From: Natronomonas salinimetallica
GTDB taxonomy: Archaea > Halobacteriota > Halobacteria > Halobacteriales > Haloarculaceae
NCBI RefSeq assembly: GCF_013839515.1
Contig: NZ_JACDNQ010000004.1
Span: 62,001-126,000, forward strand
DNA: 64,000 bases
Reading direction: 5' to 3'
In this document: positions 1 through 64,000 of the stretch, piece by piece
Layout: the number at the start of each line of letters is the position of its first letter
Numbering within the stretch: the first letter of the stretch is position 1
Translations under genes and position numbers: made by a program
The notes under the pieces: model-generated
Told to the model about the DNA's origin: nothing
The model's database searches: none
What the model saw: only the letters and a program-made list of their open reading frames with translations

Positions 1-61
1 CCTCCTCGGTAACTGGCTCCGCGTCCGACTCGTGGTCGTGATCGTGATCCGTCGAACTCAT
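1..61 (-). CDS. N-terminal fragment of an unidentified protein
   Basis: Only the first 20 codons are in the window; the gene runs off the left edge. The reverse strand starts with ATG at 61 and reads a short His/Asp-rich N-terminus (MSSTDHDHDHESD...). Alternating His-Asp pairs like this can bind metal, but no family can be assigned from 20 residues. It is divergent from the cupin gene at 211, and the roughly 150 bp between them contain AT-rich TATA-like sequence near 83-92. Confidence 0.45.
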   Translation of the reverse strand, partial: MSSTDHDHDHESDAEPVTEE

Positions 62-210
62 ACGCGGGTCTAGGTGCTCCACTACGATATATATCGGGGG
101 TGTGTTCGATCATCGGGGCCGGCGTGCCCGTCGAGACCGCACCCGTCCGCTCGGCCGTCGGAAGATGTTCGGCACAATATAGGGGAATACCGGGCCACAA
201 TCCGATACGT

Positions 211-585
211 ATGCCGGCAACTACCGTCGACGCGGAACGCGAGTACGACCCCGAACGATTCGCCGCACACGGGGTGTTCCGGACGGAACGATCGAAAACC
301 GTCTGCGGATACTTTGAGCCCGGTCAGTTCATCCCGGTACATGCCGCCGATAGCGACGTCACGATCGTCGTCCAAGACGGGACGGGCATCGTGCGTGACG
401 GCCAGGAGGAACACGAGGTAGCCCCCGGCTCCGTAGTCACGGTTCCGGCCGGCCGCGAGCGGGGCGTCCGCGCCGACGACGGCCGTCTCGAAGCGGTACT
501 CGTGACTTCCCCCCCACCGACCGACGCCGAACACGAACCGGTCCGTCAGGGACTGCGAAACGACGAGTTCGATCCGTCGAACTGA
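211..585 (+). CDS. Small single-domain cupin protein
   Basis: A 124-residue protein whose centre reads as a conserved cupin barrel: a first motif around residues 35-60 with GxxxPxHxxx spacing (GQFIPVHAADSDVTIVVQDG) and a second around 70-85 (APGSVVTVPAGRERGV). Small cupins of this kind bind a metal or small ligand and act as sensors, isomerases or dioxygenases; the substrate cannot be read from sequence. Only one His is obvious in motif 1, so metal binding may be weak. I chose the ATG at 211 because upstream in-frame residues look like non-coding translation. The TGA stop at 583-585 is also the first three bases of a 114 bp inverted-repeat element. Confidence 0.75.
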   Translation: MPATTVDAEREYDPERFAAHGVFRTERSKTVCGYFEPGQFIPVHAADSDVTIVVQDGTGIVRDGQEEHEVAPGSVVTVPAGRERGVRADDGRLEAVLVTSPPPTDAEHEPVRQGLRNDEFDPSN

Positions 586-696
586 TACTGGTGGACGAAA
601 TCAAATGAAACCGACTCACGAGTGATCCGCCGTTCGCTCCGTCGAACGGCGTGATCCTCTGCGTCGTGTGTACATTCTTTTGCCCGTCAGTATGAG
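583..696. mobile_element. 115-bp-class inverted-repeat element (copy A)
   Basis: This stretch matches 50642-50756 almost base for base, in the opposite orientation. Ends are TGATACTGGTGGAC at the left and the complement of CTCATACTGACGGG at the right, giving imperfect terminal inverted repeats. The centre folds into a long hairpin (CGCCGTTCG pairs with CGAACGGCG, loop CTCCGT). There is no ORF of its own, so this is MITE-like and would depend on a transposase elsewhere. The first three bases serve as the stop codon of the cupin gene. Confidence 0.7.
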
Positions 697-733
697 AGGT
701 CCCGTCCGCCGTCGGCCTTCGATCGACGGTTAT

Positions 734-801
734 CTCACGGCCACAGCAACTGACAATCGCCTCACGGCCACAGCAACTGACAATCGCCTCACGGCCACAG
801 C
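734..801. repeat. 27-bp tandem repeat at the 3' end of gdh
   Basis: Two perfect 27 bp units (734-760, 761-787) are followed by a 14 bp partial unit (788-801). The partial unit is the end of the glutamate dehydrogenase gene, including its stop codon at 789-791. The terminal codons plus stop have therefore been copied twice downstream. Confidence 0.9.
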
Positions 802-2072
802 CCCCGACTCTCGTGGGCGGCCGCGATCCGGGATACCCCGACGATATAGGCGGCCTCCCGCCAGGTCACGCCCCTGTTTTCGACCTCGCGGCGGACCGCA
901 TCCCACGCGTCGATCATCACGGCTTCGAGCTCCTCGTTTACCCGATCCAGGGACCACGTGCGATGGTTGATGTCTTGGACCCACTCGAAGTAACTGACCG
1001 TCACCCCGCCCGCGTTCGCGAGGATGTCGGGCACGACATGGATCCCACGGTCGGTGAGGATCGAATCGGCGGTGAACGTCGTCGGGCCGTTTGCGCCCTC
1101 GACGACGAAATCCGCCCGGATATCGTCCGCGTTCCCCTCGGTGATCACGTTCCCGAGCGCTGCCGGAACGAGGAGGTCGACGTCGAGTTCGAGCAACGCC
1201 GCGTTGCTGATCGTGTCCTCGGCGTACTCCGTGACCGCCTCGGGCTCTTGATCGTGGGAGGGGATCCCGGACGTATCGAGGCCGGTCAGGTCGTAGGCCG
1301 CCCCGTTTACGTCGCTGACCGCGACGACGGTCGCGCCCCACTCCTCGAGTAGCCGGGCGGCGTTCGCGCCGACGCTCCCGAAGCCCTGCACGGCGACGGT
1401 CGTCTCGGAAAGCGGGCGATCGTAGTACTCCAGTAGCTCGCGGCTGATGATCGCGACGCTCCGACCGGGGGCTTCCTGGCGGCCCTCACTCCCGCCGACG
1501 GCGATCGGCTTGCCGGTCACCACGGCCGGGGCCGTTTCGGCCTCCTGGATGCTGTAGGTGTCCATGATCCAGGCCATCGTCTGGGCGTTCGTCCCCATAT
1601 CCGGCGCGGGGATGTCCGTTTGCGGCCCGATGACGTTCCGGAGTTCGTTGGTGAAACGGCGCGTTAGCCGTTCGATCTCCCCGTCACTGAGGGCCTTCGG
1701 ATCGACGTTGATCCCCCCTTTCGCGCCGCCGAAGGGGAGGTCGACGACGGCACACTTCCAGGTCATCCACATCGAGAGTCCGATGACCTCCTCGCGGTCG
1801 ACGTGTGGATGATACCGGAGGCCGCCTTTGTATGGTCCGCGGACGCTGTCGTGTTGGGCCCTGTATCCGCTGAACACGTCCACGGTCCCGTCATCGCGTT
1901 TGAGCGGGACCGTGACCTCGTGGACCGACGTCGGGTGGCTAAGTCGCTCGATGATGTTTTCGTCGACCTCGATGAGGGATGCGGCCTTGTCGAGTTGGTA
2001 TCGGGCGGTATCGAGCGGCGTTTCGGGCGGCTGTTCGGCCTGTTCGTCGGTGGATTGGAGGCTGTCTGACAT
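789..2072 (-). CDS. gdhB: Glutamate dehydrogenase (Glu/Leu/Phe/Val dehydrogenase family)
   Basis: A 427-residue enzyme expected to interconvert glutamate and 2-oxoglutarate plus ammonium with NAD(P) in the cytoplasm. The substrate-binding half carries YKGGLRYHP (Lys82) and the catalytic lysine in PFGGAKGGI (Lys118). The dinucleotide fold follows with GFGSVG at 230-235, then the conserved [12 protein letters not shown] segment near 365. Length is normal for the hexameric family. Haloarchaea carry several paralogues and I cannot decide NAD versus NADP from this sequence alone; the symbol is therefore tentative. It lies immediately downstream, on the same strand, of a tiny zinc-ribbon gene (start 2246). 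Its 3' end is tandemly duplicated. Confidence 0.93.
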
Positions 2073-2090
2073 CGGGGTCCCGGAAAACGG

Positions 2091-2246
2091 TTATTCGACC
2101 GATTTCGCGCGGTTCTGGAACTCGCCGCCACAGTCCGAACACTCCCCGGGATGTGTTTCGGCCTCGACGATCATCCCGCATTGGAGACACTCATACTCGG
2201 AGGAGATGTCCGCCGTATCGTGCTCGATATCGTGTCCTTCGGGCAT
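2091..2246 (-). CDS. Rubrerythrin-like zinc-ribbon miniprotein
   Basis: A 51-residue protein. Two CxxC pairs (ECLQCG at 19-24 and ECSDCG at 35-40) form a rubredoxin/zinc-ribbon knuckle of the type found at the C-terminus of rubrerythrins, here standing alone. The N-terminus contains His/Asp residues. Stop and start are well placed: the start lies below an AT-rich promoter-like run at 2269-2290 (reverse strand), and its stop is about 20 bp before the gdh start, so the two may be co-transcribed. The role is unknown; it is probably a small iron or zinc protein. Confidence 0.75.
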   Translation of the reverse strand: MPEGHDIEHDTADISSEYECLQCGMIVEAETHPGECSDCGGEFQNRAKSVE

Positions 2247-2349
2247 ACCCGATACTCGGGGCTCCTTGGTTAAATATATATTGTATAATGAGTATTAATT
2301 CCGCCGGCGGTCGGGTGGACGGATCACCCATCCGGACCGGTAGACGAAC

Positions 2350-2724
2350 TCACTGTTCGAGGCGCTCGGCCGCTTCGACGAGTTCGTCGAACAGGCGGTC
2401 GGCCCGCTCGTCGTCGTACCCCGTGTGGTATCCCTTCGGGACGCCCCGTTCTGCGAGGTTGACGTGGCACTCGGGCGTGACGTCGTGTTGTTCGAGGCTC
2501 TTTCGCGCACATTCCAGCGGACAGCCGTCTATCACGAGCGTCGGACGGCCGGAGGTCGCGGTGTTCACGAGCGGGCCGACGTCCCCGCCGACGCCCGCGA
2601 TACAGGACATCTCCGCGACGCGCTCGCGGTCGAGTTTGACAGCGAGGTCGTTCGCCATCTGTGCCGCGCTCGAACACCCCGAACACGAATACACCAACGG
2701 GAGCTCGTCGTAGTCAGTAGCCAT
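2350..2724 (-). CDS. DGC-domain putative zinc-binding protein
   Basis: A 124-residue protein resembling the DGC-domain family, named for an Asp-Gly-Cys motif seen here at 66-68 (IDGCPLECA). Six cysteines (14, 17, 41, 68, 72, 86) are arranged as in that family, including the N-terminal SCSGCS. Such proteins are thought to bind metal, and in bacteria they often sit with metal-resistance or redox genes; the function is not established. It follows the hypothetical gene 2779-3429 on the same strand with about 55 bp between them, so they may form a unit. Confidence 0.8.
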   Translation of the reverse strand: MATDYDELPLVYSCSGCSSAAQMANDLAVKLDRERVAEMSCIAGVGGDVGPLVNTATSGRPTLVIDGCPLECARKSLEQHDVTPECHVNLAERGVPKGYHTGYDDERADRLFDELVEAAERLEQ

Positions 2725-2778
2725 CGCCGAAAACTTCGGCGGTCGAACACGAGAAGGAATTCCCGAATACGTTCGCGT

Positions 2779-3429
2779 TCAGAACGGGGCGTCCGGCGAG
2801 CCCCTGCTCGGTTCTTCTCGTTCCCCGGTGCGCTCCATGGGGGTGGACCCGACCCCGGCGCTGGCCTCGGGGCCGGCGGTCAGGTCTCCGGTTTCCAGGT
2901 ACGTCGTCTCCAGCTCCGCGAGCTGGTCGTTGATCGCCTCGCTTTGGTGATGCATCGGCGCGGCACGGACCCGGACGAGGTCGTACTCGTGGCGCTCGGA
3001 GAGCCCGTTCCAGGCGCGGAACGATCCGAACGTCAGCGTGTGCGTCTGCGGACAAAACGGGGTCGTCGGCGTGAACGCCGCGCGCAGGACCCGGTCTGCG
3101 CCGTCGTCCCCTACGGCATCGTCGGCGTCCGGTCGCTCCTCTGCGTACCGGTATCCGGCGTTCGTGTGTCGGGTATCCAGATTGAGCCGCGCCAGGTTGT
3201 AGTTGAACGTCATGTCGTACACCTTCCGCTCCTCGAAGAGCTCTCTCGTCAGCCGATGGAAGGCGACGTGATCACGCCCCGTGAGTACGTCGTGTCCCGT
3301 GAGAAACCGCCCCGGCGTCGGAACGTCCTCCGGGACGAACTCGTCGTAGCTGTCGAACAGGCCGCTGTCGTCGGACCCGAACGGTGAGGGAAAGCCCGGC
3401 ATGGACACGTCTTCGGGACGGACATACAT
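2779..3429 (-). CDS. Conserved-looking haloarchaeal protein of unknown function
   Basis: A 216-residue soluble acidic protein that I cannot place in a named family. The reading frame stays open for another 80 codons upstream, but those look non-coding; ATG 3429 begins a plausible acidic N-terminus. The most structured part is residues 85-180, including FCPQTHTLT (about 129-137) and a MHHQSEAIND segment (about 158-167). The Cys and His residues could bind metal. The last 30 residues are low-complexity. It is divergent from a methyltransferase at 3600 and upstream of the DGC-domain gene. Confidence 0.6.
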   Translation of the reverse strand: MYVRPEDVSMPGFPSPFGSDDSGLFDSYDEFVPEDVPTPGRFLTGHDVLTGRDHVAFHRLTRELFEERKVYDMTFNYNLARLNLDTRHTNAGYRYAEERPDADDAVGDDGADRVLRAAFTPTTPFCPQTHTLTFGSFRAWNGLSERHEYDLVRVRAAPMHHQSEAINDQLAELETTYLETGDLTAGPEASAGVGSTPMERTGEREEPSRGSPDAPF

Positions 3430-3599
3430 ACGATCATCCCCGGAGATGTTCGAACTCCCCTTTTCGCCGGGAACACGTTCGGCACAACAGCTTATTTTTC
3501 CGGCCCCGACGTGGAAACGTCGCCAGCATCGGCTCCGACGGGAGAGGAGCCGATGCACCGACCGGCCGACCGCCGGCCCGGACAGCGGCGTAGCGATCC

Positions 3600-4235
3600 A
3601 TGGAACGAACCACCCGACGCCAGGAACTGAAGCAGTGGGACGAACGGTTTCGGAGCGGATCGTACCCACAGGATCCGGACCCGTCCCCGCTCCTTCGACG
3701 ATACGTCGGCGAACTCCCCGACGGTCGCGCCCTCGATATCGCCACCGGCACGGGTCGGAACGCGGTGTTTCTCGCCGCGTCGGGATATACCGTCGACGCG
3801 ATCGACCAGTCGTACGAGGGGCTCAAAATCGCCCGCGAGAACGCGTCCCGCCGGGGCGTCGAGTCCCGGATCAACTGGATACGGGCCGACGTCTCGGCAC
3901 ACGCCTTCCCCACAGACCGGTATGCGCTGATCACGGTCAGTTTCTACCGGTGTCTCGACCGGTTTGCCGACGTCAAAGAAGCGCTCGCCCCCGGCGGATG
4001 CGTGTTCGTCGAACACCATCTCCGGTCGTCGGATCCGACGCCGGGCGGGGCGAGCGACGACCGGTACCGGTACGCCGCCAACGAACTCCTGCACTCGTGT
4101 CTCGATTTGACCGTCCTCCACTACGACGAGGCGATCGAACGGCCGTCCGAGGGGAAGGGGCGCGCGACCGCACGGCTGCTCGCGCGAAAGTCCACGGGAA
4201 CGAGACAGCCGTATCCGCTCCGTCCACAGCACTGA
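3600..4235 (+). CDS. Class I SAM-dependent methyltransferase (TehB-like)
   Basis: A 211-residue protein. Motif I of the Rossmann methyltransferase fold is LDIATGTGRNAVFLA (around residues 45-60), followed by an acidic residue at the end of strand 2 (DAIDQS). Motif post-I and the LAPGGCVFVEHH strand also fit. The acceptor substrate is unknown; the layout resembles small tellurite-resistance/thiopurine-type methyltransferases. The promoter is a TATA-like cttattttt about 100 bp upstream in the divergent intergenic region. A four-copy 22 bp repeat begins nine bases after its stop. Confidence 0.85.
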   Translation: MERTTRRQELKQWDERFRSGSYPQDPDPSPLLRRYVGELPDGRALDIATGTGRNAVFLAASGYTVDAIDQSYEGLKIARENASRRGVESRINWIRADVSAHAFPTDRYALITVSFYRCLDRFADVKEALAPGGCVFVEHHLRSSDPTPGGASDDRYRYAANELLHSCLDLTVLHYDEAIERPSEGKGRATARLLARKSTGTRQPYPLRPQH

Positions 4236-4243
4236 TGTGGTGT

Positions 4244-4331
4244 CGACCGGGCGAGAACGCTCGTCCGATCGGGCGCAAGCACTCGTTCGACAGGATGCAA
4301 GCGCTCGTCCGACCGCGCACAGACACTCGTG
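4244..4331. repeat. Four imperfect 22-bp tandem repeats
   Basis: Units at 4244-4265, 4266-4287, 4288-4309 and 4310-4331 each start with CGA[CT] and end near ctCGT. They are diverged, so this is an older array than the perfect repeats elsewhere in the window. It starts just after the methyltransferase stop codon. Confidence 0.75.
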
Positions 4332-4425
4332 TCCCCGAATCGACGAAACGGACGGCCACGACGACCGACGCGTTCGGACGTGTTCGAACCAGCCTTTTTG
4401 ACAGGGCGGCGTCTGGTTCTGATCA

Positions 4426-4932
4426 ATGAGCGAACTCAAACGTCACGCCATCCCCGAGGGCGTCGAAACGGAGGGGTGGACGCTGGACGTGTCCGGGAGC
4501 GTCGGACGGCCACTGCAACTGGAGCGACGCGATCTCACGGCGTTTCCGGTCGAAACGTTCACCGAGGACTTCGCCTGCACCGAGGGGTGGGTCGCGGAGG
4601 GGCTCTCCTGGCGTGGGATCCGTCTCGGAGAGCTACTCGACTGCGCCGCCCCCGCGGCCGGAAGCGAGTGCGCGCTCGTTCGCGCATCGGACGGCGAGTA
4701 CGCGTGTTCGTTCACGATCGATCGCCTCGCCGAGTCGCTTCTCGCCGTCGAACTCGACGGCGATCCGCTCCCGCCGGAACACGGCGGCCCGGCACGGTTG
4801 GTTCCGACCGATTCCGACAGCGACTGCTGGGAGAGCATCAAGTGGGTATCCGAGATCGAACTCGGGACGTCGTCGCTGGCCGCGGAGTCGACCGCCAGGG
4901 GGACGGCTCTGGGACGGATCGACGGGGCGTGA
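4426..4932 (+). CDS. Molybdopterin-dependent oxidoreductase (sulfite oxidase fold)
   Basis: A 168-residue protein matching the oxidoreductase molybdopterin-binding domain (sulfite-oxidase/YedY type). The Cys expected to bind molybdenum is Cys51 in FACTEGW, followed by the typical SWRGIRLGELL segment. The C-terminal ESIKWVSEIEL also fits. There is no signal peptide, so it appears cytoplasmic. The substrate is unknown. It is short (domain only), lacking the dimerisation domain of true sulfite oxidases. It precedes a membrane protein gene by 270 bp, which might supply a quinone or heme partner. Confidence 0.85.
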   Translation: MSELKRHAIPEGVETEGWTLDVSGSVGRPLQLERRDLTAFPVETFTEDFACTEGWVAEGLSWRGIRLGELLDCAAPAAGSECALVRASDGEYACSFTIDRLAESLLAVELDGDPLPPEHGGPARLVPTDSDSDCWESIKWVSEIELGTSSLAAESTARGTALGRIDGA

Positions 4933-4960
4933 GCTCCGTGACCCCGCTTTCCGAGTGCCC

Positions 4961-5055
4961 TTTCGGAGGCGATCCGCTTCGCCGTTTCGGAGGCGACCCG
5001 CTTCGCCGTTTCGGAGGGTGCCGGATCTGTCGTTTCGGAGGGTTTCGATCCGCCG
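4961..5055. repeat. 24-bp tandem repeat after the molybdoprotein gene
   Basis: Two near-identical 24 bp units (4961-4984, 4985-5008) starting TTTCGGAGGCGA are followed by two diverged ones (5009-5032, 5033-5055). It lies 28 bp past the stop of the molybdopterin oxidoreductase. Confidence 0.85.
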
Positions 5056-5201
5056 TTCGTGGGCTTTCTCGGGCACGTCGCCGCCGCTGCTCGGCGGTTC
5101 GGTACTCACTCGGACGTGCCCTGACACTCGGTTGGGTCCGTGAACCCGTTCCGGCGGGCGAGCGATACCGACGGATACCGTTCCCCGACGGTACATAAAC
5201 A

Positions 5202-6419
5202 ATGGGTTCGGCCGGGCTACGGAAGTGGACGCAGCGGTTCACGATCGCGAGTGCTGGATCGTTCGTCCTCTTTCTCCTCGCGACCCGCTCTGGGGTCGGC
5301 CGTCCGATCCCTCTCTTGATCGCCGTCTTCGGGTTCATCTGTCCGATGATCTTCGGCATGGCGTATCTCCTTCTCCCGCCGTACGTGGGTACGACCCTCG
5401 TCGACCAGCGGCTTGCGGGCGTCCACTTCGTCGCGACCTACCTCGGGGCCGGTTCTCTCGTGGGGGACCGACTCGTGGGGGACCGACTCGTGGGGGACGT
5501 CGGCCTATTCCGACTCGTCGGAGACACCGACGTACTGGTATACGTCGGTACAGCGTCCTGGACGCTCGGCGTCGTCGTCTTCGTCGGTTCGTTGCTCGCA
5601 AGCGTCGCTCCCGTGCTCGTTCGCTCCCCCACCGAGGTCTTCCGGGGGGGCGATACGCCCCAACGCTCGACCCGACTCGCCACGGCGACGATGCCGGCCG
5701 CGATCGGCTATCTCGTCGTCGGAACGGCCGTCCTCGTCGTGGCCGTGCTCCCGACTTCGATCGGTTCAGCCACGCTTTCGCAGGTCACTCACTACTATCT
5801 GATCGGATTCGGGACGCTTTTGATCTACTCGCTCGGGGCCCGTCTGCTGCTCGGATTCTTTCACGTCTCACCGCCACGGGCCATCGTCCGGGCCGTCCTC
5901 GTGACCGGTCTCATCGCGCCGATTCCCCTCGGAACGTACCTCTGGATCGGCCCCTGGTTCCGGATCGGTGCCGTGGCCGCGGCGGCCTCGATGACCGGAT
6001 ACGTGGGCCTCGTGCTGTTCGTCGCCCGGGAAACGAGCCGCGTTCGGGTCGGCCTCTCGGGGATCGTCCTCGGTGCGGTCGCCGGGGGAATCGCCGTCGG
6101 ATCCTCGCTTCCAGTCGCGTTCGGGCTCGGTGAGATGGGGCTCATAGCCGCCCATCGGACGCTCGTGCTCGCCGGATTCTTCCCGCTCACGATCGTCGGG
6201 TACGCGTACCTCTTTTTCCCGGTGTCGGAGGGGCAGTTCACCGGGGCCCACCCACGGTCGGCGAGAGCGACGATCGGACTGCTCGGGGTCGGTGTCACAC
6301 TCCAGGTCGCCGGTATTCTCACCCCTTACGAACTGTTGGCCAGTACCGGGACGGCGGCATCCGTACTCGGGGCGATCGGATACAGCTACCTCCTCGGACG
6401 CCGTTTCGCGAGCATATAA
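5202..6419 (+). CDS. Polytopic membrane protein, possibly heme-oxidase/NnrS-like
   Basis: A 405-residue protein with roughly ten to twelve hydrophobic segments. Membrane histidines occur in THYYLIGFG (near 205) and AAHRTLVLAG (near 315), and PMIFGMAYLLLPPYVG (48-63) resembles helices of heme-copper oxidase subunit I-like or NnrS-like proteins. I cannot confirm heme binding. A loop after the third segment contains three in-frame copies of LVGDR-type residues from a 15 bp DNA repeat (5458-5502), probably a recent expansion. A TATA-like tacataaacaa lies next to the start. Neighbours suggest a redox role. Confidence 0.6.
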   Translation: MGSAGLRKWTQRFTIASAGSFVLFLLATRSGVGRPIPLLIAVFGFICPMIFGMAYLLLPPYVGTTLVDQRLAGVHFVATYLGAGSLVGDRLVGDRLVGDVGLFRLVGDTDVLVYVGTASWTLGVVVFVGSLLASVAPVLVRSPTEVFRGGDTPQRSTRLATATMPAAIGYLVVGTAVLVVAVLPTSIGSATLSQVTHYYLIGFGTLLIYSLGARLLLGFFHVSPPRAIVRAVLVTGLIAPIPLGTYLWIGPWFRIGAVAAAASMTGYVGLVLFVARETSRVRVGLSGIVLGAVAGGIAVGSSLPVAFGLGEMGLIAAHRTLVLAGFFPLTIVGYAYLFFPVSEGQFTGAHPRSARATIGLLGVGVTLQVAGILTPYELLASTGTAASVLGAIGYSYLLGRRFASI

Positions 6420-6478
6420 CTCGGTGGCGAGTCACATTTTCGGCAGCCTTTATGATACTGCGGACGCAACCCTCGTCC

Positions 6479-6949
6479 ATGTCTCATCCCGAAGTTGGTG
6501 ACACCGCCCCGACATTCACGGCAACGCTCGGTACCAGTGATCACGAGTCGTTCGATCTCGGGGATCACCTCGGCGACGGCCCCGTCGTCCTCGCGTTCTT
6601 CCCCGGAGTGTTCACCCCGCCGTGTACGAACGAGATGATCGCACTCCAGAACGAACTCGACGCGTTCGGCGACGCGGACGCGACGGTCTTCGGCATTAGC
6701 GCGGATTCTCCGTTCTCACAGGGAACCTTCCGCGAGGAGCACGGTCTCGAATTCGACCTCGTGAGCGATATGGCACGCGAAGCGATCCGGGCCTACGACC
6801 TCGAAATCGACCTTCCGGACCTCGGTCTCCACGGAATCGCGAACCGGGCGGTGTTCGTCCTCGATGACAGCGGTACGGTCACGTACCAGTGGGTCGCCGA
6901 CGATCCGACGAACGAACCGGAGTATACCGAGCTCCTCGAAGCGATCTGA
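6479..6949 (+). CDS. Peroxiredoxin
   Basis: A 156-residue thioredoxin-fold peroxidase that reduces peroxides. The peroxidatic cysteine is Cys49 in PGVFTPPCT, the PxxxTxxC signature. There is no obvious resolving cysteine, suggesting a 1-Cys enzyme or an external reductant. The start is ATG 6479, which lies about 27 nt below the TATA box ctttatga (6448-6455); this fits a leaderless mRNA and rules out the ATG at 6452. The promoter also contains TGATACTG (6453-6460), the same octamer that ends the 115 bp inverted-repeat elements. Confidence 0.9.
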   Translation: MSHPEVGDTAPTFTATLGTSDHESFDLGDHLGDGPVVLAFFPGVFTPPCTNEMIALQNELDAFGDADATVFGISADSPFSQGTFREEHGLEFDLVSDMAREAIRAYDLEIDLPDLGLHGIANRAVFVLDDSGTVTYQWVADDPTNEPEYTELLEAI

Positions 6950-6953
6950 GTTC

Positions 6954-7475
6954 TTACACCTGAAACTCGTACTCGTACTCTTCGCACACCGTCCCGACGA
7001 TCTCGGCTTGGGACGTTCCGTGCCGTTCGAACCCGGCGGCTTCGAAGAAGCCGATTCCGACGGCGTTTCCGGCGAGGACGCCGCAGGCGATCCGATCGAC
7101 GCCCTGTCCTCGGGCCCAGGTTTCGACCCGATCGAGCAGTGCCGAGGCGATCCCTCCACCCCACCGATCGGGGTGGACGTACACCGTGTGGAGTTCGACC
7201 TCGTCGGCCCAGGTCCGCTCGGCGCTCGCGAAGCCGACCGTCTCGCCCCCCTCGGCGTCCGGTTCGGTATCGACCTCCGCGACGTAGAACTCGACCGCGT
7301 CGGCCTCGATCCCCGCGGCGACGATCTCGGGGTCGTAGTACTCCTCGATCGCGGCCGCGACCGTCGAGGGGTCGAGCGCCCCCCCCAACGCGGCGTACCA
7401 CGCGGCCTCGGCCACCTCGCGGACCGCCTCGGCGTCGGCGGCGCTCGCCTCGCGAACGGTCACGGACCCCGTCAT
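6954..7475 (-). CDS. GNAT-family N-acetyltransferase
   Basis: A 173-residue protein. The acetyl-CoA-binding motif A is visible as VYVHPDRWGGGIASALL (about 98-114; RxxGxG/A-type loop), followed by NAVGIGFFEAAGFERHG (about 140-156). It transfers an acetyl group to an amine; the target is unknown. ATG 7475 overlaps the stop of a 27-codon mini-ORF (7472-7555) by the classic ATGA, suggesting translational coupling. It converges tail-to-tail with the peroxiredoxin gene, four bases apart. Confidence 0.85.
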   Translation of the reverse strand: MTGSVTVREASAADAEAVREVAEAAWYAALGGALDPSTVAAAIEEYYDPEIVAAGIEADAVEFYVAEVDTEPDAEGGETVGFASAERTWADEVELHTVYVHPDRWGGGIASALLDRVETWARGQGVDRIACGVLAGNAVGIGFFEAAGFERHGTSQAEIVGTVCEEYEYEFQV

Positions 7476-7555
7476 CGCCCCGCCCCGCCGACGCCCATCG
7501 TGGGCCCGGCCGTCGCGACGTTGTCGTATGTCTCGGAACCGACGCCGACTGTCAT
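7472..7555 (-). CDS. Possible 27-aa leader peptide of the acetyltransferase gene
   Basis: A short ORF (MTVGVGSETYDNVATAG...) that ends in ATGA shared with the acetyltransferase start. A TATA-like gattctttc about 26 nt above its ATG would make it the first, leaderless cistron. The composition is not obviously random (no frameshadow bias to Arg/Pro), but 27 codons is too short for a homology-based call. It could be a chance ORF. Confidence 0.35.
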   Translation of the reverse strand: MTVGVGSETYDNVATAGPTMGVGGAGR

Positions 7556-7695
7556 GCCCGCCCGTAGACGGTGCGGGGGAAAGAATCCTCGGTCTCGGGC
7601 CGGACGGAAACCGGAGGCGTCGGGGACGGACGTCGGTAACGCCGACCCCCTTCGGGTCGCGAGCACGCGGCTCACGCATCCGAATATCCACGTCG

Positions 7696-8334
7696 CTACT
7701 GGGTGGTTTCCGCCGCTCCCGTTTCCGTCCGTTCCCGTCCGATCGCTCGAGCGATCGAGAGCAGATATCCGAGACCGTACTGGACGTCGGGATCCCGTGC
7801 GGCCCCCAACAGGCCGAGGGGGCCGACCTGCTCGGGCGTCTCCGCCTCGGCCGCGGCGACCCCCTCGAGCATCGTCTCGAGTCCGTCGTGGGTATCCTCC
7901 TCGGTGGCGGTATCGGCGAGTTCGCCGAGCGACGTCCCCGTCCCCGCCAGCGAGGTGACCATCTCGTCGTCGAGGGCGGAGGTCAAGAGTGATGCGACCC
8001 CCCCGAGTTCGACGAGTTCGTCGAGGGCACCCGTCCGCTGGAGGGTGAGAAGCGACTCGAGGGCGTCTTCGAGTTCCGCGCCGTTTTCGCCGACGGTCTC
8101 GGCCAGTCCGACCGTCTCCTCGGTTGCGATCCCGTCCGCGGACTCCGCCAGCGTCGCGGTCGTCCCGGCGACGTCGCGCACCATCTCGTCGGTGAGCGCG
8201 CCCTCCCCGAGCGCGAGTACGTCGAGCAACTCGTTGACCGCGTCGAGCCGACGGACGAACTCGGCGACTTCCTCGGGGTTCTCGGCGATGGCCGCCTCGA
8301 GTTCGGCCCGCTCGTCGGTGAGCTCTTCGGACAT
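7696..8334 (-). CDS. DUF1641 family protein
   Basis: A 212-residue, mostly helical acidic protein with repeated ALTDEMV/ALDDEMV-type segments and a C-terminal GLLGAARDPDVQYGLGYLLSIARAIG stretch typical of DUF1641 proteins. In archaea and bacteria the family accompanies formate dehydrogenase or sulfide:quinone-reductase-like flavoproteins; its biochemical role is unknown. It follows the flavoprotein gene with only two bases between stop and start, so the two are almost certainly co-translated in the tusA-flavoprotein-DUF1641 operon. Confidence 0.85.
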   Translation of the reverse strand: MSEELTDERAELEAAIAENPEEVAEFVRRLDAVNELLDVLALGEGALTDEMVRDVAGTTATLAESADGIATEETVGLAETVGENGAELEDALESLLTLQRTGALDELVELGGVASLLTSALDDEMVTSLAGTGTSLGELADTATEEDTHDGLETMLEGVAAAEAETPEQVGPLGLLGAARDPDVQYGLGYLLSIARAIGRERTETGAAETTQ

Positions 8335-8336
8335 CT

Positions 8337-9482
8337 CTAGAGCAGTCCCCGCGCGGTGAGCCAGTAGGACTCGTTGTACGCCAGCTTCGACCAGTGGATC
8401 TTCTCTGACGGCGGCGGCGGCGACGGCGCGTTCTCGTAGTCGAAGGCGACGAACGTCGCCTCGTCCATCCCCGTCTCGATGAAACACAACGTCTTCCCGT
8501 CGTAGGTCGCCGTTGGGGGCCGCCCACGGATCCGGCTGGTGAGCCGCTGTCCGACGGTGCTAACCTGGTAGTGGGCGACGCTGCCGGACTTCGGTGCGCC
8601 CGTATCGGCCGTATCGCCGAGGGCGTAGACGTCCTCGGCCGTCTCGGCTTCGAGGGTGTGGTTGTCGACGTCGACCCAGCCCTTCTCGCCGAGGCCGGCC
8701 TCCTCGATGACGTCGATGCCGCGGTGTGGCGGGATCGAAACGAGGAGATCGTAGTCGAGTTCCGTCCCTTCCATCGAGGTCATCGTCTTCGCCTCGGGAT
8801 CGACCGACTCGGCGTTGAAGAACGTCTCGACGTTGATGTCGCGGTCGTCGAGGACCGGACGGGCCCACTCGGCGATGGGAGGGGTCCCGTGAACGCGTCC
8901 GACCGGGTAGGTGTAGGTGATCTCGACGTCCTCCCGAAGCCCGCGCTCCCGGAGCCAGTCGTCGGCCATGAACGTGAACTCCAGCGGCGCGACCGGACAC
9001 ATGTGTGGCGATCCGACGACGCTCAACACGAGGTGGCCCTCGGTGAACGACAACAGCTCCTCGCGGAGCGCTTCGGCGCCGGCCTCGCTGTAATAGTTGT
9101 GTCCCCCTTCCTCGAGGCCGGGCACTACCTCGGGTGCGAGCGTCACCCCGGTTGCGAGCACGAGGTGGTCGTACTCGATGGGCCGGTCGCTGTCCCGACA
9201 CCCGAGCGTCTTGGCGTCCGTATCGATGTCGGTCACGCGGTCGATGCGGATCTCGATGCGGCTGTCGATGAGATCCGCAAGCGGCCGGCGGCCGTCATCG
9301 ACTTCGCTCTGCCCGAAGGGGACGTAGAGCCACACCGGCTTGTAGACGTGCTCCGGGCTGTCGTTGAGAAGCGTCACCCTGACGTCGCCGTCTTCCAGTT
9401 CCGGGGCGAGTCGGTCGGCGAGGTCGTTGGCCAGTACCGACCCGCCGACGCCGCCACCGACGATAACGACGTGTTCCGTCAT
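8337..9482 (-). CDS. NAD(P)/FAD-dependent oxidoreductase, sulfide:quinone reductase-like
   Basis: A 381-residue flavoprotein. The FAD-binding GGGVGGS is at 9-15, the second dinucleotide motif around residues 107-120 (LVLATGVTLAP), and the C-terminal FAD contact YALGDTADTG near 290. Cys162 (HMCPVAPLE) sits where sulfide:quinone oxidoreductases have a redox cysteine; other cysteines are Cys95 and one near 347. Members oxidise sulfide or similar sulfur species at the membrane and pass electrons to quinone. Neighbouring TusA supports sulfur chemistry. It overlaps tusA by four bases (ATGA). Confidence 0.85.
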   Translation of the reverse strand: MTEHVVIVGGGVGGSVLANDLADRLAPELEDGDVRVTLLNDSPEHVYKPVWLYVPFGQSEVDDGRRPLADLIDSRIEIRIDRVTDIDTDAKTLGCRDSDRPIEYDHLVLATGVTLAPEVVPGLEEGGHNYYSEAGAEALREELLSFTEGHLVLSVVGSPHMCPVAPLEFTFMADDWLRERGLREDVEITYTYPVGRVHGTPPIAEWARPVLDDRDINVETFFNAESVDPEAKTMTSMEGTELDYDLLVSIPPHRGIDVIEEAGLGEKGWVDVDNHTLEAETAEDVYALGDTADTGAPKSGSVAHYQVSTVGQRLTSRIRGRPPTATYDGKTLCFIETGMDEATFVAFDYENAPSPPPPSEKIHWSKLAYNESYWLTARGLL

Positions 9483-9727
9483 GACTTCTCCACGTAGATC
9501 TCGTTGTGTTCGTCGCCCTCGACGATCTCGAGGACGCGGTTGCCGGACTCCTCGGCCCATTCGGGGACGTCGGTGAGTGACTCCTCGCCGTCGCTCAATA
9601 ACACGACCACGTCACCCGTCTCCAGGTCGCGGATCTTCCCGATGAGATCCATCAACGGCCCGGGACACGACGACCCGCGGGCATCGACCGTCGCATCGGC
9701 GTCGATGTCGGTTTCTATCACGGTCAT
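9479..9727 (-). CDS. tusA: TusA-family sulfur carrier protein
   Basis: An 82-residue protein with the TusA signature: the sulfur-carrying Cys21 in SSCPGPLM (CPxP), followed by a two-stranded C-terminal half. It carries persulfide sulfur to tRNA thiolation, molybdopterin synthesis or sulfur oxidation enzymes. As first gene of an operon with a sulfide:quinone-reductase-like flavoprotein and DUF1641, the last role is likeliest. A TATA-like element (reverse complement of cgacatattaatattg, near 9748-9763) lies about 25 nt upstream. Confidence 0.88.
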   Translation of the reverse strand: MTVIETDIDADATVDARGSSCPGPLMDLIGKIRDLETGDVVVLLSDGEESLTDVPEWAEESGNRVLEIVEGDEHNEIYVEKS

Positions 9728-9865
9728 ACGTGACACTTCGCCCCGCGACATATTAATATTGTGTGTATTTCTCAATACAGGCGAAGACCCCCACGACGGA
9801 CGGACGTCTCGGGGGAGAACCGCCGGGAAGCCGATGCTTTTGTCCCCGCAGTGCCTTCCGTCGGT

Positions 9866-10270
9866 ATGTCCGAATCCATCCCCGAGACCAACGTCCTCGG
9901 CGGGGAACTCGAGCCCTGCGGTACCGACCCGACCACCGGCTTCGAACGCGACGGCTGCTGTCACACCCATCCGGACGACCGCGGGCGGCACGAGCTCTGT
10001 GCGGTGATGACGGCGGCGTTCCTGTCGTTCAGCAGGGAGCGCGGCAACGACCTCGTGACGCCGCGGCCGGACCTGCAGTTCCCCGGACTGGAGGCGGGCG
10101 ACCGGTGGTGTCTCTGTCTCGGCCGCTGGGTCGAGGCCCTCGAGGCGACGCGCGAGCAGCGCCTTCCCGAGACGACCGTCCCGCCCGTCGTCCTCGAGGC
10201 GACGAACGAAGCCGTCCTGGGCGCGGTCGAGTTGGAGACGCTGGAGGCCCACGCCTACGGGAACCTCTAG
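9866..10270 (+). CDS. DUF2237 family protein
   Basis: A 134-residue protein recognised by the family pattern NVLGGELEPCGTDPTTGFERDGCC at the N-terminus (shown in the first 35 residues) and the LCAVMTAAFLSFSRERGNDL core. The many conserved cysteines (roughly 19, 33, 34, 46, 83, 85) suggest metal binding; the function is unknown. ATG 9866 lies about 25 nt below a TATA-like gcttttgt, consistent with a leaderless transcript. It is followed by a perfect 16 bp palindrome that may act as terminator. Confidence 0.85.
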   Translation: MSESIPETNVLGGELEPCGTDPTTGFERDGCCHTHPDDRGRHELCAVMTAAFLSFSRERGNDLVTPRPDLQFPGLEAGDRWCLCLGRWVEALEATREQRLPETTVPPVVLEATNEAVLGAVELETLEAHAYGNL

Positions 10271-10280
10271 GCGATTCCGG

Positions 10281-10296
10281 ACGGACGGCCGTCCGT
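10281..10296. terminator. Perfect 16-bp palindrome after the DUF2237 gene
   Basis: ACGGACGG is followed directly by its reverse complement CCGTCCGT, then ttctgtgtg. It lies 10 bases past the stop codon. GC-rich and without a clear T-run, so terminator function is only suggested by position. Confidence 0.3.
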
Positions 10297-10486
10297 TCTG
10301 TGTGCTCGATGTCCGATACGGACGAGCGTTCGTAGACAAGCCGTCGATGTTTCTCGTCCGAGGGGCCCCCGAATATCGAAAAAAGCGGATGATAGCCCCG
10401 TAGGGTCGGCTCTCCACGCGTCGGTACGGCCGTCAGTATCGGGACCCGACCGCGTCGTTTATTTCCCGCGGCGGCCACGTCCGGGC

Positions 10487-11443
10487 GTGTACCTGCTGGA
10501 GTTGGCCGGCGACGACGACGCATTCGCGGTCAGGGAGGCGGAGAGCCGCTGCTCGGCCGTCGACCTCGTCGCACCGGGAGTCGCCACCGCCCGCGGGGTC
10601 GAGGCCCCCGAGACGCTCGCCTACACCCGGCGGGTCTGCCGGCTGGTGGGCACCTGCGAGCCAGACGTCGACGCCGCGGGCGCGGTCGCAAGGGCCGCCT
10701 CGACCGACCGTGACGGCACCGTCGCCGTCAGGGCCCGCGACGTCAGGGGGCTCACGGGGATCGACACTCAGGCCGTCGAGCGCCGCCTCGGGCGGCACCT
10801 CGTCGAGCGGGGCTTCGACGTCGACCTCGACGATCCCGACCACACGTTCGTTGCGCTTTTTTCCTCGGGGATCGCGGCATTGGGGTGGCTCGAAACCGAG
10901 ACCGTCCGCGACTTCGCCGCCCGAAAGCCGACGGAAAAGCCCTTCTTCCAGCCGGGGAGCATGGCCCCGATGGACGCCCGCGCGCTCGCGAACATCGCCG
11001 GAGCGGCCCCGGGACGCCGACTCCTCGATCCGATGTGCGGCACCGGCGGCATCCTCGTCGAGGCCGGCCTCGCGGGCGCGACCGTCGTCGGCGTCGACGC
11101 ACAGGCGAAGATGGTCCGCGGGACTCGGCGCAACCTCGACGCCTACCTCGACGGCGGGACGGTCCTCCGCGGCGACGCCACGCGGCTTCCGGTCGCCGAC
11201 GGGAGCTTCGACGGCGCGGTTCTCGACGTCCCCTACGGCCGCCAATCGAAGGTCGCCGGCGACTCCCTCGAGGGCCTCGTCGGCGGAACGCTCTCGGAGA
11301 TCCGCCGGGTGGCCTCGCGGGCGGTCGTCGTCGGCGACCGCATCTGGAACGACGCCGCCGAGGCGGCCGGCTGGACCGTCACGGACCGGTTCGATCGCCG
11401 GGTCCACGCCTCTTTGACCCGGTACGTCCACGTGCTCGGGTGA
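10487..11443 (+). CDS. tRNA (guanine10-N2)-dimethyltransferase, THUMP family
   Basis: A 318-residue protein. The N-terminal half corresponds to the THUMP RNA-binding region, and the C-terminal half is a Rossmann methyltransferase with motif I DPMCGTGG at 181-188 and the amino-methyltransferase motif IV as DVPYGR at 247-252 (NPPYG-type). This matches archaeal Trm-G10/TRM11, which forms m2(2)G10 in tRNA. Translation starts at GTG 10487, about 28 nt below the TATA-like gtttatttc (10456-10465). It converges on the RFC-like gene. Confidence 0.88.
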   Translation: MYLLELAGDDDAFAVREAESRCSAVDLVAPGVATARGVEAPETLAYTRRVCRLVGTCEPDVDAAGAVARAASTDRDGTVAVRARDVRGLTGIDTQAVERRLGRHLVERGFDVDLDDPDHTFVALFSSGIAALGWLETETVRDFAARKPTEKPFFQPGSMAPMDARALANIAGAAPGRRLLDPMCGTGGILVEAGLAGATVVGVDAQAKMVRGTRRNLDAYLDGGTVLRGDATRLPVADGSFDGAVLDVPYGRQSKVAGDSLEGLVGGTLSEIRRVASRAVVVGDRIWNDAAEAAGWTVTDRFDRRVHASLTRYVHVLG

Positions 11444-11481
11444 TCGCCTCGGGTGATCCGCTCCGGTCGCCGGTAGGCGGG

Positions 11482-12480
11482 CTAGCGGCCCAATTCGGCG
11501 AGCAGCCGTCCCAGATGGACGCGATCGGACGTCCCGTCGGCCATCTCGAACTCGACCTCGCCGGCGAGTTCGTGGACCCGCGCGAGCGTCTTCGCGCTGT
11601 ATCGGCTCCGGGCGGCCCCGAGCAACGCCTCGAGGACCTCCCCGCCGTCGTAGCCCTCGTCGTATAGCAGGTCGTCGAGGTCGCCTCTTGCGTCCTCGAA
11701 GGCTCCTCCGTCGGCGGCCGCGAGGATCGATTCGAGCTCCTCCCGGAGTCCGATGCCCCCCAACGCCTCGTAGGCGGCCTCCATCGTCACCGCCCCCTCC
11801 TCCTCGGCGGCGGTCTGTGCGCCCAGTATCGCCTTTCGGAGGTTCCCGTCGCCGTAGCCCGCGACGTACTCGAGGCCGTCGGTGTCGTACTCGATGCCTT
11901 CCCGGGTGACGATACCTTCGAGCACCTCGACCGTCTCGGCGTGGGTCGGCGCCCGCATGGGGATCGGGAAACACCGCGACTCGATCGGCGGGATGAGCTT
12001 CGAGGGCTGACGGGTGGCGATGACGAACTGTGTCGCCTCGTAGTGCTTCTCCATCACCCGCCGCAGCGCCTGCTGGAAGTCTTCCCGAATCGCCTCGGCG
12101 TTGTCGAGCAGGATCGTCCGGAAGTCGCCGGAGACGGGCTGGTAGGAGGCCTGCTCTTTCAGCACGTGGCTGATCATGTCCCGCTTCGAGAGGCTCGAAC
12201 GCCCCTCGAGAAACCCCTCGAAGCGCTCGTCGTTCCGGATCTCCTTTTTCGTCCGCCCGAAGAAGTCCGCGACGTTGATGACGACGAAGTCGTTGTCGGG
12301 GTCCGTGTGGGTCTCGCGGGCGAGCGCCCGGACCGCGGCCGTCTTGCCGACCCCGCGGGGGCCGAACACGACGAGGTTCATGGGCTCGGCGGCCACACGC
12401 TCTATGTGCTCTCGGACCGCGGGCTGTGGGAGCTCGGAGCGCTCCGGGGCGTGTTCGTCCGTCCAAAGCGGCGCGTCCAT
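11482..12480 (-). CDS. Replication factor C small-subunit-like AAA+ ATPase
   Basis: A 332-residue clamp-loader-type ATPase with Walker A GPRGVGKT at 40-47 (usually GPPGTGKT), Walker B region TILLDNAEAI (124-129; the usual DEAD is replaced by DNAE), sensor 1 ATRQPSKL and an intact SRC arginine-finger motif at 168-170. RFC subunits load the PCNA sliding clamp. The altered Walker B suggests this is the divergent second or third small subunit (RfcC-like) known in haloarchaea rather than the canonical RfcS. It is convergent with the tRNA methylase gene. Confidence 0.82.
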   Translation of the reverse strand: MDAPLWTDEHAPERSELPQPAVREHIERVAAEPMNLVVFGPRGVGKTAAVRALARETHTDPDNDFVVINVADFFGRTKKEIRNDERFEGFLEGRSSLSKRDMISHVLKEQASYQPVSGDFRTILLDNAEAIREDFQQALRRVMEKHYEATQFVIATRQPSKLIPPIESRCFPIPMRAPTHAETVEVLEGIVTREGIEYDTDGLEYVAGYGDGNLRKAILGAQTAAEEEGAVTMEAAYEALGGIGLREELESILAAADGGAFEDARGDLDDLLYDEGYDGGEVLEALLGAARSRYSAKTLARVHELAGEVEFEMADGTSDRVHLGRLLAELGR

Positions 12481-12561
12481 ACGGTCAGGTCGTTCCGCCC
12501 CGCAAAAAGCCCTCCTCTCCGGCGCCTCTCGACGAAAGCCCCCGCCGCGGTGTGGCCGAAA

Positions 12562-13278
12562 TTAGCGCCGCTCGACGACGGCCTCGGCCAGCGCCTCGAA
12601 CTCGGCCGTCTTGGGGACGACGTCGACGTCGATGCCGGCCGCCTCGGCGGTCTCTCGGGTCGGCTCGCCGATGGCACCGACCGTCGCCGCGTTCAGCCCA
12701 TCGATCGCTTCCGTACGGATCCCGCGCTCGGCGGCGGCTCCGAGGAAGTGCTCGACGGTCAACGAGGAGGTGAAACAGGCACCCGCCAGCTCGCCGTCCG
12801 CGGCCGCTTCGGCCGACTCGCCGGCCCCGTCGGGTCGGACGAGCCGGTACAACACCGTTTCGTGGACGTACGCGCCCGCGTCGTTCAACCCATCGAGGAG
12901 GACCTGAGAGCCGTGATCCGAGCGGGCGACCTCGATCGTCGCCCCGGGGGCGTCCGCGGCGAGTTCGGCGACCAGCCCCGACGAGGAGAACTCCGAGGGA
13001 CGTCGCTCGACCGCATAGCCGGCCGCCTCGAGCGCGTCGGCGGTCGGCGTCCCGATCGCGACGATCGCCCCGCTCGGGTGCCACCCGCCCCCGTCGACGA
13101 GTTCCGCGCCGGTCTTGCTCGTGAGGACCGTGTAGTCGGCGTCCGATCGCGGCGTCTCGCCGGTCGGCTCGATCGCCAACATCGGATCCGAGAGCGGCTC
13201 CGCCCCCAGTCCTCGAACGAACTCGGCGGCCGACGCGGCGCGCTCGTCGTCGGGCCGGAAGAACGCGACCCGGCTCAT
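12562..13278 (-). CDS. hemD: Uroporphyrinogen-III synthase
   Basis: A 238-residue protein that cyclises hydroxymethylbilane to uroporphyrinogen III. The two-domain HemD fold is weakly conserved; recognisable pieces are VAFFRPDDER at the start, YTVLTSKTGAELV (about 62-74) and ACFTSSLTVEHFL (about 166-178). Position at the end of the hemC-cobA-hemD run confirms identity. I chose ATG 13278; the frame continues upstream only because it reads through a 42 bp tandem repeat. Separation from cobA by this repeat probably breaks an ancestral stop-start overlap. Confidence 0.85.
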   Translation of the reverse strand: MSRVAFFRPDDERAASAAEFVRGLGAEPLSDPMLAIEPTGETPRSDADYTVLTSKTGAELVDGGGWHPSGAIVAIGTPTADALEAAGYAVERRPSEFSSSGLVAELAADAPGATIEVARSDHGSQVLLDGLNDAGAYVHETVLYRLVRPDGAGESAEAAADGELAGACFTSSLTVEHFLGAAAERGIRTEAIDGLNAATVGAIGEPTRETAEAAGIDVDVVPKTAEFEALAEAVVERR

Positions 13279-13318
13279 CTGTTGCCCCCGTTCGCCGTGA
13301 CCTCCGTCTCCGCGTCGA

Positions 13319-13444
13319 TTCGATATCGCGTCGTATCGTTCATGTCTCCGTCTCCTCCGATTCGATATCGCGTCGTATCGTTCATGTCTCCGTCTCCTCC
13401 GATTCGATATCGCGTCGTATCGTTCATGTCTCCGTCTCCTCCGA
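13319..13444. repeat. Three perfect 42-bp tandem repeats at the cobA 3' end
   Basis: Units 13319-13360, 13361-13402 and 13403-13444 are identical. The third copy holds the last five codons and TGA stop of cobA (13424-13426); the other two are copies of that end placed between cobA and hemD. Forty-two is a multiple of three, so one frame reads through the whole array without a stop. Confidence 0.95.
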
Positions 13445-14197
13445 TTCGGCGTCGTTCCGTAGGAACTCCGCGACCTCGGCTCTCGTCGCCGCAACGTCGC
13501 CGATGACGGTGACGGCGGGCGGTTCGATCCCCCGTTCGTCGCGTACGTCGACGATCGTCCCGAGCGTTCCGAGCGCGACCCGCTGGTTCGGCCACGTCGC
13601 CCGCTCGACGAGCGCGACGGGCGTTTCGGGGGCCATCCCGGCCGAGACCAACTCGTCGGTGTACATCGGCAACTTCCCGACGCCCATCAATACGACGATC
13701 GTTCCGCCCGTCGCCGCGAGCGCCGCCCAGTCGATCGCCGACTCGTCTTTGGTCGGATCCTCGTGGCCCGTAACGAACGACACCGAGGAGGCGTGATCGC
13801 GGTGGGTGACCGGGATTCCGGCGACGCCGGGACCCGCGATCGCACTCGTCACGCCGGGGACGTACTCGACGTCGATCCCGTGTTCTGCGAGGTGTTCGGC
13901 CTCCTCGCCGCCGCGGCCGAAGACGAACGGATCGCCGCCCTTGAGCCGGACGACGGTTTTGCCCTCTTCGGCGAGTTCGACGAGCCGTCTGTTCGTGTAC
14001 TCCTGGGGCGTCCACTCCCCGCCCGCCCGCTTGCCGACGTCCTCGCGTTTGGTCTCGGGGATGGAATCGAGGATCTCCGGGCCCGGCAGCGTATCGTGGA
14101 GGACGACATCCGACTCCTCGATGAGCCGCCTCGCTTTCACCGTCAACAGCTCCGGGTTACCCGGACCGCTGCCGACGAGATACACGCACCCCGTCAC
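13424..14197 (-). CDS. cobA: Uroporphyrin-III C-methyltransferase (SUMT)
   Basis: A 257-residue enzyme that methylates uroporphyrinogen III at C2 and C7 to precorrin-2, using SAM. Family signatures: VYLVGSGPGNPELLTVKA at the N-terminus, VVRLKGGDPFVFGRGGEE (about 83-100) and YVPGVTSAIAGPGVAGIP (about 112-129). The start is GTG 14197, whose GTGA overlaps the hemC stop by four bases, giving translational coupling. Its C-terminus (SEETET) and stop are part of a triplicated 42 bp unit. Confidence 0.95.
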   Translation of the reverse strand: MTGCVYLVGSGPGNPELLTVKARRLIEESDVVLHDTLPGPEILDSIPETKREDVGKRAGGEWTPQEYTNRRLVELAEEGKTVVRLKGGDPFVFGRGGEEAEHLAEHGIDVEYVPGVTSAIAGPGVAGIPVTHRDHASSVSFVTGHEDPTKDESAIDWAALAATGGTIVVLMGVGKLPMYTDELVSAGMAPETPVALVERATWPNQRVALGTLGTIVDVRDERGIEPPAVTVIGDVAATRAEVAEFLRNDAESEETET

Positions 14198-15264
14198 TCC
14201 GTCTCCCTCCGTGCGCGGGCGATGAGGTCTTTCGCTCCCCGCTCCGCGAGCTCCTCCGCGAACGACCGGGCCGCTTCGGGGTGGTGTTCGGCCGGTAGCT
14301 CCCGGCTCGCTTCGATCTCTTCGGTTCCGTCCTGTGAGAGCACCCGGACCGTCGTCTGGACGTGCTCGCCCTGGACGATCGCGTAGATCCCGATCGGGGC
14401 GACACAGCCGCCGCCAAGCGTTCCCAAGACCGTCCGTTCGACCGTGGTTTCGACCCGCGTCCGCGGGTGGTCGAGCGCTTCCTGGATCGACGCCGCCGCC
14501 CCGTCGTCGCGTGCGGTCACGGCCAGCGCGCCCTGTCCCGGCGCGGAGACGAACGGCTTCGGCAGCCGACGATAGGCGACGTCCTCGAGCAGCCCGATCC
14601 GATCCAGCCCGGCCTCCGCGAGGACGATCGCGTCGAACTCGGTGTCGGGGTCCCGGTCGAGCGCCCGCCGTTCGAGTTCGGGGAGGCCCTCGCGCCACGC
14701 CTCGGGCGGGCGATCGTAGTCCGGACCGCCCTCGTGGTCCTCGCGGTCGTCGGCCTCGACCCGGCGGTCCCACTCGGCCCGCACCGTCGGCGCGAGAAGC
14801 TTTTCGACCCGCGTGTCGACGTTCCCCCGGAGCGGGCGGACCTCGAGATCCGGCCGCTCGGCGAGCAGTTGCGCCTTCCGACGGAGGCTCGCGGTCCCGA
14901 CGGTCGCGCCGTCAGGCAGCGCCGACAGCGTCGACCCCTCCGGTGTCACGAGGACGTCGCCCGGGGCGGCCCGCTCGGGGACGCCCGCGACGACGAGCTC
15001 GGACGGGAACTCCGTCGGCATGTCCTTCATCGAGTGGACGGCGGCGTCGGCCTCGCCGTCGATCACCTTCTCGTCGAGGCTCCTGACGAACGCGCCCGTC
15101 TTGCCCAGCCGGTGGATCAGTTCGTCGCGGATGGCATCACCCGTGGTTTCGACTTCGAGTAGCTCGACGTTGCGCCGGCGGGTTCCGAGGGCGTCGGCTA
15201 CCCGCCGGGCCTGCCGTAGGGCGAGATCCGACCCCCTGGTCGCCAGCCGTATGGTCTCCGTCAT
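14194..15264 (-). CDS. hemC: Hydroxymethylbilane synthase (porphobilinogen deaminase)
   Basis: A 356-residue enzyme joining four porphobilinogens into hydroxymethylbilane. Conserved LATRGSDLALRQA (7-19), VHSMKDMP (76-83) and GTASLRRKAQL (123-133) are present. The dipyrromethane cofactor is held by Cys287 in GGGCVAP. An acidic insertion of about 45 residues (about 155-205) lies between GNVDTR and DAIVLAEAGL, making it longer than the usual 300-310. ATG 15264 was chosen because the 28 upstream residues look non-coding. An inverted-repeat element separates it from hemA. Confidence 0.95.
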   Translation of the reverse strand: MTETIRLATRGSDLALRQARRVADALGTRRRNVELLEVETTGDAIRDELIHRLGKTGAFVRSLDEKVIDGEADAAVHSMKDMPTEFPSELVVAGVPERAAPGDVLVTPEGSTLSALPDGATVGTASLRRKAQLLAERPDLEVRPLRGNVDTRVEKLLAPTVRAEWDRRVEADDREDHEGGPDYDRPPEAWREGLPELERRALDRDPDTEFDAIVLAEAGLDRIGLLEDVAYRRLPKPFVSAPGQGALAVTARDDGAAASIQEALDHPRTRVETTVERTVLGTLGGGCVAPIGIYAIVQGEHVQTTVRVLSQDGTEEIEASRELPAEHHPEAARSFAEELAERGAKDLIARARRETE

Positions 15265-15342
15265 ACCGGTGTTTGGGTCACGGCGGTTGAAACGCCCTTC
15301 GGCTTCGGGGGGCGACGGTGTGTACGGGTGGCGGGCCGTCAG

Positions 15343-15457
15343 TATCATACTGCCAGACGTACGTTCGTGAACGTTCGACTCGGTCCATGTCCAAACCGCC
15401 GGTCGAACGTGCGTGTCGAGTGGCCCGCGATTCGGGTCGGTACGTCCGGCAGTATCA
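15343..15457. mobile_element. 115-bp inverted-repeat element between hemA and hemC (copy C)
   Basis: The stretch begins TCATACTGCCAGACGTACG and ends with the complement of TGATACTGCCGGACGTACC, giving 17 bp terminal inverted repeats with two mismatches, plus the same TCATACTG/TGATACTG outer ends as the elements at 583 and 50642. The interior is a different sequence but also self-complementary (ACGTTCGAC with GTCGAACGT). The length (115 bp) equals the other copies. Its last three bases are the hemA stop codon. A further end (GTCAGTATC, 15335-15343) abuts it, creating the palindrome CAGTATCATACTG. Confidence 0.6.
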
Positions 15458-16807
15458 ATCGTCCTCGGTCAACTGTTCTATGACACGTAAGGGAATCTCA
15501 TCGGAGACGGTCACTGGGTCCTCGGGCACCATCGGCGGTTCGGCGGACTCGAATTCGAGCCCCGGCCCGAAGAGGCGCAACGCCGTGCTGATCGTCGACC
15601 AGTCGTCGTTCTCGGCGGCGTCGCGGATGCTCTGTGTCGGAGCCGAGAGGAGCTGTCCGACGAGTGCGTCTGCCATCGATTCGAGGATCTCCCGCTCCGC
15701 GTCGGAAACCCCCTCTTCGGATTCGCCCTCGAGCTTCGAGACGGCGGTCCGGAGCTCGCGGGATTTGATTCGTTCTGCACCCTCGTACATCGCGGCAATG
15801 ACCTGGTCCGCGCGTTTCCGTTTGTACTGGCCGAGGAGGCGTTCGAGTTCGTCATCGATCATCGCCTCGACGGTCTCGGCGGCCTCGCGCCGCTTCGTTT
15901 CGGTTTCGTCGGTCACCGCCTCGATGGCGTCGAGGTCGTACACGGAGACGTCGTCGACGGCGGCGGCTCCGGGTGCGACGTCGCGCGGCTGTGCGATGTC
16001 AACGATACACGTCTCGCCGGCCGTTTCGAGATCGGGAGCGCCGATGACGTGGTCCGGACTCCCGGTGGCCGAGACGACGACGTCGGACTCGGCTGCGGCG
16101 ACCGCGAGCGCGTCCAGGCCGACGGCGGACGTCTCCGTTTCGAGCTGACGGACGAGGTGTTCGGCGTGCGAAAGCGTCCGGTTGGCGACCACGACCCGAT
16201 CGACGGGGTCGTCGAGCGCCTTCGCGGCCAACGCCGCGATCTCGCCGGCACCGACCACGAGCGCGGTGACCCCGTCGAGGCCGTGTTCGTCCTCCGCAAA
16301 CCGGACCGCAGCGGAGCCGAGCGAGATCGCCCCCTCGTTGATCGCCGTCTCGCTCCGCGCCCGTTCGCCGACGTGGAGGGCTTTCAATACCGCGTCGTCG
16401 AGCGTCGGGCCGATCGATCCCACATCGCGGGCGTCCTCGTAGGCGTCACGGAACTGTCCGAGGATCTGGTCTTCGCCCAACACGAGCGATTCGAGCCCGC
16501 AGGCGACCGACATGAGATGTCTGAGGCTCTCCTCGTGGTCGAACTCGTCGACGGCATCGCGGTCGATGTCCCCCAGATACGTCGAGAGGGCCTCTCGGGC
16601 CGTTTCGGCGGTCTCACAGACGACGTACGCTTCGGCCCGGTTGCACGTCTGGAGGACGAACGCCTCCAGGACGTCGGGGATCCCGAGGAGCGACTCGAGG
16701 GCCGCCCGGCCGGAGTCGGCGGCGACGGTCTCGATCTGTTCGATGTCAGCGTTGCTGTGAGAGACGCTGACGCCGGCGACGACTTCGGTTTCTGTTCCCG
16801 TGGTCAC
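15455..16807 (-). CDS. hemA: Glutamyl-tRNA reductase
   Basis: A 450-residue NADPH enzyme that reduces glutamyl-tRNA to glutamate-1-semialdehyde, the committed step of archaeal tetrapyrrole synthesis. The catalytic cysteine is Cys55 in VLQTCNRAEAYV; LGEDQILGQFRDAY follows at about 112-125, the dinucleotide-binding VVGAGEIA near 175, and a helical dimerisation domain at the C-terminus. Length is normal. The start overlaps the upstream precorrin-2 dehydrogenase stop by four bases (ATGA). The TGA stop lies in the end of an inverted-repeat element. Confidence 0.96.
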   Translation of the reverse strand: MTTGTETEVVAGVSVSHSNADIEQIETVAADSGRAALESLLGIPDVLEAFVLQTCNRAEAYVVCETAETAREALSTYLGDIDRDAVDEFDHEESLRHLMSVACGLESLVLGEDQILGQFRDAYEDARDVGSIGPTLDDAVLKALHVGERARSETAINEGAISLGSAAVRFAEDEHGLDGVTALVVGAGEIAALAAKALDDPVDRVVVANRTLSHAEHLVRQLETETSAVGLDALAVAAAESDVVVSATGSPDHVIGAPDLETAGETCIVDIAQPRDVAPGAAAVDDVSVYDLDAIEAVTDETETKRREAAETVEAMIDDELERLLGQYKRKRADQVIAAMYEGAERIKSRELRTAVSKLEGESEEGVSDAEREILESMADALVGQLLSAPTQSIRDAAENDDWSTISTALRLFGPGLEFESAEPPMVPEDPVTVSDEIPLRVIEQLTEDD

Positions 16808-17451
16808 GGCTTCTCACCCAACGCCGAATCGACGACGGCGTCTACTGTTTGTCGGGGGTTGGAGTCACCCGTACCTAAATCCTTCCAAACCCTCGACGCC
16901 CGCACGACCTCCCGGACGGCACGCCTGCGGCGCGCCGGGTCGACCTCACGGGCTTTCAGCTCCTCGCGGACGTCGGCGGTTATCTCGGCGAGCTCGCCCG
17001 CGCCGTCGATCTCGCGTTCGATGCGTCGGCGGAGCTCCTTTGCGAGGGCCGGACTCGCTCCGCCGGTCGATATCGAGACGGCGACGTCACCCTCCCGGAC
17101 GGTCGCGGGCACGACGACGCCGCCCGGGCCGCGCTCCCCGGAGTGGTCCGCCCTGTTTATCAACACGCCGCGGCGGCGTGCCTCGCGCTCTGCGGCCTCG
17201 TTCACCGAGTCGGCGTCCGTCGCGGCGACGGCGAGTGCGGGATCCGTCCGCTCGAACCACGTCGCGATGCCATCGGCGTCGGGGGCGGCCCGGACGAGTT
17301 CCGCGCCCCCGTAGTCGACCTCGGGGAACTCGGGGCTGACGACGACGACGGTCGCCTCGCGGGCGAAACGCCGCGCTTTCCGGGCCCCGACGGGACCGCC
17401 GCCGAAGACGACTACCGTCTCGTCCGTGAAGTCGTGATACAATGGGATCAT
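16804..17451 (-). CDS. Precorrin-2 dehydrogenase / sirohydrochlorin ferrochelatase-like
   Basis: A 215-residue protein equivalent to the N-terminal part of CysG or yeast Met8p: it oxidises precorrin-2 with NAD+ to sirohydrochlorin and may insert iron. The Rossmann motif GGGPVGARKA is at 17-26. ISTGGASPALAKELRRRIE (about 130-150) is a family hallmark. ATG 17451 gives MIPLYHDF, a usual start for this family. It is two bases from the ahbAB stop and overlaps hemA, so siroheme formation is transcriptionally tied to both the first step and the decarboxylase. Confidence 0.92.
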   Translation of the reverse strand: MIPLYHDFTDETVVVFGGGPVGARKARRFAREATVVVVSPEFPEVDYGGAELVRAAPDADGIATWFERTDPALAVAATDADSVNEAAEREARRRGVLINRADHSGERGPGGVVVPATVREGDVAVSISTGGASPALAKELRRRIEREIDGAGELAEITADVREELKAREVDPARRRRAVREVVRASRVWKDLGTGDSNPRQTVDAVVDSALGEKP

Positions 17452-17452
17452 G

Positions 17453-18511
17453 CTATCGTGTGTTGGCGTCGGCGCGCTCGTCGAGTCGGATGCCCGTTTT
17501 CTTGAGGATCTCAGTCGAGAACAGCGAGTCCCACTCGTCCGCACCGACGTCCCAGTGGTCGTCCATCGTGGCTTTGACCTCCCGGATCCGTCGCTCGCTC
17601 TCGGCCTCGCTTCGGCCGTGCGTCATCGCAAAGAAGTTGTACGGCCACACTCCCTCGTGTCTCGGGCGTTCATAACAGTGAGTGACGAAATCGAGAGCCG
17701 CGACCTCGGGGCCCACGACGTCGAGTTTCTCGTCGGGGACGTCCCAGACGGTCATCCCGTTTTCCGTGTAGCCGAGCGCGTAATGGTTCGGGACGACGCC
17801 GACGCGTCGGATCTTCCCCTCCCCGTCGAACCGCTGTATCGTCCGGAGCACCCACTCGACATCGACCCCGAGCGTCCCGGCGACGTCGGCGTAGGGGGTC
17901 TCGGTGACCGGCAGCCCGCCCTGTATCTCGACGACGAGATCCCGTTCGTCGGGCGTTAATGCTCCGTCCGCGGCCGGATCGACGTCCGGACCGAGTCCCG
18001 AGAGATCGAGATCCCCCTCGGGGATCGGCCCGTCGAGCAGGAACTTCGCTTCGACGCGGAACTCCCGTCGTTTCGGGAGGTTGTACGTCTCCTGTCCGGT
18101 CTCGGCTTCGATCTCCCCGAGCACCCGGCCGACGGCGTCGGCGTCGGCGACCGAGACGACGAACCACATGTTCAAATGCGGGTGCTCGCGCCGGTAGTTG
18201 TGGGCGACCTCGCGGTGGGCGTTGACCAGATTTGCGACCTCCTCGAAGCGGTCCTCGGGGGCGTGCATCGCGACGAGCGTCGCGGCCCCGCCGATCTCGG
18301 CGGCGTTTATCAAGGCCCCAAACCGCGTCAGCACGCCCTCCTCGTCGAGCGACCGGATCCGATCGAGGAGCTCCGCTGCGGTCACGTCCACGCCACGGTC
18401 ACGGAGAGCCGCCGCAGCCGGCTCGAAGGGGCGTTCGACGACCGGAAAGCCGCCCTGATAGGCGTTGACGACGGCGCGGTCGATCCGGTCCAATCCGGCG
18501 GTTTCGCTCAT
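17453..18511 (-). CDS. ahbAB: Siroheme decarboxylase, fused AhbA-AhbB
   Basis: A 352-residue protein made of two Lrp/AsnC-like halves (about 1-165 and 185-340). Each has a winged-helix part (LDRIDRAVVNAYQGGFPV and DERDLVVEIQGGLPV) and a ligand-binding half with the siroheme-decarboxylase hallmarks: YRREHPHLNMWFVV in the first and HCYERPRHEGVWPYNFF in the second. AhbA/AhbB remove the C12 and C18 acetate carboxyls of siroheme to give didecarboxysiroheme in the archaeal heme route. In many organisms the two subunits are separate; here they are one chain. It is the first gene of the tetrapyrrole run. Confidence 0.92.
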   Translation of the reverse strand: MSETAGLDRIDRAVVNAYQGGFPVVERPFEPAAAALRDRGVDVTAAELLDRIRSLDEEGVLTRFGALINAAEIGGAATLVAMHAPEDRFEEVANLVNAHREVAHNYRREHPHLNMWFVVSVADADAVGRVLGEIEAETGQETYNLPKRREFRVEAKFLLDGPIPEGDLDLSGLGPDVDPAADGALTPDERDLVVEIQGGLPVTETPYADVAGTLGVDVEWVLRTIQRFDGEGKIRRVGVVPNHYALGYTENGMTVWDVPDEKLDVVGPEVAALDFVTHCYERPRHEGVWPYNFFAMTHGRSEAESERRIREVKATMDDHWDVGADEWDSLFSTEILKKTGIRLDERADANTR

Positions 18512-18614
18512 TATCCGTCAATAGGGCGTCCCCGAAATAAGCCCCTCGCTCGCTCCCGACGCGGGGACGGCCCGCCCCCGACAGTCGGCGAGGGAAGTAC
18601 GTCGCTTTCTCGGC

Positions 18615-19598
18615 TCACACCACGCCGGCGAGGACGGTGTTGAACAGGACGCCGACAGCGATCCCGGTCACGACGACGGTCGTCGCGTAGATGGCGAGCA
18701 GCCGCCGTTCGAAGAGTTTGTTCAACAGAATCAGGTTCGGGATGCTGATTCCCGCACCGCCGATCACGAACGCGATGACCGTCCCGATCGGAATACCCTG
18801 TTCGGTCAGCGAGTGGGCGATCGGGAGCATTCCGCTGATGCTCACGTAGATCGGCGCGCCGGCGAGCGCCGCGAGCGGGGTCGCAAGCGGGTTCTCGGGG
18901 CCGGCGATCCGCTGGAGGAACGACGCGGGCACCGCCCCGTGGATCAGCGCGCCGATGGCGATGCCGACGGCGATGTACGGCAGCGTGTCCCGGAAAAAAG
19001 AGAGCGCGCCCCCGCCCGCGTCGGCGACCCGTTCGCGGTGTGTCTTCGACTGGGTCGTGTCGTCACAACCACAGGCGGCCGCCGCCCCGCCCTCGACCGC
19101 CGCCCCGCCGTCAGTGGTGATTTCGCGTCCGCCGGCGGTGATCCGGACGTCCTTGACGTACCCGTCGAGGTCGAGCGTGCCGATGACGAGCCCACCGACG
19201 ACCGCCGCGGTGAGCGCCGTGAGGACGTACGCGACCGTCACGTTCGCGCCGAAGAGCCCGAACAGCAAGAACACGGCGATCCAGTTGACGATCGGCGAGG
19301 CGAGCAGGAACGAAAACGACATCCCGATGGGTGCGCCAGCGCCCAGCAGCCCGGCGAGGACGGGAACCGTCGAACACGAACAAAACGGCGTCACAGCCCC
19401 GAGTCCGGCCGCGAGGACGTTCCCGCTTCCGTGGTCCCGCGTGCGCAACATCGCCTCGACGCGTTCGGGTGGAAGATACTCCTGGGCGAGGCCGACGAGG
19501 AAAGAGGCCCCGATGAAAAGCGGCGTGAGGACTATCGCCAGGTGCAGAAAGTAGTCCCACGAATCGAGCAACGCGGCCTCGTATCCCGGCGGAATCAC
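18615..19598 (-). CDS. Permease of the ArsP / DUF318 type
   Basis: A 327-residue membrane protein with about eight to ten helices in two halves separated by a hydrophilic loop (about 150-205) holding Cys-Gly-Cys. The conserved PFCSCSTVP (Cys73, Cys75) is the signature of the family, whose members export organoarsenicals or Cu/Zn, or act in metal homeostasis. The partner gene is an ArsR regulator that overlaps it by four bases, supporting a metal(loid)-induced efflux role. The transported ion cannot be read from sequence. Confidence 0.88.
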   Translation of the reverse strand: MIPPGYEAALLDSWDYFLHLAIVLTPLFIGASFLVGLAQEYLPPERVEAMLRTRDHGSGNVLAAGLGAVTPFCSCSTVPVLAGLLGAGAPIGMSFSFLLASPIVNWIAVFLLFGLFGANVTVAYVLTALTAAVVGGLVIGTLDLDGYVKDVRITAGGREITTDGGAAVEGGAAAACGCDDTTQSKTHRERVADAGGGALSFFRDTLPYIAVGIAIGALIHGAVPASFLQRIAGPENPLATPLAALAGAPIYVSISGMLPIAHSLTEQGIPIGTVIAFVIGGAGISIPNLILLNKLFERRLLAIYATTVVVTGIAVGVLFNTVLAGVV

Positions 19599-19993
19599 GG
19601 TGAATCACCCAGCGCCGCGGCCAGCGCGAGCAACTGGAGGCTCGCCGTATCCGCGATCCGGTAATACGTCCACTTTCCCTCCTTTCGGGTACTGACGATC
19701 CCGACCTCCCGCAGCCGCGAGAGGTGCGAGGCGACCGTCGACTGGGGGGCGTCGAGGACCGTCTCCAGCTCACAGGCACACAGCTCACCGTCCCGGAGCG
19801 CCTCGACGATCCGGAGACGCTTTTCGTTCGCCAACGCCTTGAACACCGACAGCTCCTCGGCGATAGCCGCCTCGTCGGTCCGACGGCTCGCCGGGAACGC
19901 CTCCTCGCAGTGGCCCTCGCCCCCGAGTCGCCGGAGTGTCCCGCTGGCCGACTCCGTGCGACCGTCAACGCCGTCCGCGGATGAATCGGACAT
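19595..19993 (-). CDS. ArsR/SmtB-family metal-responsive repressor
   Basis: A 132-residue protein. The winged helix spans about 45-125: FKALANEKRLRIVEAL, a recognition helix STVASHLSRLREVG, then the wing REGKWTYYRI. The helix before contains ELCACEL (Cys72, Cys74), the pair that binds As(III), Sb(III) or similar in ArsR proteins; a third Cys29 lies in the N-terminal extension. It should repress its own operon until metal binds. An inverted repeat at 20110-20129 in the promoter is the likely operator. Confidence 0.92.
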   Translation of the reverse strand: MSDSSADGVDGRTESASGTLRRLGGEGHCEEAFPASRRTDEAAIAEELSVFKALANEKRLRIVEALRDGELCACELETVLDAPQSTVASHLSRLREVGIVSTRKEGKWTYYRIADTASLQLLALAAALGDSP

Positions 19994-19999
19994 CCTCGA

Positions 20000-20107
20000 T
20001 CAGCCCTCGTCGGATTCGACGTCCTCGATCTGCACATCACAGCAACAGTCGCTTCCGTCGCCTTTTTCCTCGGTATCCGACCCGAACAGCCGTCTGAGCA
20101 GTGACAT
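20000..20107 (-). CDS. 35-aa Cys-rich miniprotein, first gene of the ars-like operon
   Basis: A short gene with ATG at 20107 and TGA at 20000-20002, encoding a basic amphipathic start (MSLLRRLFG), an acidic middle and a Cys-Cys-Cys triplet at residues 21-23. It lies directly under the operon promoter and operator, six bases before arsR. The contiguous cysteines suggest a small metal chaperone or scavenger. I do not know a named family. Confidence rests on its position, start, and sensible composition. Confidence 0.65.
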   Translation of the reverse strand: MSLLRRLFGSDTEEKGDGSDCCCDVQIEDVESDEG

Positions 20108-20109
20108 AC

Positions 20110-20129
20110 ATATCGATATATTTCGATAT
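20110..20129. promoter_or_regulatory. Operator/TATA inverted repeat of the ars-like operon
   Basis: ATATCGA and TCGATAT form a perfect 7 bp inverted repeat around a 6 bp TATATT spacer, only three bases above the first start codon and overlapping the AT-rich promoter. Position and symmetry fit an ArsR-family dimer site that would block transcription initiation. Confidence 0.6.
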
Positions 20130-20343
20130 CACTTGAACCTGTCGACGGTACCCACCGGCCGGGTTGACACGTGACCGCGGCGGGCTACGTACGAACGGTG
20201 GGTCCGTTCGATCCGGCCGCTCACACCGTCGACGTATCCGTCGAAAATGTCCGCATTCCCGTTCTGCGGTACGCGTCACATCAAGCCCCGAGGCACTCGC
20301 CCCACTCAACCTGTAGATCACTGCGAACGTCTATCCGACAACG

Positions 20344-21066
20344 TCACTGGGGCTCGAGGAGACCGTACGTCGATTCGAGGTGGTCGAGGATCCAATCGAC
20401 CGTCGAGGGATCGTACGTCCAGAAGCCGTAGAACGACCGGGGTTCGCGCTCCTCCGCTAGGAGCGCACACTTGTTGACATCGACGCCGGCCCCGTCGTAG
20501 GCGACGAACCACGACCGCTCGATCTCGTCGCTCCGTTCGACGTGGATCGTGAGGTCGGTTTCGTGTTCGGGGACGTCGGCGTCGGGCACGGCGTAGGCGT
20601 GGACGTCGAGGCTACCCTTCTGGGCCAGTTGCTCGTAGATGTCCATCTGTCCGGAGAGGATCGAGAGCCGCTGAAAGCCCGACCGGAGCGTTCCCTTCCC
20701 GATCCGCCAGGCGCGGTCCTCGATCTCCCTCGAGGCCGCGACCATCTGTTCGATGTCGTAGGAGGTGAACATCGTCTCGTCGAGGTGATCGAGGATCGGG
20801 CGGTACGCCTCGCCCTCGAAGTTCGGTTCGACTTCCTCGTCGTCGGCGAGGACGCTCTCGATGTCGGCGGCGGCGACGAACTCGTCTCCGTCGGCCAAAA
20901 CGGTGAACGCCGCCGGCCTCCCGCTCGGCGTGTGCTCGCCGGAGACCGAGACGTTCCGATCGTGGAACTGCTCTCGGAGGGTCTCGATGGTCTCCTCGCC
21001 GGCGTTGAAGACCGTGAGCGTTTTTTCGTGGTCTTCGACCCCCGCGATGAGTTCGGTGAGGGACAT
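20344..21066 (-). CDS. DICT sensory domain protein
   Basis: A 240-residue protein containing the DICT domain found in haloarchaeal and cyanobacterial signalling proteins; the core is around 115-180 with RAWRIGKGTLRSGFQRLSI and DIYEQLAQKGSLDVHAYA. The N-terminal 100 residues resemble another sensory module. There is no DNA-binding or kinase domain. Two in-frame ATGs exist: 21084 and 21066. I prefer 21066 because the TATA-like cttatta lies about 30 nt above it but only 12 nt above 21084. Ligand and partner are unknown. Confidence 0.82.
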   Translation of the reverse strand: MSLTELIAGVEDHEKTLTVFNAGEETIETLREQFHDRNVSVSGEHTPSGRPAAFTVLADGDEFVAAADIESVLADDEEVEPNFEGEAYRPILDHLDETMFTSYDIEQMVAASREIEDRAWRIGKGTLRSGFQRLSILSGQMDIYEQLAQKGSLDVHAYAVPDADVPEHETDLTIHVERSDEIERSWFVAYDGAGVDVNKCALLAEEREPRSFYGFWTYDPSTVDWILDHLESTYGLLEPQ

Positions 21067-21212
21067 CGCTTCAGGGAAACCCATGACACTGTCCCTAATA
21101 AGCCTGTGGCCTCCGTCGGACTCCGACGGCTACCGAAACGATCGCGTATTCGGGAGTCATATAATGGGACCTTATTAATACACTTATATCATGAATAATG
21201 TGTGACAACGTG

Positions 21213-21279
21213 TAGCAAATACTTTTATCGTGGGCGTCTGAAGGGAGTGTAACGCCCTCGGTGGGCGCAGTGATACCCA
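21213..21279 (+). promoter_or_regulatory. porAB promoter and structured leader
   Basis: A TATA-like cttttat (21222-21228) precedes a leader of about 30 nt that contains a hairpin CGCCC-tcggt-GGGCG (21253-21267) just before the start. Unlike most genes here, porA therefore appears to have a 5' UTR, which could hold regulation. Further AT-rich runs at 21160-21205 may be a second promoter. Confidence 0.45.
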
Positions 21280-23166
21280 ATGACCGATGAAATCATCTGG
21301 CGAATCGCGGGCGGTTCCGGCGACGGAATCGACTCGACGAGCCAGAATTTCGCGAAGGCCCTGATGCGATCGGGGCTGTACGTTTTCACACACAGACACT
21401 ATCCGTCCCGCATCCGCGGCGGCCACACCTACGTCGAGGTCAGAGCGTCGCCGGAGCCGGTGAAATCCAGAGGCGACGGCTATAACTGCCTCCTCGCGCT
21501 GGGTGACTCCTTCGCCAGAAACCCCCAGGAGGACGCCTACTACGGGGACGAGGAGATGAAGCCGATCCGCGAGAACCTCGACGAGCTCCGCGAAGGCGGC
21601 GTCATCGTCTACGACGAGGGACTCATCGACATCGACGAGATTCCGGACTTCGAGGAGCGCGTCGAGGAGAACGACTGGCACGTCTATCCCCTCGACCTCC
21701 GCGCCCGTGCCCGCGAGAAGGGCCGGGAGGTGATGCGCAACACCGCCGGCGTCGGCGCGACCGCCGCGCTCTTGGAGTACGATCTCGATCACATCCAGGA
21801 CCTGATGTCGGATGCGATGTCGGGGGACGTCCTGGAGACGAACCTCGAAATCCTCGAGGACGCCTACGAGGACGTCAAGGAGACGGAGTTTACCCACGAT
21901 CTCCGGATGCCGACGGGCGAACACGACGAGGATCAGGTGTTGCTCTCCGGGAGCAACGCCATCGCCTACGGCGCGATCGACGCGGGCTGTCGGTTCATCT
22001 CCGGATACCCGATGACGCCGTGGACGGAAGTGTTCAGCCTCATGAGCAACTACCTCCCGGAGCTCGGGGGGATCTCAGAGCAGGTCGAAGACGAGATCGC
22101 CGCGGCCGCGCTCGCGCTCGGCGCGTCACACGCCGGCGTGAAGTCGATGTCCGGTTCGTCCGGCGGCGGCTTCTCGCTCATGACCGAACCGCTCGGGCTG
22201 GCCGAGATGACCGAGACGCCGGTCGTCTTCGTCGAGGCGATGCGGGCAGGCCCCGCGACCGGGATGCCGACGAAGCCCGAACAAAGCGACCTCGAGCACG
22301 TCCTCTATGCGAGCCAGGGCGACTCGACCCGAGTGGTCTTCGCCCCCGGTAACGTCGAGGAGGCGTACGAACAGACGAGGGCCGCCTTCGAGATCGCCTA
22401 CGACTACCACGTACCGGCGATCGTCCTCTACGATCAGAAGATCGGAGGGGAGCTCAGAAACGTCGACGAGTCCTTCTTCGACCGCGAACCCGCACCGGAT
22501 CTCGGCGCGACGCTCACCGAGGAGGAACTCGCCGAAGCCGCCCACCACTCCTCCGGGAAGTTCAACCGGTACCAGCACGACCCCGGCGAGAAAGGCGTCT
22601 CGCCGCGGTCGATTCCGGGCCAGAAGGGCGGTCGCTTCCTCGCGGAGAGCAACGAGCACACCCCGCAGGGACACATCAACGAGGATCCCGACAACCGGAT
22701 CGCCCAGGTGAATCGACGGCTCGGCAAACACGACTCGATCCGTTCCGAGTTCAACGAGTCCGAAGACAGCCACCAGACCGTTCGCGGCCCCGAGGACGCG
22801 ACCTACGGAATCATGACGTTCGGCAGTCAACAGGGCACCGTCGAGGAGGCGGTCGACGAACTGAACGACGCCGGCTACAGCGTGAAGGCGATGGGTGTCT
22901 CCGATCTGATGCCGTTCCCCGAGTCGGAAGTGACCGAGTTCCTCGAGTCCGTCGAGGAGTGTCTCGTGGTCGAGATGACCGCGAGCGGTCAGTTCCGAGG
23001 ACTCGTCCAGCGGGAGTTGGGCCGCTTCGGCCCGAAGATGCACAGCCTTCTGAAGTACAACGGCAACCCGTTCGAGCCGCAGGAGGTCGTCGACGGGTTT
23101 AGATCGATCCTCGAAGGGGACGAGCCGGCGGCGACGACGCGATTCGTCCCCGCGGCAGGTGATTAA
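21280..23166 (+). CDS. porA: 2-oxoacid:ferredoxin oxidoreductase alpha subunit, probably pyruvate
   Basis: A 628-residue subunit with the gamma-type domain fused at the N-terminus (GGSGDGIDSTSQNFAKAL, residues 11-28) and the pyrimidine-binding alpha domain after about residue 205 (SGSNAIAYGAIDAG, FISGYPMTPWTE, and the EQVEDEIAAAALALGASHAG helix). With PorB it decarboxylates a 2-oxoacid to acyl-CoA, reducing ferredoxin. The fused architecture and length match haloarchaeal pyruvate rather than the shorter 2-oxoglutarate enzyme (about 585 residues), but substrate assignment by length is an inference. porB starts two bases after its stop. Confidence 0.9.
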   Translation: MTDEIIWRIAGGSGDGIDSTSQNFAKALMRSGLYVFTHRHYPSRIRGGHTYVEVRASPEPVKSRGDGYNCLLALGDSFARNPQEDAYYGDEEMKPIRENLDELREGGVIVYDEGLIDIDEIPDFEERVEENDWHVYPLDLRARAREKGREVMRNTAGVGATAALLEYDLDHIQDLMSDAMSGDVLETNLEILEDAYEDVKETEFTHDLRMPTGEHDEDQVLLSGSNAIAYGAIDAGCRFISGYPMTPWTEVFSLMSNYLPELGGISEQVEDEIAAAALALGASHAGVKSMSGSSGGGFSLMTEPLGLAEMTETPVVFVEAMRAGPATGMPTKPEQSDLEHVLYASQGDSTRVVFAPGNVEEAYEQTRAAFEIAYDYHVPAIVLYDQKIGGELRNVDESFFDREPAPDLGATLTEEELAEAAHHSSGKFNRYQHDPGEKGVSPRSIPGQKGGRFLAESNEHTPQGHINEDPDNRIAQVNRRLGKHDSIRSEFNESEDSHQTVRGPEDATYGIMTFGSQQGTVEEAVDELNDAGYSVKAMGVSDLMPFPESEVTEFLESVEECLVVEMTASGQFRGLVQRELGRFGPKMHSLLKYNGNPFEPQEVVDGFRSILEGDEPAATTRFVPAAGD

Positions 23167-23168
23167 TC

Positions 23169-24104
23169 ATGAGTGCATTCAACGCAATCGACGCGGATCG
23201 GGAGGTTGACCGAGAGGAGTACACGCCGGGCATCGAGCCACAGGCGACGTGGTGTCCCGGCTGTGGTGACTTCAGCGTTCTGAAGGCGCTGAAGGGCGCG
23301 ATGTCCGAACTCGGCAAGGATCCCGAGGAGATCCTGCTCGTGACCGGAATCGGCTGTTCGGGGAAGCTCAACAGCTACTTCGACAGCTACGGCTTCCATA
23401 CGCTACACGGCCGGGCGTTACCGGTCGCGCGGGCGGCGAAGCTCGCAAACCCCGAACTCGAGGTCGTCGCGGCGGGCGGCGACGGCGACGGCTACGGGAT
23501 CGGCGGCAACCACTTCACCCATACGGCCCGCGAGAACCACGACATCACGTACATCGTGTTCAACAACGAGATCTTCGGGCTCACGAAGGGCCAGACGTCG
23601 CCGACGAGCCCCAAGGGTCACAAATCGAAGACCCAACCGCACGGCTCCGCGAAGGACCCCGTCCGACCGCTGTCGATGTCGCTCACCGCTGGGTCCTCCT
23701 ACGTCGCTCGGACCGCCGCGGTCAACCCCAACCAGGCCCAGGAGATCCTCGTCGAGGCCATCCAACACGACGGGTTCTCACACATCGATTTCCTCACGCA
23801 GTGTCCGACCTGGAACAAGGACGCCAAACAGTACGTCCCCTACATCGACATCCAGCAAAACGAGGACTACGAGTTCGACATCTCGAACCGTCAAGAAGCC
23901 GCGGAGGTAATCTACGATACCGAGTTGGCACTCCACGACGGCGAGGTGCTGACCGGTCGGTACTACCAACAGGAGGGCCGTCTCTCCTACACCCAGGAGA
24001 AACAGGAGATCGGCGAGATGCCGGAGGAGCCGCTCGCCGAACGGTACCACGACGACGATTACGAGTGGGAACGCTGCTACGATATGCTGGACGCCCACAG
24101 GTAA
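23169..24104 (+). CDS. porB: 2-oxoacid:ferredoxin oxidoreductase beta subunit, probably pyruvate
   Basis: A 311-residue thiamine-diphosphate subunit. The TPP/Mg motif is GGDGDGYGIGGNHFTHT (about 96-112) with NNEIFGLTKGQ after about 27 residues; the N-terminal TWCPGCGDFSVLKAL is the family's conserved Cys pair region. It lacks 4Fe-4S ferredoxin domains, as in other haloarchaeal enzymes, which carry a single cluster. It forms a complex with PorA. Its stop is followed by three 24 bp repeats ending in a T-run. Confidence 0.93.
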   Translation: MSAFNAIDADREVDREEYTPGIEPQATWCPGCGDFSVLKALKGAMSELGKDPEEILLVTGIGCSGKLNSYFDSYGFHTLHGRALPVARAAKLANPELEVVAAGGDGDGYGIGGNHFTHTARENHDITYIVFNNEIFGLTKGQTSPTSPKGHKSKTQPHGSAKDPVRPLSMSLTAGSSYVARTAAVNPNQAQEILVEAIQHDGFSHIDFLTQCPTWNKDAKQYVPYIDIQQNEDYEFDISNRQEAAEVIYDTELALHDGEVLTGRYYQQEGRLSYTQEKQEIGEMPEEPLAERYHDDDYEWERCYDMLDAHR

Positions 24105-24106
24105 CG

Positions 24107-24178
24107 TCGACATCAGTCCCACGCGTTCGTTCGACATCAGTCCCACGCGTTCGTTCGACATCAGTCCCACGCGTTCGT
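24107..24178. repeat. Three perfect 24-bp tandem repeats after porB
   Basis: Units 24107-24130, 24131-24154 and 24155-24178 begin TCGACATCAGTCCC. The array starts three bases after the porB stop and ends in gttttt, so it may be part of the terminator region between porB and phr. Confidence 0.93.
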
Positions 24179-24284
24179 TTTTGATGCGCTTCCGGGCCGA
24201 GCGCCCGCGCCCGGCCGCCGTCGAACCAGCAGAACACGGCGGCCACCCGGAGCTTTAGGCACCCGCCCGGCGACTGGGGGCGTA

Positions 24285-25691
24285 ATGCGACTCCACTGGC
24301 ACCGGCGGGACCTCCGACTCGCGGACAACCGCGGCCTGGCGGACGCCCCGGACCGGCCGATCGGACTGTTCGTCTTCGACAGGGCGATACTGAAGCACGC
24401 GGGCGCACCTCGGGTGGCGTTCATGCTCGACGCGCTCGGAAAGCTCCGCGAATCCTACCGCGAACGCGGCTCCGAGTTGCTCGTCCGGCACGGCGATCCG
24501 GCCACGGCCGTCCCCGAGCTCGCGGCGGCCCTCGACGTCGAGTTCGTCTCGTGGAACCGCGATTACTCCGGGCTCGCGAGAGAACGGGACGGGGCGGTGA
24601 AGACGGCGCTCGAAGACGTCGAGGCGACCCCCCAGACGTTCCACGATGCGGTCTGTCACGAGCCCGGCTCGATCACGACGAACGCGGGCGATCCCTACTC
24701 GGTGTTTACGTACTTCGGGCGGAAGTGGCGCGATCGCGAGAAGGACGAGCCCCGCGACGTTCCGCCCGTGGCCGCGGCCGACGGTGTCGGCGGGGAGGGC
24801 GACCGGGAGTCGATCCCGACGCTGTCGGCACTCGGGTTCGAGCCGCCCGACGCCGACGTGCCCCCCGCGGGAACCGAGGCCGCGAGACGCCTCCTGGCGT
24901 CGTTTCTGGACGCGGACGTCTACCGATACGCGGAGGCACGCGATTACCCCGCCGAGGAGGCTACCTCCCGGCTCTCGGCGCATCTGAAGTTCGGAACGAT
25001 CGGGATCCGCGAGGTCGACGGGCGGGTCAGAGCGGCCCTCGAGGGGGCGGCCGGCGAACGCCGCGAGTCGGTCGCCGAGTTCCGGTCCCAACTCGCCTGG
25101 CGGGCGTTCTACACCCACGTCCTCTATTTCAATCCCGAGGTCGTGACGTCGAACTACAAACAGTACGAGAACCCGATCGAGTGGGAGAACGACGACGACC
25201 TGCTTTCGGCCTGGAAGCGCGGCGAGACCGGCTATCCGATCGTCGACGCCGGGATGCGACAGCTGCTCGCGGAGGCGTACATGCACAACCGCGTTCGGAT
25301 GATCGTCGCCTCGTTCCTGACAAAGGACCTGCGTATCGATTGGCGATACGGCTACGACCACTTCCGTGAACGCCTCGTCGACCACGACACCGCCAACGAC
25401 AACGGCGGGTGGCAGTGGGCGGCGTCGACCGGGACCGACGCACAGCCGTACTTCCGGATCTTCAACCCGATGACCCAGGGCGAACGCTACGATCCCGACG
25501 CCGAGTACGTACGCGCCTACGTGCCCGAACTGCGCGGAGTCGCCCCCGACGTGATCCACTCGTGGCAGGAACTGACGCCGACCGAACGCGCAAACGCCGC
25601 CCCCGAGTACCCCGAGCCCGTCGTCGAGCACGGAGAGCGCCGCGAGGAGGCGTTGTCGATGTTCGAACGGGCACGCGGCGAATCGGATTGA
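24285..25691 (+). CDS. phr: Deoxyribodipyrimidine photolyase (CPD, class I)
   Basis: A 468-residue DNA repair flavoprotein that splits cyclobutane pyrimidine dimers with light. The N-terminal antenna domain starts LHWHRRDLRLADN (3-15). The FAD-binding domain has RLSAHLKFGTIGIREV (about 229-244), WRAFYTHVLYFNP, GYPIVDAGMRQL (about 312-323), HNRVRMIVASFLTKDL and the DNDNGGWQWAASTGTDAQPYFR-type segment near 370-390 (shown in part). The ATG lies about 29 nt below the TATA-like gctttagg, so the transcript is probably leaderless. It is paired with sod downstream, as in other haloarchaea. Confidence 0.96.
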   Translation: MRLHWHRRDLRLADNRGLADAPDRPIGLFVFDRAILKHAGAPRVAFMLDALGKLRESYRERGSELLVRHGDPATAVPELAAALDVEFVSWNRDYSGLARERDGAVKTALEDVEATPQTFHDAVCHEPGSITTNAGDPYSVFTYFGRKWRDREKDEPRDVPPVAAADGVGGEGDRESIPTLSALGFEPPDADVPPAGTEAARRLLASFLDADVYRYAEARDYPAEEATSRLSAHLKFGTIGIREVDGRVRAALEGAAGERRESVAEFRSQLAWRAFYTHVLYFNPEVVTSNYKQYENPIEWENDDDLLSAWKRGETGYPIVDAGMRQLLAEAYMHNRVRMIVASFLTKDLRIDWRYGYDHFRERLVDHDTANDNGGWQWAASTGTDAQPYFRIFNPMTQGERYDPDAEYVRAYVPELRGVAPDVIHSWQELTPTERANAAPEYPEPVVEHGERREEALSMFERARGESD

Positions 25692-25774
25692 CGTCCTCCC
25701 CGCCCTCGCGAGGCCTTCCCCTTGACGCCCCGTTACTCCCGCGCCGCCACGGCCACCGCCACCCACCATATAGT

Positions 25775-25790
25775 GGTATGATATCATACC
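25775..25790. promoter_or_regulatory. Perfect 16-bp palindrome in the sod promoter
   Basis: GGTATGATATCATACC is a perfect palindrome about 10 bp above the TATA-like gctttaatg (25799-25807). A site at this place in an archaeal promoter usually binds an activator or repressor dimer; a metal- or redox-responsive regulator is plausible for a Mn/Fe superoxide dismutase. The regulator itself is not identified. Confidence 0.55.
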
Positions 25791-25845
25791 TGTATGAAGC
25801 TTTAATGTGGTCGCGGGAGTGTACTTGTATGAGAGGTCGATATAA

Positions 25846-26451
25846 ATGCCCGAACACTCCAACCCAGAACTGCCGCCGCTCCCGTACGACTACGACGCCC
25901 TCGAACCGTCCATCTCCGAGCAGGTCCTGACGTGGCATCACGACACCCACCATCAGGGCTACGTCAACGGGCTCTCGGCCGCCGAGGAGACCCTCGCCGA
26001 GAACCGCGAAGCCGGCGAGTTCGGTGGCTCCGGTGCCGCGATCCGGAACGTAACCCACAACGGCTCCGGACACTACCTCCATACGCTGTTTTGGGAGAAC
26101 ATGGACCCCAACGGTGGCGGCGAGCCGGACGGTGACCTCGCCGACCGCATCGAGGAGGACTTCGGCTCCTACGAGGGCTGGAAGGGCGAGTTCGAGGCCG
26201 CCGCCGGCGAAGCGGGCGGCTGGGCGCTGCTCGTGTACGATCCGGTCTCCGACCAACTGCGCAACCTCGTCGTCGACAAACACGACCAGGGCGCACTCTG
26301 GGGCAGCCATCCCATCCTCGCGCTCGACGTGTGGGAGCACTCCTATTACTACGATTACGGTCCCGACCGCGGGAGTTTCATCGACGCCTTCTTCGATGTC
26401 GTCGACTGGGACAACGTCGCCGAACAGTACGAACACGCGATTCAACAATAG
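25846..26451 (+). CDS. sod: Superoxide dismutase (Mn/Fe)
   Basis: A 201-residue enzyme converting superoxide to oxygen and hydrogen peroxide. Metal ligands are visible: His31 (TWHHDTHH), His79 (GHYLHT), Asp161 and His165 (LDVWEHSYY). The NHNGSGHY-like stretch at 70-77 and WGSHP near 152 are family features. Expected ligand Mn in haloarchaea, though Fe cannot be excluded. It has a short leader below a TATA box and a 16 bp palindrome at 25775, and a 22 bp repeat array follows 66 bp after the stop. Confidence 0.97.
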   Translation: MPEHSNPELPPLPYDYDALEPSISEQVLTWHHDTHHQGYVNGLSAAEETLAENREAGEFGGSGAAIRNVTHNGSGHYLHTLFWENMDPNGGGEPDGDLADRIEEDFGSYEGWKGEFEAAAGEAGGWALLVYDPVSDQLRNLVVDKHDQGALWGSHPILALDVWEHSYYYDYGPDRGSFIDAFFDVVDWDNVAEQYEHAIQQ

Positions 26452-26517
26452 ACCGTAGTCCGACCATCGACGTTTTTTGCGATATCGACATAGCTCCGCG
26501 TGGGCGTCCCCGTAGGC

Positions 26518-26693
26518 CGGGTCACGACTCGGGATACACCGGGTCACGACTCGGGACACGCCGGGTCACGACTCGGGATACACCGGGTCACGACTCGGGA
26601 CACGCCGGGTCACGACTCGGGACACGCCGGGTCACGACTCGGGACACGCCGGGTCACGACTCGGGATACACCGGGTCACGACTCGGGACGTTT
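26518..26693. repeat. 22-bp minisatellite, seven units plus a partial
   Basis: Units start CGGGTCACGACTCGGGA and differ only at two positions (ta/ca and ac/gc variants), from 26518 to 26671, followed by a partial unit to 26693. There are no unique spacers. It fills most of the space between sod and the convergent phosphoesterase gene. Confidence 0.95.
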
Positions 26694-26707
26694 CCGGCCG
26701 TTCGATC

Positions 26708-26749
26708 ACGACCCGAGATCCGTCAGCAACGACCCGAGATCCGTCAGCG
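26708..26749. repeat. 21-bp direct repeat containing a stop codon
   Basis: Two copies (26708-26728, 26729-26749) of ACGACCCGAGATCCGTCAGC plus one base. The second copy holds the reverse-strand TGA (26744-26746) of the phosphoesterase gene, so this gene end has been duplicated. Confidence 0.9.
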
Positions 26750-27415
26750 ACCCTGAGCGAGTCGCTCCCCGGTCTCCGTTGGGAGCCCTTCGGTAGCGAT
26801 CTTCCGCTTCACGCGATCGATATCGTACGCGGTTCGGCGGAGTTCGACCGTGTGCTCCGCCGTATCGAGGACCGCATAGGCCGCCTCGGGATCGCCATCA
26901 CGGGGCTGGCCGACGCTACCGGGATTGACGACGACCCGGCCGTCCACCGTCGTTCCGTGTTGGATGTGTGTGTGTCCGAGGATCAGTCCGTCGTACTCCT
27001 CCAGATGGGGGCGTAGGTCCGCGAACCCCTCGGGGTATACGTAGGAATCCCTGCGTTTCGGATCCGGATGGCTGTGTGTTAACAGGTATGCGCCGTCGGC
27101 GACGGTGACCCGCTCGGGACGCGTTCGGAGCCACTCGCGCTGTTCGGTGGAGAGGGTCTCCTCGGCGTACTCGAGTCCGGCGTGGGCCATCTCGTTGTGT
27201 ACGTATCGGTGTGGGGTATCGACCATCCGATCGTGATTCCCCCGCACGGTCACCGACGCCACGGAGCGGATCCGATCGACACAGGCGGCCGGCCACGGGT
27301 TGTACCCGACGACGTCGCCGGCACAGACGGTCCGGTCGACGTCGGGGAGGTCCGCGAGCACGGCCTCCAGCGCCGGGAGGTTCGCGTGGACGTCCGATAT
27401 GAGACCGACCTTCAT
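26744..27415 (-). CDS. Metallophosphoesterase (YfcE/MJ0936-like)
   Basis: A 223-residue calcineurin-like phosphoesterase. The dimetal motifs are in order: DVHANLPAL (Asp8, His10), AGDVVGYNP (Asp33 region), GNHD (about 59-62), and LGHTHIQ (about 143-149) with THSH upstream. Such enzymes hydrolyse phosphodiesters or nucleotides; the true substrate is unknown. It converges on sod across a repeat-filled spacer, and its stop codon is in a duplicated 21 bp unit. Confidence 0.9.
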   Translation of the reverse strand: MKVGLISDVHANLPALEAVLADLPDVDRTVCAGDVVGYNPWPAACVDRIRSVASVTVRGNHDRMVDTPHRYVHNEMAHAGLEYAEETLSTEQREWLRTRPERVTVADGAYLLTHSHPDPKRRDSYVYPEGFADLRPHLEEYDGLILGHTHIQHGTTVDGRVVVNPGSVGQPRDGDPEAAYAVLDTAEHTVELRRTAYDIDRVKRKIATEGLPTETGERLAQGR

Positions 27416-27445
27416 GGCCGCCCGTTAGGCGCTCGGAGCATTAAA

Positions 27446-28090
27446 TTACGGGCCAGAAGCGACACCGCGTTGTTCGAAATGCAGCCGTAGCTTGCGGATG
27501 GACGGTACGACGACGTCACAGCAGTCCTCGACGACCGGATCCGGATCGAAGCCGATGGCCGTCCCGGCGACGTAGAACATCGGGAGATCCGTGGCTCCGC
27601 TTCCGACCGCGAACGTCCCTCCGAGGGCTACCCCTTCGATTGCGGCGAGTTCCTCGAGTACCTGACCCCTTCCCCGGTTGAACAGCGCCCCCTCGACGTC
27701 GCCGGTCAGCGCTCCCCGTTCCATCACGAGACGGTTTGCGACCACGTGATCGGCCGCCACACCCGCCCGTTCGAGCACCGCCTCGACGCCTCGCTCGAAA
27801 CTTCCGGTGACGATTGCGACCGATACGTCCGACCGACGCAGGTCGGCGATCAGATCGGCGACACCGTCCCGCAGCGCACACCGATCGAAGGCGGCGTCGA
27901 CCCGCGCTTTCGGCATCCCTTCGAGAAGCGAACCCCGCTGGCAGAGCGTCGTATCGAGCGATACTTCGCCTCGAGGCCCCTGTTCTGCAAGCCCCTGGAT
28001 CTCGTTTTCCACGCCGTGCTCCCGTCCCAGAAGGACTGCGAGGTCCGACCCGATAAGCGTCCCGTCGAAGCCGAATGCGACGAGCGTCAT
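27446..28090 (-). CDS. HAD-superfamily SerB-like protein lacking catalytic residues
   Basis: A 214-residue protein with the fold order of phosphoserine phosphatase. Motif I reads FGFDGT: the nucleophilic Asp (normally FDFDGT) is Gly7, while Asp9 is kept. Motif II VTGSF is intact (about 94-98). Motif III has NRGRGQ without the usual Lys, and motif IV reads GSGATDLP where GDG... is normal. With three of four catalytic motifs altered it is unlikely to be a phosphatase and may be a binding or regulatory pseudoenzyme. Start ATG 28090 is by homology; a TATA box for it is not clear, and ATG 28138 is an alternative. Confidence 0.8.
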   Translation of the reverse strand: MTLVAFGFDGTLIGSDLAVLLGREHGVENEIQGLAEQGPRGEVSLDTTLCQRGSLLEGMPKARVDAAFDRCALRDGVADLIADLRRSDVSVAIVTGSFERGVEAVLERAGVAADHVVANRLVMERGALTGDVEGALFNRGRGQVLEELAAIEGVALGGTFAVGSGATDLPMFYVAGTAIGFDPDPVVEDCCDVVVPSIRKLRLHFEQRGVASGP

Positions 28091-28192
28091 ATATACCGGT
28101 TGTTCATTCGATAGAGTCAGCTTGTCGCTCGTTATCATGGCATGGGAAACCCCCACCCCCGTTAACGTCGCGTGCTTCGATGTCGCTCCCGT

Positions 28193-28621
28193 ATGAACTT
28201 CGACGAATGTACCGGCCAGGTACAACACCGACTCGAACTGCCCGGAACCGGCGAGGCGGTGCGGGCGATCCGTGCGACGCTACTGACGCTTGGCCAACGC
28301 ATCCCGGAGGGGAACGCCGAGGATCTCGCCGCCTCGCTCCCGATGGAGATCAAGTGGTACCCGAGCGGAGCGGTCCACGAACACGGCCAGCGCTTCGGTT
28401 GGGCGGAGTTCGTCGACCGGGTCAGCGAGATCGAGAAGACCGACCCGGCGACGGCGGCCTACCACGCCCGCGTCATCGTCGACCTCGTATGCGAACTGGT
28501 CCCGGAGTCCGACTTCGAGCAACTGCGGGACCTGCTTCCCGAAAGCGAGGACGAGGAGGACTGGGGTCAGCTCTTCGAAGTCGTCGATGCCGGCGGCTGG
28601 GAGGAACGCGGAGCCGAATAG
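28193..28621 (+). CDS. DUF2267 family protein
   Basis: A 142-residue acidic helical protein with the family pattern of two similar repeats: EAVRAIRATLLTLGQRIPEGNAEDLAASLP (in the first 55 residues) and a second copy around 85-125 with FEQLRDLLPE. The function is unknown. ATG 28193 is preferred over the upstream ATG because MNFDE is the usual family start. It is divergent from the HAD-like gene. Confidence 0.82.
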   Translation: MNFDECTGQVQHRLELPGTGEAVRAIRATLLTLGQRIPEGNAEDLAASLPMEIKWYPSGAVHEHGQRFGWAEFVDRVSEIEKTDPATAAYHARVIVDLVCELVPESDFEQLRDLLPESEDEEDWGQLFEVVDAGGWEERGAE

Positions 28622-28790
28622 ATCGGCGCGGGTCCCAACGTGGGGTCGGTGTCGCTCCGCTGTCAGCCGTCCCGACGCCACGGATGTACGTCCGGTGGGA
28701 TGACAGAGCGGACGAACGGCAACGTGGAACGAACCACACTGGCCCGCCCCGCCGGTACATCAAAGTATCTGCCGGGTCAACCGTCGAGCT

Positions 28791-28997
28791 ATGTCGAAAG
28801 CGACGTTCGAGGTCTACGAGGACCGGGCTGGACAATGGCGCTGGCGGCTCGTACACGACAACGGCAACATCATCGCCGACAGCGGGGAGGGGTACGCCAG
28901 CCGGCAAAAATGTGAACAGGGTCTCGAGAGCGTCCGACAGAACGCTCCGGACGCCGACGTGAGAACAGTCGAAGATCCGAACGACGGGTCGGATTGA
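28791..28997 (+). CDS. YegP/DUF1508-type small protein (HVO_2922-like)
   Basis: A 68-residue protein with a single DUF1508 repeat: FEVYEDRAGQWRWRLVHDNG, NIIADSGEGYASRQ and an alpha helix QGLESVRQNAP. In bacteria and archaea such proteins are often stress-associated; the role is unknown. It stands alone, 170 bp downstream of the DUF2267 gene on the same strand. A TATA-like tcaaagta about 28 nt above the start suggests a leaderless transcript. Confidence 0.88.
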   Translation: MSKATFEVYEDRAGQWRWRLVHDNGNIIADSGEGYASRQKCEQGLESVRQNAPDADVRTVEDPNDGSD

Positions 28998-29051
28998 GAT
29001 CCACCTTCCGCCGTGGGGTCGGTCCCCGTTATTCCGGTCTAGCCGTTCGCA

Positions 29052-29498
29052 TCAGTTGATCTCGATTTCGCTTCCCCGCTCGGTCGGTTCGCTTTTGGGC
29101 ATCTCGACCGTCAGGATGCCGTTGTTGTACGTGGCCGAGATGTCGTCCGTCTCGACGGCCCCCGGGAGCCGGACCGAGCGGGCGACGGCCGCCCGACGGC
29201 GCTCGCGCCGGAGGTACTCCCCCTCGGACTCCGCTTCGGATTCATCCTCGTGTTCGGCCTCCAGCCGGAGCGTCCGATCGGCGACCCGAACGTCGATGTC
29301 GTCCGTTTCGAACCCCGGAAGCTCCGCGGTCAACACGAACGTCTCGTCTCTGTCCTCGAGATCGACGTTGATCGACGCCACCGACGGTTCCATCTCGAAC
29401 GCTCCGCCCTGAACGTTCTCTGCCATCTCTTCGAACACGTTCTGCATCTGCTCGAACACCTGCGTCACGTCCTTGAACGGATTCGTCGGTTCTTTCAT
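29052..29498 (-). CDS. Hsp20/alpha-crystallin small heat-shock protein
   Basis: A 148-residue ATP-independent chaperone. The N-terminal helix region (1-35) precedes an alpha-crystallin domain (about 42-140): FVLTAELPGFETDDIDVRV, LRLEAEHE, a YLRRERRRAAVARSVRLPG strand and the conserved YNNGILTVEMPK near 124-135. The C-terminal IEIN gives an IxI-like tail used for oligomer contacts. It is followed at the downstream side by the 55 bp gap to the DUF1508 gene (convergent). Confidence 0.95.
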   Translation of the reverse strand: MKEPTNPFKDVTQVFEQMQNVFEEMAENVQGGAFEMEPSVASINVDLEDRDETFVLTAELPGFETDDIDVRVADRTLRLEAEHEDESEAESEGEYLRRERRRAAVARSVRLPGAVETDDISATYNNGILTVEMPKSEPTERGSEIEIN

Positions 29499-29683
29499 CT
29501 GTGATTCCCCCTACAGTGCGGTCCCCAAAGAAACGTTCTCTCGTTTTCACTGCGCTGGAAAACCCGTCACGGTGAATCGCTCGATCGGCCTACATGCGTG
29601 TTCGCCGCTCACGGATCGTGTTGCTCCCCGTTTGCGGTGTCGAAAGGAATTCGCTCGCGACGCGGTGAGCGGCGTTTCGCTCA

Positions 29684-29768
29684 TGCGAGGGGAGGGATTC
29701 GAACCCACGGACCCCTACGGGAGCGGATCTTAAGTCCGCCGCCTTTGTCCAAGCTCGGCCACCCTCGC
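29684..29768 (-). tRNA. tRNA-Leu, anticodon UAA
   Basis: The reverse strand gives acceptor stem GCGAGGG/CCCTCGC, D-arm with GGCCGAGC, anticodon arm GCGGA-CTTAAGA-TCCGC (anticodon TAA), a long variable arm (tcccgtagggg, class II) and T-arm GGTTCGAATCC. The discriminator is A (29684) and no CCA is encoded. About 85 nt without an intron. It reads UUA codons, which are rare in this GC-rich genome. Confidence 0.95.
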
Positions 29769-29851
29769 GCGGTCGGAACTGCGGCGTGGCGATGAATGTG
29801 TGTTTCGGTCGGTGGTCGGCACGTCCTCGGCCTCGAAGCGGGCTCGCTGGG

Positions 29852-30187
29852 TCACCAGTCGACCGAAAGGGTCCCGTCGCCGTTCGGATCCGGCGCGATC
29901 TCCTCGCTCGTCCGCCGGTCGACGACGTGGATCACGCCGCGATCCTTCTTCGCCGGACACGCGTCGGCGGCGGCGATGTTGTGTTCGAGATCCGGTTCGC
30001 CGAAGAAGTAGACGTCCGGCTTTGCGATCTCGGTCATGATGTCCATCTCCCAGTTGGTCGAGACCTCGGCACACTTGCCGGCCGCGATACACTTGTTCGC
30101 CTCGAAGATGATCTTGTAGGGTGCCTCCTCGACCGGCGGGGCGTCCCCCTCGCCGATCTCGCTCGGATCGATGGGTTCCTCGGCCAT
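29852..30187 (-). CDS. Ferredoxin, single [3Fe-4S]-type cluster
   Basis: A 111-residue acidic protein with only three cluster cysteines: Cys33 and Cys39 in KCIAAGKC and Cys77 in DACPAKK. This spacing (Cx5C...CP) is that of one-cluster 3Fe-4S ferredoxins, in contrast with plant-type halophilic 2Fe-2S ferredoxin. There is an acidic N-terminal extension of about 24 residues and a C-terminal extension of about 30. It is an electron carrier of unknown partner; no linked reductase is nearby. Confidence 0.85.
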   Translation of the reverse strand: MAEEPIDPSEIGEGDAPPVEEAPYKIIFEANKCIAAGKCAEVSTNWEMDIMTEIAKPDVYFFGEPDLEHNIAAADACPAKKDRGVIHVVDRRTSEEIAPDPNGDGTLSVDW

Positions 30188-30249
30188 ACCGGCTTTCGGG
30201 GGGCGTCGGATTTGGCTCTGACGGATGACCGAAACGGACCCCGCGGCGC

Positions 30250-31506
30250 TCAGCCCCTCGTGGCGTCCGCCGACTCGGACTCGGACTCGGGGTCGCCTCC
30301 AGTGCCGGCGTCGGTCCCGGATCCGGCCGGCGTCGCGACCGCCGCGGCCTCCAGTTTCCGCATTCGGTCCGGCCTGGCGATCACGTAGAGCGTCTCGCCG
30401 GCACCGATCTCTCGGTTCCGTGTCGGGATCGCCACGATGTCGCCGTCGACCGCCTCGATGGCGACGACCGCGACGTCGAGTGCCCCGACGGAATTCCCGA
30501 CGAGGACGCTATCCTCGCCCACCGAAACGACCCCCATCGTCTCCGCGGCGGTCCGGAGTTGGGCGGCGAAGGCCCGGTCGGCCCGCGGTTCGACCGGCAG
30601 CGTCACGAGCCGGTATCGGCGATCCGCATCGAGGCGCTTCGCGTCGGACTCGTCCACCGCGAGCGTCACGATATCGTCCGCAGTCCCCCGGATCTCGGCG
30701 TTCGTCACGCGCTGGGGGGACGCCCCCGTCTCCGGGTCCGCGTCCGGTCCGGGGGGACCGGTCCACACCTGGACTGAGTCGCCGGGGCTGGCGTTGTTCG
30801 GCGGATCGGCCCTGACGGCTACCGCGGCGCTGCCCGGCGGGAGCGTCGGTCCGATACCGGACTCCCGGCCGCCCAAGGCCAGGTACTCGATCGTCCCGTC
30901 ATCGGCGACATCGACGTCGACGTGGCCGACGCCGTAGTCGGTTTGGAGCCGCTCGACGAACCGCGTCCGGAGCTCGTCGACGGTCAGCCGACGGGGGAAC
31001 ACGAGCACGTGCCCGGAGAGCTTCCCCTTCGTCGCGGCACCGACGGCGTCGTAACCGTCGATATCGTCGATCTCGTCCGGGAGCTGGACCGTCGTTACCC
31101 GGCCGACGGTCCGAACGATCCGGTTGACGTCCCGATCGAGAGTCTCGTGTCCGGCGATGGCGAAGAGGCCGACGCCGATCCGGTCTCCGGTTCGCCCGCC
31201 GCCGACCGCCGCCAGGCCGGCGACGAGGAACGTGATCGTGTTGAACACGACCGCCTCGGGTGCCAGCAGTTCGAGTTCGCCGCCGATCACCTCCCCCAGC
31301 GCGCCGGCGGTATTGAGATAGATCGCGACGACGCTCAGCCCGACGAGGAGGGACAGCCCGTCGGAAACGCGCTCGCCGGCGTACCACCGGTAGACGAGAC
31401 CGACGAGGACGCCGGTCATCACGGCCGTGGCCGTGAGGACGACCGTCCGGGCGATATCGACGACGAGGCCGCCGCCGATCGCGGCCCCCCAGGTGAGGAG
31501 GCTCAC
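30250..31506 (-). CDS. Membrane protein with TrkA-C (RCK_C) domain, second of pair
   Basis: A 418-residue protein with three or four N-terminal membrane helices (about 5-110), a linker domain, and RCK_C-like modules, the last around 330-395 (GVVSVGEDSVLVGNSVGALDVAV, IVAIPTRNREIGAGETLYVIARP). RCK_C domains bind ligands and gate potassium transport. The C-terminus is a Glu-Ser repeat tail. It overlaps its upstream partner (31503-32714) by four bases and resembles it in layout, so the two probably form a heteromeric K+ transport or sensing complex. Confidence 0.75.
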   Translation of the reverse strand: MSLLTWGAAIGGGLVVDIARTVVLTATAVMTGVLVGLVYRWYAGERVSDGLSLLVGLSVVAIYLNTAGALGEVIGGELELLAPEAVVFNTITFLVAGLAAVGGGRTGDRIGVGLFAIAGHETLDRDVNRIVRTVGRVTTVQLPDEIDDIDGYDAVGAATKGKLSGHVLVFPRRLTVDELRTRFVERLQTDYGVGHVDVDVADDGTIEYLALGGRESGIGPTLPPGSAAVAVRADPPNNASPGDSVQVWTGPPGPDADPETGASPQRVTNAEIRGTADDIVTLAVDESDAKRLDADRRYRLVTLPVEPRADRAFAAQLRTAAETMGVVSVGEDSVLVGNSVGALDVAVVAIEAVDGDIVAIPTRNREIGAGETLYVIARPDRMRKLEAAAVATPAGSGTDAGTGGDPESESESADATRG

Positions 31507-32714
31507 GCGAACGCCCCCTCGAAGGCGTCGAGCGCGGCACGCTCACCGGCGACGAACAGCTCGTCGCCGGCGCGCAACTCGGTCCCGCCGCGTGGGGCGA
31601 CGAGCCATCCGTCGGGGCGTTTGATGGCCAATACCGCGACGCCGTAGGCCTCCCGGGCGTTCGATCCACCGATCGTTTCGCCGGCGAGTTCGCCCGACGG
31701 CTTCACCGTCATCGTCCGGAAGCGCTTGCCCGCGCGGTGGAGCATCGAGATCAACTCGAACTCCCGGCGCGTCCCGCGGGCCGTGACGACGACGTCCGCC
31801 CGCGTGACGCCCAACAGCGCGGTGGCGTTCGAGCGGTCGACGGCGACGGTGACCCGGCCGTCGCCGCCGGTCGCCGTCGGCGCGGCGGTCGACGACGGGG
31901 CCACGCTCTCCGCGGTCCCGCCGTCCGTTTCGATCGACCCCTCGCACGTTAGCGACGATGTCGCCGCGATGACCGTCCCCCGTACCTCCGTGTCGCCGGC
32001 GATCACCGCGACCTCGTCGCCGCGGGCAAGCCCGGTCGGGACGAGCGCCTCGACCGAGACGGCGCGTTTCCCGCCGGGGACGCGCTTCGAGATCCCCGAC
32101 AGCGGCGGGGCCGCGATCACGGCCGCCCGTCCCCGCTCGTCGATCGTGACCGAGACGTCGGCGAGGTCGAGTTCGGTTCGGAGTCGGTCCGCAAACCGGG
32201 TTTCGAGCTCCGAGATCGGCAGGTCAGCCGGCAGCCGCCACTCGCCGGTCTTGATCTCCGTGCGCGTATCCGCCGATAGCGGCGGATACCCCTCCATGTC
32301 GACCACCTCGCCGACGACCTCGATTTTGACCTCGCCGCGGGAGCCGACGCGTTCGACGACGTCGCTCGAGAGGGTCCGATCGCGGAGTTCGTGCCACGAG
32401 AACCGCTTCGGCACCGACGCCCCCATGGCGTCGCCCTTGGCGTGGGCGTACAACGAGATCATCAACACGACGATCAACGCGACGATGATCCGGTATCCCG
32501 ACCGGACGACGTCGGGGTCGTTCAGCGCGAGCAACCCACCGTTGACCCCGGCGAGCGCCAGCGCGAGGACGACGACACCGAAGGCGGGAATCGAAACGCC
32601 GGTGACGTATTTGAAGATGAACCCGAGCCCCCAGGAGACGAGCGCGGGAAACATCCCGGTCAGGACGCCGAGATAGATGCCGAACAGGATCTCGACGGGA
32701 AGCGCCTGCGTCAT
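31503..32714 (-). CDS. Membrane protein with TrkA-C (RCK_C) domain, first of pair
   Basis: A 403-residue protein with three N-terminal helices (about 8-88), a beta-rich middle domain, and an RCK_C module at 320-400 ending in LVAPRGGTELRAGDELFVAGERAAL, the typical strand-turn pattern. It is the promoter-proximal gene of a two-gene operon and is divergent from a K+ channel/RCK_N gene at 32806; the trio looks like a potassium homeostasis locus. No pore motif is present in this protein. Confidence 0.78.
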   Translation of the reverse strand: MTQALPVEILFGIYLGVLTGMFPALVSWGLGFIFKYVTGVSIPAFGVVVLALALAGVNGGLLALNDPDVVRSGYRIIVALIVVLMISLYAHAKGDAMGASVPKRFSWHELRDRTLSSDVVERVGSRGEVKIEVVGEVVDMEGYPPLSADTRTEIKTGEWRLPADLPISELETRFADRLRTELDLADVSVTIDERGRAAVIAAPPLSGISKRVPGGKRAVSVEALVPTGLARGDEVAVIAGDTEVRGTVIAATSSLTCEGSIETDGGTAESVAPSSTAAPTATGGDGRVTVAVDRSNATALLGVTRADVVVTARGTRREFELISMLHRAGKRFRTMTVKPSGELAGETIGGSNAREAYGVAVLAIKRPDGWLVAPRGGTELRAGDELFVAGERAALDAFEGAFA

Positions 32715-32805
32715 AGCTCCCCTCTCGGTGGCCGTTTATATACCAGTACCGGCGCTGCGGGCGAGCGATGGCTTATTATCGCTCGGTCGGGAACCGACGG
32801 CCGTG

Positions 32806-34002
32806 ATGCTGTCGAGGACTGACTCGGACGGACCCACGCCACCCGATGGCGGTACTTCGGCTCTGCTCCGGGTCCGCGTCGCCGTCGTGTTGACCGGGAT
32901 CGTCGCCGTACTCTCGGTCGTCACCGGCATCGTGAACATCGGCGCGACCGGGATGTCCGGGCCGCTGGCACCGTTCGTCCCCGAGGTCGTCGCCCGGACG
33001 GCCGGGTTCACCGGCGCAATGACGGGGTTTTTGATGCTTCTAAGCGTCTACGGCCTCCGTCGCGGATACCACGTTGCGTGGTACTCGGCGGCGCTTTTGC
33101 TCCCGCTTACCGGCCTACAGGGACTCGCCCAGTCGAGTCTGCTTTCGTTCCCGCTCGTCGTCCTTTCGGCGCTCGCGATGCCGGTCGTCGTCTTGAACCG
33201 ACAGTATTTCGACCGGGCCGTCGAGCTGTCGTTGGCCCAACTCGCCTCCCTCGCGGCGGTCCTCGGCGTCCACCTCTATGGAACCGTCGGGACGTACGCG
33301 CTCCGCGAGGAGTTCGATCGGGTCGATACCGTCCTCGACGCGTTCTATTTCACGCTCGTCACCGCCTCGACGGTCGGCTACGGCGACATCACCGCGAGCT
33401 CACAGATCGGCCGCCTCTTTTCTATGTCCGTCCTCCTGACCGGCGTCGCCAGCTTCGGCGTCGCCCTCGGGACCCTGCTCGGCCCGCTGATCGAAGCCCG
33501 TCTCGCGACCGCACTCGGAAACATGACCGACAAACAACTCGACCTGTTGGAGAATCACTACATCGTCACCGGGTATGGCGACCTGACCGAACCGATCCTC
33601 GAGAGCCTGGGCGGCAACGACGCCGTCGTCGTCGTCGACGACCCCGAGGACGCAAAGCGGCTCCGCGATCACGGCCACGAAGTCGTCACCGCCGACCCGA
33701 GCGACGAGGAGCCACTACAGCGGCTTCACATCGAACGCGCCCGCGGGCTCATCGTCGCAACGAACAACGACGCCGAGGACGCGATGGTGACCCTGACGGC
33801 CCGAGAGCTGAACCCCGGCCTTCGGATCGTTGCGGCCGCGACCGACCGCGAAAACGTCCGAAAGCTCAAGCGGGCCGGCGCGGACGCCGTGTTGAGCCCG
33901 GCCGTCCTGGGCGGGCACCTCCTCGTCGAGTCCGTCTTCGGCGACGACGACCCCGAACGCGTTCTCAACGAGTTGCTCGGGGAGGGTGACGCCGGGGGCT
34001 GA
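32806..34002 (+). CDS. Potassium channel with RCK_N (TrkA-N) domain
   Basis: A 398-residue channel subunit. Several N-terminal helices (about 22-165) are followed by the selectivity filter TVGYGD at 189-194 between the two pore helices, then a cytoplasmic NAD-binding RCK domain from about 240 (HYIVTGYGDLTEPIL, VVVDDPEDAK). The extra N-terminal helices resemble a six-helix channel rather than a plain 2TM MthK type. Start ATG 32806 lies about 30 nt below TATA-like gcttatta, consistent with a leaderless mRNA; an upstream GTG at 32803 is possible. Confidence 0.9.
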   Translation: MLSRTDSDGPTPPDGGTSALLRVRVAVVLTGIVAVLSVVTGIVNIGATGMSGPLAPFVPEVVARTAGFTGAMTGFLMLLSVYGLRRGYHVAWYSAALLLPLTGLQGLAQSSLLSFPLVVLSALAMPVVVLNRQYFDRAVELSLAQLASLAAVLGVHLYGTVGTYALREEFDRVDTVLDAFYFTLVTASTVGYGDITASSQIGRLFSMSVLLTGVASFGVALGTLLGPLIEARLATALGNMTDKQLDLLENHYIVTGYGDLTEPILESLGGNDAVVVVDDPEDAKRLRDHGHEVVTADPSDEEPLQRLHIERARGLIVATNNDAEDAMVTLTARELNPGLRIVAAATDRENVRKLKRAGADAVLSPAVLGGHLLVESVFGDDDPERVLNELLGEGDAGG

Positions 34003-34011
34003 CGCGGCCGG

Positions 34012-34737
34012 TCACAGCTTCGTCGTGGCGTCGAGCGCGATGTCGATCGCCCGTTCGACGTTGTTTTTCGCCTTCCCGGGGAGCTCCTCGCCGTCGGTTT
34101 CGCCTTTCTGTGTCCCCTCGACGAGGTTCCCGTCGACGGTGCAGATCGCGCCCGCGGCGAGGCCCTTCCGGCGGGCCAGCGTGAACAGCGCGGCGGCCTC
34201 CATCTCCACGCAGAGCAATCCGGCCTCGGACCACGCCTCGACGTAGTCGGGACTCTCGGCGTAAAAGGCATCGTCGGTAGCGATCGGGCCGACGTGGACC
34301 GGCGCGTCACGCGTTTGTGCCGATTCGACGAGCGCCGAGAGGGTCCCGTAGTCGGGGACGGCCGGAACGGCCGTCGACTCGTAGCGCTTCGTCGTTCCCT
34401 CGTCTTTCGCCGCGCCCGTCGCGACGACGGTGTCGCCGATCTCGATGTCGGGCTGGAGCGCCCCGGTCGTCCCGACTCGAACGAACGTCTCCACGCCGAC
34501 GGCGGCCAGTTCCTCGGCGGCGATGGCGGCCGACGGCGAGCCGATCCCCGTCGAACAGATCGTCAACTCGCGGCCCCCGTAGGTCGCGGCGACCACCTTG
34601 TACTCGCGGTTCTGGGCGACGGTCGTGGCGTCCTCACAGCGGTCTGCGATCCGATCGACGCGCCCCGGATCACCGGGCACGAGCGCAACGTCCGCCAGAT
34701 CGCCCGGTTCGACCAGCAGGTGCGGCTGTTTTACCAT
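34012..34737 (-). CDS. udp: Uridine/nucleoside phosphorylase
   Basis: A 241-residue enzyme that cleaves nucleosides with phosphate in the salvage pathway. Signatures of the PNP/UDP phosphorylase family: VALVPGDPGRVDRIA (18-32), the phosphate-contacting ICSTGIGSPSAAI (60-72), FVRVGTTGALQPDIEIGD (about 85-102), and the nucleoside-binding VEMEAAALFTLARRKGL (about 177-193). Uridine is the likeliest substrate by overall pattern, but purine activity is not excluded. It is convergent with the K+ channel. Confidence 0.9.
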   Translation of the reverse strand: MVKQPHLLVEPGDLADVALVPGDPGRVDRIADRCEDATTVAQNREYKVVAATYGGRELTICSTGIGSPSAAIAAEELAAVGVETFVRVGTTGALQPDIEIGDTVVATGAAKDEGTTKRYESTAVPAVPDYGTLSALVESAQTRDAPVHVGPIATDDAFYAESPDYVEAWSEAGLLCVEMEAAALFTLARRKGLAAGAICTVDGNLVEGTQKGETDGEELPGKAKNNVERAIDIALDATTKL

Positions 34738-34797
34738 GCTGGACGCTCGTCCGGGGACACAAAAAGTCGGTCGGGTCGGTGCTCGGAACCCCCGGCC

Positions 34798-35619
34798 CTA
34801 GACGATCGCAAAGAGCACGAGGTTGTGAAAGCCGGGGCCGAGTCCGACGGCGACGATCAGGCCGAGCAGCGCGTATCCCTCCGTCGGATCGGCGCGGACG
34901 TACTCCTCGAAGAGGGCGACGACCGCGACGCCGAGGGCGACTTTCACCGCGGCGAAGAGCCACGCGGCACCGATCAGGTCGGCCGTCGGCAACGCCGCGC
35001 CGGCATCGATGATGAGCCGAGAGAGCGGGGTCTGTTCGCCGAACCCGAGCAGGTCGTAGCCGACCGCGGTCGAGACGCCGTCGAGGGTGTGTCCGAAGAC
35101 GGCGAGGAGTCCCACGGTACCGGTCGCGTGGACGTCCCGGACCGATCGTAACGCGCCCCACGCCCCCGCCGTGACGACGACGGAGACGACGGCGATAGCG
35201 GCCGAAACGGACGGCGATCCCCCGCCCGCCGTGGAGGCTTCCCCGAGCGCCGCGGCCGAGACGGCGGCGAGCAAGAGCGCGCTCCCACATCCCGCGAGGA
35301 TCGCCGGGGCTCCCGACGGCTCCCAGGAGTCGCCCGGACGGCCGCTGACGGCGGCCCAGACCCCGCCGGCGAGGATCCCGACGGTGACGTACACCGCGGG
35401 CGAACCGAACAGAGGGGCGAACCGAACGGGGGTGATCCGCGCCTGATAGAGGGCGTACAGCGCCCCGCCGCCGGCGATCCACGGGGCGAGCGCGGTCACC
35501 GTCGCCGCGGTCACCGGCGGTCGGCGGCGATACAGCGCCGCGAGAACGGTGGCCATCCCGACCACCAGCGCCACGAGGTAGGGGGCGGGGGGCAACGCGA
35601 AGTCGGCGGGGAGTATCAC
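34798..35619 (-). CDS. DUF63 family membrane protein
   Basis: A 273-residue protein with about eight hydrophobic helices, matching the archaea-specific DUF63 family (characteristic FGHTLDGVSTAVGYDLLGFGEQTPLSR in part, near 168-195, and GLGPGFHNLVLF near the end). The function is unknown. No ATG exists near the N-terminus; GTG 35619 is the best start (VILPADFALP). The frame remains open far upstream only as a shadow of the map gene on the opposite strand. Confidence 0.82.
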   Translation of the reverse strand: MILPADFALPPAPYLVALVVGMATVLAALYRRRPPVTAATVTALAPWIAGGGALYALYQARITPVRFAPLFGSPAVYVTVGILAGGVWAAVSGRPGDSWEPSGAPAILAGCGSALLLAAVSAAALGEASTAGGGSPSVSAAIAVVSVVVTAGAWGALRSVRDVHATGTVGLLAVFGHTLDGVSTAVGYDLLGFGEQTPLSRLIIDAGAALPTADLIGAAWLFAAVKVALGVAVVALFEEYVRADPTEGYALLGLIVAVGLGPGFHNLVLFAIV

Positions 35620-35754
35620 TATATCGACCCGGTAGCCGCGCGGTCGAAAGCGTTGCGGTCCGCCCGAGGTCGGGTGGCCGTCTCGCCCACGAGGGGGCTC
35701 CAACGGACGCCGCCGAACACAACTCCTTTTGTTCGACCCCCCGAACGTCGGCCC

Positions 35755-36648
35755 ATGAGCGTCGATCTCACCGACGAGGCGTTCGAGAAACACCGCGAGG
35801 CCGGCGACATCCTGGCGCAGGTCCGCGAGGAGACGGCCGACCGCGTCGACGTCGGCGTAAGCCACCTCGAAATCGCCGAGTACGCCGAAGACCGGATCCG
35901 CGAACTCGGCGGCGAACCCGCCTTTCCCGTCAACATCAGCATCGACGAGGAGGCCGCCCACGCGACCCCCGCCCCCGACGACGACTCGACGTTCGGCGAG
36001 GAGATGATCAACCTCGATATCGGCGTCCACGTCGACGGCTGGCTCGCCGACACGGCCGTGACCGTCGATCTCTCCGGACACACCGAACTGGCCGAAGCGC
36101 CCGCCGAGGCGCTGGATGCCGCCCTCGACGTGGTCGAACCCGGCGTTCACACCGGCGAGATCGGTGCGGAGATCGAGGCCGTCATCGACGGGTACGGCTA
36201 CAACCCCGTCGTCAATCTCTCGGGACACGGTCTGGGCCACTGGAAACAACACACCGACCCGAACATCCCGAACCGGGCCGTCGAGACCGGCGTCGAACTC
36301 GAAGCCGGCGACGTGGTCGCTATCGAACCCTTCGCCACCGACGGCGGCGGCAAGGTGACCGAGGGGGCCGACGAGGAGATCTTCGCGCTCGAACAGGAGG
36401 CGAGCGTCCGAAACCGTGATGCGAGACAGGCACTCGAGCAGATCGTCGAGGAGTTCAAGACGCTGCCCTTCGCACGGCGGTGGATCGACACCCGCAGAGC
36501 GGAGATGGCGCTTCGTCGGCTCACCAGACAGAACGTCGTTCACGGCTACCCCGTCCTAAAGGAGGACGACGGGTGTCTCGTCAGCCAAAAAGAACACACG
36601 ATCATCGTCACCGAGGACGGCTGTGAAGTGACGACACGATCGCCGTGA
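35755..36648 (+). CDS. map: Methionine aminopeptidase, type II
   Basis: A 297-residue enzyme that removes the initiator methionine. Pita-bread fold metal ligands are visible: the NLDIGVHVDGWLADTAVTV segment (two Asp), the SGHGLGHW His, EPFATDGGG Glu, and the final EHTIIV Glu near 280. The type II insertion domain (about 155-250) is present. ATG 35755 starts MSVDLTDEAFEKHREAG as in other archaeal enzymes. A strong TATA is not evident (actcctttt at 35721-35730). It is divergent from DUF63. Confidence 0.96.
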   Translation: MSVDLTDEAFEKHREAGDILAQVREETADRVDVGVSHLEIAEYAEDRIRELGGEPAFPVNISIDEEAAHATPAPDDDSTFGEEMINLDIGVHVDGWLADTAVTVDLSGHTELAEAPAEALDAALDVVEPGVHTGEIGAEIEAVIDGYGYNPVVNLSGHGLGHWKQHTDPNIPNRAVETGVELEAGDVVAIEPFATDGGGKVTEGADEEIFALEQEASVRNRDARQALEQIVEEFKTLPFARRWIDTRRAEMALRRLTRQNVVHGYPVLKEDDGCLVSQKEHTIIVTEDGCEVTTRSP

Positions 36649-36684
36649 ATCCGTCCTCGCGTTGATCACCCGGTCTCGCGACAG

Positions 36685-36823
36685 GTCTCCACGTCCGGCA
36701 CGTCTCCCCGTTCGACACGTCTCCACGTCCGGCACGTCTCCCCGCGGGCGTCCCCGTCCGATCGGACAGCACGTCCGGTATCGGCGTGACCCCGATCGGA
36801 CAGCACGTCCGGTATCGGCGTGA
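36685..36823. repeat. Two 34-bp-period direct repeat pairs between map and kinase
   Basis: This 317 bp spacer (36649-36965) holds two repeat pairs, both with 34 bp period. One has cores at 36685-36710 and 36719-36744 (GTCTCCACGTCCGGCACG); the other 36758-36789 and 36792-36823 (CCGATCGGACAGCACGTCC). Both share the CACGTCCGG core, so one probably derived from the other. The remainder of the spacer contains a TATA-like gtatatgg at 36859. Confidence 0.85.
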
Positions 36824-36965
36824 ACCGACAGAATCAACTGGATCCAGCGATAGGACGACGTATATGGCCGTACGTTCATCACCGATCGTGACGGGGGCCT
36901 ATCCGGACTGTGACCGACATGGACTGTAACCGGCGTCGTAGACGCCACACCCGCACTGGCGGATC

Positions 36966-38876
36966 ATGAGCGACTCCATCAGCGTTCTCTGCGTCGACAA
37001 CGATCCGTCGTTTTTGCAAACGACGGCGGCGTCCCTCGAACGGGAGAACCCCCGATTTCGGGTCCTGACCGAACGGAACGCCCACGACGCGCTCGAGCGC
37101 CTCCAGGGCGATCCCGGCGCCATCGACTGCGTCGTGAGCGACTACGAACTGCCCGGACTGAACGGGATCGAACTCCTCCGGACGATACAGGATCGGTTCC
37201 CCGATTCCCCGACGCCGTTCGTCCTGCTGACCGGGACGGGCAGCGAGGAGATCGCGGCGGACGCGCTCAACGCCGGGGCGTCGAGTTACGTCCGAAAGGG
37301 CAACTCGGAGGTATACGAGTACGTCGCAAAGCGCATCGATCACGACCTGCGGGCGGCCCGGAACCGACGGGACAGAAAGCGGTTCGACGCCTTCGTCGGC
37401 GCGATCAACGACCCCGTCTACGTCCTCGACGAGGAGGGCCAGTTTACGTACGTCAACGACGCGTTGGTCGATCTCGTCGGCTACGAACGCGAGGAGATCC
37501 TCGGCGAACGGCCCCAGATCATAAAGGACGGGACCGGCGTCGAGACCGGCGAGGAGCAACTCCGCCGGCTGCTCTCCGCGGACGGTCCCGACAGCGTCAC
37601 GTTCGAAATCCAGATCCGACGGAAGGACGGGGAGACGATCGTCTGTGAGGACCACATGGGCCTGCTTCCCTACGACGGGGACGAGTTCCGAGGGTCCCTC
37701 GGCGTCCTTCGCGACGTCTCGGAGCGAAAACGACGCAAACGCGCCATCAACGCACTCCACCGTACGACCCGGGAACTGATCGCGGCCGATTCGGCCGAGG
37801 ACATCGCCGACATCATCGCCGACGCGGCGACCGACCTCCTCGGGCTTTCGAACACGACCGTTCATTTTTACGACGACGACCAGGACGCGTTGGTGCCCGT
37901 GGCTTGGACCGACACGATCGACGAGGCGATCGGCGAGCCACCGGTATTAGACAGAGACAGCCTCGCCTGGAAGTGCTTCGAGGACGGTACACAGAGGGCC
38001 TACAGCGATCTCGATGAACAGCCCGACGTCCGAAACGAGCCGACGCCGGCCGGGAGCGAACTCATCGCACCGCTCGATACCTACGGCGTCGTGATCGCCG
38101 ACTCGACGGAACGTGACGCCTTCGAGGAGTACGACCGCCGGCTGTTGACCGTGCTGTGTGAGAACGCCGCCGTCGCGCTCGATCGCGTAACGCGCGAGGG
38201 GCTGCTCCGCGACCGTGAACGAGAGCTCGAACGGCAAAACGAGCGCCTCGAGGAGTTCGCGGGTGTCGTCAGCCACGACCTCAGAAACCCCCTCAACGTG
38301 GCTAGCGGACGGCTGACGCTTCTCCGTGAGGAGTGCAACAGCGAGGAGATAGAGCCGATCGAGAACGCGCTCGACCGGATGAAACGGATCATCCAGGACG
38401 TCCTCTGGCTCGCCCGCGAGGGCCGAAACATCGGCGAGACCGGCCCCGTCGACCTCGAGGAGGCGATCGAGTCGGCCTGGACGATCGCCGCCGACGGCCG
38501 CGACGATGCCGAACTGCGTCTCTCACCGTCGAGGTCGGAGGGCCTCCCGACGGTCGAGGCCGACGTCGACCGGCTGCGCCAGCTCCTCGAGAACCTGTTC
38601 CGCAACGCGCTCGAACACGCCGGAAAGGACGTGACCGTTACCGCCGGCGTCCTGGACGACGGTTTTTACATCGAGGACGACGGGCCGGGAATCGTGGCTA
38701 CCGAGCGCGACAGCGTCTTCGAGGCCGGCTACTCCACCGACGAGGACGGGACGGGATTCGGATTACGTATCGTCGAGCAGGTGGCCGACGCCCACGGGTG
38801 GGACGTCCGCCTGGGGGAGAGCAACGACGGCGGCGCGCGGTTCGAGATCGTCGGCGTCGAGCGTATCGCCGACTGA
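36966..38876 (+). CDS. Hybrid sensor: REC-PAS-GAF-histidine kinase
   Basis: A 636-residue cytoplasmic signal transducer with no membrane helix. Domain order: receiver (5-125; Asp11, Asp13 and phosphoacceptor Asp59 in VVSDYELPG), PAS (about 140-260; NDPVYVLDEEGQFTYVNDALVDLVGY), GAF (about 265-420), coiled-coil linker (RERELERQNERLEEF), HisKA with His437 (VVSHDLRNPL), and HATPase_c (LENLFRNALEH; DDGPGI; GTGFGLRIV). A receiver at the N-terminus suggests it relays from another kinase. The signal is unknown. Confidence 0.93.
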   Translation: MSDSISVLCVDNDPSFLQTTAASLERENPRFRVLTERNAHDALERLQGDPGAIDCVVSDYELPGLNGIELLRTIQDRFPDSPTPFVLLTGTGSEEIAADALNAGASSYVRKGNSEVYEYVAKRIDHDLRAARNRRDRKRFDAFVGAINDPVYVLDEEGQFTYVNDALVDLVGYEREEILGERPQIIKDGTGVETGEEQLRRLLSADGPDSVTFEIQIRRKDGETIVCEDHMGLLPYDGDEFRGSLGVLRDVSERKRRKRAINALHRTTRELIAADSAEDIADIIADAATDLLGLSNTTVHFYDDDQDALVPVAWTDTIDEAIGEPPVLDRDSLAWKCFEDGTQRAYSDLDEQPDVRNEPTPAGSELIAPLDTYGVVIADSTERDAFEEYDRRLLTVLCENAAVALDRVTREGLLRDRERELERQNERLEEFAGVVSHDLRNPLNVASGRLTLLREECNSEEIEPIENALDRMKRIIQDVLWLAREGRNIGETGPVDLEEAIESAWTIAADGRDDAELRLSPSRSEGLPTVEADVDRLRQLLENLFRNALEHAGKDVTVTAGVLDDGFYIEDDGPGIVATERDSVFEAGYSTDEDGTGFGLRIVEQVADAHGWDVRLGESNDGGARFEIVGVERIAD

Positions 38877-38941
38877 CCGGAGCCGTTCACTCGCGTGATC
38901 GGTCCGTACGGACCGTGGACTGCGGGTCGCTTCGCTCGCCG

Positions 38942-38985
38942 GTATATAAAATAACGATGTTCAGCTGTGCCGCCGAAGGCGGTGT
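38942..38985 (-). terminator. Hairpin plus T-rich terminator of the cold-shock gene
   Basis: On the reverse strand, 11 bp past the csp stop, CCGCC-ttc-GGCGG is followed by gctgaacatcgttattttata. Hairpin then T-run fits a transcription terminator. The same AT-run reads tatataaaa on the forward strand and could act as a promoter there. Confidence 0.55.
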
Positions 38986-38995
38986 TGCGGATCGA

Positions 38996-39190
38996 TTACG
39001 TGCGGACGACGTTCGTCGCGCGCGGGCCCTTGGGGGCGTCCTCGATCTCGAATTCGATCTCCGTTCCTTCCGTAAGGTCCTCACCGCCAACGTCCTCCAT
39101 GTGGAAGAACACGTCCTCGTCGGAATCCTCGGTCTCGATAAAGCCGTAGCCGCCAGTGTCGTTGAAGAAATCAACCTTTCCGTCTGCCAT
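38996..39190 (-). CDS. cspA: Cold-shock domain protein
   Basis: A 64-residue OB-fold RNA-binding protein. Both RNP motifs are present: GGYGFIE (RNP1, about 13-19) and DVFFHM (RNP2, about 26-31). An Asn/Asp-rich surface fits halophily. ATG 39190 is preferred over upstream starts since [10 protein letters not shown] is the family start. A TATA-like cttatacg is 36 nt upstream, leaving a short leader. It is convergent with the hybrid kinase. Confidence 0.95.
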
Positions 39191-39273
39191 TTCACGTAGA
39201 CGGACGTCGGAGACGCGTATAAGACCTTCGAATGTCCGGGCTCGACCCCTCGGAGCGATCCCATCGCTCCCTC

Positions 39274-40008
39274 TCACCCGGACGCGTCGTCATCGGGGCG
39301 CTCGCGCTGAACGACGAAGACCGGACCGAGGAACTGATCCGCGACCGTCTCCGCCGGCATTCCGAAGACGAACGTTGCGATCGAGGGATCGGATTCGCCT
39401 ATCACGACGACGTCGAACGAGCCGGCCTCGTCGGTGATCGCGTCGACAGCCTCGTCGCCGTGTCGGATCATGAGGGTTATCCGCGTTCGATCGATCCCCC
39501 CCTCGGTGAGCCGGGTAACGAGGCCGTCGAGCAACGTCCGCGCGTCCTCGTTCGTTTCGCCGGACTCGGCGACGTGATACAGCGTCACGTCGGCGTCGGT
39601 GTCGGCGAACAGCCCGGCCACGACGCGGGCGATACGGTCGAGACCGACGGTGCCGCGGATCGGGACCAGCACGCTCTCGACCGTTCCGACGGCGTCCGGA
39701 TCCAACACCGCCAGACAGTCGTGTTCGTAGATCATCCGATCGATGGTCTTCTGGCCGTCGCGGGTGAACACGAGCCGCGTCTCGACGGTCGCTCCCTCCG
39801 ATTCGAGCAGGTCTTCGAGTTCGTCGAGGCGGTTGTTCGCTTCCGTCTCGAACTGCATGCGCATCTGTCCCGTTGCGGTCTGTTCGGGGACTATGTGGTA
39901 CCCGAGCAGGACGACGTGTGCGTTTTTTACCAGTCCGGCGATCCCCTCCGGGATCGACTCGCCATCGAGGACTCGGATCGGTACGAGCACGTTGGGTTTC
40001 GTGTACAT
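39274..40008 (-). CDS. Universal stress protein, two UspA-like halves
   Basis: A 244-residue protein. The N-terminal half starts [18 protein letters not shown] with [12 protein letters not shown]; the second half has [22 protein letters not shown] and ends [24 protein letters not shown], which is the Usp C-terminal pattern with a partially altered ATP-binding G-2x-G-9x-G. It starts two bases below the stop of an APC permease, a pairing commonly found in haloarchaea where the domain may regulate the transporter. Confidence 0.88.
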
Positions 40009-40010
40009 AC

Positions 40011-41540
40011 TTAGAACACTCCTTTGAGTTCGACCGTTCCCGCGTAGTAGCGATACCACAGATACGAGACCGACATGACTCCGATCCCGATGACGATCGA
40101 GGCGGGCCGCATGAACGCGACCAACCCGAAGCTCGCGGCCGCGCCGAGCGCCGGCAGGGCCGGCATGCCGGGCATCCGGTAACTCGGGCTGTACCACGGT
40201 GGATCGCGCCGTCGAAGTACGATCACGGCGACGCAGATCAGCCCGTACATGATCAGGTGCAGAAAGGAGGCGACCTCGGCGAGAACCTCGACGTCCCCCG
40301 TGGCGACGAGGACCAGTATCGGGCCACCCGCGGCGAGCAACGCGACGTGTGGCGTCCCGTATCTGCGGTTGATCTCGCTGGCCCGCCTCGGCAAGAGCGC
40401 GTCGCGGCTCAACGCGTAGACGGTCCGGGAGGCGCTGAGTATCGATGCGTTCGCGCTCGAGAACGTCGCCAGGAGGCCGGCGAGGAGGATCGCCACCGCA
40501 CCGGGACGGCCGAGGAACGCCCGGGCGACCTCGACCATCGCCGTCTCTCCGAGCGTCGAGAGCCGGGCAGCGCCGAACGCGCTCGTGGCGACGAAGACGG
40601 TCACGATATAAAAGACGGTGACGACGAGGACGGAGCCGACCATCGCGAGCGGGAGGTTTCGGCTCGGGCGCTCGATGTCGCCGGCGACCGTCGCGACCTG
40701 TGCGAAGCCGAGATACGAGGTAAAGACGAGCGCGGCGGTGCTAAACACGGGAAAGACGCCCTGCGAAAAGAACGCCTCGGGGACCGCCTCGCGGCCGAAG
40801 ACGCCGAGGGCATCCAGCGAGCCGTAGGACAAAAACAGCGTCAGAATGACGAGCAAGACCCCGACGACCGCGTTTTGAATCCTCGCGGTGTTTTCCGTAC
40901 CGCCGATACTCGAGGCGGTCAACACGACGCCGAAGAACAGACCGAGCGGGATCACCGGGCTGATCGAAACCACGAGCCCGATCTCGGCGAGGACGGCCGC
41001 CGCGTAGTGGCCCAGCCCGACGAGGTAGAACGCCGAGGCGAAGACGAGTCCGAGCCACAGCCCGAGGCCGACGACCGCACCGGGGGCGGTTCCCATGCTC
41101 CGGGAGACGAAAAAGTAGCCGCCGCCGCTCCGCGGCATGGCCGTTGCGAGTTCCGAGGCCGGCAGCGCGACGAGGAGGGCGATCACGCCGCCGATGGCAA
41201 ACGAGAGGGCGGCCGCGGGCCCGGCGTTGCCGGCCGCGAGCCCCGGGAAGACGAAGATTCCCGCGCCGATCATCGTCCCGATACCGATGGCCAACCCACC
41301 GGTGAGGCCGATCGTCCGCTCGAGTTCGGTGTCGTCGTCGTGGACCGTCGCCCCCTCACTGATCGATTTGGGAGCGTCCTCGGGGGACTCCCCACCGACG
41401 TTCTCCCCCACATCCACGGCGGGTGGGGACTCCCCGCCGACGTTCTCTCCCGCATCCACGGCGGGTGGGGACTCGCTCCCCGGAGGGGCTTTCCCGTCGC
41501 TTGCCCCCTCGTCGTTTCCCCCGACCGTCTCGTCGGCCAT
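40011..41540 (-). CDS. APC-family amino acid permease
   Basis: A 509-residue transporter with about 12 helices. The first helix contains [16 protein letters not shown] (about 85-100), the APC signature that binds the amino acid carboxylate. The N-terminal 70 residues are a hydrophilic acidic extension with two tandem copies of a 14-residue unit (ESPPAVD.GENVGG) encoded by a DNA repeat at 41385-41475. It is followed by UspA. The substrate is unknown. Confidence 0.92.
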
Positions 41541-41589
41541 ACCGGAACCTGCGAGAACGGCTATATAAAGCTGCCGGCGGTCCGGGCCA

Positions 41590-42255
41590 TCAGTAGACGA
41601 CGAGCGCGAGATACAGCTGTCCGAGACCGGCCAGGATCATCACGACGCCCGCGATCCGTTCGATCAGCCCGGCGTACGCCGTGAGACGGCTCGCGTTCGA
41701 CACCAGCCCCATGCCGGTCGCGACGGTCACCGAGACCATCAACACGGCGACGGTCCCCGCGTACGCCGCGAGTACGACCGTCGCCATCTCGGTCGGCAGC
41801 GAGGCCGAGCGAGCGACGACCGCGAGGAAGATCGGCGCGACACAGCCGGCACCCGCCAGCGCGTATCCCGCCCCGAAGACCCCGAATCCGAGCACGCTCG
41901 CCCGCCGTTTCGGCAACGGTACCGAAATCGACGGTGCACGCCCCGTGACGACGAGCGCCCCGAAGAGCACCAACAGCGCACCGACGAGCGACTCGAAGAG
42001 CGTGATATCCGAGAGCGTCGACTGCCCGACCAGAAGCGTCGCCCACGTGAGCGCGCCGAAGGTGGCGAGCACGCCGATCCCCGCGACGATCCCTCTCGCG
42101 CCCGCCCCGCCGAGGGAGGCTTCGTTCGCGTTCGTCTGGTTCAGATAGAAGCCGACGTATCCCGGCAACAGCGGGTACGCACACGGCGAAAAGAACGTCG
42201 CGACGCCGGCGGTGATCGCGAACGGCAGGTTCGTCGCGAGCGTGACGTCGGTCAT
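41590..42255 (-). CDS. CcdA-type thiol-disulfide transporter
   Basis: A 221-residue membrane protein with six helices. The two redox cysteines are Cys25 in [14 protein letters not shown] and the Cys of [11 protein letters not shown] (near 133), at equivalent positions in the two halves. CcdA passes electrons from the cytoplasm to outside thioredoxin-like proteins for cytochrome c maturation or oxidase assembly. It is the last gene of a Sco-TlpA-CcdA operon and starts one base after the TlpA stop. Confidence 0.93.
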
Positions 42256-42256
42256 C

Positions 42257-42841
42257 TCACTCGATCGCCTGCTCGATCCCGGCGACGAGCTCGTCGGCGG
42301 TCTTGACGCCCGAGTCGGACCACTGTACCGCCCCGGAGGTACCGATCGCGAAGGCGGAAGGGTAGCCGGGCGGGTTGTACCTGGCCGCCAACTCCGCGGT
42401 CGGGTCGATCCCGAGCGTCCACTCGCCGCCGTGGGTTTCCCACCACTCGGCGACCTCCGCTTCGGTGACCGACCCCCCGACGTTCTCCGTCGTCACGGAG
42501 ACGAACAGGACCTCCTCACCGATCCGTTCGTTCGCCTCCGCGAGCGCGGGCATCTGCTCGATGCAGGGTGGACACCACGTCCCGAAGAAGTCGACGAACG
42601 CCGGTTGTTCCGCGGCGGGAATCGAGACCTCGCCGGCCTCGCTTCCGGGAGCGTCGATCGTCTCGACCGGTATCGGCTCTTTCCCTCCGGGGTCGTCCCC
42701 CCCGCTTTCGGTTCCGACCGGGGCGTCTCCCACCGCCGTCGGGTCGTCGCCGACGGACGGGAATCCACCGACCGCGATCGCGCCCGCGGCACCGAGCGCC
42801 ACCACGCTCCCGACCCCGGCGAGTGCCTCTCGTCTGCGCAT
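42257..42841 (-). CDS. TlpA/ResA-like thioredoxin, membrane-anchored
   Basis: A 194-residue exported redox protein. The N-terminus (MRRREALAGVGSVVALG) is a Tat-type signal or anchor, followed by an acidic linker and a thioredoxin fold with FFGTWCPPCIEQM (Cys90, Cys93) and a cis-Pro in PPGYPSAF. It likely takes reducing power from CcdA and reduces apocytochrome c or a copper site. It starts one base after the Sco gene stop. It closely fits the ResA/TlpA family. Confidence 0.92.
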   Translation of the reverse strand: MRRREALAGVGSVVALGAAGAIAVGGFPSVGDDPTAVGDAPVGTESGGDDPGGKEPIPVETIDAPGSEAGEVSIPAAEQPAFVDFFGTWCPPCIEQMPALAEANERIGEEVLFVSVTTENVGGSVTEAEVAEWWETHGGEWTLGIDPTAELAARYNPPGYPSAFAIGTSGAVQWSDSGVKTADELVAGIEQAIE

Positions 42842-42842
42842 C

Positions 42843-43526
42843 TCAGGCGGTCACCACGGTTTCGAAGTCCTCGACGACGCGATCGACGTCGACGGTCGCC
42901 CCGTTGGGATACGCGCGCTCGACGACGCCGTCCCTGTTGGCGAGGAGGATGAGATTGTAGTGCGGGAAGGCGTACTCGAGGGTTTCGTAGTCGTCGCTGT
43001 CGACCTTCTCGATCACCAGCCCGAAGTTCTCTTCGATGAGTTCCGTGCCGGCCTCGTAGCTCTCCGGCCGCAGGAAGTGCCAGTTGCCGGCGTCGACGTC
43101 CACGCCCTGTCGGTCCGCGTAGTCCTCCAGGACGTCCGCCGTGTCACGTTCGGGGTCGAACGTCGTCGCCAAAAACGCCGACTCGTCGCCGTAGCCCTTC
43201 TCGGCCGCGACCGCCTGCGCCCGCCGCAATCGGAGCGTGAGCGCCGGGCACATCCCGTTCGGGCAGTTCGTGTATATGAACGTCATGAGGATGGCGCGCT
43301 CGCCCTCGAACTGTTCGGTCGATATCTCCTCGCCGAGCAGCGGGTCCGGGAGGCTAACGGATGGGAGGTCGTCGCCGTAGCTTGGGTGGTCCGCGGCGCT
43401 CAAATCTATCTCGGGTGGATCGAGCACCGTCCGGCTGTCGCCCACTCCGGGAATCGCACCCAGACATCCGGCCGTGGCGGCCACCCCTACCGTCCCGATC
43501 GATTGTACGTACCGACGGCGGTCCAT
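42843..43526 (-). CDS. SCO1/SenC-family copper chaperone, lipoprotein
   Basis: A 227-residue protein with a Tat-like signal and lipobox ATAGC (Cys21). The thioredoxin-like domain has YTNCPNGMCP (Cys88, Cys93) where typical Sco proteins have CPDVC, so the copper-binding spacing is Cx4C instead of Cx3C. A His in AFPHYNLIL (near 190) is the third ligand. Sco proteins deliver copper to the CuA centre of cytochrome oxidase. First gene of the redox operon. Confidence 0.9.
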   Translation of the reverse strand: MDRRRYVQSIGTVGVAATAGCLGAIPGVGDSRTVLDPPEIDLSAADHPSYGDDLPSVSLPDPLLGEEISTEQFEGERAILMTFIYTNCPNGMCPALTLRLRRAQAVAAEKGYGDESAFLATTFDPERDTADVLEDYADRQGVDVDAGNWHFLRPESYEAGTELIEENFGLVIEKVDSDDYETLEYAFPHYNLILLANRDGVVERAYPNGATVDVDRVVEDFETVVTA

Positions 43527-43586
43527 GTCGTAGATTACGCGTCCTCGTATAAATGAAGCCTGGTGATCAGGCAGGCGGGTATCAGG

Positions 43587-45176
43587 TCAGCACTTCGCCG
43601 GGTCCTCGTCGCCCCCGTCGTCGCTCTCGTCGCCGTGGGTGTCGGCTTCGTCGCCGTGGGTGTCGGCTTCGTCGCCGTGGGTGTCGGCTTCGTCGCCGTG
43701 GGTGTCGGCTTCGTCGCCGTGGGTGTCGGCTTCGTCGCCTCCGTCACCGCCACCGCCTCCGTCCCCGTCACCGCCACCGCCTCCGTCCCCGTCACCGCCA
43801 CCGCCTCCGCCCTCGTCTCTGTCCCCGCCACCGCCTCCGGCGTCGGAGATCTCGAGCGTTTCAATGCGCGTGCCCTCCACGCCCGTCACGTCGATGACGT
43901 AGCCGTCGACCCCGATCCGATCGTCCGTCTCGGGTGCCCGGCCGAGGCGATCCAACACCAGCCCGCCGATCGTCTCGAAGCCCGGGCTCTCGAAGGTCGC
44001 CTCGAGCGTCTCGTTGACGACCGACAGCGGGACCCCCCCATCGATCTCGTAGGAGCCGTCGGGGCGTCTGTGAATCGAGGGCTCCCGGGCGTCGGCGTCG
44101 AACTCGTCTCGGAGGTCGCCAACGACCGCCTCGACGACGTCCTCGACGGTCGCGATCCCCTCCAGCGTTCCCCACTCGTCGATCACGGCAGCCATCTGGC
44201 TTCGCTCGTCGCGGAACTGCAACAGGAGGTCGCTGATGGCGGTCGTCTCCGGGACGATTGCGATCTCGCGTGCGAGGTCCCCGGCCGTCGTATCGCCTCC
44301 GTTCCGCCCCTCGGCCGTCGTGTCGCTCCCCGCTCCGGTCTCGATCGCTCTGAGGACGTCCTTGACGTCGACGAAGCCGACGACCTGGTCCGCGTCGTCG
44401 GCCGCGACGACGGGGTAGCGCGTGTGCCCGGCCTCGAGGACGGTGTGCCGGAGTTCCGACAGCGACGCGTCCGCCGGGACGCTCACCACGTCGGGCCGTG
44501 GCACCATGACCGCCCTGACGTCGGTGTCGTCGAGCTCGAAGATCCCCTCGATCATGTCGATCTCCGCCGGGTCGACGTGGCCCGCCTCGCCGGAGCGTAC
44601 GAGCACCCGTCGGATCTCCCGTTCGCCGAGCGTCTCGTCGGTCTCGGAGGCCGGCGGGACGCCGAGCAGCCTGGTGAAGGCGTTCGCCGTCCCGTTGAAG
44701 ACGACGAGTCCGGGATAGAAGACGTAATAAAACAGCTTCATCGGCGGGGCGACGAGCAGCGAGATCCGCTCGGCCTCCGCGATGGCGAGCGTCTTCGGTG
44801 CGAGTTCGCCGAAGACGACGTGGAGGAACGTGATGAAGCCGAACCCGACCGCGAAGGCGACGAGGTGGACGAGACTCCCCGGGAGGATCGGCGAGAGCAC
44901 CGGCTCGATGAGCGCCGCCACCGCCGGCTCGCCGACCCATCCCAGTCCGAGCGAGGCGATGGTGATGCCGAGTTGGGTGACCGCGAGGTAGTCGTCGAGG
45001 CTCGTCATCACACCCTCCAGGACGTCTGCGCCGGCGCGGCCCTCCGCGACAAGCTGTTCGACCGACGTCGATCGGATCCGGACGAAGGCGAACTCCGAGG
45101 CGACGAAGAAGCCGTTCAACACGACGAGGACCAACGCTCCGACCAGCCGCGTCGCCGAGAGCGCGACGTCTACCAT
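43587..45176 (-). CDS. CNNM/HlyC-like membrane protein with CBS pair
   Basis: A 529-residue protein with an N-terminal DUF21 membrane domain (about 1-190, four helices; GVMTSLDDYLAVTQLGITIASLGLG in part, and FGELAPKTLA), two CBS domains (about 210-340; MVPRPDVVSVPADASL, HTRYPVV), and a CorC_HlyC domain (about 360-440). Related proteins transport or sense Mg2+/Co2+. The C-terminal 85 residues are low-complexity Gly-Asp tracts plus five copies of EADTHGD encoded by a 21 bp repeat; such a tail is unusual. Confidence 0.92.
   Translation of the reverse strand: MVDVALSATRLVGALVLVVLNGFFVASEFAFVRIRSTSVEQLVAEGRAGADVLEGVMTSLDDYLAVTQLGITIASLGLGWVGEPAVAALIEPVLSPILPGSLVHLVAFAVGFGFITFLHVVFGELAPKTLAIAEAERISLLVAPPMKLFYYVFYPGLVVFNGTANAFTRLLGVPPASETDETLGEREIRRVLVRSGEAGHVDPAEIDMIEGIFELDDTDVRAVMVPRPDVVSVPADASLSELRHTVLEAGHTRYPVVAADDADQVVGFVDVKDVLRAIETGAGSDTTAEGRNGGDTTAGDLAREIAIVPETTAISDLLLQFRDERSQMAAVIDEWGTLEGIATVEDVVEAVVGDLRDEFDADAREPSIHRRPDGSYEIDGGVPLSVVNETLEATFESPGFETIGGLVLDRLGRAPETDDRIGVDGYVIDVTGVEGTRIETLEISDAGGGGGDRDEGGGGGGDGDGGGGGDGDGGGGGDGGDEADTHGDEADTHGDEADTHGDEADTHGDEADTHGDESDDGGDEDPAKC
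43629..43733. repeat. Five perfect 21-bp repeats inside a coding region
   Basis: GTCGCCGTGGGTGTCGGCTT plus one base repeats exactly five times. In frame it encodes a heptapeptide (EADTHGD) at the C-terminus of the CNNM protein. It adjoins a tract of CACCGCCACCGCC-type Gly codons (43741-43840). Confidence 0.95.
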
Positions 45177-45273
45177 CGGTATGCCTCCGCCGGGGCGGTC
45201 AGCGTTCGAACCCTGTCCATGCGGACCGTTTCCGCCGCCCGTTATAAAACGTTGGCCGAAGCCGACCGACCTG

Positions 45274-46842
45274 CTATCCGGACGTCCCGTTTTCGGGCGG
45301 GGCCTGCTCGATGACGTACCGCTGGCCGACCATCGGATCAAGCAGGCTGTCGACCGGCGCGTAGTCGTCCCGAAGGATCGGCACGTCGTCGGTCGGCTCC
45401 TCGTGTCGGTAGTTCTCGATCTCGGCTTCGAGGTCGATACCGATGTCGCGCTCGCGGTTTCTGGTTTCGAGTTGTGACTGCGTCACCTGGTCGGGGTTCT
45501 TCGTCGCGACGATCTCGATGTTCTGGACGACGCCCGGCCCGGCGGTCGAGAAGCCATACACCTGGGGATAGACCTGCTCCATCGTCCGGTATTCGGCGCG
45601 GTAGAACTCCGAAGCCGGGCCGGTCGGCGCGGAGATGACGTTCGCGAACAGCATGCCGTCCTCCGAGAGCCGATCGTTCGTCAGCCGCATGAAATCGAGC
45701 GTCGTCAACTGGAACGGTACCTTGTCCTTTTTATACGCATCGAGTACGATGAGGTCGTACGTCTCGTCGGTCTCCCGGAGGAACCGTCGGCCATCGGCGT
45801 TGTAGACGTTGAGCCGATCGGACGCCTCGACACCGAAGTACTCCTTTGCGGTCCGTATCACTTCGGGATCGATCTCCACAACGTCGACGGTGGCGTCGTA
45901 CTCCGAGACGAACCGCTTCGGGCCGGTGAACCCCCCGCCGCCGACGAACAGCACCCGGTCGATCTCCGCCGGGTCCTCGGCGAACAGATAGGGCATGTGG
46001 AAATATCGGGTATAGCCGAAGACGTGGCGGTCGGGATCGCGTAGATCCATCGCGCTGTGTCGTTGGCCGTCGAGATACAGCGTCCGCGTATCGCCGAGGT
46101 CGGCCACCTCGAGTTCTTGATACGGCGTCTGGGTCTGGTGGACGATCTGCCCGCCGGTCGAGACGCCGATGGCCCCGCTGGTGACGGCCGCGACGAGCAA
46201 CACCGTGACGCCGGCCGTCGCGAGGAGCGACTGGCGGTCCATCGACGGCAGCGTGATCGAGACCGCCGTCACGACGAGCAACACGCCGAACACGAAACCG
46301 ATCGTCTCGATTTCGAAGACCGGAATGAGCCCGAACGTGGTGCCGAAGACACCGACGATGCTGCCGATCGTACCGAGAGCGTAGACCCGACCGGAGGCCT
46401 CCCCGATACCCTCCGTGGCGGAGAGTTCGGCCGCGTACGGGCTGATAAACCCGAGCAGGTAGGTCGGCGGGCCGAAAAGCAGCGTGACCGCGGGCAACGA
46501 CGCGAACCGACTCGGCAGCGCGAACCCCGATCCCGCGGCCAACAGCAGGTCGTTCGCGAAGACCACCAACGCAACGTAGGCGGCCGTCCCGAGGAGGATC
46601 CACGACAGGCGGCTGACGCTCGCTCGCCGAGCTGCCCGCTTGCCGCCGTAGTGGTACCCGAGGCTCAACGCCGCGAGAAAGACGCCGATGATGCTCCCCC
46701 AGGTGTAGATGCTGCTGCCGAACTCGGGGGCGACGATCCGGCCGGCGAGGATCTCGAGGCCCATGCTCGCGACCCCGGAGACGAACACCGCGAGTTCGGG
46801 GGCGCTCACCCTGTCGTAGGACCACTCCGAGACGGGGGACAT
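45274..46842 (-). CDS. Membrane-fused spermidine-synthase-like protein
   Basis: A 522-residue protein. The N-terminal half has six or seven helices (GVASMGLEILAGRIVAPEFG, about 21-40, is a family hallmark). The C-terminal half is a Rossmann domain like polyamine synthase: LYLDGQRHSAMDLRDP, VLFVGGGGFTGPKRFV (about 308-323), VDVVEIDPEVIRTAKEYFG and YDLIVLDAY. The true activity of such fusions is unknown. ATG 46842 is supported by a TATA-like gcttatct 28 nt upstream, giving a leaderless transcript; longer starts are less likely. Confidence 0.88.
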   Translation of the reverse strand: MSPVSEWSYDRVSAPELAVFVSGVASMGLEILAGRIVAPEFGSSIYTWGSIIGVFLAALSLGYHYGGKRAARRASVSRLSWILLGTAAYVALVVFANDLLLAAGSGFALPSRFASLPAVTLLFGPPTYLLGFISPYAAELSATEGIGEASGRVYALGTIGSIVGVFGTTFGLIPVFEIETIGFVFGVLLVVTAVSITLPSMDRQSLLATAGVTVLLVAAVTSGAIGVSTGGQIVHQTQTPYQELEVADLGDTRTLYLDGQRHSAMDLRDPDRHVFGYTRYFHMPYLFAEDPAEIDRVLFVGGGGFTGPKRFVSEYDATVDVVEIDPEVIRTAKEYFGVEASDRLNVYNADGRRFLRETDETYDLIVLDAYKKDKVPFQLTTLDFMRLTNDRLSEDGMLFANVISAPTGPASEFYRAEYRTMEQVYPQVYGFSTAGPGVVQNIEIVATKNPDQVTQSQLETRNRERDIGIDLEAEIENYRHEEPTDDVPILRDDYAPVDSLLDPMVGQRYVIEQAPPENGTSG

Positions 46843-47051
46843 ATCCGACAGTACGTCGGTCCGAAGATAAGCCCCACGGACGTACGGTCGGGGAGCGCGC
46901 GGAGCGATCGGCCACGTCCCCGCTCGCTCCCGTCCGGTGTCGGGAGGGTCCCGTACATCCGACACGGTACCACCCGACACAGCATCCCCCGACCGAACAC
47001 CGCCGGCGGCCGAGTCCAAGGGACTTTAGGTCGCGGCCACGGATCTTCAAC

Positions 47052-47669
47052 GTGGATTCAAACGAGGTCCGACACCAGTGGGAAACCCGCTCCGGGGAAT
47101 ATTCGCCGGCGTATTACGCACACTACGGCCCGGACGAGACGAGCGAGACGCTCCGGGAGATATTCGATCGGTTCCTCGGGCGGGACGCACGGATCCTCGA
47201 ACTCGGCTGCAGTTCGGGGCGGCATCTCGCACACCTCAAAGAGAGCGGGTTCGACACCCTCGCGGGGATCGAACTCAACGGCGACGCCTTCGACGTCATG
47301 GCGGAGACGTACCCCGAATTGGCCGCCGACGGGACGTTCTATCACGACGCGATCGAGGACGTCGTCGGGGAGTTCGCCGACGACCGGTTCGACGCCGTCT
47401 ACTCCGTCGAGACGCTTCAGCACGTCCACCCGGACGCCGAGTGGGTCTTCGAGGAGACCGCCCGGATCGCCGACGATATTATCGTTACGGTCGAAAACGA
47501 GGGCGACGGTGACGTCTCCCGGTCGGAGCCTCCGGAGGTGAACTACGTTACCGAGGACGTCCCCCTGTACTATCGCAACTGGGAGCACGTCTTCGGCGAG
47601 TTAGGGTTCGTCGGGATCGAGACCACGGTCGGCGCGCGCGATACCGTCCGAACGTTCCGTTCGACGTGA
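47052..47669 (+). CDS. Class I SAM-dependent methyltransferase
   Basis: A 205-residue protein starting at GTG 47052, about 28 nt below the TATA-like gactttagg. Motif I is ARILELGCSSGRHLAHL (about 46-62), the acidic post-I residue is in GIELNGDAF, and the SVETLQHVHPD segment follows. The FEETARIADDIIVTVENEGDGD strand region is typical. Substrate unknown. A hairpin element (47681-47757) and a 21 bp repeat lie just after the stop. Confidence 0.87.
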   Translation: MDSNEVRHQWETRSGEYSPAYYAHYGPDETSETLREIFDRFLGRDARILELGCSSGRHLAHLKESGFDTLAGIELNGDAFDVMAETYPELAADGTFYHDAIEDVVGEFADDRFDAVYSVETLQHVHPDAEWVFEETARIADDIIVTVENEGDGDVSRSEPPEVNYVTEDVPLYYRNWEHVFGELGFVGIETTVGARDTVRTFRST

Positions 47670-47680
47670 ACCCACCCCGA

Positions 47681-47757
47681 CGCAAGTGGTTCGAGAGACC
47701 TCGTCTCTCGTCATCATGGAAGACTCCGTCTTCCGAACGACCCCGAGGCACTCGGCT
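47681..47757 (-). ncRNA. Two-hairpin repeated element, copy Y
   Basis: On the reverse strand the order is GCCGAGTGCCTCGGGGTCGT, hairpin 1 GGAAGAC-gga-GTCTTCC, TGATGACGAGA, hairpin 2 CGAGAGAC-gag-GTCTCTCG, then AACCACTTGCG. The linkers equal those of copy X at 50439-50531, while the stem bases differ and remain paired. This looks like a structured RNA or DNA element. Whether it is transcribed is unknown. The outer stem of copy X is absent here. Confidence 0.45.
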
Positions 47758-47786
47758 TGACCCGCCTGTAGCGACGGACACTCGGT

Positions 47787-47865
47787 GACCGGTTCGGGAC
47801 GCCGATCGACCGGTTCGAGACGCCGATCGACCGGTTCGGGACGCCGATCGACCAGTTCGAAACCG
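47787..47865. repeat. 21-bp tandem repeat, three units plus a partial
   Basis: Units at 47787-47807, 47808-47828 and 47829-47849 (GACCGGTTCGRGACGCCGATC with one variant base), then a diverged partial copy. It lies between the methyltransferase and the zinc-ribbon protein gene. Confidence 0.9.
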
Positions 47866-47962
47866 TCCGCGGGGATCCCCTTTCGCGGAGCCCGGATTGT
47901 GTCAGACACACGCACGACGGTATGTGTATGTTTATTTTACCCCAGGCACGAAGCCGTACTCG

Positions 47963-48796
47963 ATGGGAGTCCGATGTACGGCGTTGGGGCACGTCTACGA
48001 GACGACGGAGTTCGAAGAACACCGCAAGGAGCGCCCCGAGGGGGTGGTGTTGATCTGCCGGGAGTACCAGGTCTGTAGTCGCTGTGGCAGCCGCGAGGAA
48101 CTGTACCGCAACGAACGGCTGTTGACGCCCCGCGATTCCGGGGACGGGGACGGATCGGGCGAGCAACGCGATCAGACGGCCGATTCCGCCCCGTCCGACG
48201 CGGACACCTCGGGGACGAGCGAGGACGTGACGCGGGGGCGGACCGCCGGGGAGACGGCCCGCCCCGACCCCGGGGACGAGCGCGAGCCGTCCGCCCCGAC
48301 CGACGCTGCTCGGGCGGTCGATCCGTCGGACTCCACCTGGGACGCCGACTTGGTGAACGCCAACCAAGACGTCGACCTGGTTGACTCCCGCGGGGACGTC
48401 GACTCGGTATCCCCGGACGTGAACGCCGGTCCGGAGGGGGCGAGCGGGGAGGGATGGGCCGATTCCGGGGACGGCGAGGACAGCGAAAACAGCAGGGACA
48501 GCGAAAACAGCAGGGACAGCGAAAACAGCCGGGCACGACCGGACGCTGACACGAACGATCGGGAGCAAACGAGCACCGAGGGGGACGATGACGACCCGAT
48601 CGACGACGCCGTCATCATCTCCGACACCGCGGACTCGAACGCGGCGTCGAGCGATTACGGGCGCGACACCGCCTCCGACGACGGGGAGACGATCGGCTGT
48701 CGGGCCTGCGGGCGGACGTGGTCCGGGGAGGCGACGTCGCTCCGCGATGGCGACCTCTGCCCCGAGTGTCGACGCGGCTACGTAGAAACGGCTTGA
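47963..48796 (+). CDS. Two-zinc-ribbon protein with long acidic linker
   Basis: A 277-residue protein. The N-terminal 45 residues have MGVRCTALGHVY and VCSRCGSRE (Cys5, Cys38, Cys41); the last 35 residues have GCRACGRTW and LCPECRRGY. Between them is a disordered Asp/Ser-rich region with three SENSRD copies from an 18 bp DNA repeat (48482-48535). The N-terminal pattern resembles a haloarchaeal domain-of-unknown-function group (DUF7093-like), but I am not certain. TATA tttatttta (47931-47939) about 28 nt above the ATG supports this start. Confidence 0.7.
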   Translation: MGVRCTALGHVYETTEFEEHRKERPEGVVLICREYQVCSRCGSREELYRNERLLTPRDSGDGDGSGEQRDQTADSAPSDADTSGTSEDVTRGRTAGETARPDPGDEREPSAPTDAARAVDPSDSTWDADLVNANQDVDLVDSRGDVDSVSPDVNAGPEGASGEGWADSGDGEDSENSRDSENSRDSENSRARPDADTNDREQTSTEGDDDDPIDDAVIISDTADSNAASSDYGRDTASDDGETIGCRACGRTWSGEATSLRDGDLCPECRRGYVETA

Positions 48797-49023
48797 GGCA
48801 CCCACACTGTCGGTTGCGCCGCTTTCGGCGTCTCCCCCTCTTTCGGGGGTGGTACTTCCCAGGAAGGGATTGTTTGACCGCCTCATCCTTCGACCCTATT
48901 TCGACACCGTCGCGTGGAATCCCCGGCCAGAGTGTCGTCGGTGGGTTGTGGGTGATTTGCCGGATTCACGCCCGTCCCCAGAGCGCTCCGCGTTCTGGTG
49001 TGCGAACGAGAGCGTCACTCTCC
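48797..49023. other. Non-coding stretch with IS-like hairpins
   Basis: No gene. The reverse strand contains CCCCC-gaaaga-GGGGG (48834-48849), CGCCG-aaag-CGGCG (48817-48830) and, at the end, a CGCCG-ttca-CGGCG hairpin preceded by gagaatcc (49031-49044). The last resembles the right end of IS1341-type elements found elsewhere in the window. It is probably decayed IS DNA; no ORF of a transposase remains. Confidence 0.4.
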
Positions 49024-50229
49024 TCAACGCCGTGAACGGCGGGATTCTCTCCTCGCAGAAAGGTAGCCCCCGAGCAGTGTGTTGCCCGCGATCAACACGA
49101 ATCCGCCCCCGAACAGGACCGCGAGCGTTCCGAAGGCGGCCCCCCATCCGAACAGGTCCGCGGCGACCCCGACGCCGACGGATCCGGCGGATCCGATGAC
49201 GGTGTAGACCGTTCTGACGAGCCCGAATCCGGCACCCCGTTCAGCCTCGCCAAGGGCGTCCATGAACCGCGGATCGACGGCCGAAAAGAAACTGGAGCCG
49301 AACCCGACCAGCAGGACGGAGACGGCGAGGCGGCCCGCCCCGGAGACGGTGACGAATCCGATCATGCCGAGCGCTCCGGCGAGCATGGCAATACCGATCG
49401 CCGGGTCACGGCCGAAGCGATCCGAGAGCCGGCCGACAGCGACCTGTCCGCCGGTTCGAACGACGAAAAACGCCGAAAACACGACGCCGGCCGCGCCCGG
49501 TGAGTACGCGTGAAAATCGACGAGGAACGTGGGCAAAAACGACATGAGCCCCTGTACGGCGTACGTTCCGACCGTCGCGATGGCGAGCGAAAAGAGAATC
49601 GCGGGTCGCGAGAGCAGTTCGGCCAGCGCCCCGAGATGCAGACGCTCGCGCATGGGCTGGTCGGGGCGTCGCGGCTCCGTCGGCTCGACGTACCGGACGA
49701 ACAACACGAAGATCGGGATCCCGACGAGTGTCGACAGCGCGACCGCCGGACGCCACCCGTATCTGACACTGACCCAGGCGGCGGCGACGGGGGCGATCAG
49801 ACCGGCAAGGGGGCCGCCGACCGAGTGCAGCCCGACGGCCGTTCCAAGGTCGTCGAACGTCCGCGAGAGCAGGGTCGTCGCCACGGCGTAGTGGAGGCCG
49901 GCGACGAGCCCGAGGACGACAGCCGCCACCACGAACGCCGGAAACGCGGGGGTGGCCGCGAGGAGAACGCTCATTGCTGTCGTCCCCCCGACCGCGACGA
50001 GGATCACCCGGCGTTCGCCGTAGCGATCGGCCAAGATACCGCTTGGGAACTGCGAGACGCCGTATGCGAGCCACATCCCCGAGAGTGCGACCCCGATTGC
50101 CGTGTTCGATATCTCGAAGTCCGCAACGATGAACGGGACGGCGGGACTGATCGCCAACCGGGCGAAATACGTCACGAAGAAGGCGAGCATACACAGCGAC
50201 AACACAGTATAGCGGTACTCCCAGTTCAT
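49024..50229 (-). CDS. Major facilitator superfamily transporter
   Basis: A 401-residue protein with 12 predicted helices. The loop 2-3 motif GILADRYGERRV (about 65-76) and the second-half equivalent GRLSDRFGRD fit MFS. The substrate is unknown (drug/nitrate/oligosaccharide-type cannot be distinguished). The final residues ARRESRRSRR are encoded by an IS-end-like hairpin, suggesting that the original 3' end was replaced by an insertion. Confidence 0.88.
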   Translation of the reverse strand: MNWEYRYTVLSLCMLAFFVTYFARLAISPAVPFIVADFEISNTAIGVALSGMWLAYGVSQFPSGILADRYGERRVILVAVGGTTAMSVLLAATPAFPAFVVAAVVLGLVAGLHYAVATTLLSRTFDDLGTAVGLHSVGGPLAGLIAPVAAAWVSVRYGWRPAVALSTLVGIPIFVLFVRYVEPTEPRRPDQPMRERLHLGALAELLSRPAILFSLAIATVGTYAVQGLMSFLPTFLVDFHAYSPGAAGVVFSAFFVVRTGGQVAVGRLSDRFGRDPAIGIAMLAGALGMIGFVTVSGAGRLAVSVLLVGFGSSFFSAVDPRFMDALGEAERGAGFGLVRTVYTVIGSAGSVGVGVAADLFGWGAAFGTLAVLFGGGFVLIAGNTLLGGYLSARRESRRSRR

Positions 50230-50438
50230 CCCGACCGTGACTCACGTACTGTTGGGCGGCGTCGACAGCGCATGGCGTCCTTTCTCACGATGGACGGATG
50301 AATCAACCGTTGTGTGCGCCCGATGAATGAGATCGTATGGATGCGGGGACACCCGATGAGATCGTATGAGGACGATACCCGAGGACGCCGGGCGACGGAC
50401 CTGCGAGCGACCCGTCCCCCGTCTCTAGAGTAATTACA

Positions 50439-50531
50439 GGCCGAGTGCCTCGGGGTCGTACGGAAATCGAAGATTTCCGTGATGACGAGACGCTTCACGT
50501 CTCGAACCACTTGCCCCCGAGGGTGAAGGCC
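50439..50531 (+). ncRNA. Two-hairpin repeated element, copy X
   Basis: An outer stem (GGCC/GGCC, then CCTCGGGG/CCCCGAGG) encloses hairpin 1 CGGAAATC-gaa-GATTTCCG (50461-50479) and hairpin 2 CGAGACG-cttca-CGTCTCG (50486-50504), joined by TGATGA. Compared with copy Y (47681-47757), the single-stranded parts are identical and the stems differ with compensatory changes. It lies upstream of a tnpB relic, so it may be part of an IS-derived RNA; no promoter is obvious. Confidence 0.45.
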
Positions 50532-50591
50532 GTACGCTCGGCCTACACGTGCTCCGTGTGGTTGATGTACCGTTCGACAGTCCGACTGCTC

Positions 50592-50886
50592 ATACCGGGG
50601 ACCGCGACCTGAACGCCGCAAAGAACGTGCTCGACCGCGGGCTCATACTGACGGACAAAAGAATGTACACACGACGCACGAGGATCACGCCGTTCGACGG
50701 AGCGAACGGCGGATCACTCGTGAGTCGGTTTCATTTGATTTCGTCTACCAGTATCAATACTCTTCATGGGGGGGCGGGACGCTCCGAATCAACGCCTGTG
50801 CAGACTGTCCTCCCTGTGTTCACCGCTCTTCGGGTGGATGCAAAGGACGTCGTGGAAGCAGGAAACCCCGCGGCTTGACCGCGGGG
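50592..50886 (+). pseudogene. tnpB: Relic of a tnpB gene 3' end
   Basis: A fragment reads DRDLNAAKNVLDRG, which is the last RuvC motif region of TnpB, then is interrupted by a 115 bp inverted-repeat element, and resumes with GRSESTPVQTVLP...VVEAGNP, a normal TnpB tail. A terminal hairpin CCCCGCGG-cttga-CCGCGGGG (50866-50886) closes it, as at the end of IS1341-type elements. Everything upstream of the RuvC III motif has been lost. Confidence 0.75.
50642..50756. mobile_element. 115-bp inverted-repeat element (copy B) inside the tnpB relic
   Basis: It begins CTCATACTGACGGAC and ends with the complement of TGATACTGGTAGAC. The sequence equals copy A (583-696) in reverse orientation with only a few changes. 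The interior hairpin (CACGAG...CTCGTG around CGCCGTTCG/CGAACGGCG) is complete here. It sits in the middle of conserved tnpB sequence, which defines its borders well. Confidence 0.8.
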
Positions 50887-50938
50887 CAGGTTCATGGCGT
50901 TCGGTAGCGTTTTCCCGCCCTCGCCCCTCGTCGTATCT

Positions 50939-52219
50939 ATGAACCATCCGACGATCACCGACGCGCTCGAGGACCCGGCCGGGACAGGCGAGTCCGGCCG
51001 CAAGAAGATCGAGTGGGCCCGCCAGCACATGCCGATCATGACCTCGATCGACGAGGACTTCGGTTCGGAGCGGCCTCTCGAAGGCGAAACCATCGCCATG
51101 GCGATGCACGTCGAGGCGAAGACGGCCGTCCTGACGGAGGTCCTCGCCGAGGCCGGCGCGGACGTCGCGATCACCGGCTGTAACCCGTTGTCGACACACG
51201 ACGACGTCTCCGCGGCGCTGGACCGACACGACGCGATCACCTCCTACGCCAAACACGGCGTCGACGACGAGGAGTACTACGCCGCCATCGAGGCCACGCT
51301 GGACCACGAGCCGACGGTCACCGTCGACGACGGCGGCGACTTGGTAATGGCGATCCACGAGGAGCACCCCGAGTTGATCGATTCGATCCTCGGCGGCTGT
51401 GAGGAGACGACGACGGGCGTCCACCGCCTGCGGGCGATGGACGACGACGGCGAGTTACACTACCCGATGTTCGCCGTCAACGACACGCCGATGAAGCGGC
51501 TCTTCGACAACGTCCACGGCACCGGCGAGGCCTCGCTGTCGAACATCGCGATGACGACGAACCTCTCGTTCGCCGGCAAGACGGTCGTCGTCGCCGGCTA
51601 CGGCTACTGCGGGAAGGGCGTCGCAAAAAAGGCGAAGGGCCAGAACGCACACGTGGTCGTCACCGAGGTCGAACCTCGTCGCGCCCTGGAGGCACACATG
51701 GAGGGGTACGAGGTCCGCCCGATGGCCGAGGCCGCCGAGGAGGGCGACATCTTCGTGACGACGACGGGCAACCGCGACGTGATCGTCGAAGAGCACTTCG
51801 AGCGGATGACCGACGGCGCCGTCCTCGCGAACGCCGGCCACTTCAACGTCGAGATCGACCTCGATTCGCTCGACGATTTGGCCGTCGCCCGCAGCGAGGT
51901 CAGAGACGGCATCGAGGCGTTCGAGATGCCGGACGGCAGACGGCTCAACGTCCTCGCGGAGGGCCGCCTCGTCAACCTCGCCTCGCCGGTCGCGATGGGG
52001 CACCCCATCGAGGTGATGGACCAGAGCTTCGGGATCCAGGCCGTCTGCGTGCGCGAAATGGTCGAACACGCCGAGTCCTACGGTCCCGGCGTCCACGGGG
52101 TCCCGGACGAACTCGACCGGGAGGTCGCCGAGATCAAACTCGACGCCGAGGGGATCGGGATCGACGCACTAAGCGACGAGCAGGCGGAGTACATGAACAG
52201 CTGGCAGCACGGCACGTGA
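50939..52219 (+). CDS. ahcY: Adenosylhomocysteinase
   Basis: A 426-residue NAD-dependent enzyme that hydrolyses S-adenosylhomocysteine and so sustains methylation reactions. Landmarks: KKIEWARQHMPIM (20s), ETIAMAMHVEAKTAVL, TGCNPLSTHDDVSAAL, the NAD fold GKTVVVAGYGYCGKGVA (about 200-216), and the C-terminal MGHPIEVMDQSFG region near 365. The archaeal type lacks the eukaryotic insertion. ATG 50939 follows the tnpB relic hairpin by 53 bp; a TATA is not clear, so expression might depend on the upstream remnant. Confidence 0.95.
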   Translation: MNHPTITDALEDPAGTGESGRKKIEWARQHMPIMTSIDEDFGSERPLEGETIAMAMHVEAKTAVLTEVLAEAGADVAITGCNPLSTHDDVSAALDRHDAITSYAKHGVDDEEYYAAIEATLDHEPTVTVDDGGDLVMAIHEEHPELIDSILGGCEETTTGVHRLRAMDDDGELHYPMFAVNDTPMKRLFDNVHGTGEASLSNIAMTTNLSFAGKTVVVAGYGYCGKGVAKKAKGQNAHVVVTEVEPRRALEAHMEGYEVRPMAEAAEEGDIFVTTTGNRDVIVEEHFERMTDGAVLANAGHFNVEIDLDSLDDLAVARSEVRDGIEAFEMPDGRRLNVLAEGRLVNLASPVAMGHPIEVMDQSFGIQAVCVREMVEHAESYGPGVHGVPDELDREVAEIKLDAEGIGIDALSDEQAEYMNSWQHGT

Positions 52220-52463
52220 TCTCCTCGTGATCGCCGCCCGCAGCCCCCGGACGATCCGTCCGTCGGCAGGCTCGGATCGCCCCGCTCGATGGCCGACGCC
52301 CCCGACGGCACCGTCGCGACGGCGGCGGCGCTGACGTCGTCGAGCCGACCTCGACCGGTCTCGGCGGCGACCGTTCGCCCTCACGGGTCGCGAACCGGTC
52401 GGCCACCGGCGGCCGACGGAGCCGATGCCGCACGTTATTTTCCCCCGCCTCGTAGCGGCCGGC

Positions 52464-53303
52464 ATGAACGTACTCGATCGCGGGTCGGCGGGGTCGGCCA
52501 CCGTGGCGGTCGTCGGCGGCATCCACGGCGACGAACCGGCCGGCGAGCGGATCGTCGACCGACTCGCCGACACGCTTTCGGCCCCCGAGGCGGCCGGGGG
52601 CGACGGAACCGTCCGGCTGATCGTGGCCAACGAACCGGCGCTGGCCGCCGGAACGCGCTACACCGATACCGATTTAAATCGGGCGTTCCCCGGCGACGCC
52701 GACAGCGACGACTACGAGCGCGCGCTCGCGGTCCGGCTCGCGGACGCCATCGCGGAGGCCGATGCGGTGCTCGCGATCCACACCTCCCACAGCGCGCCGC
52801 CGCCGTTTGCCATCTACAGCCACCTCACTGAATCGGTCCGGCGGACGGTGACCGGGATGCCCATCGACTACGTCCTCGATTCGAGCGGGCTCCGGGGGAC
52901 GACGCTGGACTCGGCCGTCGAGAACACGGTGTCCGTCGAGGCCGGCCGCCAGGGCAGCCAGGAGGCCGTCGAGTTCGGCTACGAGGCCGCGCTCGCGTTT
53001 CTGCGGGCCCACGGCGCGCTCGCCGACGAACCGCCGTCGTTCACCGAGACGACCATCGTGGAGGGTGACGAGGAAGTGCCGAAGGGCGGCGGCGACCCGC
53101 ACGTGTACTACGACAACTTCGAGGAGATTCCCGCGGGCAACGTGTTTGCCCGCGACGACGTCTACACCCACCGTGTCGAGGAGTCGGGCGTCGTGCCGGT
53201 GCTCGCGAGCGAAGACGGCTACGAGAGCATCTTCGGGATCTACGGCCGGATCGTGGGGACGCTCTCGCCGCCGGAGGACGTCGAAGGGTTATCGGACGGA
53301 TAG
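52464..53303 (+). CDS. Succinylglutamate desuccinylase/aspartoacylase (M14-like) family
   Basis: A 279-residue zinc-dependent deacylase-like protein. Zinc ligands His21 and Glu24 are in GGIHGDEPAGE, the third near AIHTSHS (about 110). An ALAAGTRYTDTDLNRAFPG segment (about 58-76) matches the family. The acyl substrate is unknown. A TATA-like cgttatttt (52431-52439) is about 27 nt above ATG 52464, supporting this leaderless start rather than ATG 52425, which precedes the TATA. Confidence 0.88.
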   Translation: MNVLDRGSAGSATVAVVGGIHGDEPAGERIVDRLADTLSAPEAAGGDGTVRLIVANEPALAAGTRYTDTDLNRAFPGDADSDDYERALAVRLADAIAEADAVLAIHTSHSAPPPFAIYSHLTESVRRTVTGMPIDYVLDSSGLRGTTLDSAVENTVSVEAGRQGSQEAVEFGYEAALAFLRAHGALADEPPSFTETTIVEGDEEVPKGGGDPHVYYDNFEEIPAGNVFARDDVYTHRVEESGVVPVLASEDGYESIFGIYGRIVGTLSPPEDVEGLSDG

Positions 53304-53419
53304 TCGAAATCGGAATCGGAGTCAGAGTCGGCGTCGGAGTCGGAGTTTGTCCCGACAGTGCTTTGTTACAGCGGTAGCGAGGCGAAAGCCCACCCCTTCA
53401 GCAGTTTTGTCGGCGGAGC

Positions 53420-53464
53420 CCCCGCCCTCAAGGAGCGAGGCGGTGCCGAGCGAGTAGGGCGGGG
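53420..53464 (+). mobile_element. Relic right end of an IS1341-type element
   Basis: CCCCGCCCT (53420-53428) pairs with AGGGCGGGG (53456-53464), and the DNA between them reads like a TnpB C-terminal tail (PPSRSEAVPSE then TAG). The hairpin is the same as that of the complete element downstream (CCCCACCCT/AGGGTGGGG), with one compensated base pair. The rest of this older element is gone. Confidence 0.6.
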
Positions 53465-53557
53465 AGGAAGCCGACACAAGAGTGACAAACACGTCCCCAA
53501 ACCACTTGAAACAACTATTATCAGTACATTCAAATAGCCAGACAATAACACGAACAT

Positions 53558-55117
53558 ATGGTCGTGGATGCGTATCGAACTGCACCACTTCCCACGCAAG
53601 TGAGTGGCGACACAGTCCAAGCGCTCCACGACACCGCCGAACAATACTACTACTGTCAAAACCAAACCACGGACTACTGCTGGCCCGACCACCCCAAGAA
53701 ACCAAGCGATCTCATCACCACAAAACGTGAGGTTCGAGACGAGATATACGCACGGTTGAAAAGTGAAACAGACCTCAACGCGAACCTCGTCCAAGCTGCC
53801 ATCAAACAAACCGTCGAGAACATAGCCGGGTTGAAAACTGACTGGAAGAAAGGCCGTCGAATCAGCAAGCCAGAATACGACTCTTCCGAAGAGGGCTGGT
53901 CGGTGCTCTTCGACAAACGGTCTTCCACGTTCCGAAAGTGGAAAGCTACACTTTCACTAGTCGACGGCAACCGCCACGAGACACAGTTCATCCTCCCGGA
54001 GTCGCTAGATAACCCGTATGGAGGGTACGTCCTCTCTGACGTGTTCGAGTATCAGACACTGCGAATCGTGTACCGACCAGACAGCCCGTCTGACCACGAG
54101 TTCTACGCGCACGTCCAGACGAGGACAGAGGTCGAACCAGCACCATTACCACACCCGGAATCAATACCGAACACTACTGCTTTCGGAGAGCTTGTCGGCT
54201 CGGCATGGCAGGAGTCTATTCGTTCACGCGGCAACGGTTCTGACACGCAAAAGCACCAACGAGTGCTTGGCGTGGACCGAAACGTGACCGGATACTCTGT
54301 CGTGACGAGTGCAGGCGGGTTCCACGGAAGCGCCGACCACTTGAATCATCGACGCACCAACTGGGAGAACACTCGAGCCGGACTCCAACAAACCGGCACA
54401 CGCTCCGCTCACCGCACGCTACAGTCCATGAAGGGTCGAGAATGGCGTTGGTTCGACCAACTTGCTCACTCCATCGCGAATGCCATTTGCGTTGATGTGA
54501 TCCGCGTTCGTGCTACTCACGTTGTGTTCGAGCGGCTGCTCGACATTCGACAGCGGATCTCAAACAAGAAAGAGTACCAGCAATGGTTCTTCAAGCGCGT
54601 TGAAGACTACGTGGAGTACAAACTCGAACCGTACGATATGGTCGTTGACGACGTGAGCGGTGCATACACGAGTCAAGCGTGTAGTCGAATGGATTGTTCA
54701 CACGTTGCTCGTTCGAATCGGTCTGGTAAAGAGTTTGAGTGTGGAGAGTGTGGGTACGCGTTGGATGCGGATTTGAACGCGGCGAAGAACGTTGCGTATC
54801 GCTATGTTCGAGAGGAGTTCTACGGTGATTCCGTTGCGGAGGGTGAGAATTGGTTCGATGTGGTCGAGCAAGCCGAAGAAGCGGATACTGGTGTCTCGGA
54901 GTCGCACAAGTCGTCTTCGGGACGGGCTGCCTCGGAAGCAACCGAGGATACGGATAGTCAACCAGCCCCGATGACTACGATAGTCTTGAAGTCTGGACTC
55001 TTAGAGCTTGATGGGCGTTTTGCCGGTGAAGAGTGGCCTCAACCAGCCACGGTGGATGTAACCGCCGAGTCACGGACAAGCCCCACCCTCAACGAAGCGA
55101 CGTCAGTCGCTGAGTAG
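53558..55117 (+). CDS. tnpB: TnpB, RNA-guided endonuclease of IS605 superfamily
   Basis: A 519-residue RuvC-like nuclease. The catalytic triad is Asp240 (LGVDRNVTG), Glu325 (VVFERL) and Asp405 (DADLNAAKN). A zinc finger lies between the last two (CSRMDCSH...CGECG, about 375-395). TnpB uses an omega RNA from the element's right end to cut DNA and promote element retention. All key residues are intact, so it may be active. There is a long Ser/Thr/Glu-rich tail of about 100 residues. Codons are more AT-rich than in neighbours. The stop lies inside the terminal hairpin. Confidence 0.95.
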   Translation: MVVDAYRTAPLPTQVSGDTVQALHDTAEQYYYCQNQTTDYCWPDHPKKPSDLITTKREVRDEIYARLKSETDLNANLVQAAIKQTVENIAGLKTDWKKGRRISKPEYDSSEEGWSVLFDKRSSTFRKWKATLSLVDGNRHETQFILPESLDNPYGGYVLSDVFEYQTLRIVYRPDSPSDHEFYAHVQTRTEVEPAPLPHPESIPNTTAFGELVGSAWQESIRSRGNGSDTQKHQRVLGVDRNVTGYSVVTSAGGFHGSADHLNHRRTNWENTRAGLQQTGTRSAHRTLQSMKGREWRWFDQLAHSIANAICVDVIRVRATHVVFERLLDIRQRISNKKEYQQWFFKRVEDYVEYKLEPYDMVVDDVSGAYTSQACSRMDCSHVARSNRSGKEFECGECGYALDADLNAAKNVAYRYVREEFYGDSVAEGENWFDVVEQAEEADTGVSESHKSSSGRAASEATEDTDSQPAPMTTIVLKSGLLELDGRFAGEEWPQPATVDVTAESRTSPTLNEATSVAE

Positions 55118-55132
55118 GGTGGGGTAGTTGAC
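55081..55132 (+). ncRNA. Likely 3' part of the omega RNA (right-end hairpin)
   Basis: CCCCACCCT (55081-55089) and AGGGTGGGG (55116-55124) pair across the last codons of tnpB, followed by tagttgac at the element end. By analogy with known TnpB systems the guide would be the next 16-20 bases of flanking DNA (from 55133, ccgccagcagccg...). Transcription has not been shown here. Confidence 0.5.
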
Positions 55133-56090
55133 CCGCCAGCAGCCGCTGTGATATCTCGTGCAGACCTTCCAGGCGTTCTTCGAATCGCTGCCGTTCGAGT
55201 TCGTACCCGGCCCACTGTCCGAGAAGCTTGATGACCTCTCGTTCGCCGGCGGTGAATTCCCGGTCACGGTCGTGTGGGGCCGCAAAGCAGAACGTCCCGT
55301 AGAGATTCTCGCCGACCAGCACCTTTGTTCCGATATAACAGCCCAACTCGAACAGTTCGTACGCCGGGTCGTCGTCACCCAACTCCGCCCGTGCATCCTG
55401 CATACCGACTAGGTCGTCGCTTTCGATGGTCTTCCGACAGTACGACTGCTCTATCGGTGCCGATTCGTCCGGCTGGAGGAGTGTATGATCGCCAACAGCG
55501 TGGACAATCTCTTGTGTGTCTTCCTCTATTCTCGACAGGAACCCATACGGCAGGTCCAGGTACTCACATCCGATAGAGAGGATGCGTTCGGCTTTTTCTT
55601 CGAACGTGAGAGCGTTCTCAGCGCCAATCTGGTAGAGTGTAGCCAGCACCTCCTGTTTTCGTTCTGCCGCCCGTACCCTCCGCTCGTGCTCTGTCACGTC
55701 CCGAACTACGCCGACGATATCTTCAGTACCGTCGTCGCGGACGTGTGTCGAGACGCGAACGTCTACCACTCGCTTGGGTTCTTGGCCAATCTCGAACGTC
55801 AGGGTCTTGTCTTGGATCTCGCCGTCGGAAAGGTCGTGTATCGCCGTACCGAATCGATCAAACTCCTCCGGGTGAGCTAGTGCTGATTCGACGAGGGTAT
55901 CGAACGTCTCACCGACCAGTTCGTTCCGCTCCCGTCCAATCAGCGAGCAAAGCGAGTCGTTGACGTAGGTGATGGTCCCGTCCAGATTGACGACGAAAAC
56001 GCCGTCTCGAACGGCTTCGATGATGAATCGATAGGTGCTGGTACCCTCTTCGTAGTCCCCCAAAGCACCATTGTAGGGATCTGTATCCAT
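55089..56090 (-). pseudogene. PAS-GAF sensor protein truncated by the IS
   Basis: A 333-codon remnant of a haloarchaeal sensor. PAS is at about 18-140 (RDGVFVVNLDGTITYVNDSL, TLTFEIGQEPKRVVDVRV), GAF at about 150-305 (LDLPYGFLSRIEEDTQEIV, QSYCRKTIESDD). After LHEISQRLLA, where a further GAF or kinase domain should begin, the frame enters the IS right end and adds QLPHPTQRLTSLR before a stop inside tnpB. No output domain remains, and the missing 3' part is not on the other side of the IS. Confidence 0.85.
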
Positions 56091-56261
56091 AGTTACAAGT
56101 CGTGCTGAGAATAGATAGGACTTGTTCCACCACGGACCACAGCGCCGTGAAGAGAGAGTTGCCGCACAGTGCGGAGCCTGTCGCGCGGCAGTTATAAATG
56201 GCCGGGATGCGGCTCGGACCGACCGCGACAGTTTTTATTCGCTCACCACCAACGGGGATGT

Positions 56262-57128
56262 ATGGAATGGCAAACCGACTGGGGCTTGCGGTTTCGCATG
56301 GGCTTTACCATGTTCTTGCTCTTCGCCCTCTATCTCGTCTTCGTCGGCGTACTGGCGGCGTACTTCGGAAACGTGTTGTTCGCCGTGGTCATGCTCGGGG
56401 CCTTCTCGATCGTCCAGTACTTCTTCAGCGACAAACTCGCGTTGCGCGCGATGGGGGCGGAGACGGTCAGCGAGTCGGAGTATCCGGAGCTACACGCCCG
56501 GATCGGTCGACTCGCCCAGCAGGCCGACCTACCGAAACCGACGGTCGCGGTCGCCGACGACCGGACGCCGAACGCCTTTGCGACCGGCCGATCGCCCTCG
56601 AACGCCGCGGTCTGTGTCACGACGGGGGTCCTTCGGACGCTCGATGACGACGAACTGGACGGCGTGTTGGCCCACGAACTCGCCCACGTCAAGAACCGCG
56701 ACGTGGCCGTGATGACGATCGCGTCGTTCCTCTCGACGATCGCCTTCTTTATCGTCCGGTGGGGCTGGCTCTTCGGCGGCCGAAACCGCAACGGTGCCCC
56801 GCTCATCGTCGCCATCGTCGTCTCGCTTCTCGTATGGGTGATCTCGTTTCTGCTCATCCGCGCGCTCAGTCGCTACCGGGAGTACAGCGCCGACCGCGGC
56901 GCGGCGATGATCACTGGCAACCCCTCGGCGCTCGCGACGGCGCTGATGAAGATCTCCGGGCGGATGGAACAGGTCCCCGAGGAGGACCTCCGCGAGCAGG
57001 CCGACATGAACGCCTTCTTTATCATCCCGATCCAGAAGGGGTTCATCGGCAGAATCGCCTCGACGCACCCACCGACCGAGCAACGGATCGAGAAACTCCG
57101 CGAACTCGAACGCGAGATGGAACAGTAG
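56262..57128 (+). CDS. htpX: HtpX-family membrane zinc protease (M48)
   Basis: A 288-residue protease for membrane protein quality control. Two N-terminal helices (about 12-55) are followed by the zinc motif HELAH (138-142) in the active-site helix, two further helices (about 150-200) and YREYSADRGAAMITG (about 206-220) with the third ligand Glu. ATG 56262 lies about 26 nt below TATA-like gtttttatt (56231-56239), so the transcript is probably leaderless. A 20 bp minisatellite begins about 20 bp after the stop. Confidence 0.95.
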   Translation: MEWQTDWGLRFRMGFTMFLLFALYLVFVGVLAAYFGNVLFAVVMLGAFSIVQYFFSDKLALRAMGAETVSESEYPELHARIGRLAQQADLPKPTVAVADDRTPNAFATGRSPSNAAVCVTTGVLRTLDDDELDGVLAHELAHVKNRDVAVMTIASFLSTIAFFIVRWGWLFGGRNRNGAPLIVAIVVSLLVWVISFLLIRALSRYREYSADRGAAMITGNPSALATALMKISGRMEQVPEEDLREQADMNAFFIIPIQKGFIGRIASTHPPTEQRIEKLRELEREMEQ

Positions 57129-57160
57129 GCGGCCCTCCCCGCCAGTCCACCCTTCGTCCG

Positions 57161-57300
57161 TCTCCACCGCCCTTCGTCCATCTCCCTCGCCCTTCGTCCA
57201 TCTCCACCGCCCTTCGTCCATCTCCACCGCCCTTCGTCCATCTCCACCGCCCTTCGTCCATCTCCACCGCCCTTCGTCCATCTCCACCGCCCTTCGTCCC
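57161..57300. repeat. 20-bp minisatellite, seven units
   Basis: Seven head-to-tail copies (57161 to 57300) of RTCTCCACCGCCCTTCGTCC; five are identical and two have one or two changes. A degenerate half-copy precedes them at 57146. It fills the gap between htpX and the lipoprotein gene. Confidence 0.96.
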
Positions 57301-57371
57301 GGCGCTTGCCCTCGGATCCGTGCGCCGAACGTCTGACGGGTATTTAAGCGATCCAGTGCCGCAATACCGGT

Positions 57372-57923
57372 ATGTACACGCGTCGTACGCTACTCGGCTC
57401 CGCCGCGGCCGCGGGCGCGACACTCCCCTTGGCTGGCTGTACGGGGGCGCTCGGCGGGGATGCCGAGGGAGACACCGAGGACGAAGACGGAACGGACGGG
57501 GACGACCCCGACGGAACCGAAGCCGAAGGAACCAACGAGGACACCGATACCCGAACAACGGAGGAGCCGGACGGGGCTCGACTCGGGGAGCTTTCGATCC
57601 AGAACACTCACGATGAGGACCACCGGATCCAGTTGGCCGTCGAGGCGGGCGAGGAGATGCTCCATCTCGGGACCTACGAACTCGACGCCGACGGGGGTAG
57701 CCGAACGATCGAGGGGGCGTGGGGGGAGACCCCCGGCGAGTACCGGATTCACGTCACGCTCGACGACGGCGACGTACGGACGACGAACGTGATCGACAGT
57801 ATCGGGACGGGCACCGACTGCGCCCGCGTGCTCGTCCGGGTCGGGACCGGCGGCGACCTCGCGGTCTGGACCGGCGCGAACTGCGGGGCCAGCGCCGGGG
57901 ACTCGGACCTCGCGGACGCCTAA
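57372..57923 (+). CDS. Tat-exported lipoprotein of unknown function
   Basis: A 183-residue protein. MYTRRTLLGSAAAAGATLPLAGC has a Tat-like twin arginine (4-5) and lipobox Cys23 (shown across the start), followed by an acidic disordered linker (25-70) and a small beta-rich domain (70-175; LSIQNTHDEDHRIQLAV, EYRIHVTLDDG) with a Cys pair (near 151 and 170) that may form a disulfide. TATA gtatttaag about 27 nt above the ATG. It would sit on the outer face of the membrane. Its stop overlaps the convergent DUF5783 stop by three bases. Confidence 0.8.
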   Translation: MYTRRTLLGSAAAAGATLPLAGCTGALGGDAEGDTEDEDGTDGDDPDGTEAEGTNEDTDTRTTEEPDGARLGELSIQNTHDEDHRIQLAVEAGEEMLHLGTYELDADGGSRTIEGAWGETPGEYRIHVTLDDGDVRTTNVIDSIGTGTDCARVLVRVGTGGDLAVWTGANCGASAGDSDLADA

Positions 57924-58231
57924 TCGAACGTCCGTTCGAGTTCGGCTTCGATCGCCTCGACGTACTCGGCGAGTACGGTCTCGAATCGGTCCTCCCCGAC
58001 GACGACGCCCGTCTCCGAGAGCCGACCGTAGGGGTCTTCGGGGATCTCGAGATAGAACCCCTCGTCGTCGTCGTAGAACGGCTCCGACTCGTTGAGCACG
58101 CTCTGGTCGATCCCGTGGATCAACGACGAGTCGTACTCGTCGTTCAGGCGGTTGAACACGTTCTTGTACGCCTGCTGGAGCTGCGGAAAGAGGTCGACGT
58201 ACTTCTGCTCGTCGAAGGTTTCGGCGTCCAT
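57920..58231 (-). CDS. DUF5783-like small haloarchaeal protein
   Basis: A 103-residue acidic protein (FDEQKYVDLFPQLQQAYKNVF, in part; DSSLIHGIDQSVLNESEPFYDD) that resembles a haloarchaeal DUF5783 group. The function is unknown. ATG 58231 is chosen over 58288 because upstream residues look random. It converges with the lipoprotein gene and is divergent from the dUTPase-like gene. Confidence 0.75.
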   Translation of the reverse strand: MDAETFDEQKYVDLFPQLQQAYKNVFNRLNDEYDSSLIHGIDQSVLNESEPFYDDDEGFYLEIPEDPYGRLSETGVVVGEDRFETVLAEYVEAIEAELERTFD

Positions 58232-58319
58232 GGACGGCGCTTGGGTATCGATCACCAAAAACGGGTCGGACCGGTGCGACGAGCGCAACGGTTTTTATAC
58301 GCCCACCCGACCGGCCGGT

Positions 58320-58919
58320 ATGTACCGAAGCGGCGCGTTCGTCGCAGACCACGTCGAACCGACGACCGACGCACAGCGCCAGCCCAACGGCGTCGACCTG
58401 ACGCTTGAGGCGGTCTTCCGACAGTGCGAGCCAGGGCGGATCGGCCGCGACGACAAGGCCGTCGGCGGGCGAGAGGAACTCGACCCGATCGAACGCGGCT
58501 CGGAGGACTTCGCTCCGGAGGCGGACGGCGATGACGATACCGCCGGCGATAACGATGCCGGCGGCGATAACGATGCCGGCGGCGATGACGATTCCGGCGG
58601 CCGCGTCTACCGCCTCCCGCCGGGCGGCTACGTCGTCCGCTACGGCGAGACGGTTTCGATCCCCGCGGACCACGTCGGGTTTATCTATCCCCGGTCGTCG
58701 CTGCTGCGGAACTCCTGTATGCTCGATACGGCGGTGTGGGACGCCGGCTACGAGGGAAAAGGCGAGGGGTTACTCGAGGTGTATCACGACGTCGAGATCG
58801 AGGCCGGGGCCCGGATCGCACAGTTCGTCCTCGCGGAGGCGAACCACGAGGGGACCTACGACGGGACGTACCAGGGCGAGAACGTCCGGGAGGGTCCAGA
58901 ACGCACGACCGGCGGGTGA
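58320..58919 (+). CDS. dut: dUTP diphosphatase / dCTP deaminase family
   Basis: A 199-residue trimeric-type nucleotide hydrolase. The PRSSLLRN motif (about 125-132) and the MLDTAVWDAGYEGKGEG strand (about 136-152) are the dUTPase/Dcd active-site motifs; N-terminal QPNGVDLTLEAVF (22-34) also fits. A Gly/Asp insertion at about 70-95 comes from an 18 bp DNA repeat (58550-58600). Which activity dominates is not decidable from sequence. TATA gtttttata about 28 nt above the ATG. Confidence 0.88.
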   Translation: MYRSGAFVADHVEPTTDAQRQPNGVDLTLEAVFRQCEPGRIGRDDKAVGGREELDPIERGSEDFAPEADGDDDTAGDNDAGGDNDAGGDDDSGGRVYRLPPGGYVVRYGETVSIPADHVGFIYPRSSLLRNSCMLDTAVWDAGYEGKGEGLLEVYHDVEIEAGARIAQFVLAEANHEGTYDGTYQGENVREGPERTTGG

Positions 58920-58960
58920 CGATCCGCTGCCGTTTACTTGTTCCGGGCCGTGCGTGAGGT

Positions 58961-59641
58961 ATGAGCGTTCGCGTGGAGTTCGACGAGTGGGCGGCAGACG
59001 GCCGCGACCGTGGGATGGAACGGCGACACTGGCACACGGCGAAACACGCCCTGGGACGGATGCCCGTCGAGGCGGGCGAGACCGTCCTCGATTTGGGCTG
59101 TGGCAGCGGCTACGCCGGCCGGGCGCTCCGGGAGGCCAAGGACGCCGGCCGCGTCTACGGCCTCGACGGTGCCCCGGAGATGACGAGAAACGCCCGGAGC
59201 TACACCGACGACCCGGCGGTAGGCTACGTCGTCGGCGACTTCGACTCGCTGGCGTTTTCGGACGACAGCGTCGACCACGCGTTCTCGATGGAGGCGTTCT
59301 ACTACGCGCCCGACCCCCACAACACGCTCAGAGAGCTCAAACGCGTCCTCCGTCCCGGCGGCACGTTCTACTGCGCGGTGAACTACTTCGAGGAGAACGT
59401 TCACACCCACGGCTGGCAGGAGAACATCTCGATCGAGATGACGCGGTGGGATTACGGGGAGTACCGCGAGGCGTTCCGCGAGGCCGGCTTCCACGTCGCC
59501 GAACAGGACACGATCCCCGACCGCGAGACGGAGATCCCGCCCGAAAGCGAGTTCCCGACCGACGAGTGGGAGCGCCGAGCGGACATGCTCGAGCGCTACC
59601 GCGAGTACGGGACGCTTTTGACCGTCGGGGTCGTCCCCTGA
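58961..59641 (+). CDS. Class I SAM-dependent methyltransferase
   Basis: A 226-residue protein with motif I VLDLGCGSGYAGRAL (about 42-56), motif post-I YGLDGAPEM, motif II VVGDFDSLAFSDDSVDHAFS, and PGGTFYCAVNYFEEN (near 132-146). Layout resembles UbiE/Coq5-like or arsenite-type methyltransferases, but substrate residues are not diagnostic. The N-terminus starts with VRVEFDEWAADGRD. It is convergent with folA. Confidence 0.88.
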   Translation: MSVRVEFDEWAADGRDRGMERRHWHTAKHALGRMPVEAGETVLDLGCGSGYAGRALREAKDAGRVYGLDGAPEMTRNARSYTDDPAVGYVVGDFDSLAFSDDSVDHAFSMEAFYYAPDPHNTLRELKRVLRPGGTFYCAVNYFEENVHTHGWQENISIEMTRWDYGEYREAFREAGFHVAEQDTIPDRETEIPPESEFPTDEWERRADMLERYREYGTLLTVGVVP

Positions 59642-59663
59642 GCGCGGAACACGGCATACCGTC

Positions 59664-60146
59664 TCAACGCTCGCTTCGCCGCCAATCCTCGACGGTGAAC
59701 CGATCGTGCGGGATCTCCCGCGTCAGCGTCCACGCATCGGCGTCGAAGGCCGGATACCGGCAATCACCCTCGTAGGTACCGTGGACGCGGCTCAACACCA
59801 TCCGGTCGACGTGCGGCTGGAACAGCCGGTACACCTCGGCACCCCCCAGCACGTAGCCGTCCCCCGCTCCCAGCGACTCGGCGCACCCGATCGCCGCCTC
59901 GACACCGTCGACGACGTGTGCGGTCTCGACGTCGTACCCCTCCACCGTCCGGCTCAAGACGACCTGTTCGCTGCCGGGCAGGTCGGACCGCATCGACTCG
60001 AACGTTCGGCGGCCGAGGATCACCGCCGAGTCGGCGACCCGTTGGCGGTACTGTCGTTTGTCCGCCGGGATCGACGCCCAGGGGAGTTCGCCGGCACAGC
60101 CGATGACACCGTTTTCCGCGACCGCGGCGACCGAAACCAGCTCCAT
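59664..60146 (-). CDS. folA: Dihydrofolate reductase
   Basis: A 160-residue NADPH enzyme reducing dihydrofolate. Family landmarks: [20 protein letters not shown] (first 24, with Trp), the acidic Asp replaced in context [23 protein letters not shown] (about 42-52), and [20 protein letters not shown] (about 97-116). Length is normal. In Haloferax two DHFR genes occur (hdrA, hdrB); I cannot decide which this is. Confidence 0.93.
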
Positions 60147-60243
60147 ACGGACCCAAGGGCGGGAGCTACCATACGTGTTTCTTCGACGGCGTCGGCCCCG
60201 TCCGCGGGCGGCCTCGGCGCTCGGACGTCACCGCCCCGAGCGG

Positions 60244-60810
60244 TCACTCCTCGTAGCGCTCGCCGGCCGGGATCGCCACGTCGAGCCAGTTCTCCTGTGG
60301 TGGCAGCGGGCACTCGTAGGCACCGCTGTACGCACAGAAGGGATTGTACGCGAGGTTGAAATCCAGCGTGAACGTGACGTCGTCCTCCAGGTTGCCGTCG
60401 TAGTGCAGTTCGATGTAACGGCCGCCCGGATAGGTCTGTTGGCCCGTCGTCTTATCGCGGAAGGGGACGAAAAGCGACCCCTCACTCCGGTCGACGCGGC
60501 GGTAGCCGACGAGCGTCTGTTCTGTCCCCTCGCCGCGCTGGTCGGGTACCTCGAAGTGCAAACGTGCCGCACGCTCGTATAGCTGCTCGCCGTCGCTGCT
60601 CGTCTCCATCGTCACCGTCTCGTCGCTTCCGTCGAGTTCGACCGTCGCCTCGACGCGGTAGTCGGGGTTCGGTTCGAAGTACTCGAGGCCGTCGAAATCA
60701 CGGCGCGCGTCTGGTCCGAGCGGCGAGGAGTGTGGCTCCTCGAACTTCTCGTCTTTCTGTGCCCGATACGATACGAGTTCCTCGCGCCAGGCTTCGACGT
60801 CGAACTCCAT
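60244..60810 (-). CDS. DUF1684 family protein
   Basis: A 188-residue protein with the DUF1684 signatures: WREELVSYRAQKDEKF at the start, LFVPFRDKTTGQQTYPGGRYIEL (in part near 115-137), DFNLAYNPFCAYSGAYECPLPP near 150-172. The C-terminal NPFCAY/CPLPP Cys-containing segment is very well conserved, suggesting an active or metal site, yet the function is unknown. It is divergent from the helicase gene. Confidence 0.9.
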   Translation of the reverse strand: MEFDVEAWREELVSYRAQKDEKFEEPHSSPLGPDARRDFDGLEYFEPNPDYRVEATVELDGSDETVTMETSSDGEQLYERAARLHFEVPDQRGEGTEQTLVGYRRVDRSEGSLFVPFRDKTTGQQTYPGGRYIELHYDGNLEDDVTFTLDFNLAYNPFCAYSGAYECPLPPQENWLDVAIPAGERYEE

Positions 60811-60917
60811 ACCCCCGGTTTGCGGTCCCGATCAATAAGCCGTCCGGCGTGCCTTTCGGTAGCACGACGGTGGCCCCGGTCGATACGTCTTTACGTGAAG
60901 CCGAGTCAGTTCCGCCC

Positions 60918-63314
60918 GTGCCCCCGGATCCCGAGTGGCGGCCGATCTTCGGCCACGACGAACCCTACGACGACCAAGTCGACGGCATCGAGACCGCGAT
61001 CGAGACCGCCACGGAGTCCGGATTCCTGGCGCTGGAAGGCGCGTGCGGGACCGGGAAGACGATGCTCGCACTCACCGCCGGAATCTCGCTGGTCAGAGAC
61101 CCCGACTCGGTCTTCGAGCGCGTCTTCGTGTTGACGAGCGTCAAACAACAGCTCAAACAGTTCGAGGCCGACCTCCGGACGATCAACGCGGGCCTCCCCG
61201 ACGGCTGGCGGCCCGTCTCGGCGATGACGCTCGTCGGGAAGGCCGACGTCTGCCCGTACAACCTCGCCGGGGCGGGCGAAATCGACGACGGAAACGTCTA
61301 CGAGCGCTGTGAGGGGCTCCGGGAGCGGACCCGTGGGCTCGCCGACGGCGAGACGACGGCCGCCTCTCTGGCCGACGCCGCGAGGAGCCAACAGGTCGGG
61401 CTGGCCGACTCGGGGCGTGAGGCGACCTTTCTGGAGGCCGCCGGGGAGCCGACGCCGTATCCGAGATCGACCCCCGAATCCGGCGACGGCGGGACGGAGT
61501 ACTGCCCGTTTTATGCGGGATATCTCGACGACGTGCCCGAGGACGGCGATCCGATCGAGGCCGTCCCGTTCGATCCGACCGACCGCGGTCTCATCGAGAC
61601 CGACGACCTCGTCGGGCTGTCGGCGGGCCGCGGCAGCTGTCCACACTCGGTGATGGGCGCACTCCTCCCGAACGCCGAGGTGCTCGTCGGCAACTATTAT
61701 CACGCCTTCGATCCGATGACCGTCGAGTCCTTTAGCGGCGGCCTCATCGACGAAACGACGTTCGTGATCTGCGATGAGGCCCACATGCTCGAACCGCGAG
61801 TCAGGGATCTCGTCGGCGACGGCGTCTCCGATCGGGCGCTCTCGGATGCGGCGTCCGAACTCTCCCGCGTCATCGAGCCGATCGCCGCGGTCGAGGAGGC
61901 CGGGGCGGGGACGCAGTACGGCGACGACGCGAAGGCACAGGCCGGAACGATCCGGGAGGAACTCGCCGACTCGGACGTGACGCTCGGCGAACTCCGCGAC
62001 GTTCGGCGTTTTCTAAACGCCCTCGGCGACCGGTTGGACGACCGCGTGTGCGACCACCTCGACGACGACCGGCCCCGGTGGCGCGAGGAGCTTCCGGATC
62101 TCGAGGACCGCGAGATCCCGCTTCGGGACCCCGAACGGCCCGGAACGGACGAACTCACGCGGTGGGCCGAGCGTAACGGCTTCGACGCGCGGCTTTGGGG
62201 CCGCGCCGAGACGGTCTGTGCGGTCGCGGGTCGGGTGCTCGATACGCTCGAATCGGCGGACAAACGCCGCGCCGCCCCGTCGGTCGGTCGGACGCTCGGA
62301 CGGTGGTACGAGGCGGATCACACGGAGTTCTTCCGGGAAATCGAACTGGAGCGGACCTGGGACGACACCCGCCCCGAGGGGACCTGGAAGCGGGCCTACA
62401 CCGCCACCTATAGCCTTCACAACTGTCTGCCCGCGGGCGCGATCGGCGAGCGCCTCGACGAGTTCGGCGGCGGGGTGTTGATGAGCGCGACGCTCGAGCC
62501 ACTCGACGTCTTCGCCGAGGTGACGGGGCTCGAACACCTCGAATCGGAGGCCGGCCGCCCCGTCGTCGAACGGACCTACGGTCTCGAGTTTCCCGAGGAG
62601 AACCGCGCGTCCTTCGCCCTCGCGGCCCCGAAGTTCACCTACGAGAATCGCGGCGGAACCGGAGAATCGACCCCGACGCGGCGCTCCCACGCCCGAGCGA
62701 TCCGACAGGTCGCGGCCGCGCCCGGGAACGTCCTGGTCGGGATGCCCTCCTACCGGGAGGCCGAGTGGGCCGCCTCGACGCTCTCCGGGATCGAGAAACC
62801 CGTTCTGCTCGACGAGGCGACCGACGACGTGGCGACCGAGCGACTGAAACGGGAGTTCTTCGAGGGGGAACCGAAGGTACTGGTGACGAGCCTTCGCGGG
62901 ACGCTCACCGAGGGCGTCGACTACCGCGGTGATCGCCTCTCGGCCGCCATCGTCTGTGGGGTCCCGATCATCAACACCGCGAGTCCCCGGATCCGGGCGG
63001 TCCGAACCGCCTACGAGCGGGCCTTCGGGGACGCCTCCGGGCAGTGCCCGGATGGCTCCTCGGGCGCGTCGGCGTCCGACGCCGGGTTCAAATACGCGCT
63101 CGCGGTACCCGCCGTCCGAAAGGCCAGGCAAGCGATCGGTCGTGTCATCCGCGGCCCCGAGGAGTGCGGCGTTCGGGTACTCTGTGACGAGCGCTACGCG
63201 AAGCCCTCCTGGAACAGCGTTCGCGAACTGCTCGGGGAGGCAGAACGTGAGGAGTTCCGCCCCGTCGGAACCGAGATGTTCGAGTACGCCCTCGATGGCT
63301 TCTGGAACCGGTAG
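60918..63314 (+). CDS. XPD/Rad3-family ATP-dependent DNA helicase
   Basis: A 798-residue superfamily 2 helicase with Walker A GACGTGKT (41-48), DEAH box at 286-289 (ICDEAHML), four iron-sulfur cysteines (112, 131, 196, 241), and C-terminal motifs including VRKARQAIGRVIRG (about 735-748). XPD opens DNA 5' to 3' during excision repair. The start is GTG 60918: TATA-like ctttacg (60889-60895) is about 25 nt upstream, and the 118 in-frame residues upstream are non-coding. Length is larger than typical archaeal XPD (about 600-700), due to acidic insertions. Confidence 0.92.
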   Translation: MPPDPEWRPIFGHDEPYDDQVDGIETAIETATESGFLALEGACGTGKTMLALTAGISLVRDPDSVFERVFVLTSVKQQLKQFEADLRTINAGLPDGWRPVSAMTLVGKADVCPYNLAGAGEIDDGNVYERCEGLRERTRGLADGETTAASLADAARSQQVGLADSGREATFLEAAGEPTPYPRSTPESGDGGTEYCPFYAGYLDDVPEDGDPIEAVPFDPTDRGLIETDDLVGLSAGRGSCPHSVMGALLPNAEVLVGNYYHAFDPMTVESFSGGLIDETTFVICDEAHMLEPRVRDLVGDGVSDRALSDAASELSRVIEPIAAVEEAGAGTQYGDDAKAQAGTIREELADSDVTLGELRDVRRFLNALGDRLDDRVCDHLDDDRPRWREELPDLEDREIPLRDPERPGTDELTRWAERNGFDARLWGRAETVCAVAGRVLDTLESADKRRAAPSVGRTLGRWYEADHTEFFREIELERTWDDTRPEGTWKRAYTATYSLHNCLPAGAIGERLDEFGGGVLMSATLEPLDVFAEVTGLEHLESEAGRPVVERTYGLEFPEENRASFALAAPKFTYENRGGTGESTPTRRSHARAIRQVAAAPGNVLVGMPSYREAEWAASTLSGIEKPVLLDEATDDVATERLKREFFEGEPKVLVTSLRGTLTEGVDYRGDRLSAAIVCGVPIINTASPRIRAVRTAYERAFGDASGQCPDGSSGASASDAGFKYALAVPAVRKARQAIGRVIRGPEECGVRVLCDERYAKPSWNSVRELLGEAEREEFRPVGTEMFEYALDGFWNR

Positions 63315-63664
63315 GCCCGGACACGACGACCCGTCGCGGATCGACCGGCCGCTGGCGAGGCGACCGACCCGCAGGAACCGAGACGAACTCCGACCGCCCT
63401 CGCGGGTCACGTCCCGTCGTCCGGGCGTGCCCCTTCCCTTTTCCGGACGGGACACCGACTCGTGCCGGCGTATACGTCCGGTTGCAGGTCTCTATTTGGC
63501 GGATCGATATAAATAGGTGATGGCCGATGTCCCGCGTCGATATATCCCGACGGTACTGATGTCCCGCGTCGATATATCCCGACGGTACTCGAAACGGAAC
63601 GCGACGACGGCCACGGGGCCGTGCCACCACGCGGATATTTATATATCACCCGCGAACAGCCGGC
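63315..63664. other. Non-coding spacer between the helicase and 2-hydroxyacid dehydrogenase
   Basis: About 350 bp with no supported gene. It contains a TATA-like gatataaata at 63504-63514, the 32 bp duplication at 63526-63589, and a promoter atttatata at 63636-63645 that fits the downstream gene. Nothing else is evident. Confidence 0.7.
63526..63589. repeat. Perfect 32-bp tandem duplication
   Basis: Two identical copies at 63526-63557 and 63558-63589, beginning GATGTCCCGCGTCGATATAT. Each carries a tcgatata motif and could duplicate a regulatory sequence. Confidence 0.93.
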
Positions 63665-64000
63665 GTGATCTCCACCATCGGAATCCACCGATCGGTCGAA
63701 GCCGTCTTTCCGCCGGAGAAACTCGAGACGGCGCTCTCCGATATCGAACCGGAGGTACGGACCGTCTCGACGGCGGAACTGGACGCCTGTGAGGCACTCG
63801 TCACGTTCGGCTACGACGAGCGGTTTCTCGAGTCGGGAATCGAGTGGATCCACTCGATCCAGGCCGGCGTCGACCGGTTTCCGTTCGACGACATCGAAGC
63901 CGAGGACGTCGCGTTGACGAACAGCACCGGCATTCACGGCGATACCGTCGGCGAGACGGCGCTCGGCTATATGCTCTCGTTCGCCAGGGGGCTCTACGTC
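63665..64000 (+). CDS. D-2-hydroxyacid dehydrogenase, N-terminal part
   Basis: The gene runs off the right edge; 112 codons are present. It starts with GTG 63665, which lies about 25 nt below atttatata, consistent with a leaderless mRNA. The residues match the catalytic domain of D-2-hydroxyacid dehydrogenases: IEWIHSIQAGVDRFPFDDI, VALTNSTGIHGDTVGETALGYML in part (position about 82-105), with the typical tgihGdtvgE substrate loop. Substrate unknown; cofactor domain outside the window. Confidence 0.9.
   Translation, partial: MISTIGIHRSVEAVFPPEKLETALSDIEPEVRTVSTAELDACEALVTFGYDERFLESGIEWIHSIQAGVDRFPFDDIEAEDVALTNSTGIHGDTVGETALGYMLSFARGLYV

Follow-up and report, generated by a model that had tools for sequence, protein, structure and literature searches.

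A conserved 35-residue Cys-pair peptide encoded ahead of arsR-arsP in haloarchaea, and its probable partnership with the ArsP permease

The stretch of DNA analysed here (the window, 64,000 nucleotides from Natronomonas salinimetallica) carries on its minus strand an operon in which a gene for a 35-residue peptide (MSLLRRLFGSDTEEKGDGSDCCCDVQIEDVESDEG) is followed by a regulator gene and a permease gene. The features of the locus are:

18615 to 19598, minus strand: arsP, a permease gene of the ArsP_1 family with a GTG start (PF03773)
19065 to 19073, minus strand: Cys176-Gly-Cys178 in the central loop of ArsP (from the loop sequence)
19595 to 19993, minus strand: arsR, a regulator gene of the ArsR/SmtB family with a CxC motif, Cys72 and Cys74 (NF033788, HTH_5, Cys positions)
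20000 to 20107, minus strand: the 35-aa CC peptide gene, first in the operon (ORF with ATG start; conservation; purifying selection)
20039 to 20044, minus strand: codons of the invariant Cys pair, residues 22 and 23 (columns C22, C23 and I27 invariant in 11 archaeal and bacterial peptides)
20110 to 20129, minus strand: operator-like inverted repeat ATATCGA-AATATA-TCGATAT, the presumed ArsR site (repeat, and dyad in relatives)
20132 to 20137, minus strand: TATA-like element TTCAAG (relatives share the consensus TTAAG), some 27 nt ahead of the ATG (placed by the conserved TtAAG of 38 S1 upstream regions)

The peptide stop codon lies 6 nt from the start of arsR, and the arsR and arsP reading frames overlap by 4 nt. 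The product of the middle gene scores 93.7 bits against NF033788 (cut-off 55) and carries the motif Cys72-Ala-Cys74, which places it in the ArsR/SmtB family. The downstream permease belongs to the ArsP_1 family, scoring 194.7 bits against PF03773 (cut-off 32.3) over profile positions 9-293 of 294, and it falls below the NCBIfam cut-offs for the SO_0444 Cu/Zn exporter (112 vs 300) and for SaoE (104.5 vs 325). Two other PF03773 matches occur in the same genome (G000:C28:87356-88369 and G000:C23:193298-194187), the latter being split in two pieces, one with an internal stop. Around the operon (16804-18511, minus strand; 21280-24104, plus strand), tetrapyrrole-type genes were recognised by eye on one side and 2-oxoacid:ferredoxin oxidoreductase-type genes on the other.

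The first-pass annotation of this DNA had placed a perfect inverted repeat before the peptide gene. This is accurate for the 7-bp arms, whereas in a reading as two 10-bp arms 9 of 10 positions pair. The repeat ends 2 bases before the peptide ATG, between the TATA-like element and the start codon. Allowing one mismatch at most, TATCGA-N6-TCGATA occurs once in the window, against a mean of 0.19 in shuffled sequences (17 of 100 shuffles had at least one), and the exact form is found at two places in the 2.78-Mb genome. By itself the repeat is therefore just modestly unusual; more weight falls on the fact that relatives conserve it. Across 38 upstream regions of the S1 subfamily (see below) a dyad at -21 to -4 gives a mean of 4.29 of 6 complementary pairs, compared with 2.89 at the next best offset tried, and the consensus beside the start codon reads ...CAAAa.A.TtAAGTCAaATCGagtTaTATCGATaTGT-ATG. 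The repeat is often imperfect in single sequences, with both 6-bp arms exact in few of 53 ORF upstreams. Leaderless mRNAs are a familiar feature of haloarchaea, and the TATA-like element implies a predicted transcript start at or near the peptide ATG.

Loci with arsP were gathered from a sample of 292 haloarchaeal genomes, from named genome contigs and from plasmids, giving 73 haloarchaeal loci with 60 distinct arsP starts. An equivalent peptide ORF precedes arsR-arsP in 57 of these 60, as judged by a motif filter and, for L004, L014/L043 and L086, by inspection. The reading frame is thus kept in relatives, which bears out the first-pass annotation in its proposal of a small, easily missed gene heading an ArsR-permease operon. 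The three loci without the peptide are L037/L088, which has a different ArsR (37% identical), L073, where arsP is matched in part and arsR was not found next to it, and L074, which lies at a contig edge. It is also absent from three genomes that were fetched for giving no profile match (G129, G039 and G171; L140-L142). One copy among the 57 (L014/L043, the latter from Halorubrum tebenquichense) has an in-frame stop right after CCDM, which could be a sequencing error or a natural truncation in which both Cys survive.

The motif filter picked out 65 loci, whose 53 unique ORFs form two subfamilies. S1 (38 ORFs) comprises peptides of about 33-45 aa with the typical form [LI]xRL[FL]G...(C)CC-x3-IEE, while those of S2 (15 ORFs) are 47-49 aa long, apart from one of 83 aa (L038), and typically read RIWNRL...CC-x3-[IV]EE...CC[EK]. 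The 83-aa member (G282; ORF at 839-1090 of the oriented locus) has three CC-x3-[IT]E-type units and a terminal CC. The peptide stop is separated from the arsR start by 6 nt in 23 of the 53 unique ORFs and by 20-22 nt in 15. What is conserved is the Cys pair in the setting CC-x3-I, usually CC-x3-IEE. A Cys triplet, which had been singled out as the key feature of the window peptide, does not hold up, as residue 21, the third Cys, is not kept and many relatives have CC only. The IEE segment is as well conserved as the Cys residues, and the N-terminal hydrophobic stretch is also conserved.

The pattern of substitution is that of a protein under purifying selection. Pairwise dN/dS has a median of 0.45 in S1 (252 pairs with pS 0.05-0.6; 97% below 1) and of 0.28 in S2 (35 pairs; 100% below 1), the pairs not being independent of one another and the starts of L024, L025, L028 and L046 having been trimmed too short in this set. 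Both TGC and TGT are used at both conserved Cys positions.

None of the peptides tested matched a Pfam-A or NCBIfam model over its cut-off, and membership of a known family in these two collections is rejected for them. The models for HcsL/HcsS (halo-CC-star) and SaoC gave no match with the window peptide, four haloarchaeal relatives, or the G312, Cupriavidus and staphylococcal peptides described below, and the ArsD models of Pfam and NCBIfam left the peptide unmatched. No metallothionein or other Cys-rich Pfam family was matched over cut-off; the Cupriavidus repeat protein reached E 0.2 with CCG, below the cut-off. A search of solved structures returned one 10-residue match (E 0.63), and AlphaFold2 modelled the window peptide with a helix at residues 4-7 alone (mean pLDDT 63.3) and no confident fold. 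The first-pass annotation had called the peptide unrecognised. This is right for the S2 plasmid copies, 7 of 7 of which (at E<1e-5) have no annotated feature in a gene table that is incomplete, but the two S1 relatives matched on haloarchaeal plasmids are both annotated as 'hypothetical protein', as are 27 of 28 copies on staphylococcal-type plasmids. Among the open-access papers listed, no title or abstract opening was recognised as dealing with a small ArsP-associated peptide of this kind, and the matches listed for SaoC, SaoE and HcsL concerned other meanings of these names.

The association with ArsP extends to whole genomes. Profiles of S1 (A1) and S2 (A2), built from arsP-adjacent loci, were run genome-wide over the class sample of 292 haloarchaeal genomes, of which 43 have a close ArsP (E<=1e-60). 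Matches at E<=1e-4, a threshold picked after the lists had been viewed, occur in 39 of these 43 genomes (23 through the S1 profile and 16 through the S2 profile) and in 0 of the 249 others (Fisher p 2.5e-44, with genomes counted as independent and shared ancestry ignored). Weaker matches appear in many genomes, mostly within long unrelated frames. The four genomes with a close ArsP and no peptide match are G039, G129, G171 and G293. Among the matches, that of G201 is interrupted by a stop codon and that of G048 is a degenerate copy (CGC), and in two extra copies (G051:C24 and G044:C20) the peptide gene and arsR lie near a contig end with arsP beyond view.

Similar peptides are found outside the haloarchaea. 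In G312, an archaeon from the same phylum, the gene order is PadR - ArsP - 39-aa peptide (MVKKLLNRLFGKKEDDKKCCDFEIVSEPEDESENNEENF; E 1.8e-5 with A1), PadR being assigned from sequence likeness to an annotated Cupriavidus gene. Two further genomes, G894 (E 3.7e-4) and G869 (E 0.006), encode proteins of about 96-100 aa that open with a similar segment, ..DKIFG..SSSCCCGTRIVG.., followed by an ArsR-like gene and ArsP. These three are the convincing cases among the 149 genomes of their class, in which four matches reached E<=0.05. ArsM (E 1.2e-101) adjoins the G869 locus, and next to the ArsM gene (L176, 1003-1278, minus strand) lies a gene for an AbrB-like protein that scores 123.8 bits against the NCBIfam model HgcC (HgcAB-associated; cut-off 70).

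Among bacteria, PadR and ArsP are followed on a plasmid of Cupriavidus basilensis by an 89-aa protein with the units DCCAVRIEEV, ACCAPRIEKV and ACCAVRIEEV, and MarR and ArsP on a Priestia plasmid by a 41-aa peptide. On staphylococcal-type plasmids ArsR and ArsP are followed by a peptide of 42-44 aa in 6 of the 6 opened from 28 matched records; it contains CCSVEIEE or CCSVKIEE, plus CC at or near the C-terminal end, and divergent arsDA is present in 4 of the 6. Over 11 archaeal and bacterial peptides C22, C23 and I27 (window numbering) are invariant. The peptide gene lies downstream of the permease in G312 and on the Cupriavidus, Priestia and staphylococcal-type plasmids. Going beyond the first-pass annotation, the family appears to reach bacteria. 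Homology across the two domains would rest on a short motif and a shared position, with convergence as the alternative. The CC-x3-I module is not general in bacteria: a search of 349 Pseudomonadota genomes gave one weak match with no ArsP match in that locus, and a motif scan found no free CC-x3-I peptide in the Ruegeria, Vibrio, Photobacterium, Citrobacter or Subdoligranulum loci. ArsP relatives were not found on viral contigs with three queries.

The central loop of ArsP may itself carry Cys residues. Counting identical loops once and excluding partial genes, haloarchaeal loops have at least two, but there are none in L033, L068, L145 or the distant L089. The bacterial ArsPs that are accompanied by a separate peptide have no loop Cys in 6 of 6 cases (L083, L164, L166, L170, L171 and L173). 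Two plasmid ArsPs that lack a free peptide are rich in them, that of Citrobacter (L165, 2489-3622) with 10 loop Cys and four CC, and that of Photobacterium (L169, 1923-3071) with eight and two CC. Such CC repeats in two peptide-less permeases are a hint, from sequence, towards a hand-off between peptide and ArsP. The pattern is not clean, and a simple rule of peptide or loop does not fit the other loci. Loop Cys number two in Vibrio (L168), one in Ruegeria (L163) and none in the Clostridial L084 and L085, where a free CC-x3-I peptide is missing as well, and in haloarchaea the counts without peptide (six in L142, three in L141, two each in L143 and L140) overlap with those in its presence (0-4). 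In Monoglobus (L085) ArsP is followed by a gene with a thioredoxin-family annotation, whose product begins MALFGKKRKKEETASCCGNC; this thioredoxin-like protein with a CC-containing N-terminus is perhaps a fused form.

The arsenic setting of these operons varies. Within flanks of at most 3-4 kb around 41 haloarchaeal loci, the arsenic genes identified at E<=1e-10 were arsD (10), arsA (9), ACR3 (9) and arsM-like genes (5). ArsD, ArsA and ACR3 were not found by tblastn of the window, where the sole trace was a partial methyltransferase match at 59075-59362. According to two published accounts, the C. jejuni ArsP does not export arsenite but does export MAs(III) and trivalent roxarsone, and Cys12, Cys13 and Cys18 of ArsD hand As(III) to ArsA (PMC6205960; PMC12607644). 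Passages on ArsP also regard some of the trivalent organoarsenicals that it exports as microbial antibiotics; they refer to a proposed coupling of ArsP to ArsA and mention no small peptide partner.

The constant partner of the peptide is ArsP, while the regulator (ArsR, PadR or MarR) and the gene order vary; a trans-acting peptide that serves ArsP is therefore favoured, and that it is a dedicated partner of the permease seems probable. A role as a partner of ArsR is disfavoured, the regulator being PadR or MarR elsewhere. Our main reading, with a probability of roughly 0.55, is that the peptide would carry or buffer a soft metalloid through its thiols and act with ArsP by analogy with ArsD and ArsA. 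The sequence comparisons show the gene, its conservation, its promoter layout, a nearly exclusive association with ArsP among haloarchaea and comparable ArsP-adjacent peptides in further archaea and in bacteria; metalloid binding, hand-off, substrate, membrane contact and regulation are steps that we infer. ArsR sitting on the repeat, between TATA-like element and start codon, would silence the operon, and release of ArsR by its ligand would allow a transcript from the peptide gene onwards to yield peptide, ArsR and ArsP together. The peptide would be an ArsR-controlled, cytoplasmic thiol peptide working with the permease. A vicinal Cys pair is a natural ligand for methylated As(III), and the pair in the peptide might bind a soft, thiophilic substrate, for which methylarsenite or another trivalent organoarsenical, held by two thiols, is the most plausible candidate; this choice of substrate is tentative, at somewhat short of even odds. 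The short N-terminal amphipathic stretch may bring the peptide to the membrane or to the permease, where the buffered substrate could be handed to ArsP. The idea of metal capture before export, already put forward in the first-pass annotation, agrees with the linkage to ArsP seen in both domains and is a plausible one. A carrier is also favoured by the arsenic genes near part of the loci, the ArsM beside the G869 locus and the repeated CC units of Cupriavidus and L038. Against it stand the four genomes with a close ArsP and no peptide, the window in which ArsD, ArsA and ACR3 were not found, the uneven loop-Cys pattern, the short motif and position that underlie cross-domain homology, and the low-confidence structure model.

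That the ORF is a real gene is almost certain. Its 35 codons and the missing annotation in part of its relatives would suit a spurious ORF conserved through overlap with promoter or RNA signals, but dN/dS lies below 1 in nearly all S1 pairs and in every S2 pair, length varies around a constant CC-x3-I, and similar bacterial peptides are encoded at another gene position. Because of this conservation, the selection and the genome-wide linkage to ArsP, a chance ORF is rejected, and we give that explanation a negligible probability. The place of the gene, first after the promoter and with the 6-nt gap to arsR in many loci that makes translational coupling likely, recalls a regulatory leader peptide, translation of or stalling on which would control arsR-arsP expression. 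Such a role is disfavoured because the bacterial copies, if they are of the same family, follow the permease, as does that of G312; moreover, amino acids are kept across synonymous change and IEE is conserved like the Cys residues. We regard it as very improbable.

Two further explanations accept a functional peptide. A cytosolic, metallothionein-like thiol buffer, co-induced with the exporter and making no specific contact with ArsP, would account for a small, acidic, Cys-containing peptide co-transcribed with the regulator, for the CC units repeated in some members (Cupriavidus, L038) and for the lack of a confident fold. A single Cys pair offers little capacity, however, the linkage is specific to ArsP (no match at E<=1e-4 in the 249 genomes without a close ArsP), and two ArsPs have CC repeats in their own loop, all of which makes an independent buffer unlikely. 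Rather improbable in our estimate is an accessory subunit or modulator of ArsP that affects its stability, gating or thiol redox state and carries no substrate. Its attractions are the conserved N-terminal hydrophobic stretch, the constancy of the permease as partner and the thioredoxin-like protein after ArsP in Monoglobus, but conservation is highest at the Cys pair, which is suited to metalloid binding.

With the peptide gene, a resistance operon of known type gains a new component that has not been catalogued. A wider and more speculative proposal, for which we would claim rather less than an even chance, is that CC-x3-I thiol carrier modules of archaea and bacteria constitute an uncatalogued family, a dedicated soluble partner of ArsP and an organoarsenical counterpart of ArsD. 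It would comprise free peptides of about 33-50 aa, tandem CC repeats, proteins in which the module is joined to a C-terminal domain (G869, G894) and modules within the ArsP loop (Citrobacter, Photobacterium), and the thioredoxin-like protein of Monoglobus perhaps has one as an N-terminal extension; delivery could be in trans or in cis. A conserved partner of this size, 35-50 aa and with no family model among those searched, is easily missed. If the proposal is true, some archaeal and bacterial arsenic-resistance operons hold a further component that has gone unscored.

Several known systems invite comparison. SaoC is a Cys-Cys protein which, going by NCBIfam names, is said to accompany the ArsP-like permease SaoE. 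The window differs from that pairing, its permease lying below the SaoE cut-off and the peptides tested having no SaoC match. HcsL and HcsS (halo-CC-star) are likewise uncharacterised haloarchaeal CC proteins beside arsDA, and they end in CC, as the S2 and staphylococcal peptides do at or near the C-terminus. They are longer (HcsL 138 aa, HcsS 74 aa), whereas the window peptide has an internal CC and matches neither model. On the plasmid loci L078 and L079, at about 5.0-9.0 kb, arsDA followed by hcsL and hcsS shares a neighbourhood with a peptide-arsR-arsP operon. The window permease is in the same family, ArsP_1 (PF03773), as the methylarsenite efflux permease ArsP. ArsD differs from the peptide in size and motif, its relatives being 109 aa long with an AMCCSTGVCG start (L078), compared with 35 aa and CC-x3-IEE. 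Both are small thiol proteins of arsenic operons with a vicinal Cys pair (the invariant C22-C23 in the peptide), which raises the question of whether a thiol carrier supplies ArsP with substrate in the way that ArsD supplies ArsA.
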